A stretch of 64,000 nucleotides of DNA from Owenia fusiformis (taxonomy: Eukaryota; Annelida; Polychaeta; Sabellida; Oweniidae), in NCBI GenBank assembly GCA_903813345.2, contig CAIIXF020000007.1:20325564-20389563 (forward strand), in the 5' to 3' direction. A model generated the notes under the pieces. The model had not been told where the DNA came from, ran no database searches, and saw nothing but the letters and a program-made list of their open reading frames with translations. Below are positions 1-64,000 of the stretch, in pieces. The translations under genes were made by a program, and so were the position numbers. How positions within the stretch are numbered: position 1 is the first letter of the stretch; each line of letters starts with the position of its first letter.

Positions 1-284
1 GTAAACTCACTGTATCATGAGGTCCTGTTGGTACCCGAGTATTATATCTGCAAAACGTTGTGCTACGTGTACCTTCATGAAATCACGATGATATCAGGCT
101 TCTTATGCGTAACATCATAGAACAGTAAATGAATGCTTTGAATAAAGTCACTAAAATAAATGGTTCGAATAATGTCGCTTTTACTGCTTTCTTTTACTAA
201 TGTAAAGTTTCACTTTTCAGTTTCCTTGTTCGGTCGACTATTTAACAATTTACTACAGTGTAAAGGTCCCATGAAAATATGTTT

Positions 285-1255
285 TTATCATTCATGTACT
301 ATTGTCAATCGTATCTCCATGTGCTAAACTTTCAAAATAAACCAATGTTGATTACCTCTGGGTTGAAAAGAAGAATACAATTATATTTTGAATATTAGTA
401 GATACCCTTGGTTTCTATGAGAGCAAAAATCTTAATTTGCATGTGAGAGTTCATTTCTCGATTATCTATCTGTTACGCGGTATATGGCATACATTCATGG
501 TTGCGCGGTATTCGTGATACGGGTGAATATGCCATACTCACCTGCGGTATATGGCATATTCCGCAGGTGAGTATGCGATATTCCGCAGTGAATATGTGAT
601 ACATTGATTTCAGTGAATACCCGATACTCACCTGCAGAATATGTCATACTCACTTGCGGAATATGCCATATACCGCAGGTGAATATGACATATACCGCAG
701 GTGAAAACGTGATACAGAAAGCCTTGATTTGATTGGTTGCGAAAATCGACTCTAAATGTAAAACTACGCTGGATTACCAATATAGTCAGTGCGTCGAGTA
801 TTAATATATGAATCCTGGTTTGATTGAGAAAGTTTATTACGCGAGATTGGTGACTGATACTTCTGCTAAGTTAATATATTCGATTCACAGTACTGTTGAT
901 TCAGTAATCATTATAATAATTTATAACGTTTTACTTGTTCGTTCAATCGATGTAATTCAATTGCGTACTTCCGTATCGCGTTCTCATTGGTTAGTATGTA
1001 TGCCTTATACCGCAGGTGAATCTGTCATACACCGCAAGTGAATATGCCATATTCGTTGCGGAATATGACATATTTTTGTATCGTGTTTACCGCGTAACAT
1101 TATCAACCAATTTTCTTATTTTTCGACAAAAATACGAGAGGATGAATAACATGCATTGATGCATTGAATTGATGTTTTGATAACGATAGTAATACTATAG
1201 ATTTCATACCAAAGTGGTTTAAACTATATATAGGCACTGAATCACTGCCAACTTT
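285..1255. repeat. Dispersed repeat, copy A
   Basis: This stretch matches 57745-58680 in the same orientation once insertions are removed from each. Shared landmarks in order are GCTAAACTT followed by AATAAA.CAATGTTGATT, then GGTTTCTATGAGA, then CCAATTTTCTTA (CCGATTTTCTTA in copy B), then GTTTAAACT near the end. Copy A is interrupted at 471-1100 by a palindromic element that copy B lacks; copy B is interrupted elsewhere by a different element. The class of the parent repeat is unknown. Confidence 0.6.
471..1100. mobile_element. Palindromic MITE with satellite interior
   Basis: The ends are inverted repeats, TGTTACGCGGTA at 471 and TACCGCGTAACA at 1088-1099. TATC flanks both sides (467-470 and 1101-1104), giving a 4-bp target duplication. 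Copy B of the surrounding repeat is the empty site: removing 471-1100 and one TATC aligns the two copies without a gap. The interior is built from many direct and inverted copies of degenerate words such as TATGGCATA, CCGCAGGTGA and ATTCCGCA. No transposase is present. The superfamily cannot be assigned from a 4-bp duplication alone. Confidence 0.65.
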
Positions 1256-4200
1256 TTTTCAAACTCACCTTTTCAAAAAATGATTACTTCTTTTAAGTCA
1301 TAAAAATAGTATACGGCAACCTGAAAATTACAAAAATGACCTTGAAGGTGATACAGATATTTTAGAAGTTCGAAAACGCTTTGAAAGAAACTTCAGACGA
1401 AAAAGTACGATGTAGAATATTAAAAGATGATATACAGGCAGGTCTTAGATGAGAGAACAATGTGAGTTAGACAAAACAATAAAGTATATAATGCCGCAAT
1501 TCGGTTTAAAAATTAGGTCTAATATTTGCATTTGGTCAAATACAAAAACATAAAAAGGCCCTCATAGTAGACTCACTAATCCTCGGTGTTCGCAGTCGAA
1601 AATCGTGTTGTAACCAGTGTCCTTTTGTCACAGTCCTTTTATATTCACTTATATGAACGTGTTATATTATGATGATTAAGGTGATGTTTATAATGACTAG
1701 TCTAGAAAAATCAATGGGAAAGGACTTGAATAGTTAAATCTATGTTTACTTCCTTACTAAAAAACTACTATGAAGAACAGTCATCCATTATTAAACTTTC
1801 CCAAAAACGTATAAATCAACAAATACAGCACTCCAGGGTAAATAACCTGCTCAACAGTCTATGCCTACATTTTTCTTGTCATTGAATGTTATTGGATTAT
1901 TGGAATAGCGAAGAACGCCTCGACCGAAAATGATTGGCAAAGTATCAGAACAAATAAAAGCCAAATATATATCCTATTTCAATACACCTGTATTCTAGAA
2001 TATACCTCGATGAATGTGATACACGGAAGAATCAGGGGTAATTTGGTACGGAGATCAAAAGTGAGATTAAATAGCTGTATATAGGAGATCTCTTGATCTT
2101 TGAAGACTTCGAGACACAAGAGGGTGTGGTGATCCTTTTTACATTAATTGCAGTCTGTCTTTTTTATAAGTTTAATGATGTTTACTCTATGACTAGTCAG
2201 TACTCATTTAAGAGGTTGAAATCAATGGACTCCCCAAAATATATCACATATCTGAGAATATGAATGGAACCAAGTCGTAACATACCTATTGTGTTTAAAA
2301 ACATGATTTTGATCAAACATATAAACTAATCAAAGAACGAGACTAAATTGAAATAAAATATTTTGTAAAGTACATTTTATGTTTTTCCAGATCCTAGTAA
2401 TGGATGGACTAATTACCGGCCAGAGATTCTCAAAATATGTTTAATAAAAGTTGTTTTTCAAATACAATTGTTCAACATTATCGTGTCAATGTCTACAAGA
2501 TAAAATGATTTCTTTGAGCAGTTGATACCAATCAGTTTTCATTATTGTTAGTGTATACATTCAATATTAAACAGATATATCTTGGCCTGAATAGAATGTC
2601 CCCTGTACAAAGGCGTGTCATACGCGGGGTAGCACGCTATGGTGAGATGCGGTTAACGGTTTGGACCGGGTTGTTGGGATAAACAGTTAGCATGTCATTA
2701 GGTACAATATACTCAATACCATGGGTCCCCATTGAAAGCCCATGATATACTTAGAATCCATTGCCTAATTGAAAACTGAAATACTTAGATATGAAGATCA
2801 ACTGATCACCCAGACATAGCCAATAGTTTGCGTGTGTATGAAAATGTCATTCATGAACTAGGATCACGTTTGCCATTTCAATTTTCAATCTAGTTTAATT
2901 AACTTAATGATAGGAATAAAAAACTATAAAGGTCACAGTTTATCTATGCCCGCTAGCCAACGTCCCGATTTTGGACAATCGATTAAAGAATTGATTATAA
3001 TTGCAATTAAGTATGCATTATTAATTTCAATCAGTTGTACATGCGATATATGCATAGGCATATCTTCAAAAACATAAAATTGAATCTAACTTGATAGACA
3101 AAAGTTATAAAAGTATATCGTACTTACTTTTGTATAATGCCACTAGAGGTAGAGTTGTGCCCAATCACGGCGTTCTCCTTTCTGTACTTTCGCCTTTGTA
3201 ATCCTTCACGGTGCTGGAGCCAATATTTCTCCAATTCGCAGCTGATATCCTGTCAACGCCCCCACCCACTTGGTCTAGGCTGTATTAAACTGTACGCTCA
3301 AACGTACCTCCTGAATAACTGTCTACCGTTTTATTTATGCCTTGCCAAGACCATTCAACGCACTCGGGGTTTAGTTTAACAAAAGCCCAGTTTTAGTCTG
3401 ATAGTTCACATCGGTTGCGCCAGGTTTGCTCGGAGGTATGATATATTTAAATGGACATCGTCAATACATCTGTTTTCCACGCGATCGTTAGGTTTTACTA
3501 GGTAAATTAGGGACGCTTTTATATCCCTAAGCCACAAATCAGAGTAATGAAGAAAGTGACTCTTGATCCGAATAAATAATTTATAAGTGCGTGTTTTTTC
3601 TCTGGAGAAAGCTATTTATGTTAATCATAAGGGTGTTGCTGTATCATATACCGTTACTCATCAGTTCATAGTACTCTAATGTGTCATTAGCGACACTTAA
3701 ATATGACACATGACACATATTGTTTCCATTGTAGTATTCTGCTACATTCAACCACCTGACCGCCACTCCACCCTTTGAAACAGGATCTGTTAACATCGAC
3801 AAAGAAAACTATACAAGATCATTGTAAACATGTGACTTTGCATTGTTAGAACACAACTTTGGGTACATAATATATAGATTACACATAAACCGGTTCTCTT
3901 GAAAAAGGTCGTGTCGTATTATGTTATTCTAATTGACGGCTCCATTCACACTCGTCCGCGTAAACATAATATTACAAATTATATAGAATCTGATATTATG
4001 AATACCTTCATAGACATGGTGATAATATTATCATTACGAAAATAGGTTAGGTAGTATACCGGTAGTAGCTGAGTAAACTAACATGCATAACGAGAGGCAA
4101 TATTCTCAAAGAGGCAATATTCCCAAAAGCTTTATGCCATTTAAAAGGAGCTCGTGAGAGTTTGGTAACTAAATAATGATACCAAGATCTAGTTACAAAT

Positions 4201-4392
4201 ATATCATTGATAGTAAAACCCAAGATAATTGAATATGATAAATAGCTCATCGATAATCATTTATAAATTGTGTTGTAAAATTTTGGGCAAAAGAACAAGT
4301 TCAACTTCTTCAAAAATTTCACAACTTGAATGCATATGGTTACTTTAGTGTTATAACTGTTACAGTTGTCAACTGTTGTGACAAGTTCATTT

Positions 4393-4677
4393 GTTGCCAT
4401 GGTAACATTTCAAGTCATTGTGATTATGCATTTTTAAGTTATAGTATGTAAGAAATGTTTTAAGACAATAATCTGTGTCTATGGTAACAAATGTCCATTG
4501 CTATGATAACTGAAACTGCCAAAACGTATTAAAAATCGCAACATGTCTATATGTGTTGACAATAAAAATTGTTGTAAGTCCACGTATTTGTTGCTATCAT
4601 AGTTGCCATGGAAACAGTACAGTACAGTACTTGTTACACTACTTCTTACAAGTCTACTTATTTGTTGCCATGGTAAC
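4393..4677. promoter_or_regulatory. Cluster of RFX X-box-like motifs
   Basis: The palindromic 14-mer GTTGCCATGGTAAC occurs exactly at 4393-4406 and 4664-4677. Near copies are GTGTCTATGGTAAC at 4475-4488 and GTTGCCATGGAAAC at 4602-4615. This matches the known X-box bound by RFX transcription factors. No gene start is visible nearby, so this could be a distal element or simply part of a decayed repeat with internal symmetry. No function is shown by the sequence alone. Confidence 0.35.
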
Positions 4678-7559
4678 GTGCAGTAAAACTTTGAAGTCAG
4701 TCTAGTCATATTAAGCTATTGGAAGTAAGAATTTGTTACAGACGCCGAACGCCGACCGCCCGAACACGGTCAACAAAACAGTTTCAGACTATAACAATAT
4801 GTCACCACTTCTGGTGGTGACAAAATAAACAAGGCATTACCATGACAAAATGTCACCACCTGCAAAGGGTTACAAAAGTTATTACAGCGGTTTCATCTAA
4901 TTTGGTGAATCTGCTTGGCTCTAAAATATTTTTCAGATATCGAATGCCATGGTTGAAAATTATTAAGGAAAATTTCAAATGAATCAATAAGTTGCAAATC
5001 CATAGGAATCAAGGCAATGAGTAATGAAACACGAAGACAACATTCACTTTTAGACGGGTGAAAACGTAATTGTGAATACTGAGAATTTTTAGGAAAACGA
5101 ATTCGCTAAAATCGAATTAAAACGGAAATCCCGGACGGAAATGTAACCAAAATATTCTGTTCTACAACATGTGAAAAATACCCTTGAATCAAAATTCTAC
5201 AACCAAAAGCGATCAACTCTATGTTAATTTCCATCGAAGTTTTTAAACATATATTTCAAAAGTTTAACTTATTGAAATTTCTCTTACTACCCATGTTTAG
5301 TCGTCTGATATAGCATGGCTTTACTGTGTTTAGTTATGATAATACCAATAATATATATTAGTCTAGCACAGCTAACATTACACTTTAATGTCATAATTAT
5401 ACAAACGGGTGGATTATCCGGAGCTTAACAGATTATCAAAAATTAACTTGCCTATTCCAATAATCTACAATGTTTCGACCTCTATTAGACCTTTATACTT
5501 TAGACATTTTAATAGTGATCTTATAACATGTATAATCTTTGCATATGTCATTCTAGAAATTGTATTGCAAAATCATTTGAATGGGACAGTGCATATACGA
5601 TGCAGAAACGCTCTTATCTATTTGTTAACAAGGCATTAACATGCAAAATGTCACCACCTACCATTTGTTAGATAGATCCCCTGAATTCCATTATTTGCCA
5701 AATAAGTTATTCCTAGGTTATTTAACTATTTGTCCACGAGGGTGGCCTTTTGGGATACGACAAAGACGATGTAGATTTAATTTTTAATTCTATATAGGCT
5801 AAAGTGACATAATATCATGTTTAATTGCATATCTAAATCTAGATTGAGGTGATTTGGTGTATATTTTGAAATAAATGTAACTTAGATTTGTATTATTGTA
5901 GTTTTATAAAGTGAAAATCAAAGTTATGGGCTTTATCTTGTACATACTTTAATGTTGATTTTGGAAAATTTTCATTTATTCACAGTAGACAACCGCTCAT
6001 TATAATTTAAGGTATTTGGATTTGTTTGTCAAACTGGTTTGAATGATATTCGTGCATAGCTAGCTCAGTTATGTTGGCGAGGAACCATATCAATTTTCTT
6101 TTGATTTCATTCCATCATTCACTGAGTCAAATCAGGTTAATATAATTATGTAACATGTAACAAGTTAAATATATTATGTAACATCTCCAGGTTATTCTTT
6201 TAATAGGCCAGGCTTGTGTGGTGACGGATAGTAGGGTCCACTGAATATGGTCAAAAGTTTAGTTGAAATATTGGTTTAATCAATATATTGTATAATGTCA
6301 ATGATTATATTAAAGATTTGTTTTCCATTATGCTTTCAGTGTAGATGAAATGTGGAAGGCATAAATCGCAATGATGGAAATTTTACAAAGAACTCTGCTA
6401 CTTTTTCAGTATTCACAACTGATATCAATTAAATTAATTTGTATTATGTTTTTATCTCTATTTTTTGTATTCTGAATGTTACGAATGATTATAGTAAATA
6501 AGGGAATTATATTTGGTTATCCTTGATCCCTTGAGAAAATATCACTCGGGATATAACCAAAATATAACCCCTTTCTAGAAATAAACTCCTAAATTCAAAT
6601 GTTAAAATTCTGTGTATTAAGTTCAATTAGATACCTTCTCAGCCAATGTAATATAATTCAACTTATAATATTTTATTCAACTTGTTAAACAATGATATAA
6701 CTTCTGCCTTTTAATGTCAATAAATGATTTAATGTTATTCTTTGATCGCTATCATCTTGTAAACTCTTCCCAATAAGAAGCAAACAGTATTCATGTACAC
6801 CATATTTCAATTTCAATAAATACAGGTCCATATGTACTTTATTAATTTAACTTGCAATGTACATAATAGAAGGCCAACTGTAGTTTATTTTTCAATTTAT
6901 GAAACGTTCATAACAACGTTACAACAGCAATTCAATATTTTGATCATCCTATTTATTTTTGGCAGGAAATAAAAAATATTTTTAAATCACTTAAAATGAA
7001 CTATTACATGTACATAATTTTGCAACCAGAACAACGGCAACGCCAAAGCGTAGCGAATCCCATCGAACAGAAATGGCTGGCATCTTTACAAACGAAGCGC
7101 AAATATCATAAAACAACACACCAGAAAGGCCACCATTTTCAAAATGGTTGATCACTAGCCAAGTTGTCATCAGAAGAAATAATATGCTTTTAAGTAGCCA
7201 CCTCTAAAATTTTTGAAAAATCGCACACATACTTGTAAAATAACACACATAAAAATGGTGGCCATTTTTCAAAATGGCCGACTACTCCCTAAAGTTTTTA
7301 TTAGACTATTAAACAATGTGCCATGCTTAAAGTATTTGTTTCCAAGTTATTCAAAAAGAAAACTTTTTTGTATGAAATATTGAGTCATGTAATTTAGGAT
7401 GAAAGATGAGAGTTTGACTGATGTCAAATAAGTACTTTCATAATTTTGTGTCAATAAAGTGAAGAATAATATTTTGAATGATTCAAGTTGTATCTATTTA
7501 ATATATCTTTTCAAGTCCAGACACACTTTACAATTTAGCTTCATATGATAAAGAATTAG

Positions 7560-7742
7560 TTGTCCAGGGGATGAGTTGTTGGTTGTCAAGGGGATGAGTT
7601 GTTGGTTGTCAAGGGGATGAGTTGTCTAGGGGATGAGTTGTTCAGGGATGAGTTGTCAAGGGGATGAGTTGTCTAGGGGATGAGTTGTTGGTTGTCAAGG
7701 GGATGAGTTGTCTAGGGGATGAGTTGTTCAGGGATGAGTTGT
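7560..7742 (+). repeat. GGATGAGTTGT minisatellite
   Basis: Tandem, slightly irregular copies of GGGGATGAGTTGT separated by short linkers such as TGGTTGTCAA and CTA. About nine copies fill some 180 bases. Simple minisatellite with no coding signal; the spacing is too short and the units too similar throughout for a CRISPR array. Confidence 0.85.
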
Positions 7743-8304
7743 CCCTAAGCCGTTTGTAACGTTTAGACATCAGTATCTGATAACAGCAGAAATGATACAA
7801 AGAACTGTATATTGACTTTCAATTTGTAACATAATTACAGTACCAGTATTACATTATTAGTTTTATTTCTTGGAATTCATATGAAGATTAATTTAGCAAT
7901 ATGCCAAAATTAAAGCAGGCATCAAATCAAGAACAAATACAGTTGTGCATTTAAGTTTAACATCATTAAAAATGTTCTGTATTCATAAATGAAGACATAA
8001 ATGCAAATAAATAAATCACTCTGTAAAAATCGACTTTTTCACTGGAGTGCATTCAATTGTTTCCCTCATTCAATAACATAACATCCAATCAAATGTTAAG
8101 GATGACCAAATGACCATATAACAGCATTAGATATACAGAGAATGAACATATACAACAGGTTTATCCCAAAAGATAGTTTCTTGTATAATATCTTAGACAA
8201 TGATTCGATCAACAATATACCTCAATGTCTATATAGGTGATATATGATATTGCAGTGTCATTTAATATGTTGGCAATAATATATAGATAGTCTTAAAAAT
8301 TAGT

Positions 8305-11300
8305 CTATTTATTTTCTTGTTGTTCAAATAGTGGATATTTTGCAGTGACGTCACTCCATTCTATTTTGTGATTGGACAGATCTTTGATAATATCAGGAAG
8401 CTCAGATATCTGAAAACACAACAAATGTGAGGGGATCAGTTATTTTTATTAAGGGTACATGGTTAGTGGTTACCAGAGTTAGCAATGTTCTGTTCCCAAA
8501 CTGATATGTGTAAAACCATTCCAAAATTGGTTACCAAAGTAAACCTTCAAAACGCCATGACAACTGGATATTAAACACCATGACCACTGAGTTCTATGAA
8601 GGCTCAAGATGATGTTATTGTTTTTTCAATATTCTACTTTTCCCCAAAAAAATCCTGAACATTTTTCCCTTTTTGAACAAACTCTGGGATTTCAGTTTTC
8701 AAACGTTCCAGACCAAAACTGAAATTGTTTAACTTTGAAATCAAATGTTCCAAACTGAAGCATTAAATATATTGTCTTTATGGATTAATGGAAATGTTCC
8801 TTGACATGCAGGCAACATGTAGATATGAAAATTGATGAAGGGTTATTACCATGAACATTCATACTCATTTGTTCATAACTATATTACTCTTATTTTTGTA
8901 TATAAAATGATAATCATGTTTTGCTTACAGGAGCTCTGACTTGTTGACAGCTGTCTCTCTCCCTCAGTGTGACAGTAGGAGGGTCAGACTTCACTGTGTC
9001 GAAGTCTACTGTTACGCCAAATGGGATTGCAATCTGGTCCGTTCTTGCGTATCGTCTGCCAATTGATCCACTGCTGTCATCAACTTTGTGAGACACGTCA
9101 ACATTTCTCAGAGCAGTGGCTGGAAAATATGTCAGATACATGTATATACTGTAGATCATAAATAAAATACAAGTGCACATATTCAAACAACATGAAAGTG
9201 CACATATGTAATGGTCATTAGACATAAAATCATTTGACTTTCTTGGCCAGTTCTGGAAGAGGCTTTTTAACTTTCAAATTTTTAAGGTCTCAACTTCTCC
9301 AACTTTCCCTATATGACATTCTTTTATTCATTTTCATGGTTACAACACCGAAACTAGAAACTTCTAGTGTTTCTACAATTTCAAGGAGCATACCCCCAAG
9401 TTTTGAACTTCAATCTTTCTTTTGAGAGAATGTCATTGGACTTTTTTAATGAATTTATGAAATTAAAATGTTTTATGGATTTATGTAATGAAATTATTTT
9501 TCACAAGCAGTCAACTACATTCCTTTCTTGTTCTGGAGATACAATATCCTGTTGACCTCTCTGTTAAAAATAATTTTAACAGTCAACCATAATAACAATC
9601 AGGGGTTGAAGTCAGGGTGTGTCATGAGGATTTGGTATCTGCCAATCAAAATTGAATAAAGATGGGTTGGGATATCTTAATCATTCTTATAATTCAGTTA
9701 GTCCAGATTTAAAACAAACTGACAATTATAAAGCCTCTGGGCCAACAATCACCCTGCACACTGAGTGAGATATAATAACTCAGATCTATGACGACATTAT
9801 ACTCACATATCTGTTGCACAAATGGTTGGAAATCTGCGTTGTTACTGAGAGGTAGCACACTACATTTGTATGGAGCTATGACTGGAGGCAACGAGATATA
9901 CTGAAACAAAGCACCAGATATGTAATTAAATACAACGTTTGATATACATGTGTAAGTAAAGATATGCAACTATATGTATCAGAAAAATCAAAATGCGACT
10001 GATTAAACAAAGAATATTATGAACAATATTAAACGAATCTAATATCAACACATTAAGCTGCAACTGAAGAACTAAAATCAGATAAGACTCATGAACAAAG
10101 AGAAGTAACAACAGATTGAGACATCTTAAAAAGGACGAAATCCATAGAAATATGGAGAAACCATGTACATGTATCTGTCTTTATATTCATATCTAAGAGC
10201 TACAAATAAGTCAAACTTACCGTTCTTTGTTCATCCCCTGGTCTTGTCTTAAAGTTGTGCTCAAATATACTGTACATGATTCTACCTATCCCAAATGAGG
10301 GTTCAATGACACCTGGCACTATCTCCTCGACTACAATAACAAATAAAACAATAAGATCATGAAACAATGGTTGAAGTGTTTCTCCATTCATCTATACTAA
10401 ATGATGATACTAGAAATACTGGATGGTGAGAGGGAGGCATTATAAAGGCTTACAGAGTAATATAATATTCAATATTTTCCCGAGGCAACACTATCAGTTA
10501 TTACACGTTTCAGCATGCGATACGGGAAATATTCCACGAAAGTAAAAATTGTATGACCATGAAAGCGCAGCTTGAGTGGTGATACTTTTTTACTGAGTGG
10601 AATATTTCCCGTATCTCATACGCTGAAACGTGTGATGACGATTTTATCACATATAGGGTGTCCAATAAATAAGGTGAAATATATTGTAACTTTCTTAATA
10701 TTGCACCAATCTTGAAGAAATTTTCAGAGTCTGTAGCCCCAACCTTTTTACCTTTATTCTGTGAATTTAAAGCGTCTTCTATTTGATTTGCCAGAGTTGT
10801 GGTTGCTATAGCAACCGAAACAACAAAAAGGCGGGGCAAGTTTGTTTACATCACAACTTTCCCAAACATATTTATTCTTTTTATTCTTTCTGATAGCTTT
10901 ATTCATACTCCCAGGTCTATTACTACCACAAATACAATGTTAAAACAGTCCTAAAGTCCCATTGTTATGAAAATAAGCTATTCAACACAATGTCCATCTC
11001 TAGCTATACACTTCTTATGCCCATTCACTCACTCTCTAAACACACTTTCAAACCAATTCTTGCCCATTTCCTGAAGTCTTACTAAGACATGTGATCTGAG
11101 TTCATCAGTGCTTCCAAATTTATTTCCTCTCAAGTCACGCTTGAGTTCTGCATATAAGTAAAAGTCATTGGGCGCAAGGTCTGGGGAATATGGAGGGTGT
11201 GCAAGTAGGGGTAGCCCCAGTGCCCTGATAGTTTCACTGGTGAGCATAGCTGTGTGAGAACTCAGATCACAAGTCTTAGCAAGACTTCAGAAATGGGCAA

Positions 11301-14300
11301 GAATGGGTTTGAAAGTGTGTTTATAGAGTGAGTAAATGGGCATAAGAAGTGTATAGCTAGAGATGGACATTATGTTGAATAGCTTATTTTCATAACAATG
11401 GGACTTTAGGACTGTTTTAATATTGTATTTGTGGTAGAAATAGACCTGGGAGTATGAATAAAGCAATCAGAAAGAATAAATATGTTTTGGAAAGTTGTGA
11501 CGTAAACAAACTTGCCCCGCCTTTTTGTTGTTTCGGTTGCTATAGCAACCACAACTCTAGCCAATCAAATAGAAGACGCTTTAAATTCACAGAATAAAGG
11601 TAAAAAGGTTTGGGCTACAAACTCTGAAAATTTCATCAAGATTGGTACAATATTAAGAAAGTTACAATATCTTTCATCTTATTTATTGGACACCCTGTAC
11701 TATGTAGAAATCTAGTGATTTGATCGATATTTTTCTTTGTCGTTCTAACTTCTAGTTCCTCAAATGACGAATTCATCATTTCTAAGAAATAGTAACATAG
11801 CCTATATATGACGTCATTTTGAATTAGGAAAGAATAGAATGAAGTTGTATGACGTCATTTCCTTACCATAGACAACGTGTGGTACGTGTGCTTATATCAT
11901 ATGAAATTTATGTGATACGGGAAATACGTCATAGAAAGCAACCAATCAAAGCACTAGATTTCTACATAGTATGTGATAAATCCATATACCACCCTTGCAA
12001 TCTGTAAGTTTGTGAACAAATGTAGTTTTCAAAGCAGGTACACTGTATAACACTGTAAAACACATATATACTTGTATATATATATCACTTATCATTTTAC
12101 AAATACATTATGAATTCAATTTTTCCTTACCATGGACTTTCTTCTCGTAGCGTTTCACAGTGACCATCTCCTTGGTGATTGTGTAAGACTTGTCTTCAAT
12201 TGTTAGAGCTGACTCACTGGAATGCAACATTTCTTTTTAAATAATCTCTCTATTTTGTAACATGATAGTGAGTGTGCATAATACTAGTATATTATTTGTT
12301 GTGATTCAAAAAATTGTTTTAGACATTTTCACCATTTTCCTGTGCTTGACAATTAATTTGTCTTCTTTATCAACCAATCTTTGTGTAAAGTATTGACAAT
12401 TGAATACTTCAAATAAATTCACAATTCTTCAACCAAAAACTCCCTCAAAAACAATTTTCGAAATGAAAAAAGTTTCATTCATCATTTTCAACATTGGGTA
12501 TAAGACAACAATACAAACCATAATGGTTTAAACTTTACACAGGGCCTTTAAATAAATAAAGCAGTTGTACAAAGCATCTTTAATAGAAAAAATATGTTAT
12601 GTAAAATAAAACATTGATCCATGACCATAAACAGTTTCACACAGAGTGATAAAAATAAGCAATTATGAATTATTCAAAATACTGAAGATCAAAATGAATA
12701 TGTACATTGATGCAAGTGGATGCTGCACTAAAAACTGAAAATGTTAACAATTTATAAGCAATCATTACCAGTAGCTTTCTGAAAGTTAAGCTTTCCCCAG
12801 TAATTCTATAACATCATAACTTCCATATATTGTTCTATGTATTTGTAGAAATTGCATGTATTTTTGTATGCTTTTGAATGTTTTTGTTTTGTAAATATGT
12901 TATGTTGAAATAAATGTTGAATATAAAAAAAATAAATAATAAATAAAAAATGTCCATGGTTAGAAGGTAACTATTAACTGAACTTTATTACAACTTTAGT
13001 AATGTTATTAAAGCAAGAGAACTTTATACACTATGGATATGCTTACTAATACTTACCCACTAGCTGTGAGATCTTTTTCAAGACTGTTCACTTCTGCTTC
13101 ATTTAACTTGGATAAGTATTCAGTGACTGCCTTTGCCTCTTTTTTGAACGCCTTGCCGACCAAGCCCTTGTTAGTCACACATTCAACAACATCAATGACT
13201 TTCTAATATTAGTTAAGGACTTGATAATATAGTACTATGTAAAAGAATGTGCACTTTTTACATCATTAGCTTGGGTTTCAAGACAGCCTAGGCTTAAACA
13301 CCTGAATGGTTTGTATTTAATATTTTCCTACTGAACATAAGATGACAAACACAGTGAATGTGGCTGTGACAGACGGAGAATGTATTTCTGAATGTATTGA
13401 TTTGACACCGATTTTTCATTCAAGGATACTGGTTCTGGAAGTTTTTTCTCTGCACACAATCTGACGCCAGTAGCATTTGCATGTTGTGTGAGATCATAGC
13501 ACGATCTGTCAGCACAGCCAACACACTCCACCCAGCCATACGATGTCTACAAGTAACAATATGATAAAGAGAGCCTGAAGGGCAGGGTTTCCAGGTATCC
13601 ATGTTGAAATTATAATTTCTCAAAATTTGCCTGTCATTTTAATTTGTTTTTCTTGCTGTCAGAAATTCTCCAGAAACATCAAGGGACAGACAATAATAAC
13701 TCCTTGGATGAAAGTTCATAGTGTACAAAAAAGTCTTGCCTCTCATGATATGTTTTATTTTTTACTCAAACATGACCATGCTCTAATTGAATTTCTCAAC
13801 CAATCAGAATGTAGCATAGCCAATATAGAACGTTCTCTAATTCTTCATAAATGCACGACCTTGACCGTGCTCTATTTAATCAGATCCGGGTATATATAGT
13901 GAAGTGCAAAATGCAACTTTAATGTCAAAAGTACCTTAGTCTCTGCATCCCAGCAGTCACATGCATAATGAGCCATCTCGTTGTTCATGTGTTGTCGGAA
14001 GCGGAATCTCTTTGGATCAACACCGCACTTTGTCATAAATAGATAGATCCTGGCCATAAAGTAACCAAGAGTCTGATTCGCTACCAATCTCTGCAAACAA
14101 GTATAAAAGGAATTAGAAATCAATATTGAAAAAATACTGGTTTCAATCAATACCTCTGAATTGTGCATTCAAATCATTTTCAATTTTAAATTCTTATTTT
14201 AAGAGCAGGTTACAGAATACAAAGTGTCACTTACTCTTTCAACAGCTTCCCCCATAGTGATGAGTTGGAGTGGCTTACCATCCATTTGGTTACATGCAGA

Positions 14301-17300
14301 GTACAGGGGAACTGGTAAGTCCTTAATGCTGTCAAACTTGGGATGGCTCTTGTCAGTGGGGTCACAGAAATGTTCAATTTCTGCTTGTGTAAACTCCCTA
14401 ATTTAAACAACATATCAATTTAAAGACCAGTGTGTAATAGCATTCAAAATCAATGCACATTCTTCACAATAACACAGCACAACAAAACCTGTTGTAAGTG
14501 GAACACCTTTAACACCTTTAAAAGTGTTCCACTTAGTATTCTAATTACAGGGCAAAGGTTCATTAAAGCCAGCTGATCATGGGACTGAAGTGCATTGTTC
14601 CACTTACAGAGGTGTTCCAATTTACAGGTTAAATTTTAGTGCAGCCAGTTTTAATGATTTCATTGAGATGTGCTCAAATCTACATAATTCATATAAATAC
14701 TTATGAATTTCTTATCAGGAGTCTATTTGAAATATGTCTCCACAGTAATTCAATGGGAAAGGATACAAGTATGCTAGCGCTAATGTATACTGTGTAAAAC
14801 ATACCTGACTCTAATTAACCCAGATCTAGGTGAGATTTCATTTCTGAATGAACAGCCAATCTGAGCACCAGCAAAAGGCAACTTCCCTTGGTTGAACTCA
14901 AGTAAACGTTTGAAGTTCACAAATATACCCTGTGCTGTCTCTGGTCTCAGAAAGCCTTTGATGTTACCAGCAGGCCCAATTGAAGTACCAAACATAAGGT
15001 TAAATTCTATTGGGTCTGAGAGTTCATTTTGTGTTATGGGTGATTTCATGTTATATTTACGAATTTCTTGCTGCATTTCGTCTTTGCTCATGCCATCCAC
15101 CTGAAAAAACAGATTCTCTTAAAAGTCTTTGCGCTTTGTAGTACCATGAGGACATCAAAGCTGTGATTAAAAGACTCAAATATATATCTATCAACTTGAC
15201 ACATCTATTAGTTAAGGCATATAGAATTCATAAAATCCCTTTCAATGTATCGTCTATAGTGATAAGGTATTTCAATTTGTTTAATTTCAATTTTTCAATT
15301 TCAATTTGTTTATTTCACAAAACACATACAATATACATATACAATGAGTGGGTGACACAAGGGTTTGTGTATATTCCCAAGATGGAGTAAATTTACAAAG
15401 TATGTTAGAGAGGCGGGGATCTGCCATTGCATGTCTTAAATAATATATATATATATATAAAATTTGTGCCATCAAAGTGCCCCTAAATAGAATTAAAGTT
15501 GTAATAAATATTTTTTTGTCTGTTTTTTCATGAGTATGATGCTTCTGATAGATTTAAAATGTGGGGGTAATTGGTTCCAAATATCAGGTATCGAATAAGA
15601 TAGCATTGATTTTCCATAGTTTGTACGAATTTTTGGTTTGTCGAAAGTTTTCTTGTTTCTTGTATCATAATTATGTCTATTTTCAACTGTTTGGAAGAAA
15701 TCTGGAAATATTTGTTTGTAATTATCCTTGTCATTGATCCATTTAAACATGAATATATATCTTTGTTGCTTATTTATCTGAAATATGTTCAGGATTTTTA
15801 GATCATGAAAAAGAGGTAAAGAGTGAGCTCTAAAGTCGCTATTTGTTGCAATTCTTACAAATTGTTTCTGAGAACGATGAAGAGTATTAAGCAATGTACA
15901 GCCTGCTTCGCCCCAGATTATATTTCCATAAATAAGATATGAGTAGATTAGAGAGTAATATATACTAAGTAAGCTTTTGGCATTCAATAAATGTTTAACT
16001 TTGTATAATATACCAATGGTTCTTGATATTTTCATGTTTACTGCTGTAATGTGATTCTTCCAGGTAAGATTCTGATCAATTATAATTCCTATAAAGTTTA
16101 TATGTGTCACTTGCTCAAGTATTTTATTATTCACAATGACTGATATATCATTTTTATTATATTGCTTTTGTCTAGAAGAAAATATGATATATTTAGTTTT
16201 CTTTGCATTTAACGAAAGTTTATTTGTGGCTATCCATTCCTCAATTAGTTTCAATTCAGCATTCAAAGCATTGGTAATATCATTAAGATTTTTACCTTGT
16301 ATTAACAGATTCGTATCATCTGCAAATAGTACAAAAAATAGTCGAGGAGAAGATAGGTAGATGTCATTGATGTATATGATAAAAAACAAGGGACCTAGCA
16401 CAGAGCCCTGAGGAATTCCACATGTGATTGACTCGGGATCTGAAATAGTGTCTATATAACAAGTTTTTTGAATTCTATTAGAAAAGTAACTTTTAACCCA
16501 TTCCAGCGCTACTCCTCGTATCCCATAGAAATCGAGTTTTTGAAAGAGGATATTATGGTCAATAGTATCAAAAGCTTTAGAAAAGTCAAGAAATACACCA
16601 ATAGAGAATTCACCTTTGTCTATAGAATTTCTGATTTTTTCAACAAATGTAAGTACTGCCATGAATGTTGATTTTTTTTCCCGAAAGCCAAATTGATAAA
16701 GATACATTATTTCTATTTTATCAAGAAAAGAGGTCAGTCGATGGTGCATAAGTTTCTCAAGTAATTTTGAGAAGACTGGTAAAATCGATATAGGTCTATA
16801 ATTATTAAAAAGCTGTTTGTCCTCCTTTTTATGAATTGGTATTATCTTCGCAATTTTTAATTTGTCAGGAAAAACACCATTTGTTAGAGATAAATTGAAA
16901 ATATGTAATAATGGTAATTGGAATTCCTTACCACAATGCTTAATTATGGAAGGTTTGAAATGAAGGTATATAGGTATCTTAAATAAGATAAGTTGATACA
17001 AGAATATTGTTCATGGTAAAAAGTGCTTCCTTTTTGACCAACACACGGACGTCACATAGCATAGTTAGGAAAAACCATATGATATCACATTATTCAAAGA
17101 TCAAATTACAAAATAAACTGACTTGCTAGATTGACTTACCTGAGGAAGAGTGTTTCTGATGACTTCTTTAGTTTCTTCTGGGACCTTCTTATCTGCCAAG
17201 AGTTTCTCAAACTGAGCTGAAATACAATTATACACATCAATACATTGACTGATCGAGAGGTTAACTGAACAAATTGTACACATCCATTTATATGTAAACC

Positions 17301-20300
17301 ATGTTTTTACAATTATTATAGATCATGGCCATTACCAAGGTAGCCTCAGTAAATTGTTAGATAACTTTGAACAGTGAAACTCTAATCTTGATTATGCCTG
17401 AATCTAGCCACTCATGAAAAGTGCATATTATTCTGCTACACACATTTTCATTTACAAGAATGTTGAGTTCCAGAACTTCAATTCATAACAGGCCCATGAA
17501 TGGCATTTAAGGCATGGCTGGGTATTTCATATGAACATCCCTGAGCACTCATGATGGACTCTCAATAGGGAATTTTTGCTTTTTGAAATCTCTGAGCCAA
17601 ACAGTGAAAAACTTCTCATAATCAATGTTCTATAATACTCAACTTATTACCTTCTATGAGATGGTCAGCTCTAAAGCATTCTCCATTTTTGAGATCTTTC
17701 ACCATGAAATCGGAGAATCTATCCACATGACCAGAGGCTCTAAAACATGAAAAACATGATTTAGTATTTGGTAAACAATCAAGTAGGTGACAATTAACGA
17801 GCTGCTTAAATGGTTATGAGAATAGGGCTTGATGTTTATGGGATATGGGTTGATTTTTTATGAAGACTCTTTGGAGATATGGATTAATAATTTGTGAGGA
17901 TATTGTTAACTAAATTAAATAGCATATGGCGATATATAGAGGATATCCTATGATTTATGAGTGATATGATTTTTATCCACGAATGGATATGATATGCAGA
18001 TATCAATATCCATGAGTGGATTAAAATCATATCACAAGTAAATCATAGGATGTTCCTTTTATTCCATAGTTAGAGTCATCATCAGAATCGTTGGAAATTA
18101 AGTGATTTAAAATGAATTTTCCAAACGATCCGGTGATATTGACACTTAGCCTCGTTTTGAGTCTGAAGTAGCAAAACTCCATTATTCATAGCATACGGCG
18201 CCGTATGTCATGGCTAAAACACTGTATGCTATGGTTAAGTGAAAATTTGTCAAAAATATCATATTTTACCACTGATTACAAAAATACCGTTTTTATTTTG
18301 ACATGTTATCCTATGAATATCATGCTAACTATGGAATAAGTTAGAATATACTGATTGTTCATAGAGACATGGTTTTCTTCATATGAATTTGACATATCTA
18401 GAATTCTACAGTACTTAATTAATTCATGTGCATGTACATCAAGTAGCAAACTTACTTAAGTACAGGTTCTGGAGTTAGCATGGAGCAGTCTACTTCCAAC
18501 ATATGTTCTTCCAGGATGAAGAACTTGCGCCACTCATTTATTAAGTTAGCTTTCATTGCACAGCCCATTGGACCAAAGTCATACAGACCATTGACACCTG
18601 GAGCAAGAAATTCACATTCGCATTATTTCATAAAAATTCACAATTTACAGAAACCAGCTGATTTCTTTCAAAAATAAAGTTTACTTGGCCTAAAGTCTCA
18701 TGTTATGTAATTTTAATTGAATTCAGCATTATAGGTTTTTAAACTATATTGTACTATAATTTATCATTTTGATATAAATGGTAAAATAGATTCACTCAAA
18801 ACAAGACTTTGACAAATAGTATAAAGTTATGTTTTTTTGTTACCTCCATAAATAGAGAAGGACTGGTCATAGAAAAAGCGTTGTTTCATCAAATCTTCAA
18901 GTCTACTCCTGTCTATCTGGTCTTCTTTAGGAGACATTGACAGCTCCTAAATAATAAAACATTTCAATATAAAGTTTATATTGAATTCAGTTTGCTTCAA
19001 AACTCAGCCCTCTCCCTATATGCTTCCCTTCTCTTCCAAAGTGAGAATGCAGGGGAATTCAAACAACTTGGGTGCAAGACTAGTTATGCAAAAAATATAT
19101 CTTTGTTTTCTCAGTTTTACCACCTGTAATTATGAGTGAATATCCTGATCCAGAATTCAAGTGATAAGTGTTGAGCCAAAAAAGCATATCAAAGTGAAAA
19201 CATATCAGAAAGTTCACATCGAAAACACATGTCATACCTTGTCTTCTAGAGCTTTCTTCTTTGCTTTGAGTAATGAAATTGCCTTCTTCAAGTCTATCTC
19301 AGTGGCGCCATCTTCTTTCAGCTTCCTCACGGCATCACCCTACAAGTACATTACAGTGCCTACATGTATCATTATTGTTCAGTAAATGAATATTAATTAT
19401 ATTAATTGCATCATCAAATAACCCGAACAAATATTTATACCGTTTGTGTAGCAAAGCACAAGTGAGAACTAGAGTCCATTTCACTGCTTCATTTCGTCAG
19501 TAGAACGGCAAATATAAGAAATTGGGAGACCATTGTGCAATAATATATGGAAAAGTATATTCATAATGTACATGAATGACATTTGTATATCTTGGATTGC
19601 TTCTAGTTTGGCTTATAAAGTGTGTGGCCTCTTATATTTGGATGTTTCTCTGCCATGTTATTTTCAATAAGATTAACATGGCTGAAATTCTTCAAATTAC
19701 AAGACGGCACAGGCTTATTGCACAAAAAACTAAAAAATCTGAAATATACAAATGTCATTCATGTACATCATGAATATACTTTTCCATATATTATTGCACA
19801 ATGGTCTCCCAATTTCTTATTGTTGCCGTTCTACTGACGAAATGAAGCAGTGAAATGGACTTTAATGAATACAAAGCGGCTGGAAACCTCAAAGCCGGAA
19901 CACATAAATGGCATGGCCTTGGAAGAAGGTAAGGGGAGGTGGGTCCAGGAAGAATGTTAGTCCAACACGTAATTAAATGTTCTCATATAAATCAAAACCA
20001 TGTGATATCATACATGTAATGACCTTCCAATTTCACTTTCTGTTTCACAGATTCTTCAAAAATCGAGACAATTACCTTATCAATGATAAAGAATATGTTA
20101 CCACTCCTTCTTGAAGATCTACCTGCGATGTAGTTATCAGAAAATGACTGTGAAAAACGCAATACATACCTGTTCTTTAACAGCCAATCTAAGGGGAGCT
20201 AATACTTCTTCAATTTTTGGGTCCATTTTTGCAAGTGAAAACAATTTTGTTCTGGACAAATTCTTTGCTCTTCTACTTCCCCAACCTGGTGCACTGTTTT

Positions 20301-20412
20301 GTTTCGCACAAACCCTTACGTAGGCACTCAACAGTCTATTCTGTGATATTGAGATTGATAGCAACTGCTTTATATTATTTGCAGAATGCAGAGACCAGAG
20401 AAATATCCTCAT
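8305..20412 (-). CDS. GARS1: Glycyl-tRNA synthetase, 16 exons
   Basis: Class II synthetase that charges tRNA-Gly in cytosol and mitochondria. Coding exons in transcript order: 20412-20170, 19339-19238, 18946-18844, 18597-18456, 17739-17651, 17216-17140, 15100-14805, 14397-14235, 14090-13935, 13546-13430, 13202-13057, 12216-12131, 10330-10221, 9900-9807, 9119-8929, 8409-8305. All junctions keep frame and give 739 residues, the length of the human enzyme. An Arg-rich presequence precedes Met63 (ATG at 20226), whose MDPKIEEVL opens the WHEP domain (about 66-115), so a second start could make the cytosolic form. Motif 2 is FRNEISPR (337-344); motif 3 is EPSFGIGR near 583-590; the HGTP anticodon domain (about 610-739) ends the protein. 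The exon 10 donor (GTATCC) is weak but is supported by frame and family alignment. Introns carry several transposable elements. Confidence 0.97.
10509..10636. repeat. Short hairpin repeat
   Basis: The left arm, with GATACGGGAAATATTCCAC, is mirrored on the right by GTGGAATATTTCCCGTAT. The outer ends ACACGTTTCAGC and GCTGAAACGTGT also pair. Arms are about 45 bases with a short spacer. It lies in GARS intron 12 immediately beside the MITE/mariner nest. A related GATACGGGAAATA word recurs inside that MITE at about 11915, so the two may be related. Confidence 0.6.
10654..11697. mobile_element. Mariner-derived foldback element
   Basis: The ends are AGGGTGTCCAATAAATAAG and its inverse ending CACCCTG, flanked by TA on both sides (10652-10653 and 11698-11699), as expected for Tc1/mariner elements. 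The two arms, about 500 bases each, are inverted copies of one another: each carries the last codons of a mariner transposase followed by the same 3' non-coding tail. The element is therefore an inverted duplication of a mariner 3' half and lacks the N-terminal and first catalytic parts of the transposase. It is inserted in another MITE within GARS intron 12. Confidence 0.8.
11029..11247 (-). pseudogene. Mariner transposase C-terminal fragment
   Basis: A 72-residue open frame matches the C-terminal end of mariner transposases. It contains [16 protein letters not shown], the block that carries the third catalytic Asp, followed by a helix rich in charged residues. After FRE there is a TGA, then in the same frame [16 protein letters not shown] before the true terminator. 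In the family that position is usually Trp, so TGA probably arose from TGG. The inverted right arm (about 11285-11360, plus strand) carries the same C-terminal codons with the same TGA. No active transposase can be made from this copy. Confidence 0.75.
15265..17030 (-). mobile_element. LINE of the CR1/L2/Jockey group, 5' truncated
   Basis: A non-LTR retrotransposon lies in GARS intron 6, in the same orientation as the gene. It includes a long reverse-transcriptase frame but no endonuclease domain, so it is 5' truncated. The 3' end (low coordinates) finishes in a short AATTGAAATTG-like repeat rather than poly(A), which is common in CR1- and L2-type elements. I found no clear target-site duplication, so the exact ends are uncertain. 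Confidence 0.75.
15493..17001 (-). CDS. LINE reverse transcriptase, open 502-aa frame
   Basis: The frame covers the reverse-transcriptase core and C-terminal region of a CR1/L2/Jockey-like ORF2. Visible motifs in order: [20 protein letters not shown] (RT motif 1 to 2 region), [13 protein letters not shown] (first catalytic Asp), [13 protein letters not shown], and FADDT, the catalytic pair with Phe in place of the usual Tyr. The C-terminal part includes [10 protein letters not shown], typical of these elements. There is no internal stop over 502 codons, so the insertion is fairly young. The apurinic endonuclease domain upstream is missing. The Met chosen is only the first in frame; the original protein would start further upstream. 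Confidence 0.85.
   Translation of the reverse strand: MYQLILFKIPIYLHFKPSIIKHCGKEFQLPLLHIFNLSLTNGVFPDKLKIAKIIPIHKKEDKQLFNNYRPISILPVFSKLLEKLMHHRLTSFLDKIEIMYLYQFGFREKKSTFMAVLTFVEKIRNSIDKGEFSIGVFLDFSKAFDTIDHNILFQKLDFYGIRGVALEWVKSYFSNRIQKTCYIDTISDPESITCGIPQGSVLGPLFFIIYINDIYLSSPRLFFVLFADDTNLLIQGKNLNDITNALNAELKLIEEWIATNKLSLNAKKTKYIIFSSRQKQYNKNDISVIVNNKILEQVTHINFIGIIIDQNLTWKNHITAVNMKISRTIGILYKVKHLLNAKSLLSIYYSLIYSYLIYGNIIWGEAGCTLLNTLHRSQKQFVRIATNSDFRAHSLPLFHDLKILNIFQINKQQRYIFMFKWINDKDNYKQIFPDFFQTVENRHNYDTRNKKTFDKPKIRTNYGKSMLSYSIPDIWNQLPPHFKSIRSIILMKKQTKKYLLQL
17936..18060. repeat. Palindromic repeat in GARS intron 4
   Basis: The left arm reads ATCCTATGATTTATGAGTGA then ATGATTTTTATCCA; the right arm mirrors it as TGGATTAAAATCATATCAC then AAATCATAGGAT. 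Arms are about 50 bases around a short centre. No terminal duplication is evident. It is probably a small MITE or hairpin remnant. Confidence 0.6.
19473..19861. mobile_element. Palindromic MITE in GARS intron 1
   Basis: The ends AGTCCATTTCACTGCTTCAT and its inverse ATGAAGCAGTGAAATGGACT are nearly perfect, and pairing continues inward for over 120 bases through the words GGAGACCATTGTGCAATA and AAAAGTATATTCAT. The centre resembles 21655-21830. There is no coding capacity, and no unambiguous target duplication was found. Confidence 0.75.
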
Positions 20413-21031
20413 ATGTCAATGTCTAATATTTTCTTTGCCACGCTGCAGTTCTGTTGCACCAGAAAATGTGGATACAAAGTAAGAATGTGAATATCGATTA
20501 CTAAAGAATATTCAAATTACTGGAATAAGGTTGGACTAAGTGGGTTTCTATAAAAATAATTCATTGAAGAACTGGAGTAGAATTTTTCTTGTAATGTATT
20601 GCGATAATATCTAAATGTTCCTTCATAAAAAGCGTTTGTACTTGGTACATATCATTTCCATTTCTCCACGAAAAATGAATCATGGGAAGATGGCTGCGCC
20701 CTCAAAATTAGAAATATTTCAGAAAATTTCAATATTTAGTTAATATGTGTCATACTACAATGTTTTGAGACACATAAAGGTGATCATATGTGGATTAACT
20801 TATTCTCAATTCGAAAGTTGTATAATATTACTATATTACTATTGTGTTCATACCGCAAATATTTTTTATTCATCACCGGCGAAATATAGTCATCCATTAT
20901 CACCCACCAAATATAAAAATGTGCAAGTGTAAAATTTAGGTGGATGTTTCAAAATAAAGATGAGATTGTCCAGGATGAGATATTGTCTCCATTTCACGAA
21001 TGACTTATTTAGTGAATAAGATCTTGACAAA
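20413..21031. promoter_or_regulatory. Shared GARS/OSGEPL1 head-to-head intergenic region
   Basis: The start codons of GARS (minus) and OSGEPL1 (plus) are only about 620 bases apart, so both promoters must lie here or in unannotated 5' UTR. AAGATGGCTGC at 20687-20697 is close to the YY1 site found near start sites of many bidirectional housekeeping promoters (consensus AAGATGGCGGC). No convincing TATA box is placed at a fixed distance from either gene. Function as a bidirectional promoter is inferred from geometry. Confidence 0.5.
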
Positions 21032-24000
21032 ATGAATATAATACTCCAATTATCTCGTAAAACCTTCAATACCTGTATTCGAAAAAGACTGCTTTTGAGA
21101 CATCTTCAAAATGAGCAAGGAGAAAGATCACTAAAACAATACTGCTCAATTCATACAAGTGTAACACTTTATTGTAAAACATATATACTTGGTATTGAAA
21201 CAAGTTGCGATGATACAGGGGCAGCTGTTGTGGATAATGGGGGAAATATACTTGGAGAAGCTTTGAATTCGCAAACAGATATCCATGTCCAGTGAGTAAA
21301 TTTTTTGTTAAACAGATCATGTACATGTTAATTTGTGCATGTTCAATTGTTTGCATTGAATTTTTACAAGTCTAGAATTAAGTCTTGCTTACAATTACCT
21401 TGACCAACTTTGAATCTAATAATAAGCTATTGAAAGACCACATTGCAACATGGTAAAAATAAAAAAATATATGTACATATATCTGCCCTAATTTTTGTAT
21501 TTTTTAGTTTCTTTTGTGTAGTGTAACGACCCAAGATACATGTAGCAACTTAGCAAGTTGCTACTACAAACATGCTTAGTTTTTCTTGCTCAAGTGGTAA
21601 ACCATACATGTATCAGCCTTTAAGGATCCACCGGGGCGCCCTCGGATCATTACAGTAATTAAGCTTTCATATGTGTGACCTCTATTATTAAGATGTTTTT
21701 CTACCATGTTATTCTTCCAAAGCTAACATACATGTAGCTTAAACTCCTTTAATTACAAAAGGCCTCAGCTTCACTGCACATTATATCTACATGTAACTAT
21801 CTGGAATATACAAAAGAATTAGGGTGGGCACCTATCTTTCTCTTTTCCCATATGTTTGCAATGTCTTTTGATTTCTTATTTTTAGATTCAAGTACACATT
21901 GGATCTGTGTGTCTGACTATGGAGATTCTATAAATGGGAAGAGTTTATCACAATATGACCAGTAAAATTATCGGATTTGTCAGGGAAATGTCAGTTTCAT
22001 CATTGCAATTGTTAATTATCTGCAGAAACCCTGCATCGCATGCACATCAAAAATGTCTCAATATGGAAAATGTAATCGTTACCTTTTTAGATTGGGTGGT
22101 ATTATTCCTCCTGTAGCCAGGGATCTCCATCGCCAAAACATAGATGATGTAGTCAAATTAGCAATGGACAGGGCAAAGCTCAAATATGAGGTAAAGCACA
22201 CTTTTTCACTACCAATAGAATGCACTATACCATATACATGTAGTATGTTTTACACCAAATTGTACATGTACATGTTCAAAGTGATTTTATTTTGTTGGGT
22301 GGGTGTTAGGCGTAAAAATTGTTTCAATAATTAATCATTTTAATCTTAACAACATTTTATTTCATTACAAGGTGTAAGCGGGCTGTTGTAGCATTGAACA
22401 AAATCAATTATTCATATATATGTATTTTAGTGATTAAACAATCATCATCATAAACAATTGAGATATTTCACCTGTTTAATGAGAAAGTGACTGTGCCAAA
22501 TGAGAATCCTGTGAATATAAAGCACATTTCAACATTCAGTTCAGATTCTCTGAAGTCCATTATTCATGTGCCTATACGTGTGCATGTCCATTATACATGT
22601 GCCTATACATATACATGTCCATTATACATATGTACATGTCCATTATACATGTGCCTATGTACATGTCCATTATACATCAGTGGTAATTTTGTGCTAATGT
22701 TACATGCAGATGGGTATAATCATGGTATGACATTCAACTAATGGGTCAAAATTGGCACTTCTAAAATCTAAACCTGTATAAGTAAAACACTTTTGGTACC
22801 TCAATACTTTCCCACTTGGGATGTGTTCCATGCAGAGGTTCATCATGTTCATTTTACAGTGAATTAATGAGTAACTGGACTTCATAGTGCTCTAAGTATA
22901 GCAGTGCTCAACTTACAGTTTACCGAAACTTTGAAGCAATCTATGACAGGGGTTTCACTAGAATTTCTCACAACAGACTAAATAAATTAAAACAAAAGGC
23001 AAAATCATAAATTTAACATGGAAAAGTCCCTAAAAACAACAGGCAATTTTGTGAAAACAACCGGTGAAAACCATCTCTTGCCTGTTGCTAATGAAACCCC
23101 TGAATGAGTGCTTTGGCTTTGTTACAGTACTGCATGAGATAATATTTGTGAAACCGCTTTCTGTAGCAATGCATTTATAACCTTTCCAGTGCATGTAAAC
23201 ATTTTGAATTTCTATCATAGACGAAGTTATAAATTTCATAATCAGGTTTCAAAAAATTCAATACGACTTCATAAACATATTTCTTGATTGGTTTTGTTGT
23301 CTGTTTTTCTGTTTCATCCTGGTTAACATCAATATTTTCTTGGTAAATTCTCTTGATATTGTTGAAATATCTGTTCAGTAGCTCAGAGAGCATCAACAGT
23401 GCACTATCAAATGCTTCCATTGCTCCAACAAATCCAAAGTATCTAGCAACATTACATGCACCTTTTGCACTATAAAAACAATTGGTATTACATGGGGAAT
23501 CTGATCCACAGAACCAATGTGCGTAGTGTTGGAATCCCCTGGCATATAAAGTCTTTTTGCAATCACTGTCTTCAATACAATCCTTAAGCTGTGTGTAGAT
23601 GTTTGTAATGTTGTCAGGCTGCATTTCTTGTGTGTAAAATGATAGGAGTCTTTCATAGGGGTCCATCAGGAATGCTATATATATTGGTTGGGTAGAATAA
23701 CCTGCCTTAAAGAAGTTAATGTAGGGATTATCCATTGAAAACAAGACTGGTGTATTCCTCTTATTCAAAATAGAATCCATATCTGAAATATTTCCAGTAT
23801 CTCCCAATCTAATAAAGGTTACATTATTATGTTGAAGTGTTTGTTCAAAAATAGTAAGAATATCAAATTTCAAGTTTGTTGCATAATTTGGGATGTTCAG
23901 GTGTATGATTGCACCAAATTGTACATGTTCAAATGTCTCAGGATACATGAGCCCAAATATGGAATTCTTTGTAAGAAACTCTTGAAGGTCACCCATAATA

Positions 24001-27000
24001 ATTGTCTCATCAGCTTTCTTTGTAGGAGGTAGGTCCATGTTGGTCTCATTTAGGATTTTGCCAGCATTTGAATGTTCTTTTATTAGACTTTCATTTTTAA
24101 AGGTTCTGCTACTGTTGTGCATATTTTCTAATGTTGTCCCTGTTTCAAATATTATATCCTGATTTTTCTGTGGTTTAACAACGAAAATGTCTTTTAAAAG
24201 AACCAAAATTGATACAATGAATATTACTATAAATCCATTTTTCAGCATCTTCACATCAGCCATTGTTCAATATCAATTTGATAAAAACCTTTCCACATTT
24301 AAAATAATTGTTCCAATAGGCTTTCTGATCAGCATAACATTTCTCAATTGAAAACTACATGTTCATTTAATAATTAAATCCTCCTTTGACTCTGGCATTT
24401 TGTGGACTTGTGCTAAGAACGTTAATATGGCTTCAAGCCATTGATAATGATAATGTACCTGCAAATAAATCAAATGAAGATCGACATACAGTAAAGTATG
24501 TTAGTGTATTGGATACTTTATTTTGAATAAACTGACTACTAAGATACTAGCTAGAGCTATATTATGAGAGGTCACACCCTATCAGATCCTTTCTAATACA
24601 ATAATTCTATTGAGTGTCAAAATTGTTATAGCTGTTAAATTTCCAAGATTGTATCCAATCAATCTCCCACACAGCCTCAGGAATAGCTTAGGTTAAGACA
24701 AAAAGCACCATTTCTTTAATATAATGGAGTCTGGTATAAGTCAACTCTTGATTCTTCATTTTTGTTTTCTTGAACTTTCGTACTGTTAACCATACTAGTT
24801 TTAACATTTCTCCATTTGCTTCTGAGCAAACTCCATTTGCTTCTGAGCAAATAATAGATGTGATATACATGTACTATAGATGCATGTGCTCCCCTATATT
24901 GAAATCTCCTTTGTGTGCACTAAAAAAATGTACGGTGAAATCGAAAGTGCTAACATTTATTGTGATGTACATTGTACATGTATCTAACATGAGTCATTCA
25001 AGTAAACTTGTAAATCATTAATGTCCATACCATTGCAGGAGCTGAATGCTATAGCTGTTACAGTGAAGCCAGGCCTGGCACTTTCCCTTGCTGTTGGTAT
25101 CAACTATGCTAAAGACTTAGCTTTGAAATTTAGGTAATTATAAAAAATTTCGATTGTCAGTATATTTATAGCTCCATTGGCAACTTCACTGTATCCTGTA
25201 TCCTTTTTAAAGAAATGGAGGCCATAGCATGGGGGTATGGTAGAGGGGAAAGGCTCATTTACAGGTACCTGTATGTTCATTTTACGATCACAAAGGCAAT
25301 TTGATGTAATAGAAAAAGCTATTGGCTTTGAACAAAAACGATTGTTTATTTTATGAGAAATTGACGATGATGGAGACAATAACTATATGTCATTTTGTGC
25401 AGCATTTGAAAATTCTGTGTTTTTGTACAATTAATAATTCTATATCACAAATTTTGCTATACTAGGTAACTGCTAAATGCTTTGTTGTTTAAACCAAAAA
25501 GTAGATTTAAATTATCCTAAAACTGTCATTCATTCTTTATTGGACAAGCAGCTTATCTACATGTAATGTGTATGTACATATTCCAGGAAGCCTTTGATCC
25601 CCATTCACCATATGGAAGCTCATGCCCTGACACCTAGGATAGAAACGAGGTAATGAAATACACTCAAACCTTTATATAGTGAACATTTTTAAAAGCTTAA
25701 CTGCATGTGGAGGTGGTCACCACAACCAGGCTTTGAATTTGCAAACTTTTTGCTGCCTTATATGTAGAAACTAGATTGTTAACCAAATTTTCTACGAAGC
25801 AATTAATACCAAGCACATTTCCTGTTCTTCAGAACAAAGCTGAAAAAGAATTATAATTAGTCACATCTGTTTCAACAGAACGGGATATCAAAATCTCACA
25901 TAAGTCATTGAATTATTTTATTTAGCAAGCGACATATACTGCTTGACTCTAAAAATGCAATTGCAGAAACTCTTCATGATATCATATATATCTGATTTGA
26001 TGTTCACTATACACTGGAAAATTCTATTAATTTTTCCAAGATTTGGTGTTAGGCGTAGGAAGGTGTTCACAGTAGGTATGTGCTTTAACATTGGAGTCAA
26101 TTGGAGGAAAAGGTTTTGCCAAGTAGAAATGCCCACTGTAGAGAGGGGTTCACCAGAGAGAGAGAGAGAGAGGTGTTCCCTAACACAGGTTTAACTATAT
26201 ACATCAAAAAATATGAAACTGAATATGTTGACTTCTGTGTCTGTGTATAATGTTAGTGCAAGACTAAGCATATTTATCCAAATACAAAAAAGTATTATGT
26301 AGATCCAGGAGTGGAATTTGTAATCTTCAATTGAAAAGTCTGAATTAATATACCCTGCACCTGGATAACCAAATATTGGAAAACAAAATGTAGAGATTAA
26401 TTACTTAGTTCTTAAATATATTTTATTGACTCTCTGGGCCTCTCTGATGTCATGACAATAGTCAGCACACTGTGCAATATTCAAAAATTAATTAAAACAA
26501 GGCTGAACAAACTATAGAATATAAAGATATAAAGCAGATGTAGATTATAACGTGACAAAATGTAAAAATATTAGTTGGATTGGCACAGTTCATTGACACA
26601 GTATTAATACAATTTTTTGAAGAAATGATAAATGAACCTTGCTTACAATGCACTTTCATTAGCTCTCTAAGCAGAGACCAAAGTATCAACGAGGACATCT
26701 AAACAATCCTGATTACATTTCAATAATGTGTCCACTGAGTATTATATTTTGTTTTACAGAATTGACTTCCCTTATTTAGTGTTGCTTGCTAGTGGAGGGC
26801 ACTGTCTCCTTGCTGCAGCACAAGGTGTAGATCAATTCAAGCTGATTGGGAAAGGTCAGGACAATTCCCCTGGGGAGGCTTTTGATAAGGTACCCTTTGC
26901 AAAAACTTATCTTCATGAACACATACACCTTCATTGAACACTTTTTAGTTGCTCCATAGGTGTTCACTATATTTATTTAAGAGACTTATTCTTATTTTGC

Positions 27001-30000
27001 ATAATAGGCCTTGTTCATAACTATGCTATCTTGATTTAATTTTGAAATTTGCTATCGCTTCTTTAGGTTAAAAGTATATAGTTTATTCGAGGAATGCAGT
27101 TGTACACACATTCATCTTTTGGGGGTTCTAACCAATATACTTTGCAATGTGAACCCTTTTAGACTGTTAAACCCCATCAGCCTTCAGCCCTTTAGCTATT
27201 TTTCATTTACAGATTGCTAGGAGATTGAAGCTTATCACATTGCCTGGTATGCAAGGTTTAAGTGGGGGTGCAGCCATTGAGCAACTTGCACAGAGAGGAG
27301 ATCCAAAATCTATTGAGTTTCCCAATTCTCTTTCAAAGCACCCTAACTGTAACTTCAGTTTCGCAGGATTACAAACTCAGGCAAACTACTTCATAGCAGA
27401 AATTGAGAAACAAAATGGTAAGTACATCAGGGTGTTATTGCCAGAGGCTTTTCTTATATCTGATATTCCTTGATTATAATGTCATATTAAAGGCCCACTA
27501 TACTTAATTTAGAAGAAAAAAAGAAAAACATAATCATTGAAACATGTTACTGACACACTCGCTCAAAAATGACACTGTTTGATTTGCTTTAATATTGAAC
27601 CAAGAAAAAATAACTCACATAGAATAAAGCATTTGAAGTTCAGAGATTATTAGTTGTGCACGCTCATTTTAAACAAAGTGCAAGTTTTAAATTACTCTTG
27701 ATTTAAAAGATGGCGACACTTCTATAAAAATGAATGTATCATGTAATACAAACAACTTCGCCATCTTTCAATGACATTTATAAAACTTGATATATAAAGC
27801 TTGACAGATTGAAAATATTTTTTGATAATTTATTGTAAGCTTTGATGTGATCCGTTTGAGCTAGTGTTGGTGTCAAATGAAAGATAAGGCTGCACTATGA
27901 CATACTATGAAATTAAAATGTAAGTTTTTATTTTGCCCAAAAATGTTGAAAGTACGCAAAGTGGGCCTTCAACGATAGATGATAGGTAATCATGATGTCA
28001 TAATAAAATAGTAATAGCCTTTACTAAATGAATCTAGTTTTGGTAATGGCTACGAAGTTAAGTGACACACCTCAATTATGTGTCAATGCTTTTTGCACTC
28101 TTCCCCTCTATTCAACATGTAGGCTTAACACTTATACTTCAGATATAAAAGGTCCTGAAGTTATCCCAGGAGTGGCTGACTTCTGTGCATCATTCCAGTA
28201 TGCCATCACTAGGCATATCTGCCAGAGGGTTCAGAGGGGTCTCATATACTCTGACATGAAGGAACTCATCACTACAGATAAAAAACAAATGGTAAGAAGA
28301 AAAAAAATAGGTTTCACTGTGTCTTCAAGTCTAATTAGATGTGGATTGAATAAGTGTCAGAGTCTATTTAGATATGGATTGACTGAGTGTTAGAATCTTA
28401 TTTGATGTGGATTTAATGAGTGTTACAGTCTAATTAGATGTGTTTTGAATTAGTCTTAAAGGCCCACTTTGTGTATTTTCAACGTTTTTGGGCAAAATAA
28501 AGACTTTTATTTGAATTTTATAGAATGCCCAATGTATTGATAAGAACCTTATCTTTCATTTGACACCAACAACAGCTCAAACGGACCACATCAAAGCATA
28601 CAATAATTGATCAAAAAATATTTTCGATCTGTCAAGGTTTATTTATCAAGTTTTTATCAATGTCATCGAAAGATGTCGAAGTTTTTTGTATTACATGATC
28701 CATTCATTTTGGTTGAAGTGTCGCAATCTTTAAAATCAAAACTAATTTAAAATATGCACTTTGTTTATCATGTGCGTATCAAGTTCTGTTTTGAGTGGTA
28801 ATTTTTCTTGCTTTCTATAATAGTACACTTTAGTGTAACAGTATTTTGCAAATGCTTATTACTGATTCAAATAATGCCCAGTCAGTTTTTTTAAAGTACT
28901 ATCAAAATAAAACCCATGTTGTCTAGTTTTGTTGAAAATATTTTAATTATACTTTCAGTTACTAGAGCAGGGCTTATTGGAAAACTTACATTTAAAATCC
29001 CATGACCTTTCAAAGAATAAAATCTGGTAACACAATTATTTAATTAGTATGCGATCATATCTAAATTTACAGGTGCTATCAGGGGGTGTTGGAAGTAATA
29101 TGTTTGTTCGCAGAAGTCTGGAGAAAGTCTGCAAACATTATAACTTTGAACTTGTCTGTCCTCCTCCCAAACTGTGTACAGACAATGGTGTCATGATCGC
29201 ATGGTGAGAAACTTAGATTTATATTGTCTGTAATTTGACCTTGCTTTATTAGGAGAAGATTGTAGTGTATTTTTGAATATGATTAAACTGTTCTGCCATG
29301 TAAATACCTGGTAGTATTTTAAGAGTGAATATACTGTACATGTACATTGAAATAAGCCAGTGCACATTTGGACATTTAATGTATATTATGCCAAATATAT
29401 ATATATAAATCATGCTGGTCACTGGCAAGCCAAGCATCAAACCGTAGTGCATACCCCGGGTGCATACTTATCCTCTTTATATAATCATGCAAATTATTGA
29501 TGTATTTTTATCTATTTTCTAAACAGCTGTGATAAATAACTGAAAGATCTACCATGTATTTGATCATATATATGTACATTGGCGTAGTGATGCGATCGCA
29601 TCCCCCTCCCCACCCTCAAAAATAAGAAAAAAGCAATTTTGTTGAAACCACATAACAAATGTAGTTTGAAATTCTGCGACATGCATATTACTTTATCAGT
29701 CAATTTGTACATGTTACAGGAATGGAATGGAGAGGTTGAACGCGAACTGTGGTGTTCTTGAAGATGAAAGTGCAATCAAACTGGTGGACTTAGAACATAG
29801 GTACTTAATTCTATTCAGTTCAATATTGATGCTTTCACTTGTCATTAGAAGCATTTGATCTGACCTTTTGAAAGTTTCTGCATACTGCAAGTTGAGAAAT
29901 GTTTATTGTTTTCCATCAAGTCTCACTGTCTCATTCCTGGCCTAATGTCTATGTGTGTATACATGGGATTCATGCAAGACCAAACTATTCTAAAGTTGTG

Positions 30001-30688
30001 TTAGAATATTTGAAAAGTTGTTGATTCATTCTAAGATGAGATGGAAGTTGCATTTGAGATTCATTTGATGCATTGGCCAGTTGTGATTGGTGTTTTGACC
30101 TTCAATATTTCGGTACAAATACTGTATCATGTAAATAAGTTGAATGAAATATCAAGAAGACTGAATTTCTATGTAATAGAATAACTGAGTAAATGATTTT
30201 AGAGTGACTTTTAAGTAGTTATGAATTTCCATTTCCATATAAATTCTTGGCTATATCCTAATATTATGAAATGCAAGATTTGTCATTAACGATCGAACAA
30301 GGTGGTGACATAGACTGGGAAGTCCTTTGTCCATCTCTCCATTCACCAAGGCAATAGCTCTAATCATTTAATCTGATATTGTTCACATTTTTGGGCTTGG
30401 GATTAGCTTAAAATACTCCTTTTAACCAGAGAAAGAGGTTTGAGGATGAAGACAAGACTGAACTAAACTTTTTGTATTGAGGAGAAAACTTACATGCTTT
30501 GTCTAAATGAGCATGCAAAAAATATCTGAAATTATTGATAGGTTTTCTTTAATGTTGACTTTTGGATACATTCTTTGAGACACCCTATATTTTTGTGTTT
30601 CAGGGCACCATTGGGAATGGATATAACACAAGATGTAACTGAGGCTGGGATCAAGATAAGAAGTTCAAGTAAAGTGAAACTGTTGTGA
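21032..30688 (+). CDS. OSGEPL1: Mitochondrial tRNA t6A transferase, 10 exons
   Basis: Kae1/TsaD/Qri7-family enzyme that transfers threonylcarbamoyl to A37 of mitochondrial tRNAs reading ANN codons. Exons: 21032-21291, 22091-22190, 25039-25133, 25587-25649, 26760-26889, 27213-27417, 28143-28291, 29073-29203, 29720-29800, 30604-30688. All junctions keep frame, giving 432 residues (human about 414). Residues 1-50 are rich in Arg/Lys and hydrophobics, consistent with mitochondrial import. [16 protein letters not shown] starts at residue 53; the metal-binding HxxxH is HMEAH at 160-164; SGGH (about 184-187), LSGGVGSN and [10 protein letters not shown] of the ATPase fold are present. Intron 2 holds an antisense gene, and introns 6 and 7 hold inverted copies of one repeat. 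A possible poly(A) signal lies near 31164. The gene is divergent from GARS. Confidence 0.96.
21655..21830 (+). repeat. Decayed copy of the 19.5-kb MITE core
   Basis: Words in order, TGTGTGACCTCTATTATTAAG, CCATGTTATT, TAACAT, AATTACAA and GGAATATACAAA, parallel the centre of the element at 19473-19861 (GTGTGTGGCCTCTTATATT, CCATGTTATT, TAACATGG, AATTACAAGA, GAAATATACAAA). The terminal inverted repeats are not clear here. It lies in OSGEPL1 intron 1. Confidence 0.5.
22555..22680 (+). repeat. TCCATTATACATGTGCC minisatellite
   Basis: About five irregular tandem units built on TCCATTATACATGTGCCTAT and TACATGTCCATTATACAT fill 125 bases of OSGEPL1 intron 2. No coding or structural RNA signal is visible. 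Confidence 0.7.
23175..24263 (-). CDS. Intronless 2-O-sulfotransferase-like protein
   Basis: A 362-residue single-exon gene lies antisense in OSGEPL1 intron 2. It is a type II membrane protein: short basic N-terminus, hydrophobic anchor at about 9-29, then a luminal domain with several N-glycosylation sequons (NSS, NES, NET, NVT, NIS, NIT) and many Cys. The fold fits the HS2ST/UST uronyl 2-O-sulfotransferase family: [15 protein letters not shown] (196-210) aligns with the family's IRDP-NRFLS block, DCIEDSDC then WFCGSDSPC (228-258) with its Cys-rich segment, [17 protein letters not shown] (274-290) with FLLVGILEELEDVLLLL, and PDYEIYNFV with YEYEFYHYV. The PAPS-binding loop is not recognisable (LNIPNYATN at 122-130 stands there), Met200 replaces the usual Arg of IRDP, and the catalytic His segment is absent. 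It is probably an expressed but catalytically altered family member. Lack of introns suggests a retroposed origin. Confidence 0.8.
   Translation of the reverse strand: MADVKMLKNGFIVIFIVSILVLLKDIFVVKPQKNQDIIFETGTTLENMHNSSRTFKNESLIKEHSNAGKILNETNMDLPPTKKADETIIMGDLQEFLTKNSIFGLMYPETFEHVQFGAIIHLNIPNYATNLKFDILTIFEQTLQHNNVTFIRLGDTGNISDMDSILNKRNTPVLFSMDNPYINFFKAGYSTQPIYIAFLMDPYERLLSFYTQEMQPDNITNIYTQLKDCIEDSDCKKTLYARGFQHYAHWFCGSDSPCNTNCFYSAKGACNVARYFGFVGAMEAFDSALLMLSELLNRYFNNIKRIYQENIDVNQDETEKQTTKPIKKYVYEVVLNFLKPDYEIYNFVYDRNSKCLHALERL
27490..27972 (+). mobile_element. AAGGCCCACT element, copy 1
   Basis: The ends AAAGGCCCACTATAC and GCAAAGTGGGCCTT are inverted repeats. The interior carries KATCTTTC/GAAAGATG words around a central symmetric zone. 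A second copy in the opposite orientation lies at 28458-28855. Both sit in OSGEPL1 introns, on either side of exon 7. No coding capacity. Confidence 0.65.
28458..28855 (-). mobile_element. AAGGCCCACT element, inverted copy 2
   Basis: It is the reverse complement of copy 1 over most of its length: AAAGGCCCACTTTG, then TTTTTGGGCAAAATAAA, CTTATCTTTCATTTGACACC, GATCAAAAAATATTTTC and CATTACATGATCCATTCATT-like words appear in mirrored order. The right end is degraded. It occupies OSGEPL1 intron 7. Confidence 0.6.
30440..30595. repeat. Repeat shared with 44850-44998
   Basis: Both copies contain ACTGAACTAAA, CATGCAAAAAATRTCTGAAA, ATTGAT.GGTTT and end with TTTTGAGACACCCTATAT-like sequence. The terminal GAGACACCCTATA resembles a Tc1/mariner terminal repeat. 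This copy lies in the last intron of OSGEPL1; the other lies in GATM intron 5. Decayed and non-coding. Confidence 0.55.
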
Positions 30689-31418
30689 GACAACTGCACT
30701 GCGCCAAAGTCTGAATTGTTTGACCTTGTCCCTTTAAAGGACAGGTTAGAATATATTTGCTATCATCATACAAGTCTTTCATAAGAGTGCTGCTTGCTGC
30801 AGTGCATCAAGTGACAATGCCCCAAGACCTGCTGTTTATTGTGAAAACATGGACATTCTTATAGAGTGGAATATGAAAACTGCTGGTGATTTTCACATCA
30901 CAGATGGTCTTTAGTGGAGATCTAAGGATTGAGTTATAACATACATTTCAGTGTACATGTTGACTGATGAAATGATTTACATGTACATGCACCATGCATA
31001 GAGCATGTATGCTTTTTAGTATACATGCCTGGGTGGTTCTCCTTTGTCATTGTATCAATGGTGTGTTCAGACTGAATCATCAGATCTTATTTAGTTGATG
31101 ATCTCGTAATGCATACTATAGGGACAGAATATAAGGAACATTGGGGACAGAAAAAAGGAAATAAAAATAAGGAATATGTGAAAATGTTATGTATGACGTG
31201 ACATCAAAACATTTTTGAATTGGAGGGTCTAAAATAGAGAATGCAAAAATAATGAGTTGACAATATACCTGAGAGGTGACTTATTACATGCATAACTGTA
31301 ATTTAAAGTGTGGACAGGTAGAAGTATTTTTGAATGATCAGATTGAAAATATTTTGTCTGAATGGTACTAATGTATTGCATTGTCCTAAAAATGAATAAA
31401 TTATGACTATAAAAACAT

Positions 31419-32092
31419 ATCATTTTATAGAAAGGTTTATCAGTCAAAAATCATAAATATGCTCAATAGAAAACATGCAGAATTTAACTTTAAAAATTTT
31501 CATAATATCTTAACTTGTGGAAACACATTATATAAATGGAATAGAGAAATAAGTCAATATTGTTACAAATGTAAAGAAATACAAACTCCAAAACACTTGG
31601 TTTTAGAATGTGATTTAGTAAAAGATATATGGAAAAAAATTGAAAGAATTCTTAATTGTAACCTGAGTTGGAAATATTTTATATTAGGTTTTTACCTGTT
31701 GGAAGGAGATGTAGCTTTTTTCAGAAATACAGTTATAACAATAGTAGGATACACGATATATTCAAATTGGGTCAACCATTCAAACAATTTTGAAAAATAC
31801 AAAGAAACAAGTTTCCTTTCTCTGATTGTGTGTAAATTAAAAAAAATTTATCGAAAGTTTGAATATTTCAAAGAACAACAGAATATTAAGGTTAAAAGAA
31901 AGACTAAAATGTTTTACTGAGAAATTACAAAATCCAAATATATAAGGATATGTGTACTTTATCTAAAATATTTTTGATTTATATACATCCATATATATAA
32001 ATATTGTACATTGATATATCACATATTTTTTGTAAATTGTTATCTTTGCCTTGTATATATGTTTTATGAAATAAAAAAAAATAAATAAAAAA
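31419..32092 (+). mobile_element. 5'-truncated L1/Tx1-like LINE with 16-bp duplication
   Basis: A perfect 16-base direct repeat, ATGACTATAAAAACAT, flanks the insertion at 31403-31418 and 32093-32108. The insert carries the C-terminal end of a LINE ORF2, a 3' UTR and an A-rich tail of AATAAAAAAAAATAAATAAA type directly before the second repeat. This is the signature of target-primed reverse transcription. The element is severely 5' truncated. Confidence 0.88.
31459..31920 (+). pseudogene. LINE ORF2 C-terminal fragment
   Basis: The 153-residue open frame resembles the C-terminal region of L1/Tx1-clade ORF2 proteins: NILTCGNTLYKWN followed by a C-x2-C...H-x4-C arrangement (CYKCKEIQTPKHLVLEC) with DIWKKI after it, a zinc-knuckle-like region. 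Reverse transcriptase and endonuclease domains are absent through 5' truncation, so it is not functional by itself. The frame reaches its natural stop before the 3' UTR. Confidence 0.7.
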
Positions 32093-33315
32093 ATGACTAT
32101 AAAAACATGACTTTAATGAATATGTCTTTTGATTATTTACCCATGACTCATTGATTTAAATATAAAATGAAACTGGAAGTGGAACACCTTTATGATAATT
32201 GTCGTCTTCTTGTGCTGATTGGAATGCTCTGTCTGTACAGATGGGCACTACATAAACCTTGTCATCAAAATTCCAGGAAAACTGCTTATCCATTCAACTT
32301 AAGAGGTAGAAAATGTGCTGTGCAAGATTTATTGTACTTCAGTATACTAGTATACTATTCAGTATATTTATAATGTTCATGTGCACAGGAATGACAAAAT
32401 TAAATATTTAATATTGATCTTGATTAAATGTACATGTACTCCATGAGATTACCATAATTACCTTTATGGGAAAGACATCTCTTGGTTACTATTTATAGTC
32501 TTTACATATGTAGGACTGTTTACTGGAGTTTCTCGCTAATTGGCCCACTGGGCATTTATTTGAAAGTCCTCAAAATGAACTCCCATGGGCCTTTATAAAG
32601 AGGAACAAATTGTTTTCCAAGGGGCATTGGCATTCATGAACAGGGAATAAATTGCTTTTCCAAGCCAATGTGTGTTCATTTTGAGGAATATCAATTACAG
32701 CCTTCATACTCAACCACTATTATGATGAACATTGAACGACATGTGACCTTTTGCCATTTTCACTACTTCGTTTCAAAACCTTAATTCTCTGCAATGTTAT
32801 AGTTTAATTTCAGTGGGTGGTTCTTGAACTGGTTAACAGGTTACTACAGTGTACATGTATTTAGAGTAGATTACCTCGAAAAGAATGCCTGTGAGCCTTT
32901 AACCACTTATACCACTCTTTCAAATAAATGCCCATGGGCCTATTTGCAAGAAATTCCATTAATTATGAATAATATCATGATTATACCAGACTACCTATCA
33001 TTATCTGACCCGAACCTTATTAAAGTGGCTCAGTCTATAACAAAGATCATTGAATACATCAAATAAAATACATACTAGTACTATACCTGCACCATTGATA
33101 GACTTTGATGCAAACTTTCTTTTCTTTACTTTTTCACATTTTTTAAAAATGAGCCTTTAAATTGGTTTTTATGAGCCCAAAAATTTTGCGAGGACATTGT
33201 CCCCCCCCCCCGATCCGCCAGTGCTTGAGGTGCAAAGAATGAAGTTGAAATTCCCCGGGATATGATCAGTTCAGCACACAATTACACCGGATGAAATGCC
33301 TGAACTTAAAAACCA

Positions 33316-36300
33316 ATGGCAAACCAGGAAATAGAGGGAAATATTTTACCATCACATGAAAACTGCGTGTATACAAAGTGTTATTGGTAAGCTATGCATT
33401 TTAATTTCTACACACACACACGATTGTATTCTATATCTAGATTGTACTTATGATTGTTATTATAGGGAATGCTCAAGGCCAAATAGAATCCGAATTGAGT
33501 CTGTTTTTGGAATAATTTTTTTTGATTTTTTAGCCTTAGAGAGCTTATAAACATGTACCGTGTATCTTCCTCTGAACCTGAACACTTGCCCACTAATCTA
33601 AAATGTAAAGCTGAAAACAGAAGAGTCAACAGTCATGTTCAGGATCTGATAGATTCTAATTACCCTTTGCATTCATTCGACTTTACTTCAATCGAGCTTT
33701 GTCTTCGCTCTTTCAGTTTTCAATAAATTTCTGAACTCACTGAGCTAATCAGAGTTTGTCTTCAGAATAAGGACGACTCTCTATATTTGGTCATAATCTT
33801 TAACGTAATCGCGGGCATCAATTGTGTGGATGGGGCTGCTAAACTGTAACATAGTCTATACTAGACAGAGGCATGATAACCTGATAACACTATCACGGTC
33901 ATGGAACGATCCTTGCATAGGCGTAGTGCCCGGTACGCTGGGTACGCAAAGGCGTACCAGATGGTTGCAAATTTGCTCGAGATAAATACTTTTGTACAAC
34001 CAAATTTCAAAATTTTCCTGTGGGAGAACCCCCAAACTCCCCCCCCCCTAAACGCTCGTTTTTTGCTTCGCTCAATTATTGTTCCCGCGGTGGCGTACTA
34101 CTTAGAAGTATAGCGCTACGCCCATGCCTTGTGCAACTTAAAAACACTTATGCCTGGCACAACCATCGCCATGTTTTGCAAGGATCCTGCCATGACCGTG
34201 GTAGTGTTATCGTGAAAGCCTGGTATAACCGTATAACTTGGTATAACTATATTGCAAGGCCTGTCATGACAGTGGTAATGTTAAAGCCTTATATGACTGT
34301 GGCAATCGTTGTAAGGCCTGTCATGACGGTCGTGGTAATGTTAAAGCCTGATAAACTATGAAATTTTTCATTACGGTATTCTCATGCTACTACTAAAGGT
34401 AATTTAATATAACCATTGTCGCGGTCATATCAGGCTTTAACATTACCAAGGCCATGACAGGCCTTGCAACCATTGTCACGGTCATATCAGGCTTTAATAT
34501 TAGGCTTTAACATAATCAGGCTTTAACATTACCACGGCCAGGCCTTGCAATCATTGTCATGGTCATCTCAGGCTTTAACATTACCAAGGTCATGACAGGC
34601 CTTGCAACCATTATCACGGTCATATCAAGCTTTAACATTAGGCTTTAACATTATCAGGCTTTAACATTACCATGGTCATGACAGACCTTGCAACCACTGT
34701 CATGGTCATATCAGCTGGTTTTAACATTACTAAGGTTATGACAGGCCTTGCAACCATTGTCACGGTCATATCAGGCTTTAACATTAGGCTTTAACATTAT
34801 CAAGCCTTAGCATTACCACGGCCATGACAGGCCTTGCAACTATTGTCACGGTCATATCAGGCTTTAACATTACCACGGTCATGACAGGCCTTGCAACTTT
34901 TGTCACGGTCATATCAGGCTTTAACATTACCATGGTCGTGACAGGCCTTGCAACTATTGTCATGGTCAAATTAGGTTTAACATTGAAGGCTTTAACATTA
35001 CCACGGTCGTGCAACCATCGTCACGGTAATATCAGGCTTTAACATTACCATTGTTATGACAGGCTTGCAACCATTGTCACGGTCATTTTAGGCTTTAATA
35101 TTAGCACAGTCAAGACAGGCCTTGCAATATAATATAGCATCGTCACGGTTACCAGGCTTTCACGTTAACACTACCACGGTCATGGCAGGGTCATTGCGCA
35201 ACTTAAAAACACTTAATAACATGGTGACGGTTGTGCCAGGCATAAGTCTTGCAACAAATAGGGTCTCACATGCAGCTCTGTTGGAATTAGAAAGTGTCGG
35301 GTAGAAAGTGTAAGCATTGTACATGTAAGTGCAAGCACCATACGCCAGTCACAGAAGTACAGTGGCTATAACAAAATGTGACCCTGGGATCTGACCACTT
35401 GATGACGTGATATTTGCTATTATTTTAGTGAAGAGAATGTTTGGAAGATGTGTGAGATGATAACCAGAAACAGTGGAACTAATACAATTCAAAGATGTTT
35501 CGCTGTGTTTGTATCTAATCCACTAAGAATGGTAAGCACTGGTGATCCGCTCAATTATGCTGATTACCGAAACGGTTCGTTTCGGAAACAAAATGTCGGA
35601 ACGTCGAAGGTTCGATATTTCTTTTTTCCTTATTTTACGCATTGTATAGGCAGAATCTTACTTCAGTTAGGAATTAAATCGACGATTCTGTTGTCTTCTG
35701 AACTATTTGTTCGCAAATGTGTACATTTTCTTAAACATATGATACTGATACACGTTTGTGTTAAAAATGTTGTGAGAATTCTGCCTACAATGGGTGAAAT
35801 CAGGAAAAAAGAAAAATCTTAGCTTCAATGTTCCGACAATCATTTTGTTACTGAAAAGAACCGTTTCGGTAACCAGCGTAATTGGTGGATCACCAGTGGT
35901 AAGGAAACATCCTAGAACTACATTTATGTTCATGCAGGTATCAAAACAATTAGACCTCAGTTCATCATGTACTGTAGATTTTAATGAAATATGACAAATC
36001 AAACCGAAAAATGTGCAGTTCATGTAACTGTACATGTACATGGAAATTAAGAATATATAACTTTAGTTCCTGGAATATTATTTTTATGTGCCTTGTGGTG
36101 TCTCGTGTGAGATAATTGTATGAAATGAAATTTTGTGTACTGGATCTAAATGTACAGGGTGTTGCAATATGACTGCCCCTCCCCAGTAAATTGTCATCTA
36201 ACATACATGAATCCTCCTGTGTATACAACAATAGGAATGCAATGATCTGTTGATAGTGAAACCTGCATATCCGAACACCTCTTCTAATCTAAACACCTAT

Positions 36301-38274
36301 AAATGTAAACACTTTTTCTTGGTCACAAATTTATTATCTCTCACCGCTCATTGACTTACACATTTATTGCAAAACCTTCAAATGTGAACATAAATTTTTA
36401 ACCTTTTTTGTCAGATGAACATATTTGGCACTAACAGCCAAACTGTAGTTTGATGGATGGAAAAGTTATGAGCAACTTAACTCAACAAGAATAAATGATG
36501 AATTGAAATATTTTATGTTGTTATGTATAGGTTCCACTATGGTGTCAAAAGGCAAGTCCAGATCCTCTCAATAAACCAGTATGCTGGGTAAGTTCTGTAA
36601 AAGTCTATCTTGAGAAAAGGGAACAAGTTCATGTAATTGTAGCAACATTATATATGAAAGAGGTGGCTTTAGTTCACATGGTGAGCTATTCTGCTATTGA
36701 AATTATCCACTTGCCAAGAAAACTCTGGCAATTAATAGACTGCATTCTTGTTATTCTAACGAAATCAAATTATATTGGCTGTATTTATGATGTCATAGGT
36801 CTGTAGGTGGTAGTCTGTAGATTTTACTAGAAGGCAGTGTTGTTTGATGAAATCTGCTACTTTGGAAGTTGCTGTTTTCCAATTTGCTTTAATGTGAAGG
36901 TATATTACCTCATGTACCTAGTTGATCTTTGTAGGAGTAAACAATAATGTTGTAAATGCTAACAGGATGTTCCATTTTCCAGGACTACCATGTGTTCCTG
37001 GTGTACCCATCACCCAGCTGTAGTCTCGTATATGACCTTGACACCATACTGCCCTACCCTTGTACACTTGATGAATATGTCTCAAACACCTTCATCTCAG
37101 ACAATCATCTGAAGCCAGACTATCACAGGTAAAGTCGTAATGATTTGTTGATATCTTCATACATGTATCATATACTGGGGCATCCCTGGGTATCAAGAGA
37201 GAAATAAACTGGGCAGTACCCTATAGATAACAAACTGATATTACTGGGCATTATTTTTTATTAATTCTGGGCCTAATTTCTAAGATATTGTGAGAAATAT
37301 TTTTCAGGGCGTATCCCAGGGCCTTTTTGATATTCCCCACATTGAACTGTAAAATTTATCAGTTGTATTAATTTGTGAACCTATTTTAGGTTTTTCCGTG
37401 TGATACCTGCTGTTGATTACTTGAGAGTATTTGCCTCAGACAGGAGTCACATGTTGACGGATGAAGGTACATGGCAGGCAACCCCTCCAGAATACCCCTG
37501 CATACAAAGTGAATGTAAGTACAGAACTAAATACTAAGTAATGGATAAACAATAAGTCTTGGGATTAGAAAAATAATGGCCAAGTGGCAAAGCCCCGAGG
37601 CCATTATTTTTCCTAAGACCCAAGCCATTATGGGAGGATTTAGAGTCAGTATGGTGGAACTTTGAATGTTTTCATTCTTGTATTTCAGAAATTTTGTTCA
37701 TATATTAAAATAAATATGACAAGTGTTTGTGTTATCTGCCTTCATGTTTCTGATGGCTTTCACAGGAAGATTTTGAAAACAGCCCACAAGTTCAGTATTG
37801 CAGTTTTCCTAAAAGTGATGTGACTGCCATACACCTATCTGCTGATTGACATGACGTTCAATGGGATTTGCTACATCCTTGTATTGCCATTGTGTAATTT
37901 TATGAAACATGGAAGACCTCTATAAGTGGAACACCTCCCAATTGGAACACTATTGGAATCATTTATGAGTATAACCAATTTTCAAGCAACATTTTACTTA
38001 TATAATGACATTTATACTTCCAGGTAGTAAAAACAATATTCAGGAATTCATCAATATGGAGGCTGACAAAGGTTATGGTCATGTGATGAAACTTGAACAG
38101 TTTGCTAGCATCATGAAATCTCTAACATTATGGAAGATCTATGTACAAGACACTGGTACTACAGACACTAAGATTGGTCAATGTGACCACATTCAAGAGT
38201 CAAATGATATTAGTTTGACTAATGGATTAATTGATGAAAAAAGCTCTGACCTTAATTTATTGGATAACACTTGA
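33316..38274 (+). CDS. NTAQ1: N-terminal glutamine amidohydrolase, 6 exons
   Basis: Converts N-terminal Gln of proteins to Glu, the first step of the Gln branch of the Arg/N-degron pathway. Exons: 33316-33386, 35429-35531, 36531-36587, 36983-37128, 37390-37514, 38024-38274; all junctions keep frame, giving 250 residues against about 205 in human. The start ATG opens MANQEIEG, with Cys24 in CVYTKCYCEEN as the expected nucleophile, His80 in the diagnostic WDYHV and Asp95 in VYDLD completing the triad. FASDRSHM and YPCIQSE match the conserved C-terminal half. The final exon runs some 45 residues past the usual end with a polar, acidic tail (SLTNGLIDEKSSDLNLLDNT). Intron 1 contains a foldback satellite; intron 2 begins directly with a transposable element at the donor site. 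Confidence 0.96.
33866..35262. repeat. Foldback satellite array in NTAQ1 intron 1
   Basis: Units of about 57-60 bases built on CATGACAGGCCTTGCAA, CCATTGTCACGGTCATATCA and GGCTTTAACATTACCACGG fill 34400-35190 in one orientation. The same unit runs inverted at 34160-34350, so the whole folds back around about 34375. Both outer edges carry the same longer unit in direct orientation: GCAACTTAAAAACACTTA at 34132 and 35199, each next to a GCCTGGCACAACC-type word. A separate MITE (33916-34126) interrupts the left edge unit. No coding function; the frames through it are periodic artefacts. Confidence 0.8.
33916..34126. mobile_element. MITE with CCTTG duplication
   Basis: Terminal inverted repeats CATAGGCGTAG and CTACGCCCATG are flanked on both sides by CCTTG (33911-33915 and 34127-34131). 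Excising it with one CCTTG rejoins a satellite edge unit homologous to 35160-35220. The 211-base interior includes a run of C around 34038 and no coding region. The GGCGTAG terminus also appears near 29583. Confidence 0.7.
35537..35898. mobile_element. MITE at the NTAQ1 exon 2 splice donor
   Basis: Ends are CACTGGTGATCC and GGATCACCAGTG, continued inward by GGTTACCGAAACGGTT-type arms of over 110 bases. The element is flanked by GTAAG at 35532-35536 and 35899-35903. The left GTAAG is the splice donor of exon 2, starting at the first intron base. A 5-bp duplication and CAC...GTG termini are what Transib and related RAG-like elements show, but other superfamilies with CAC ends exist and there is no transposase here. 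A truncated relative lies at 42923-43150. Confidence 0.85.
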
Positions 38275-41183
38275 AAATGGATAACCATATATCTGAATCA
38301 TGATGAAACGGATTGCCATATGTCCCTAATCTCAGTGAAAATGGATTACCATGTCTGAGGCTCAATGCAAGTAGATTGCCACGTTTGGATCACTTGAATG
38401 CGAATGAATTGCAATTAGATCATATTTTGAGTTTCCACGTTTGGCCTCACAATTTCTCTGAATCAAGTGGGCAGTACCATCCTTAGTAAGGAGGGTCTAA
38501 ACTCTCAAGATACAGAATACCTTCTTTCTGGACCAGTTTTGGTTCAGCTATGAAGATAAGGTGATGACACTTTTAGAACTCTAGGAACAGTCGTCGTGAT
38601 CAGGGCATCTGTTTGTCCTGTTTATATGGAAAGAATGCACCTTCAAGGTTTTTCAGAATTCAGGGTAAAAATCCATGGCTGTTTAAGTCAATAATGTCAA
38701 TGCTTTTTGTTGAAATATCTCCTTGATAAATAAATGATGACTTATGTAATGTAATGCTTACAATCAATGCTTAATGTAAAAAAATCCCTGATAGGAACAC
38801 ATATGATGCCTCATGTAATACACATATGATGCCTCATGTAATATCACATTCTGTATTAATGTTATATAATATACAGGATTATCCAGAAGTAACGTCAAAG
38901 ATGTTGCCAATTCAATACAACTGGACCAATCTTCTTGAAACTTGGTACAGAAATTTCCCAAAACATGGCCTTATATGCTGAGCTTGGTTCAACACTTTCT
39001 CAGAAAATAAAATGATCAACTAAAATAGTGTGTATTATGAACATTGATTGTAAACAACATTTTGAAATAGATATGAAAAAAAATTAGTGTGGTTGACATC
39101 ATATATGATACTACATTGACGTTCGAATGGCAAATAAAAATAGTTCTATGTAAGTTCATCTCTCTGCTTTATATATACTAAAACAACTACTGTATTCATT
39201 TTATTGTCTCTCTGTATATGTTGTTTATAGGTTACTAGGTAAAGTTTAGGTCTTTTGTTACAAAAATCTTCCATTGTTCTATGACATCATACATGTATGC
39301 TGTTATATTTTTTAAATCTTGAAAAAGACTTGGGGATACAAGTCGAAAGCCTTGATCTAATAAAGAATTCTCTGTAGAAAGTAGAAATAAAAAATATATT
39401 GAAAGAATATTCATATTTATTTATATTTATTTAGGTTTATCAAGTCACGAAGTTTTATTTTGTTTGCAAAACTGAGTTTGCCCCGGGTGATGTCACATCG
39501 TGAGCTTTATTTTTGAAATATTAACTCAATAATGTTTGGGGAGCATCTGTACCAAGTTTCAAGATGATTAGTCAAGTAGTATTGAAATTGGCAACACCTT
39601 TGACATTACTTCTGGATTACCCTGTATATGTTTCAACTTGAAAAAACAAATATAGATCCAACACTATTATTTTGTAAAATCAAATCTTTTTGATTCATTT
39701 ATTGTAAAATCTTATTTAGTGTTTTTAACTGTTGGCAAAAATGCCACAACAAGCATGCGTATATACATAATGTTATTTTAATAATAAATTTTAAATAATT
39801 TTACTTCCTTCTCAAACTTATCAAATTGTTATAAAACATTTTTTTCAATGCGAAATACTAGTGATAGGACAGTTAATACTAGGAGTATGAAAGAGTTAAT
39901 AATTTACAGTATTTGGTGAATTTACAACCGTCTACGTAATCAGTTGATCAGTTGTTATGTGCCAGCATAGAGTCAGTAGCTGCAAAGAAACCATGTTAAT
40001 AGTTGTTCTCATACACGTGCAGTTGTAGTTACATTTATAAAGTCAAAATTAACATGTTTAACATGTTGTATACACATTGTCAATATCCACAAACAAAATA
40101 ACCCTGTTTCACCTATTTTGTACAATATATCAATATGGTATAGTGAGATTGATTAAAAAATAACATGAATATCCAATTAACTTACTGACCATTTTTGTAA
40201 TATTCATTATATCATCAATGTCCTGTAAATGGCTTTAAATTGACACTCTTTAATTTTGGGGATTGGGCAGTTTTGATCAATCCGCCAAATCAAAACAGCC
40301 ACCAAGCCATAAAGCAATAAACAGTATATGTAGTAACATTTTCTTATGAGACATGAATCACTTGAAAGAACTGTACTTCTTCTTCATTTTGCCCAAGATT
40401 TAATTTGGTGAATTTGAGATTGTCATTATTATAAAAATGAAATGTTGTTCAAGAATGGTTCTTTGAACTGGAACTCTGTCATTTGCAAATTCTCCACACA
40501 GAAGTTGGAATTTTGCCACATAAATGGTAGGCCTACTCTTGAAATTCATAGGTAATGGATAATTCCTTGGGATGGTAGGCAAATATTTAAATGGACAATA
40601 ATGTTTTCACGTTTGTCTAATTAAAGTGATTCATGCAAAATTAAGTAGAAGCACAGAACCTCCTGTAAAAATGGCCTTGCGTGGTGTTTCTATTGACAAG
40701 AATGAGTCATTGTCACCTATTTAATCCAAACACCTACTGAGGTGAGCACTTCTATGCTCAATTTTATGTCATCACCAAACATGTCACCATTTGGTTTTTG
40801 ATTACAGCCATATGTTTGGTGGTGAATTAATGTTTTAAGAGAGGTTTTTTAGACAAGAAAAGTGTATCAATGGAGCAGTCTCAATCCTATAATGTGTTTT
40901 TCTAACATTCATTTGAATCAAATTACAGTTTAATTTTCACATTATTGATATACCAACATGAAGTTTTATGGTCAATGAACCTAGTAAGTTTTGTAGAATG
41001 TTCTTCAGATTTCTGAACTTGGAAAATGTTAGAACCTTGACATGTACATGTAAGCAGCCTTATCTGAACACTCAGCCATACCCAGTGACATTTGGATTAG
41101 ATAGTTGTTACTGTTTTGCTGAATACAACACCATCAATTTAATAGTACCAAATGTTTTTTACATAATATTCATTGTCATTTCA
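38275..41183. other. NTAQ1 to GATM convergent intergenic
   Basis: Both 3' UTRs should lie here. An AATAAA at 38729-38734 is a candidate poly(A) signal for NTAQ1, about 455 bases after its stop. A TA-flanked inverted-repeat element occupies 38874-39624. From about 39.7 to 41.1 kb I see only AT-rich sequence without recognisable genes or clear repeats. Confidence 0.55.
38874..39624. mobile_element. Tc1/mariner-like non-autonomous element
   Basis: Termini CAGGATTATCCAGAAGTAA and the inverse TTACTTCTGGATTACCCTG are flanked by TA on both sides. Pairing continues inward for about 85 bases through GTTGCCAATT, CTTGAAACTTGGTACAGA. The 751-base interior shows no transposase frame. It lies between the converging NTAQ1 and GATM genes. 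Confidence 0.75.
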
Positions 41184-44100
41184 CTATAAATATGACTCTA
41201 GCTCTCCATTTCTGCGTATGTCACAAGTCCAGCAATGGAAGCCCCCGCCAAGAGAATTGGCATGGAGAATGTTGACTGGAATGCACTCAATGCCAAGGGA
41301 TTCAAAGAGCTTGCGGATGGAGGTCTCTGTACTTTGCACTATGACACGCTTGGGATCAAGCATCAACACATTCATGGACAGCCATTTAGAAGACATCCAT
41401 AGAGGATGATCTAGAAGGAAAACATAAATATTATTAGTATTTGAGTTTCTTGCTTATTGACCCATGGGCATTTATTTGGGAGATTGGTACAATTAAAATA
41501 AAAAATACACACGGGGAACAATATCGCACCCTTGAATAAACTTTCATAGGTAGAAGCATCCCTGAAAAATTTCAAATGAATCCCTCAAACGGTTTGGCTG
41601 GAAACCTGTAGACAAGCCTTCACAGACACGATTTTAGGACGAAAAATCCAAAATGGCCGCCTTAACATTTACCAAGAATGCCGAAAAACTAATCAGTTCT
41701 AAACTTTTATAGGTACAAACATCCATGAGAATTTCAAATGAATCCCTCAAACGGTTTGGCTGGAAACCTGTAGACAAGCCTTGACAGACAAGATTTTAGG
41801 ATGGAAAATCCAAAATGGCCGCCTTAACATTTATCCAGAATGCCGAAAAACTAATCAGTTCTAAACTTTCTTAGGTAGAAACATCCCTGAGAATTTCAAA
41901 TGAATCCCTCAAACGGTTTGGCTGGAAACCTGTAGACAAGCCTTGACAGACAAGATTTTAGGACGGAAAATCCAAAATGGCCGCCTTTACATTTACCCAG
42001 AAGGCCGAAAAAGTAATCAGTTCTAAACTTTCATAGGTAGAGACATCCCTGAGAATTTCAAATGAATCCCTCAAATGGTTTGGCTTGAAACCTGTAGACA
42101 ATTAAGCCTTGACAGAGAAGATTTTAGGACGGAAAATCCAAAATGGCCGCCTTAAGATTTACCCAGAATGCTGAAAAACTAATCAGTTCTAAACTTTCAT
42201 AGGTAGAAACATCCCTGAGAATTTCAAATGAATCCCTCAAACGGTTTGGCTGGAAACCTGTAGACAAGCCTTGACAGACAAGATTTTAGGACAGAAAATC
42301 CAAAATGGCCGCCTTAACATTTACCCAGAATGCCGAAAAACTAATCAGTTCTAAACTTTTATAGGTAGAAACATCCATGAGAATTTCAAATGAATCCCTC
42401 AAACGGTTTGGCTGGAAACCTGTAGACAAGCCTTGACAGACAAGATTTAAGGACGGAAAATCCAAAATGGCGGCCTTAACATTTACCCAGAATGCCGAAA
42501 AACTAAACAGTTCTAAACTTCTATAGGTAGAAACATCAATGAGAATTTCAAATGAATCCCTCAAACGGTTTGGCTGGAAACCTGTAGACAAGCCTTGACA
42601 GACAAGATTTAAGGACAGAAAATCCAAAATGGCCGCCTTAACATTTACCCAGAATGCCGCAAAACTAATTAGTTCTTAACTTTCATAGGTAGAAACATCC
42701 CTGAGAATTTCAAATGAATCCCTCAAACGGTTTGGCTGGAAACCTGTAGACAAGTTTATTCGGGACGCCCGCCCGCCCGCTCGGCAAACTGATTACAATA
42801 TAGCACCTTAGGGTGCGATAAAAATCCCCTTAAAGCTTAATGTACGTAATAGTTTATCCAAATAAACCCCCCCATTTAATTAAGTTAATGATTTTTATGC
42901 ATGGAAATGGCCGATGCTATGTCACTGGTGATCAGCTTGATTACGCTGGTTACCGAAAGGAACCATTTCGGTAAAAAAATGTCAGAACGTCGAAGGTTCC
43001 ATTTTTCATTTTTCCTTATTTCATACGTAGCAGGCAGAATCCCCACCACATTTTTTCTCACAAACATGTATCAGTATCATGTTTTAGAAAATGTATATGT
43101 TTGCGAAAAAATAGCTCAGAACACAACAGAATTGTCGATTTAATTCCTCACTTAGCTACATAAATGGTGTGAGTTAAAAGTGCAAATCCTAGGCCTAACT
43201 GTTTTTTGAAAATCGAAATACTGTTTATGTAACTTAAGGTACAGCTGGAAAGTAACATTTTGGTAAAAAATTGCTATACCAGCACATGTTATTTTCTGGT
43301 ACAAAATAAAGTATGAAGGCATTTGTCAATTTCCTTGCTTTTTTCAGGAAAGTATCATTACATTGTCTTCTTTAAGAATATCTAGTAGGAGTTCAATGGG
43401 AACTCCAGGAAATTCTGATATTTCACACTTTCTTTTTTTCCAAATTTTCTTTCAAAGTTTCCGGACAACACAGGTGCTACCATTGACCTGTTTCCAGGTT
43501 TACTAAAAGAAGACAGTGTAATGATACTTTCCTGAAAAAAGCAAGGAAATACACACATGCCTTCATACTTCATTTTGTACCAGAAAATAACATGTGCAGG
43601 TATAGCAATTTTTTACCAAAATGTTACTTTCCAGCTGAACCTTAAGTGTAACTAGTATCTGAGTTATCAAAGATTACGTTTTTTTACAAAAAAAGGCTGC
43701 CATTTGGGAAATTAGCAGCCATTCTTAAAATCTCTTCAGCGTAGCTCCTTTATCCCTCCTAGGTATCAGCATATAAAATTTGAACCAAATCCATCAACTA
43801 GTATTTGAGTTATCAAAGATTAAATTTTTATGAAAAATGGCGGCCATTTTGAAAATTCTTTCTTAATCAAATCTTCTTTTTCCCTCTCCAACATCTTAAA
43901 ATAATTTAACCAAATCCGTTCACTGGTATTTGAATAATCAAAGATTAAGTTTTTTTACAAAAAATGGCCGCAATTTTAATATTTAGCAGCCATTTTGAAA
44001 ATATTTTCTTCAGGGTACATGTAGCTCCTTTGTCCCTAGGCATCAGCAAATACAATTTGAACCAAATCTGTCAACTTGTATTTGAGTTATCAAAGATAGA

Positions 44101-47100
44101 TTTTTATGAAAAATGGTGGCCATTTTGAAATTCAGCCGCTATCTTGAAAATTCTTTCTTGAACAGATCTACTTTGTCCCTAGGCATCATATCATATAAAA
44201 TTTGAACCAAATCCATTTACTGGTATTTGAGATTTCAAGATCGCCAAATGTTGACTCTCTGATACTTACCATCTGATATAAGTGGGTTAGGAGGGTGGAT
44301 CACATCCCACCCAGCATTCTTAAACATCTCAATCTGGTGACATGGTCTGTCAGGGTTGGACAGCACCATCCCTGGGCCTATGATGTTAAATGTGGCATCT
44401 ATGTGCATCGGGTTTGGGTCCTTGAAGCTTAATGTGTGGAGTCTAATTCCTTTTTTCTCCAAGTGGCGCCTCATCCACTCAATTCCCATGTAATTGGTTA
44501 CCTAGAAAATGCGGTGATGTGGAATTAGACTAACAAAACCAAATTTCATGAGAAGGAGTCTGGAGGAACATAATGAACACAGAGCAAATTCTAATCTCTA
44601 TTCCTTCTCATTAATTTAATAGCCCATTGAGGATTTGTAGTCTAGATATAAACTTAGGAAAGTGCATTCCAGGTTTCCCTTGATGAAACAAAGATGAAAA
44701 AGACTGCTTTTGATACATGTATGTTTCTGTTGTCATTTTGTTATGTTTCATATTTTACAATGAACAATGTAGTAGTAAGGATGCAGACTGTCATAGAAAT
44801 ATGAGGTTACATTGAATATGTGATGTTAACGGTAACGGGTTAAAGTATCAAAAAGGCAAAACTGAACTAAAAACTGTGTATAGGGGAAAAAACTTTCATC
44901 TTTTATCTTCAAGACCATGCAAAAAATGTCTGAAAATATTGATTGGTTTGTCTATGGTGTTGATATACTTTTGGGTACATTTTTTGAGACACCCTATATG
45001 TGAATTAATATGTCAGTGTTTTAAAATTAAGGTAGTAGCATGCGATAACATTGTAAACGTTCTTTGTACAGGAACCCTTTGTACATACCTGACTTCGTTG
45101 CACGAACACATCTCTCCCAGCTCTCATAAAGTCAGCCGCATCAAAGCAGGGCTCAAACTCTGTGGTGACAAATTGACCATTGGCAGCCAGCCTATGTCTG
45201 TCTTCAACAGACCTGATAGGGTAAACCTACAAGGAGTGAAACAATCAGGACGGGGTTCGTACACACCTGGAAATGTCAGGGAAATTGATTTATTTTTCCA
45301 GGTGCTGGAAATGTCAGGGAATTTTAAAATTGGGTCAAAAAGAGCCAAAAATTAAAAATGTCAGGGATTTTGAAACAGTAGATGTGTCAGGGAAATGTCA
45401 GGGAATTTTGTATCATTGTTGAAAAAATAATGTTCCAGCAAAATACATTTTAGGCTATGACAGGATATCAATAAAATCCAAAATCTAATATTTAGCTGTT
45501 TCCACTAATTGTAAATATTTTCATTAGGGTTGATAGAACGACATTTTATCTGGTTTTGTCTATTTGTAAGAACAGTGTGAACAGTGGTCAAGCAATTTAT
45601 AACCAATTTATAATTATCAGATTAGTGGTGTCAATTAACCGCTTGAGCATTAACCGGTTAACCGGTGGTTTTTACCGGTTAAAGTCGGTTAACCGGCGGG
45701 AAATTTGAACTGATAATTTCAAATGAAATCTTCATTTTCGATCTTGAAAGTTGAAAAAAATTGGAAAAATGATATCGGCGTTTATTTTTTACGTTCGTCA
45801 AGCTTTACTCTATTCTATGTAAGTAAGCGCGGGAAAGCAATGTGGCAGGGATTAAAGTTGCTGATTTGATGTTTGTAAGGAATTATCGGACCTATCACAT
45901 GTATGAGTAGCTCACATGAAACTGACGCTTGAAAAACAAACAGATTAAAATGCAAAGTAAGCGCGGGAAAGCAATGTGGCAGGGATTAAAGTTGCTGATT
46001 GGATGTTTGTAAGGAGTTATGGGACTTATGACATGTATGAGTAGCTCACATGAAACTGACGCTTGAAAAACAAACAGATTAAAATGCAAAGTAAGCGCGG
46101 GAAAGCAATGTGGCAGGGATTAAAGTTGCTGATTGGATGTTTGTAAGGAGTAATAGGACTCATGACATGTATGAGTATCTTACGTGAAACTGACACCATA
46201 AAACCAAACGGATTAGCATGCAAAATAAGCGCGGGAAATAACAGAATTATACACGGTCAACTAACCACCCATAAAAACACAGACCGGTCAAGGCATTATC
46301 GGCGGTTAACCGGTTAACCGGTTAATACTTGACACCTCTATATCAGATAATTTATTCATCACCAAAATTAGTAAAAATTATCAACATGCAGAACTACCTT
46401 AAAGAGTTTAATCTCTCACTCAGTCACAATCATGTCAATCAAAACTGTACTTGTATTACATAATATAGGATTATACAGCTTACCATACGTGTGCAATCCA
46501 TATAGCATCCACACTGACATCTTTACAGAATCATATATAATTTTTGAATATAAACTAACTCAACCCAATAAGGCGAGTACTAAAGAATTTACTTACCTGC
46601 CATCTAAAAATCTGCTTGGAACTACCATTGGATTACCATTGGATTCCTCCAAGAGAATATTCTAGGGATTATGGAATGCATTCAGCTTACATAATTTGAG
46701 AAATTATTGGCATACGTAAAACCTATTTAAAACAGCATTTATCATATTCAAAAGCGTTGAGCATCATTGATTCCCAGCCCTCTGAAGATTGAAAAATAAA
46801 AATACCTGGGTGTTAATCCATGGATTATCTTTGAAAATGAGAAATATATTTTTGGATTACATGGTGTAATCTTAAAGTAAACAAAATGTTTTAAGGTGTA
46901 TTGATGTTTTTTGGATGAAAAACATAAGCGAAATTCATGAAAAAAATCGCCCGATTCATTCTACAAACAACTCGCCCTCCTTTAATGTTATATGTTCGTA
47001 TTTTTCGTTTTTTTGGGGTACCCGATTTTTTCGACTGGGTACCAAGTTTGAACCCAGCATGGAGGATTAACTACCTGGTACTCGGTACCCGGTTTTCTCT

Positions 47101-50100
47101 ACAAACCCTTTATAATAACTATTTACAAAAATGTTCCTGAGACACAAATCCGTTTGTTTGTTTAAAGTCGAAAAGCCCCAATAAGACAAACCAAAAAAAT
47201 ATTTTGATTTCCTTAGTAATTTTACGCTCTGATTTCTCGACTTGTTACTGTTCCTAACGCTTTGATTCCGCTTCGACCAGGCTTTGTTACGCTTGAAATC
47301 ACGCTTTGATAAGCATTATTAAGCTTTGATGCGATTATGACGCTTTAAATCAGGCTCTGATACGATTGCCAAGCTCTGGTGTGCATTGTTACGCTCTGTT
47401 GTGCATTGTTACGCTCTGTCACGCATTGGAAAATGTTGAGATCGCCGATTTCATGCATCTTGGATTTCCAAGGTATGATGTTTTCATGATTGAAAATCAA
47501 ACTGGGAAACGAGTATGGATTTCATGCTACTTTTGATCCAATGACTATATAAAGATGCAGTAGATCCATAAAACCATTGCATCTTTGACTCAAGAACACG
47601 ATGGCAGAACAAGACCCAGAAATTCCAGATGGACCAGAGCATGACCTATCTGAAGAAGACATGATGTTTTTCTTCCGGCGTGAAAGAGCGTAAGAGAGCA
47701 TGAGGAAGCTTGTCAAGCGTAACAAAGCCTAACAAAGCGTTTCAATCCTTGATTAAAGCGTCTCAATCCGTTGGAAAGCTTGAGAGTCCTTCATGAAAGG
47801 CATCTGACCTCGTGTCAGATCTTTGGGGAGTGTGCGGACCCCTGTCTCTTCTCAATCGAAGAAGACCCCGACGCTTTAAACAAGCTTTGTAACGCTTTGG
47901 TGCCGCTTTACAAGCCGCTTTAAAGCGCCATCAAAGTGCCGTTGGTGTGAATGTGAACGTTTTGAGCAGAACTTGGCAAATGGCTTAAGGTCTGAGATAT
48001 CTGTGTGTCAGCAATAAGTTAGCAACACCCTGCTAAATCAAGCACGTTGAAACTGATCACAGACCACATACTAACTCATACGTCACCTTCCAGTCTTTTA
48101 GGCTTAGGATTTTAGGTTTAGGCAATGGTGGTTAGAAAAACTTAATAAAATACCTGATCATACAATTCATCTGCCATTTGGGGTTTTGGGGCAGTTGTCC
48201 ACATTGCCCCTCCTTTGAAATATTCCTTGATTAAACTTCTGTATGCCCTGTATTCAAAAAACCTGGATCTCCAGGCCATTGGGGCTTCAATTATCTCATC
48301 TCCAATTACAAGAAGGATGTCACGTGGCATCGCAGCATACATTCCTGCAACAATTAAAACCCAACTACAGTACATGCAAATTATTTCATGAAAAAGAGAA
48401 TTGATTCAATATGGTCAAATAAACTGCATCTTTTATTATGGAAATGGAAGTGTTGTAACATCATTATTTGATAAAGTAAATCTATCAAGGGCTTTTTATG
48501 TGATTTCTAGTGTTATTCTGATCCCTTTACAGCTCAAGATGTATCTTACATGTAACTTGTAAAAATGTATAACATGTCCCAATTACTGAGATGCGAATAG
48601 GTAGTTACCAGTTTCGCCACCAGGTGGCTGATTCGGGGGAAATAACATGGCAGGGTATTACAAAATTCCTTTAAACTTGAATATTTATCAGTTTTAGTGG
48701 TTCACTTTTCATATTACCCTTATGTATGTAATAGTTATACAAATTAAAATATGTCCAGTAAGAGAAAATATTATCTGCCCAACACAAGAAAAGATATTTC
48801 ACTTTTTGTGGTTTTTAAATATGGGGAATCTCCCCGACCTAGAAGTCACATTTTCAAAGAAAATTTAATTTTCAAAGTTGATAAATGATGTAATTTTACA
48901 TGTAGATTCCAAATATGACATCAGTTTGACTAATGACGTAAATCAAGATTAATTTTAACTCGTATCTAGGATATTTAAAGGTATGATGGTAAGACTAGAT
49001 GCGAGTAGAAATAATTTTGACTTACAGCATTTATTATTCAAAATTCAGTCAATGTGATATAAAAATGTGATATGGTTTCAAAAATTGTTGATCAACTTTG
49101 AAAAATTATTTTTCTTTGAAAATGTGATTTCTAGACTGGGCTTCTAGGTTGGGGAGATTCTCCAAAGACCCCATGGTGTGAAATAAAAAAAACGATTTTT
49201 TTATTGTATCTTTTATTCCACCATAAATGATGAGTACAATATCACATAAAGTTATTTAAGATAAAAGATTTAAAATAGAAATATAGAAAATGAAGCTACT
49301 GGACATATTTTCATTTGTATAACTATTAGACACATCGGGGTACTATGAAAATTGATCCACTAATACTGATGAATATTCAAGTTATCTGACCCAAATTAGC
49401 CACCTGGTGGTGACACTGGTAAACTTAATGGGGGGGGTGTATAGAGATATTGTATATCGTATAAGAGGCTGAAAATTTATTGTATATTGTATAAGAGGGG
49501 GCAAAATTTATCGTATATGGTATAAGAGGTGTAAAAAATATGGTATATGGTATAATAGAAAATATATGGTATATGGCATCTAGAATTAAGAAGGGTAATT
49601 ATGAAGAAATTGTACCCTAAAGATCCCCATTGTGCCAACTCTCTTACTGTAACCGTGTTGGAAAAACATGGAAAAGTAGTCTCTCTAATTGGTTCCACAT
49701 TCCAGGTCAATCAATACTGTAAGTTTAGAGAAAATCCCTCTCAAACTAAGAGTTTTGTGCCCTTTTCATTCAAATTTTCACAGGAGGTGTTAAATATAGT
49801 CTCAAATAAGAATCACGGCCGGTGATCAGAAGAAATGAATGGAGGGGGAGTAGATCTAGCTGATTTTCGGTAGAAAATTCAACAAATCTTGAAGATTTAT
49901 TTTTTCAAGAGAAAGTTTACAATTGAATGGCTAAATGAATAGACGCAGTGGACAGGGGAATATGTTAGGTCTTCTTGGATTTTCTTTGAACTGTGGAAAT
50001 CTAAAATAAAAGATCTATTAAAAAAGTGCAGCATCGCCAACGTGCAAATGCCAATGTTTTTGCTATAAATCAACCAACAGGGGTCTACACGACCTGTAAT

Positions 50101-53100
50101 AAATACTTGTAAGTGAAGTAATTATCACAAAACTATTGTCATCATTGGTTTTGTAAAACACGTTACCATACGTGTTATATAAAAAGTGAGTAATGTGTCT
50201 ATAAGACATATCAAAACTTCCAATAACTCCATATGTCCCCATTTTTCACTTTTCAGAGTTGTAACATCAAGTTACTGAGTAAGTGAGGTCATTTTTCAAG
50301 TACCCGAATTTGTGGAAATTTCTTCCACTTTAAAGACATATTACTCCCCCCTCCGTTTTTTAGCCATTCAATTGTTAACTTTTTCTTGAAAAAATAAATC
50401 TTCAACATTTGTTGAATTTACCGAAAATCAGCTACTCCCCCTCCGTTCATTTCATCAGATCACCAGGCGTGAGACTGCCAACTGTCATTGACTCATCTTA
50501 ACTTTGATGAAAAATATGGTCACTATGGCTACTCGTGTTTCGGGGTATGTGGGATAAAAATCATCAAAATATTTGAGTGTTCAAAAAGTTGTAAAGTGTG
50601 CATACAGCGCATGTTTTAATGCAAGCATCACAATGCTAATATAGCATAATATAGCAAAAGGTGTTTATTTGGTCTTCAAACTGTCATATGTTGGATTTCG
50701 GCTATTAATTGGGGATTTGAACAGGTGCATATGTTAGGCCAATGCATTAACTCCAGCACTCATAGAGGTAATAAAATAATTTGGACTTTGAGACAGGGAA
50801 GGTTTTTCTGAAATGTTGTCCTGATTTTCAGCCCTTTCCACATATGTTTTTTCAATGTTTGATGCACCAATATGTTGCACTTTGAGACACAGTTAACCTC
50901 TAAAATATGATTTATTTGGGATAAAGTGGAAAACAGTACATGTATTTCCCATGTTATTTTCCCATAGGGAAAACTCATGTGATCCATTGTTTTCAGCTTA
51001 ATTTTGGTCATCCAAAATTGATATCTTTAAAACCCCTGCATGAATCATATTTTCATTTAAAGATGTTAACCATGTCTCAAAACGCAATAGAGTGATCAAT
51101 GCAACAAACAATGAAAGACAGGTGTGGAAAGGGCTGGAAATCAGGACAGCATTACAGAAAAAAACATGTTGATGGGGTGTTTGCACCATGCACCTTCCCT
51201 GTCTTAAAGTCCAAATTATTTTATAATCTCTATGACTGCTTGTCCTGGATCGGCCTAACATATGCACCTGTTCAAATCCTCAGAAAATAGCCAAAATCCA
51301 ATATATGACTGAAATCTGTTGCGATAACGTCCATGGTCTTTTAAAAGAAAGTTATTTCTAGTTACATAGAGTAGTTTTCATTCTCATCAATACATCTTTG
51401 CCTTGAAATCATTCGTGAAACATGGGGTTTGACCTTTATGGAAATTTGCTTAATTTTGACACACCTTTGTTTAACTTATACTGTCTTTGAGGCTGCCTTA
51501 TCTGAAACCCCGAAGTGTCTCTTGTTTCAAATGTTTAAACAATCAAGTCTCACCTTGCCTTTATTTCAAACTCTAGTTTCCAGACTCGAGTCCAATCAAA
51601 AAAAAAAATTTATCTACATGGAAGTTTGTGAAGTCCTTTATTTCTGAAACTGTTTTCAATACTTAATATTTTCCAGGTAACTGCTTTACAAAATTATTGT
51701 GCATTGTGAATCTTCATTATCTATCTGATACATATTTTCCTCAGCAAACTTTATTTTCATAGAACACATGATGAATCTTTTATTCCACATTCTCAATTTT
51801 GCATCAATTATGTTTCAAGGATTTTTTCCCTGGCTCACTTTGAAGGATTCCATTGACATTAAAATAAGTCATGGGAAAGTACGTAGGTCATAACAAAGAG
51901 GAATACTGAGTTCCACCCATTCCAATGCAATGATGCAGGTTTTGTGCTAATTTTGAATATCTTTATGGTACTTTTACAGGTAATGGGCTAGTGGCTGTAG
52001 CAAATTGCAGAAATGTTAAAGTTAGTTTTTTTGTCAGAGTAGGTTGTGAAATCACTAAAGAGAAGTCATGAATCTTACATCATAGATGTGTTTTAAATCA
52101 ACTTGTTTACCTGAAAATAAAATGTGGTCACAGCTTTTCTGAACATGCGGATTTACCCGAATGGTGTCTTATTCATAATGTAATAAATGAAATCATTGTG
52201 GTATGTATGTGGAGTCTATTTGCCTTATAATATTACATTTACTTTAGTACATGGATTCTCTCCTAATACGTATAATATTATTTCCTTATAGATATCCAAA
52301 CTTAAATCAAAAGCAGTTTCAAAAAAATTATCGTATATTGTATTTCACCTAAAATATTGTATATGGTATAAGAGCTGTGAAAAATATTGTATATGGTATA
52401 AAAATATTGTATATGGTATAAGAGAGCTAAAAAATATTGTATATGCATTTCCAAGACCCTCTATACACCCCCCCCTTAATTGTAGGATCATTATTAATGA
52501 ATTCCATTCTTGTACCATTTTGTCCAGTTAGAATTGATTTAACTTGATGAACTTATCTTCAACAACTACTGGTAAACCCATTTGTTTGGAGATATTATAA
52601 ACACTGACCTGGTCAATGCTTAATTGTAATGCTTCTCCTACTGTTGGTTCCCTAAAAGCTTTAATCAAATGTAATATCTTGTAATAAGCTTACCACATGA
52701 TTCAAAATCTGGAGTCTGATAAACTTGTGAAAAATCCATGTTGTCGGGCCTTTTGACTTCTACCCCTTCATGTTTTAATATATTACAAAATTCTTCAATT
52801 TCTGCATTGGCCTTCTTTAGATAGCCTTCGGGAAATGATGTTCCACCATGCTTTCTGAAGAACTCCCAATGTTTTGCATATGTGTTTGCCTGAAATAAAA
52901 ATAGCAATAACAAGAGTATTAAAGGATCCCATGGCTGTACTGTATTACAGATGTATAAAATTCACAAGAATTGAATAAATAGATTAGATGGAATGGGGAA
53001 TCAGGGTTATCAAACTTTTGAAGGGGGTGTAGGAGCTGTGGTCTTTAGGATAATTATTGTGCACTGCATTTTTTGAACCAAAGCCTTTACTATCCTTTGG

Positions 53101-54653
53101 AACAGTCTCTCTCAAGTGTTAGGTAAAGCGGGGGCTCTGATTAATAAGAATGGTACATTGAATCAAAATTGACGTTGTTCTAAACGCATGTATATTTGTG
53201 ATCTGCTACACTTATGGAAACCTACCTTAACTTCAACAGTGAATGGGGGCACAGTTGCACCATTAACATTTCCCACTATGACCTCTTCTAATGGATCCCA
53301 TTCATTCCATGCCCAAACTGGTCCATGTTTCTCATGACTTAAATTTTCATCTGATTCCATAATATAATCTTCGGAAGCTACATTACTATTGTTTTTGTCC
53401 AATACTTGCTGTGAACCTGACCAAGATGCATTTTCTCTCTTTATTTTAGGTGATTCATTGTCCCATGATCCAGTAAGCAACTTTTTCATCACCTGAAAAA
53501 GAGGTATCATAATTTAGAACATTTGAATATGTACTTTAATCTAGTATGAAGAAAGGCGTCCCACGCCAAACAAATCTTTAATACAGAAATCTTAAAGTAG
53601 ACATCCTGTCATGTCAGTACTAGAATCTGTGTATATAAAGGGGCATGGAAACTTAAAGACATGCTGGACTTAAATTACCTAAGAAACTGTTACATTTTAT
53701 TCACACATAGTAAGGCAAGGTGTGTCCGATTCAAGTCAATCAGAACAGAGTATTCACATAGTGAACAGTGTGTGAAATATCAAAAACACATGCAAGGTCG
53801 CCAGTTAAACAGTTGTCATGGTGATGAATGAACTTCTCACATTGGATTTGATGACTTGCCAACTTGACCCTTGCAAAAAATGTCATTGGAAATGTGTTCT
53901 TTTAGTGATTTTGCTCCTTTTAGATGATTTTGGAGAAAATATTTCGCAATATGTGAAAAGAATTTAAGCCCAAGACTCGATGCATTGTAGCTGCTTCATT
54001 CAACTCAGGCGTTGTTTCCTAAACTTTGCATTCCCACTGCGCAGTCATGCAAAGATTTGGAAATGATAATTTGGAAATAAGAATGTTGATGTTACATTTG
54101 CCATAGACCATGGTGCCCGTTATTGATGGTTACAGTTTACACTCCCCAGGAAGCATACTTAGTCTAGATCTAGGATTCTCTAAGCTTACTTGGAGCAATT
54201 TTTTACTAACATCATTAGAATTTTGATTTTTGTTCAGGATGAATATAGAAATAATTTTTGACTATAATTTTAAGAAAAGTATAGTAAAACTATGTCATAG
54301 TCTGTAGTCTAGCTTCCACGTCCCTGAAGAACAATGTCAACAAAAAGTTGGAGACCACAACAATATATGTTAACACTTGTCTTTGGTGGTGACATAATAA
54401 TTAATGAAGTATAGGCCTAGGCCATCTAAGCTTAGAACTAGGCCTAGCCTATAGGCCTAGTAGCCTTACTTAGGTCCAAAGCCTTCTCTTAGAGACTCGA
54501 CTAAAGCCTAGACCTAAACTTAGGCCAAGGCCTGGAAGTGGAAAGACACCGAGCTGCGGTTCCTATGATGAGGAAGATTATACTTACTTTTGGCAATGGA
54601 TGGGGCACTTCTCTTCCTCTACATCCGCCTCTAAAAGCCCTAATGCACAACAT
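41184..54653 (-). CDS. GATM: Glycine amidinotransferase (AGAT), 7 exons
   Basis: Mitochondrial enzyme that moves the amidino group of arginine to glycine, giving guanidinoacetate, the first step of creatine synthesis. Exons in transcript order: 54653-54588, 53492-53226, 52889-52694, 48344-48154, 45226-45089, 44501-44270, 41410-41184. Every junction keeps frame: 438 residues against 423 in human. The N-terminus [10 protein letters not shown] matches the presequence of vertebrate AGAT. The catalytic triad is present: Asp269 in PCFDAAD, His319 in NPMHID, Cys423 in [22 protein letters not shown] and [22 protein letters not shown] are intact. The linker before NEWDPLEE (residues about 30-75) is longer and more acidic than in vertebrates. 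Introns 3, 4 and 6 are expanded by satellites and inverted-repeat elements. The gene converges on NTAQ1. Confidence 0.97.
41522..42820. repeat. 162-bp satellite inside an inverted-repeat element
   Basis: CCAAAATGG recurs at 41648, 41810, 41972, 42138, 42300, 42462 and 42624: six spacings, five of exactly 162 and one of 166. Shared words include CCCTCAAACGGTTTGGCTGG and AACCTGTAGACAAGCC. The array is bounded by short inverted repeats, TATCGCACCCT at 41523 and AGGGTGCGATA at 42810-42820, so it may be the interior of a TIR element. It occupies GATM intron 6. Because 162 is a multiple of three, long frames run through it; these are not genes. Confidence 0.85.
42923..43150. mobile_element. Truncated relative of the 35.5-kb MITE
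   Basis: It starts with CACTGGTGATC, continues ATTACGCTGGTTACCGAAA and CAGAACGTCGAAGGTTC, and includes GGCAGAATC and ATCAGTATCATGTTTTA, all matching the element at 35537-35898. It ends around ATTGTCGATTTAATTCC without a second terminal repeat, so one end is missing. It lies in GATM intron 6 beside the satellite. Confidence 0.7.
43234..43645. mobile_element. TTAA-flanked palindromic MITE
   Basis: Both ends read TTAAGGT.CAGCTGGAAAGT in inverted orientation, with TTAA at 43234-43237 and 43642-43645. Arms of over 100 bases pair through AACATTTTGGTAAAAAATTG and ATGTTATTTTCTGGTACAAA. A TTAA target with duplication is characteristic of piggyBac-type transposition. No transposase; located in GATM intron 6. 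Confidence 0.8.
43655..44235. repeat. Tandem repeat of about 140-150 bp
   Basis: The block TTTGAGTTATCAAAGAT followed by TTTTTATGAAAAATGGCGGC, GCAGCCATTTTGAAAAT, a TAGCTCCTTTGTCCCTAGG-like word and AATTTGAACCAAATCC recurs about four times with drift. The array ends about 35 bases from the donor side of GATM exon 6. It is a decayed satellite without coding signal. Confidence 0.7.
44850..44998. repeat. Repeat shared with 30440-30595
   Basis: Contains ACTGAACTAAAA, CATGCAAAAAATGTCTGAAA and the terminal GAGACACCCTATATG, paralleling the copy in the last OSGEPL1 intron. GTGTATAGGGGA at the left may be the other decayed end. It lies in GATM intron 5 and has no coding capacity. Confidence 0.55.
45250..45415. 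repeat. ATGTCAGGGAAATT minisatellite
   Basis: GGAAATGTCAGGGAAATT and variants (ATGTCAGGGATTTTG, TGTCAGGGAAATGTCAGGG) recur irregularly about six times next to GATM exon 5. Low-complexity intronic repeat. Confidence 0.6.
45623..46340. mobile_element. Non-autonomous hAT element with 134-bp repeats
   Basis: The ends TAGTGGTGTCAA and TTGACACCTCTA are hAT-type terminal repeats, followed inward by ATTAACCGGTTAACCGG. TATCAGAT flanks both sides exactly (45615-45622, 46341-46348), the 8-bp duplication expected of hAT elements. The interior holds three tandem copies of a 134-base unit beginning TAAGCGCGGGAAA at 45824, 45958 and 46092, with a partial fourth at 46226. No transposase frame. It lies in GATM intron 4. 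Confidence 0.92.
47215..47945. repeat. ACGCTTTG-rich region with short frame
   Basis: ACGCTTTG, AAGCTTTG, TACGCTCTG and their complements (CAAAGCGT, AAGCGT) recur some 20 times on both sides of a non-repetitive centre. The centre holds TATATAAAG at about 47547 followed by an ATG frame, [20 protein letters not shown]..., of about 30 codons (47600-47692, plus strand). This looks like the start of a degraded transposon gene with its own TATA box, but the family is not recognised. It lies in GATM intron 4. Confidence 0.45.
48604..49424. mobile_element. Palindromic element in GATM intron 3
   Basis: The ends read TTACCAGTTTCGCCACCAGG on the left and the inverse CCTGGTGGTGACACTGGTAA on the right. 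Pairing resumes internally at ATCTCCCCGACCTAGAAGTC and its inverse near 49141, and at the AAAGTTGAT words near the centre. The right end abuts the TTAA of the next element. No coding region. Confidence 0.7.
49820..50466. repeat. Nested palindrome 1
   Basis: The left arm starts GGTGATCAGAAGAAATGAAT and continues GGAGGGGGAGTAG, GCTGATTTTCGGTA, AATTCAACAAAT and CAATTGAATGGCTAAA; the right arm carries all of these inverted, ending ATTTCATCAGATCACC. Arms are about 130 bases. It lies inside the 3-kb TTAA element. Confidence 0.75.
50680..51312. repeat. Nested palindrome 2
   Basis: The left arm CTGTCATATGTTGGATTT, GCATATGTTAGGCC, TCATAGAGGTAATAAAATAA is mirrored by TTATTTTATAATCTCTATGA, GGCCTAACATATGC and AAATCCAATATATGACTG. 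Arms exceed 200 bases and meet around 50990. It lies inside the 3-kb TTAA element; the frames in it are symmetric artefacts. Confidence 0.75.
54410..54535. repeat. AGGCCTAG-rich stretch in GATM intron 1
   Basis: AGGCCTAGG, TAGGCCTAG, CTTAGGTC and CTTAGGCC words recur about ten times, the core being self-complementary. Likely simple-sequence expansion just downstream of the exon 1 donor. Confidence 0.6.
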
Positions 54654-55027
54654 TATTGTTTCTATAAAAAGGACATAGAAAAATACAGAATGGTCGACAA
54701 GAATTTAAAATTTCCGCCTTAGAAACTTTTAAACAAAATGGCAGTAGGTTATACACCACAATTCAGCAACGGTTCCAATTAAATAGCGAACGATCTTGAA
54801 TCGATAAAAAGATTCAAAATTCACAAGGGTACTATGAATATCGGAGCAACCAGTTTGATTTATTATATGGAAAATACATAGGGCCTACAGTACTTTTGAA
54901 TAATATCAGCCTAGTTAGTGTAGTATATTCCGTGGTATGACCTATTGTAATTTTGAGAATCTATACTATGATGTCCTCTGCTGAACTTGAGTCAGTGTTG
55001 ATTTCCGGCTTTGTTTAATCTGCTGTC

Positions 55028-55085
55028 CCACCTAGGTGGATTCCCACCTAGGCTACCCTAGGTGGATTCCCACCTAGGCTACCGA
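55028..55085 (+). repeat. Short tandem duplication
   Basis: CCTAGGTGGATTCCCACCTAGGCTACC occurs twice in direct succession; the inner CCTAGGTGG...CCACCTAGG is itself palindromic, so each unit can form a small hairpin. Confidence 0.85.
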
Positions 55086-55217
55086 GCTATATACGGTCTG
55101 ATTTTTCAATTTCCGGCCCGATGATTAGCCTAGATATATTTTCATATAGACACGGACTTTAAGAATTTTGGATTAAGTTATTGCAGGTTATATAAATAAA
55201 AAATTCAAACATCAAGA

Positions 55218-55998
55218 GGCCATGGCATAGAATAATGGAAATAACGTCACAACGCATGCGCGTAAATCGACATTTCATCAAGGAGGATTGGCTCCCAGGA
55301 TCGAAACTCGATATTTTCCAACAATGAAAACGTCGAAATGTCGTTATTTTCTGAAATTAAAACCGACTATAAATTCAAAATAAACAGTTCAAAAGATTCG
55401 AACCAATATCTCGATCGTTTCTTGTGAGTTTTGGAATTTTTCGTTTGGAAATAAGACCAAAATTCACGATTTAAATGTTGAAGTGAACAAAATGGCGGCT
55501 GTTTGAATTCGAATTTTGTATTACGACATACCCATATATGGGACAGAATATCGGTGGTGCACTCTGGGAGCCAATCCTCCTTGCATTTCATGGTCCAAAA
55601 ATTCAATGGAGAGCACTGTCTTCATCAAAATTTAAAATCTTAATAACTTTTTAGCAAAACATTCATTTTCTTAGGATTCAACGGATCCTTGTAACGTCCA
55701 ACAAAGTGCTTGTTTTGATATATAAATCATCAAAATCCATCTATGAGATCTTTCGGCCTTTTCATGGTTTAATTTTCGGGATATTTTGCTAAAGTCCCCC
55801 ATTGGCCGCCATTATTAGCTTTGAAAAAACTCAAATCCTCATCATTTCATATCATTCGTTAAGTAATCTAAACAACTCCAATCGCTTAGGATTCAACGGA
55901 TTTTAGGTTATAAATTTGTCAATATTTTGATTTTCGACCATTAATGAGATTCATTGTCCCGGTATTCATGACGCTATTTCCATTATTCCACGCCATTA
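55218..55998. mobile_element. Palindromic element upstream of GATM
   Basis: The left arm GGCATAGAATAATGGAAATA is mirrored at the right by TATTTCCATTATTCCACGCC. A nested pair, AGGAGGATTGGCTCCCAG at 55281 and TGGGAGCCAATCCTCCT at about 55564, suggests two stacked inverted structures. No coding region. Confidence 0.65.
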
Positions 55999-57744
55999 CA
56001 CTAAGTGCATTGGGAAGCTAACAAGAAGTGGGGTTGTGATTTTTACAAAAAATATAAACTATTTCGCACAGTTTATTTTTAACTTAAAAGCTTCTTCATA
56101 TTGGAAAAAATAAATCACCCCATGCAATCACGCGGTACTAACTGACCGGGGAGTATCGAAACCAAAACGCCCCGCAAAACCGTTAATTTGAATTTCAAAC
56201 CTATCCTTTCTTTGGACAATCAATGATTGTGAGTTTCAGAGTACACCGTTTTTCTTCAAACTTGTTCCATTAAAACCTTCACAGAAATACCTTACAGAAC
56301 TGGCCTGAAACAAAATTCCTACAAAAAATGATTGATTTAGCCATTGCCTGAGGTTTTAAGTTAAAAGATAAATTGTGCGAAATTACATGATATTTCTAAA
56401 TGTTAAATCTCATGCCCTGTGTTCTAACCTAAATTAGACGATCCCAACCCGTACCTACGATTTTAAAGAATGGGTATCGATATGGCGAATTTTTTGAACA
56501 CACGTTTCTCTTAAACTAGTCATCAAAAATTTCTGAAAATCTTAAAAATTGTCAATTTATTACCTATCTTTTGAATGGTAACAATATAATTTGAAATAGA
56601 TATACATACTTTCATCTATATTGTTTTAAAAAACACATCAAACACTTGTTTTATTCTTGGTATCATGTTTCCAGAGTGAAATGAAACATCTTTCCGAACC
56701 TCATTGGAATAAAACGATATAAACACAGGTGACATGTTAAGGTCTCTCAATATTGTAATTGTACAAAGGAAATTTTGGTTCATTTTAAAAAAGTATCTTG
56801 TTAATGAAATAAAAGTTTTTTCTTGATTTTTATCTATTTTGGGGGGATTTTGTTTTAATTTTTTGAATACTTTTTTAAAATCAACCAAAAATTCCTTTGT
56901 ATAACTTTAATATTGAGAGGTCTAAAAACATGTTGTATATGCTATTTTGTTCCAACAAGGTTCGGAAAGACATTTTATTTCATTCTCAAGAATTGGTAGA
57001 AAGGAACAAAAACAATTGCACTAAAAAAACAAAAAATGTTAACAAAAACAGTTATATAAAATATTTCTAAATAATTTTCGCATTAAATTGTTGTCAATCA
57101 GTCAACATTACGTAAAATACCATGTTTTTTTACAGAATGTTTTCAATGATTGGTTTAGGAGAAAAACATTGATGAATTCAGTTCTCCATATCGATACCTA
57201 TCCTTTTTAAACAGTACAATAAAATTTACCTCCGATGATATGTCTCCTCCGCGACGATATTGGCAATACAATGATACTACTTGCTGAATACTGATACAGC
57301 TCAGTAGTTCAAACCAACTCATTAAAGTTTCACGATACAGAGCGCAATTGGACACATATGGAGATACAGGGAAACTGTTAAGAGTCCCCGTGGATTGTTA
57401 AAATATTTTTTTATCATTCATTTACTATTTGTCATGACTTTAAAAGTTATTTTGAAAAAAAGTTGTCCGCTTTTCATTTCTGAAATATTTAAATTTCCCG
57501 CCTTTTTTCAAAAAAAGTTGAAATCTTTTAATCATCAAATATTCCACCATACATTTCAAAAAAAGATTATCTTTTTAACACCTACGCAAAGATTGAACAA
57601 AGGACACACTTTTTCTATAATAAAATGCCATATCTAATGTGCCACTTCAGTGTTTTAGCATATCAAAAATATTTTGCAACCTGAGTGATGTCATCGATGA
57701 CTCACTCAGGTGGCAAATTTTTTTTTGAAAAAATGAATTTTTTT

Positions 57745-58680
57745 CTATGTCAATCTTTTCCAAGTATGCTAAACTTCAAAAATAAATCAATGTTGATTGT
57801 CTAAAGCCCGGTATACACCAATGGGGCAAAATCCCACTTGCCCCATCGAGTCCCATCTTGCCCCATCGAATCCCAATTTGCCCCATCGAATCCCACGAAT
57901 TCCCATGGGACCTTGATGACTTTGCCCCATCGTGCCCCATGCATTCCCATCAAGCCCCGTGGAGTCCCATCAAATCCCATCGTGCCCCATTGGTGTATGT
58001 CGGGTTTCACACAACACGTCATATGATCGAAAATCCCACGATGCCCCATGGAAAGAATGAACATGTTCATTCTCGATGGGACTCCATGGGACCCCGTGGG
58101 ATTTTGCCCCATCTTGCCCCATCGAGTCCCACGTGGGACTTCATGGGACCTCATTGGGACCTCGTGGGATTCGAAGGGGCAAAATCCGACGGAGTCCCAT
58201 GGAGTCCAACGGACTTCATGGGGCAAAATCCCAAAAGGTCCCACGAGGTCCCACGCAATGTTAAGTCTATGGAGGTCCCAACTTGCCCCATTGGTGTATA
58301 CCGGGCTTAACGAGGTTAAAAGGAAGAATATATTATGTTTTAGATATAATTGTACCATTGGTTTCTATGAGAACTAAAATTTTGAAATGCATTTTTCTCT
58401 GAACCATTTTCATGGATTGATGACATCACTTCTCGCTTATTTATGAACCGATTTTCTTAATTTCTTCGGCAAAAAATGTGAGGATGAATGCTGTGCATTG
58501 GTATGAATTATCCCTTATTAAAAGATACGTGTAACCTCTAAAAATTAGTTTTAGAGAAATTCACGATTTTCGAACAAAAAGTCCTTCAAAAACCACTTTT
58601 TGAAATTAAAATAAGAAGTTTCACAATAGGATTACAATATAAGCCAAAGTTGTTTAAACTGTATATGGGCACACCCCATT
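57745..58680. repeat. Dispersed repeat, copy B
   Basis: Second copy of the repeat at 285-1255, same orientation. It begins CTATGTCAATCTTTTCCAAG, then GCTAAACTTCAAAAATAAAT; after the insertion at 57805-58307 it resumes with AGGTTAAAAGGAAGAATA, GGTTTCTATGAGAAC and CCGATTTTCTTAATTT, ending near GTTTAAACTGTATATGGGCA. Confidence 0.6.
57805..58307. mobile_element. Harbinger-like MITE with GGGGCA-word interior
   Basis: The ends AGCCCGGTATACACCAATGG and the inverse CCATTGGTGTATACCGGGCT are perfect over 20 bases and flanked by TAA (57802-57804 and 58308-58310), fitting the 3-bp TWA duplication of PIF/Harbinger elements. The interior is almost wholly composed of short degenerate words, TTGCCCCATCG, AGTCCCATGG, GACCTCGTGGGA, in both orientations. 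Frames of up to 185 codons on both strands come from this repetition and are not genes. Confidence 0.82.
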
Positions 58681-58767
58681 CTCTTATTCGTCATAACACT
58701 GGAAGTTTACGACGTTATACCCAGTATTTTCGGCGGGAGATTTGTTTATCCCACAGTTGAGGTCAAA

Positions 58768-58922
58768 TCTGTAGAATAACACGTATATATATTTATGATA
58801 TTTTGCAAATGCGTGGAAAAAAGCGATATCTGTGGAATACGGAGAATATTTCACAGATATCACTTTTTCCACGGAGTTGCAAAATATCATGAATACTGTA
58901 TACACGTGTTATTCTATTTATA
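58768..58922. repeat. Hairpin repeat
   Basis: AGAATAACACGTATA at the left is mirrored by ATACACGTGTTATTCT at the right. Inner segments ATATTTTGCAA, CGTGGAAAAAAG and GATATCTGTG pair with CACAGATATC, CTTTTTCCACG and TTGCAAAATAT. Arms about 70 bases. Small MITE or hairpin without coding content. Confidence 0.7.
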
Positions 58923-59816
58923 GAACATCCTATACATATCTCATTTATTTCGACGTTTTGACAGAATATGGTCCTTTCCCTTTCGTGGGAACATTGACCA
59001 ACCATGCAGATATACCTCTAGTATCACTACGTCTCAACATTTCGTCTGAACACTATCTAAAACTTCTCAAACCTTCTAGAAAGCACGACAATTTCTTTAA
59101 AAAAAGATAACTTTTCACGAAAACCATCATACTTTCTACAATTGTAGCAATATCATGTTACTTTTCCCCAAAGTCAATCGGGTTACCAACCCCCAAAGCC
59201 TAACCACATCGGAAAAGAAAGTATTCTCAGTCACCATATCATGTTTATGATTTGTACCTTATTTTCCATGGGACATGCAGATAAATATGATTGATACAAC
59301 TCTGTTCAACCAGTCACAGTACAGTCATTCCAATGCATGGGTGTAAAATTGTATTTATCAGTTAAAGGTCCGATATAAACTTTGGCTTATCCAATATTAT
59401 CAAAGTGTGAAATGTGAAACTTAAAGGTGCAACAAGTAGTGCAGAGGGGCCCTTCAACGATCATTTTTTTTTTATAATATATACTCTTTATTTCTTAAAA
59501 TCATAGATACATTTTCATTGTTATTTACGGCGTAATCGCCCTGAAAATGCATTTCTACTGCCGCTTTAAGTGAATTTAAAATACAATATAATATAACATT
59601 TAGTCAAAGTCATTATTAGAGTAAGAAAAATATTTAATTTAGATACTATCTGTTTTTCTACCTGTCTGTACCCCCGTTGGTGCCCTGAATTTGAATTACT
59701 GTTATCGATTATTTAATGAAATTCAAAACTGCCTTAAAGATTTTCGAATTGTTTTCATTTGTCAGATCTTTGTCGCCAAAAAGTAGGAAATTTGTCTTAT
59801 TTTTTAATGTTTTCTA

Positions 59817-60161
59817 TTAGGTAACATCTAAGTTTAGTTCATGTTTAACCACCGCTAGCGCATTTGTTTCTCTCAGAGGGCAGGACAAGAGTTTATGCTG
59901 TGCTGTCTCTCGAGCTCCACAGTCACAATATGGATCGTTAATGAAAGAGAAATTATGGTCAAAAAGATCGGATTTGAAATATCGATTTACTCTTATCTTA
60001 TTTAATTCAATTTCTTCTTTTCTATCAAGATTCTGTATGTAGGAGGTTGAAATTGTAGGTTCGGTGTTTTTGGTGAGGTGATCGTTTAGTTGTTTTTTAA
60101 AAAGTGAGAAGCTGTTCGTTTCCTTGTGGTCTCTAGGAAGACGGTTCCACAAGGTTATCAT
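59817..60161 (-). pseudogene. LINE ORF2 C-terminal segment
   Basis: The 114-residue frame has WNRLPRDHKETNSFSLFKKQ, typical of the C-terminal region of Jockey/CR1-group ORF2, followed by a Cys/His cluster (CDCGARETAQHKLLSC) like the terminal zinc-knuckle of these proteins. It probably belongs to the same element as 61142-63464, from which it is separated by non-LINE sequence. Confidence 0.7.
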
Positions 60162-60174
60162 TGAGCAAACTGTT

Positions 60175-60930
60175 CCCGTTAGTAGTTACCATGCTTTAAT
60201 TCATGCTACGTGTGTGTGTGCGGCGCCAGCACCAGACCGGAAGTCGGCCATTTTGAATCCTGTCTGGGCAAATTGATGACATCAAAGCGGAAGTTCAGCC
60301 ATTTGAACTTTGTCTGGGCCATCGCAGGAAACGGAAGTTTAGCCATTTTGAATTTAGTCTGGACAAGTTGATGACATCACAGCGGAAGTTCAGCCATTTT
60401 AGATTTGGCCTGGGCAGGTCGATGACATCGTAGCGGAGGAATTAGCCATTTTAACTTTAGTCTTGTCTGAACAGGACGATGAGTGAACCTTAAGTTTCGA
60501 GTCTAGGTTGAATAACCCTAACATAATATACTTTGACAAGTTGTAAATAGCACCAACCCCTTAATTACAACTTATTGGTCCAGGCGGAATAATCCTAACC
60601 CTAATATACTATGACAAGTTGTAAATAACCCCAATCCTAAACTTATAGTTGTTAGAAAGATCAGCTGATTGTCCGAACTTGCCAACTTTAGAATCAAAAC
60701 AGGAATATGCGCACGCACTGTTTCATTGACACCAATAAAATGTACATAGAACTCTCCGCCACCACCACCACAGCCACCACCACCACTATAAAACCACATC
60801 CAATTGTAACAAGTGATCATTTGACTTCAGACGTTGGTGGAGTCACTTGTATGTTTGACGATTAGGTTTGAACAAAGTGAATTAAAGTGTACATTGTATT
60901 TAAGGGGAGAACTAGGCTATAAAGATGAAA
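60175..60930. other. Sequence interrupting the LINE
   Basis: LINE coding similarity stops near 60930 and resumes near 60175. The interval holds four or five degenerate tandem units of about 60 bases (60235-60480) containing GGAAGTTCAGCCATTTTGAA and GTCTGGGCA..TTGATGACATC, a duplicated AATAACCCTAAC.TAATATAC block (about 60510 and 60588) and a CCACCACCA microsatellite at 60752-60785. Boundaries are approximate. Confidence 0.55.
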
Positions 60931-62350
60931 CTAGTTCCCATAGACACAAGCCAAATTTTTTCCAGGTGTTTAATCTATGCTTAAGTGCCATAAGTGGATT
61001 TGATAATTTTTGAACTTTACCTTCTAGATATTCAATATGGGTTTTGAAAGTTAACTTTTCATCGAGAATTAGACCGAGGTGCTTATGATGTTTAATTTGA
61101 TCTATTGGAGTGTCGTTGAAAACAAACTTAGGATATGTTCTCTAAATTGGTCTATTTGTTTTAAAGATCAACTCGTGACTTTTTTGTGGTGCGAAAGTTA
61201 GTCCCCATTTCTGGGACCACATTTGGATATGAATTAAGTCTTCTTGAAGAACTTGGCTATCTGTTTGGTGATTTATTGGGTCAACCGGACACAAAAGTGA
61301 CGTGTCATCCGCATAGATAAAACATTTAGAGTTTAAGTCGTCTGTTACGTCATTTAGATATAACAAAAAGAAAATCGGTCCCCATATTGAGCCTTGGGGG
61401 ACTCCAGAGTTGATTTGACCGACTTTACTTGACCTAGAAAATTCATCATTGATCTTAATTTTAATTATTCTGTTTGTGAGGTAAGATTGAAAGAGGTCAA
61501 TTAGTGATTTTGGGATACCGTAGGATTTGATTTTCTGAAGAAGGAGTACATGAGGGACTTTGTCGAAGGCTGATTGAATGTCCAAAAATATTGCTCGAAC
61601 ATCGAGACCATTTTCAAAATTTTGAAGAATGTAGTTTGTTATAGCAGTTAGTTGGAGTTGAGTGTTGTGTTCTTTAAGAAATCCAGATTGCATTTCATAA
61701 ATTAGGTTATTTGATGTCAAGTGGGTCATCAGTTTACAATTAACCATTTTTTCAAAAAGTTTAGACATTGTACAAAGTAAAGTTACAGGCCGATAATTTT
61801 TTATTAGAGATTTGTCATCTTTTGTATGGATAGGACAAACAACTCCTTCTTTCCATTTTGAAGGAAAAGTCTTGGAAATGAGAATCGAATTAAAATGTTT
61901 TGATAATGGAATGGCGAGGGAGTCACTTGCTAATTTTAACATTTCATTTGTGATTTGGTCATTTCCGGCTGATTTTCCACGTTTTAATTCCATAATACTT
62001 TCCACAATCATTTGCGGAGAAATTTCAAATTCTTGCATATATAATTGGGTTCTGCTTGGAAAGGGCCTTTCCATCACAGTTATTTCATTGGAATATTTGG
62101 AAACAAAATGTTCGAGAAACAGGTTAGCCTTACCTAGGTTGCTGTGTACTGGGGTATTTTTTTCGAGGTCAAACATTGCGGGGAAGGAATTGCAAAAACG
62201 TTTACCAAGGAGTTGTTTAATAAGCGACCAGTAAGATTTGGATGTAATTTCGGAACTGAGAACGCTTTCCGTAACATTATTATCGTAGTCAAGTTTTTTC
62301 TGTTTCACTAAATCGTTTACAACTAGCATTTGGGTTTTGTAAAGTTGATA
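60931..62350 (-). pseudogene. LINE reverse transcriptase, broken
   Basis: A Jockey/CR1-group reverse transcriptase. The open part (62329-61142) contains ELKRGKSAGNDQITNEML, NYRPVTLLCTMSKLFEKM, FLDIQSAFDKVPH with the first catalytic Asp, GVPQGSIWGP and FIYADDTSLL with the catalytic pair. After a TAG at 61142-61144 the same frame continues with FVFNDTPIDQIKHHKHLGLI and the thumb-like region until about 60931. Upstream, the frame is cut by the TTAA element at 62351. The element is dead as it stands. Confidence 0.82.
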
Positions 62351-62772
62351 TTAAGGTCAGGGTGCATGATGGGAAATTTTCTTCATTCCTCAATTGAGTC
62401 ACATGTTATTTTTCAAACAAGAACCACTCCTTCCCTTCATTGTCTATATCTTCCAGTTTTGCACAAAGAGTGCACTTATGTGCCTAGAAAAGACTTGTGA
62501 GAAGAATGTTTTGACAAAGTGTATAAAAAACAAGAAAATTCAGTGAAAAAAATCAGAAAATTTTCAGAATTTTTTTTCACTGAATTTTCTCATTTTTTAT
62601 ACATTTTACAAAACAAACCTTCTCACAAGGCTTTTCTAGGCACAAAAGTGCATTCTTTGTGCAAACTTGGAAGATGTAGACAATGTGGGGAAGGAGTTAT
62701 TCATGTTTGAAAAATAACATGTGACTCAATTGAGGAATGCAGAAAATTTCCCAACATGCACCCTGTCCTTAA
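62351..62772. mobile_element. TTAA-flanked palindromic MITE inside a LINE
   Basis: The left end TTAAGGTCAGGGTGCATGAT and inverted right end TTAAGGACAGGGTGCATGTT are followed by GGGAAATTTTCT, CAATTGAGTCACATGTTATT and GGCACAT.AGTGCA words, pairing over nearly 200 bases around about 62560. TTAA at both sides (62351-62354, 62769-62772) indicates piggyBac-type transposition. It splits a LINE frame. Termini differ from those of the TTAA element at 43234. Confidence 0.85.
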
Positions 62773-63335
62773 TCAATTTCGTTTTTTGAAATTTTAAATT
62801 GTGCATATAGTCTTTTTCGAACATTAATTTCATATTTAATTGTGTCATCAAACCAAGGTCTATCCGATTCTCTTTTCCTCCTGGTTTTATTTGGTATATG
62901 TTTCTGAAAAATGCTGAAAAGAATCTCAGTAAACTCGTTGACTTTTTGATCTATGTTAGCATTTCCTTCCGAAATATTCTGAAGGTGGGAGTTACAAATA
63001 GCTTCATTCAAAACAGTGCGATTTACTTTGTCATAATACCACTTAGTTCGCTTAGTTGACTGTTCCCTGGTTAGACCAGTAGTTAATCTCGTTAGAACAC
63101 AACAATGATCTGAGTTACCGATAGGTGTGAGTACTTTAGTCACTTCGACTAGTCCCGGGGAATCACATATTGAAAGATCAATGCATGACATTGAAGTCGG
63201 TCTTATTCTGGTAGGCTCGGTAACAAGCTTAGTAAGTCCAAAATTAGTTATGAGGTTATAAAGTTGAGTACCCCCTGTATTATTAGCTGAATTGTGCTCG
63301 TTCCAGCTAAAGTGTTTGCTATTGTAATCGCCGTT
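62769..63335 (-). pseudogene. LINE endonuclease C-terminal part
   Basis: The frame contains GDYNSKHFSWNEHNSANNTG and GNSDHCCV, the catalytic Asp/Asn and Asp-His blocks of the apurinic-type endonuclease of Jockey/CR1-group LINEs, then the linker to reverse transcriptase. It is the upstream part of the LINE at 60931-62350; the two are separated by the TTAA element. LINE similarity is not evident beyond about 63335, where a palindromic structure begins. Confidence 0.78.
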
Positions 63336-63437
63336 TAAGGTGCTATGGAAGTTAACAGGAAATGACAAAACAGGAAGTGACAATTTTTTTTGCATTTTTA
63401 AACATTTTTTGAACAAAGATAACAGAGTTCTGTTTTG

Positions 63438-64000
63438 ACCTCCAGTCAATTCAACTAGTTCCAAATACCATTTACAGGTCCAGGATCACAATGTTCATGG
63501 CCAGAATGACCCTAAACATGAAGAAATATCCTTTTCAGCCCTCTGAAAATGTGACTGAAAAATAGCTAAAAGACGGAGGTAGGAAAGGTCACATGCAACT
63601 GAACAGAATCTTTCGAATTTTTCAGAAAATGTGCCCAATATATTACTCTAAGTGATACAATCTTTGAAAATTTGATATCATTCATAGAAAAAGAAAACAA
63701 ATGAAAAAACTGATTTGAAAAGCGATCTATTTTCCTTTTTATGACTGCCATTTTTGTTTCAGACAATTTTCTAAAGTTTCAAAGATTGTATCAGTTAGAG
63801 CATTATATTGGGCACATTTTCTGGAAAATTCAAAAGATTCTGTTCAGTGACCTTCCCTGCCTTCCTACTTTAGCCTTTTTTCAGTCACACTTTCAATCGG
63901 CTAAAAAGGTTATTTCATCATGTTTAGGGTCATTCTGACCATGCACATTGTGATCCTTGTCATGTAGATGATATGTGGAAATAGTTAAATTGACTGGAGG
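63438..64000. repeat. Inverted repeat reaching the window end
   Basis: The left arm CCTCCAGTCAATTCAACTAG, GGATCACAATG, CCAGAATGACCCTAAACATG is mirrored on the right by CATGTTTAGGGTCATTCTGACC, CATTGTGATCC and TAGTTAAATTGACTGGAGG. GTGCCCAATATA...TGATACAATCTTTGA also pairs internally. The right end lies at or beyond the window edge, so it cannot be bounded; it probably interrupts the LINE endonuclease frame. Confidence 0.7.

Follow-up and report, generated by a model that had tools for sequence, protein, structure and literature searches.

Introduction

MITEs of cut-and-paste DNA transposons that lie in genes or at splice sites are short, non-coding elements with terminal inverted repeats (TIRs) and a target duplication; they reach high copy numbers, insert into genes and may be exonised, and the element described here is likewise of this kind. 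In a literature search judged by titles and the openings of abstracts, we found no report of a DNA transposon with a target duplication identical to a splice donor core. Introners were reportedly presented by Huff et al. in 2016. They are often MITE-like, and their 5′ splice site can come from the target duplication, according to one account (PMC9860276). In stwintrons, as described in another (PMC12403724), the insert is a nested intron located in the donor of an intron. Here we analyse a MITE of Owenia fusiformis whose target duplication coincides with the donor of NTAQ1 intron 2. It lies in a window of 64,000 nucleotides, by which we mean the whole stretch of DNA that was analysed (C7:20325564-20389563 of the 498-Mb genome).

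Results

A MITE between two copies of a donor core

NTAQ1 is encoded on the plus strand, and six coding exons were found. The features of the locus are given in window positions, with the basis of each assignment in brackets:

33316 to 33386, plus strand: coding part of NTAQ1 exon 1 (frame from HENCVYTKCY, directly followed by a GTAAGC donor; boundaries set by eye; part of the Pfam-matching protein)
35429 to 35531, plus strand: NTAQ1 exon 2 (translation; Pfam PF09764; gapless alignment with 3c9q at the exon 2/3 junction)
35532 to 35536, plus strand: left GTAAG, which is both the donor core adjoining exon 2 and the left-hand target duplication (sequence; 5-bp duplication of the family)
35537 to 35898, no strand assigned: non-autonomous fold-back MITE of 362 bp whose 12-bp terminal repeats are perfect (inverted repeats; genome matches; counts of exact ends)
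35820 to 35822, plus strand: TAG, the first in-frame stop that splicing from the right donor would bring in, 76 nt upstream of the donor itself (extended exon translated; position by hand and from the sequence)
35899 to 35903, plus strand: right GTAAG (AGTG/GTAAGG), the second copy of the target duplication and a possible cryptic donor (sequence; U1 pairing; predicted occlusion of its exon side)
36531 to 36587, plus strand: NTAQ1 exon 3, with the acceptor common to both donors (translation; alignment)

The assembled NTAQ1 protein (250 aa) matches the Pfam family PF09764, Nt_Gln_amidase (1.8e-66, 223.7 bits), and the solved NTAQ1 chains 3c9q (7.9e-58) and 4w79 (9.6e-58). The alignment with 3c9q (C8orf32), an entry that we take to be human NTAQ1, is free of gaps at the exon 2/3 junction (M/V against M/I). 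The donor that preserves the protein is therefore the one at 35532. Intron 2 starts with GTAAGC, as does intron 1 behind exon 1, and ends with TATAG at 36530. A search of the assembly with PF09764 returned three exon matches, all at this locus; it missed other exons of the same gene, and some stretches of the assembly consist of N. The same search of 14 control genomes gave no match.

The insert begins with CAC and ends with GTG. Its termini (CACTGGTGATCC/GGATCACCAGTG) are perfectly complementary over 12 of 12 bases, two further blocks in the arms (44 and 53 nt) are 89% and 83% complementary, and the element folds back over most of its 362 bp. The two GTAAG copies are spaced 367 bases apart. 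The positions that the initial annotation had given for the end of exon 2, the MITE and both pentamers all proved correct in the sequence, as did its reading that the left core is in place behind exon 2 with the terminal base of the MITE as donor base +6 (35537 is C).

Intron 1 contains further repeats. In the region 34250-35250, a degenerate minisatellite at 34515-35127 has a 57-bp unit (10.7 copies, 72% matches), or alternatively a 146-bp unit. It is enclosed by longer inverted repeats (34173-34225/35150-35202 and 34143-34175/35218-35250, 91% complementary), so that it may lie inside a larger fold-back element. Another inverted repeat of 35 nt (33883-33917/34177-34211, 91% complementary) surrounds a separate candidate mobile element at 33883-34211.

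The family duplicates five variable bases

Searching the genome with the element gave at least 143 matches (40 of 2355 candidates scored), and all copy numbers from this search are minimum values. With any base except C at the fifth position upstream, the exact 12-base end occurs at 2003 sites (1016 + 987), whereas the reversed pattern has 14; the first 100 of the 2003 places were used. As this pattern left out ends with C five bases upstream, some ends only appear to be unpaired. A further pattern, CACTGGTGATCCGCCAATT, which is not identical to the left end in the window, had 92 sites with at most three mismatches (20 in the control) and served for the choice of loci only.

Paired ends were present in 59 of the 68 loci examined and absent from nine. 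An exact 5-bp duplication flanks 34 of the 59 paired copies, with 31 different pentamers, although the pairing script favoured pairs with a 5-bp match wherever there was a choice. Exact flank matches over one, two and three bases were found in 14, 8 and 2 paired copies, respectively, and matches over four or over six to nine bases in none of the 59. The remaining 25 copies are taken to be mutated or mispaired. At most 33 of the exact duplications are independent, since L058 and L060 have one flank in common. L058, L060 and L065 have nearly identical flanks, which suggests that the element was copied along with its surroundings in a segmental duplication. A or T occupies each of the five duplicated positions in 25-28 of the 34 duplications. 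Among 45 measured copies, 25 are 520-539 bp long. Further exact 5-bp duplications were obtained from L069 (C9:19537300-19538250), a 537-bp copy with GTAAG on both flanks, and from 6 of 15 extra unpartnered ends read 4.6 kb inward, which belong to short copies (360-537 bp). The element thus has TIRs, a target duplication of fixed length and variable sequence, small size and high copy number, as expected of a MITE.

The initial annotation had proposed that the original donor pentamer was the integration target, and had named as a possible refutation that GTAAG might be part of the element's own end. If GTAAG belonged to the element, or were a fixed target motif, its match with the donor would be trivial, and the GTAAG on either side of L069 could be read in this way. 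The variety of pentamers refutes a fixed motif, and only three ends genome-wide, the window's own included, are preceded by GTRAG, beside 2003 ends found with the restricted pattern. We regard this explanation as having practically no chance of being correct. Given 31 kinds of pentamer among 34 exact duplications, GTAAG at NTAQ1 is the target and not the element, as originally proposed.

A further possibility is an introner origin, in which the insertion created intron 2 and the duplication supplied the donor. Introners are often MITE-like and can indeed owe their 5′ splice site to the target duplication (PMC9860276). However, the right duplication is followed not by exon 3 but by 627 bp of intron (35904-36530), and the sampled copies lie at many AT-rich pentamers, GTRAG being rare before their ends. 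We consider an introner origin hardly credible.

Reading the 15 unpartnered ends 4.6 kb inward revealed no recognisable long element with paired ends. Eight of them had no partner in that read, and the family resemblance of L075 stops immediately behind the 12-base end. L084 has an open frame of 595 aa, presumably that of a LINE reverse transcriptase, and the element there measures just 486 bp. Transib elements have a 5-bp target duplication, a CAC terminus, GC-rich targets and a RAG1-like transposase. The first two features are shared by the family described here, which is nevertheless not filed as Transib because its targets are AT-rich. A genome search with the RAG1 profile PF12940 gave 0 matches, and none of 14 control genomes matched either.

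Chance probably suffices to place the element on a donor

The three exact ends preceded by GTRAG are those of the window, L069 and L070. From the pentamer frequencies of the window, about 3.2 such ends are expected among 2003 (about 1.8 with GTAAG and 1.4 with GTGAG). L070 has GTAAG on its left and GGAAG behind a poor right end (three mismatches), and translations revealed no evident exon upstream of either L069 or L070. Alternatively, the family might seek splice donors or transcribed R-loops, with NTAQ1 as one case of many. Only the NTAQ1 case itself speaks for such targeting; the agreement between three ends and the 3.2 expected, and the two copies without an evident upstream exon, speak against it, and we find it highly implausible. 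The special character that had been suggested for the site is reduced accordingly, the family having no preference for donors.

For insertions in exactly this register, about 0.2-0.8 per genome are expected. The estimate multiplies 1,000-2,000 insertions (the lower figure is half of the 2003 ends, and the upper approaches the 2355 candidates) by 100,000-200,000 introns, an assumed number, and divides by 498 Mb. As a single survivor per genome is of this order, chance suffices. The duplication exceeds chance; the coincidence of target and donor does not. The NTAQ1 insertion looks like an accident that survived through its intact left donor.

One of two registers that keep both cores complete

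The element was placed in silico in 14 registers over the inferred empty donor. With targets starting before +1, the left-hand side keeps 1-4 of the five core bases (U1 pairing of -2.6 to -5.0 kcal/mol) and the element precedes the whole donor. With targets starting at +3 or later, the left donor is whole and 0-4 core bases remain on the right. Two complete cores resulted in only 2 of the 14 registers, namely +1 to +5, as observed, and +2 to +6, in which the last G of the element would serve. The observed register keeps both cores because the target and the donor core are alike five bases long. The change of the +6 base from G, the inferred ancestral state, to C alters the U1 duplex from -8.5 to -8.0 kcal/mol. 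U1 pairs with neither base at +6, so that donor strength would have been kept and the insertion tolerated.

With the element removed and the flanks joined, a search of the assembly, some stretches of which are N, returned only the two halves of the locus itself, together with 11 matches of no more than about 36-101 bases to one part of the intron.

Two donors of near-equal U1 pairing at the foot of a predicted hairpin

The right donor pairs with U1 at -8.5 kcal/mol, 0.5 kcal/mol better than the left at its present -8.0. With pairing this close, sequence alone gives no decision between them. Positions 35429-36000 fold at -216.9 kcal/mol (z -14.9). In the predicted fold of exon 2 with the full intron, a stem is closed by C35537, the +6 base of the left donor, on G35898. 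The unpaired probabilities in this fold at positions -3 to +6 are 0.98, 0.73, 0.72, 0.73, 0.74, 0.97, 0.34, 0.98 and 0.00 for the left donor, and 0.00, 0.00, 0.01, 0.98, 0.30, 0.97, 0.09, 0.02 and 0.02 for the right. The left donor is mostly open in this fold. Its openness is not robust, however, as exon 2 pairs with four of its bases (unpaired 0.09-0.20 at -2 to +2) in a shorter fold (exon 2 to about 60 nt beyond the element). Positions -3 to -1 of the right copy are buried in both folds (0.00-0.01). Pairing at +4 to +6 of the right copy is no argument against it, because the inferred empty donor was already paired there (unpaired 0.12, 0.03 and 0.03); the right copy is therefore distinguished by its buried exon side only. 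These folds represent RNA alone, leaving out proteins and co-transcriptional kinetics.

Splicing at the right donor would give an extended, largely hairpin exon of 470 nt (367 nt more than exon 2), with a +1 frameshift and the early stop at 35820. Stop codons in such a layout usually trigger decay in mammals.

The initial annotation had suggested that the right copy could act as a competing donor and exonise the MITE. As far as sequence competence goes, this stands; actual competition and exonisation keep the status of a possibility, given the exon side buried in the predicted stem and the frame-shifted product with its early stop. A true competitor would place the MITE in some transcripts, which would be frame-shifted and decay, lowering NTAQ1 output. 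Such a role would be helped by U1 pairing equal to or slightly above that of the left site, a G at -1, an acceptor that serves both donors, and the partial pairing of the left donor with exon 2 in the shorter fold. It is opposed by the location of -3 to -1 within the terminal stem in either fold, the length and hairpin content of the extended exon, and a NTAQ1 frame that is intact though the element is not fresh. On balance we judge true competition unlikely. Most likely, the left donor is functional and the right copy a weak or silent cryptic donor. That the pair might constitute a switch, in which opening of the hairpin foot by temperature, a helicase or duplex editing would shift splicing between the near-equal donors to the right copy and send NTAQ1 transcripts to decay, is very improbable.

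The insertion is probably not recent

Alignment of the window copy with a 534-bp class consensus, built from 32 copies, shows mismatches in 15 of 240 and 9 of 121 columns (6-7%; 8-9% with gaps). For the 32 class copies, a sample biased toward well-kept ones, the median divergence without gaps is 3.1% (range 1.5-8.3%), which places the window copy in the upper part of the range. With this divergence of 6-7% the insertion is probably not recent, and the NTAQ1 reading frame is intact all the same. At this divergence, a run of five bases would stay unchanged in about seven of ten cases, so that selection on the right GTAAG is not to be read from its conservation.

The nearest full-length relative of the window copy is L002 (79% identity over the whole length); identity with L078 is 79% over the first 301 bases. 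Besides the common 534-bp class, short copies are present at L001, L002 and L078 (362, 376 and 360 bp) and may form an older short subfamily. Membership of the window copy in a separate subfamily would mean that its divergence makes it look older than it is.

Discussion

We propose that a non-autonomous MITE with a 5-bp target inserted by chance in NTAQ1 intron 2, through a staggered cut that would have fallen exactly over donor positions +1 to +5. Gap repair would then have left GTAAG on either side, the left copy remaining attached to exon 2 and the terminal C of the element replacing a presumed ancestral G at +6. In the pre-mRNA the element is predicted to form a long stem that closes at +6 and is looped out beside the left donor, with the exon side of the right donor inside it. 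The left donor would be used, and the right copy would be at most a minor cryptic donor yielding a frame-shifted, decay-prone product. We give a probability of about 0.85 to this reading as a whole, from the chance insertion over +1 to +5 to the continued use of the left donor and the minor role, if any, of the right copy. The duplication itself is directly demonstrated at the sequence level, and this single observation is what suggests the order of events.

The case would provide a clean demonstration of a transposon striking a splice signal while leaving the gene unbroken and a ready-made cryptic donor behind. The donor pair also offers a natural test of RNA structure against U1 pairing in the choice between near-identical donors.

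Compared with other MITEs at splice sites, the NTAQ1 case differs in that the target duplication is the exact five-base donor core, with both copies complete. With introners (PMC9860276) it has in common a terminal-repeat element and a 5′ splice site in the target duplication. Unlike them, however, it created no intron: it sits at the start of an existing one, with the acceptor far beyond. With stwintrons it shares an insert within an intron donor, but there (PMC12403724) the insert is a nested intron, whereas at NTAQ1 it is a MITE between target duplications, with the left core already whole. Identity with a stwintron was rejected, as the insert runs from CAC to GTG and the left donor core is complete without removal of the insert. 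We regard the NTAQ1 MITE as a fortunate insertion and not as a novel type of system.
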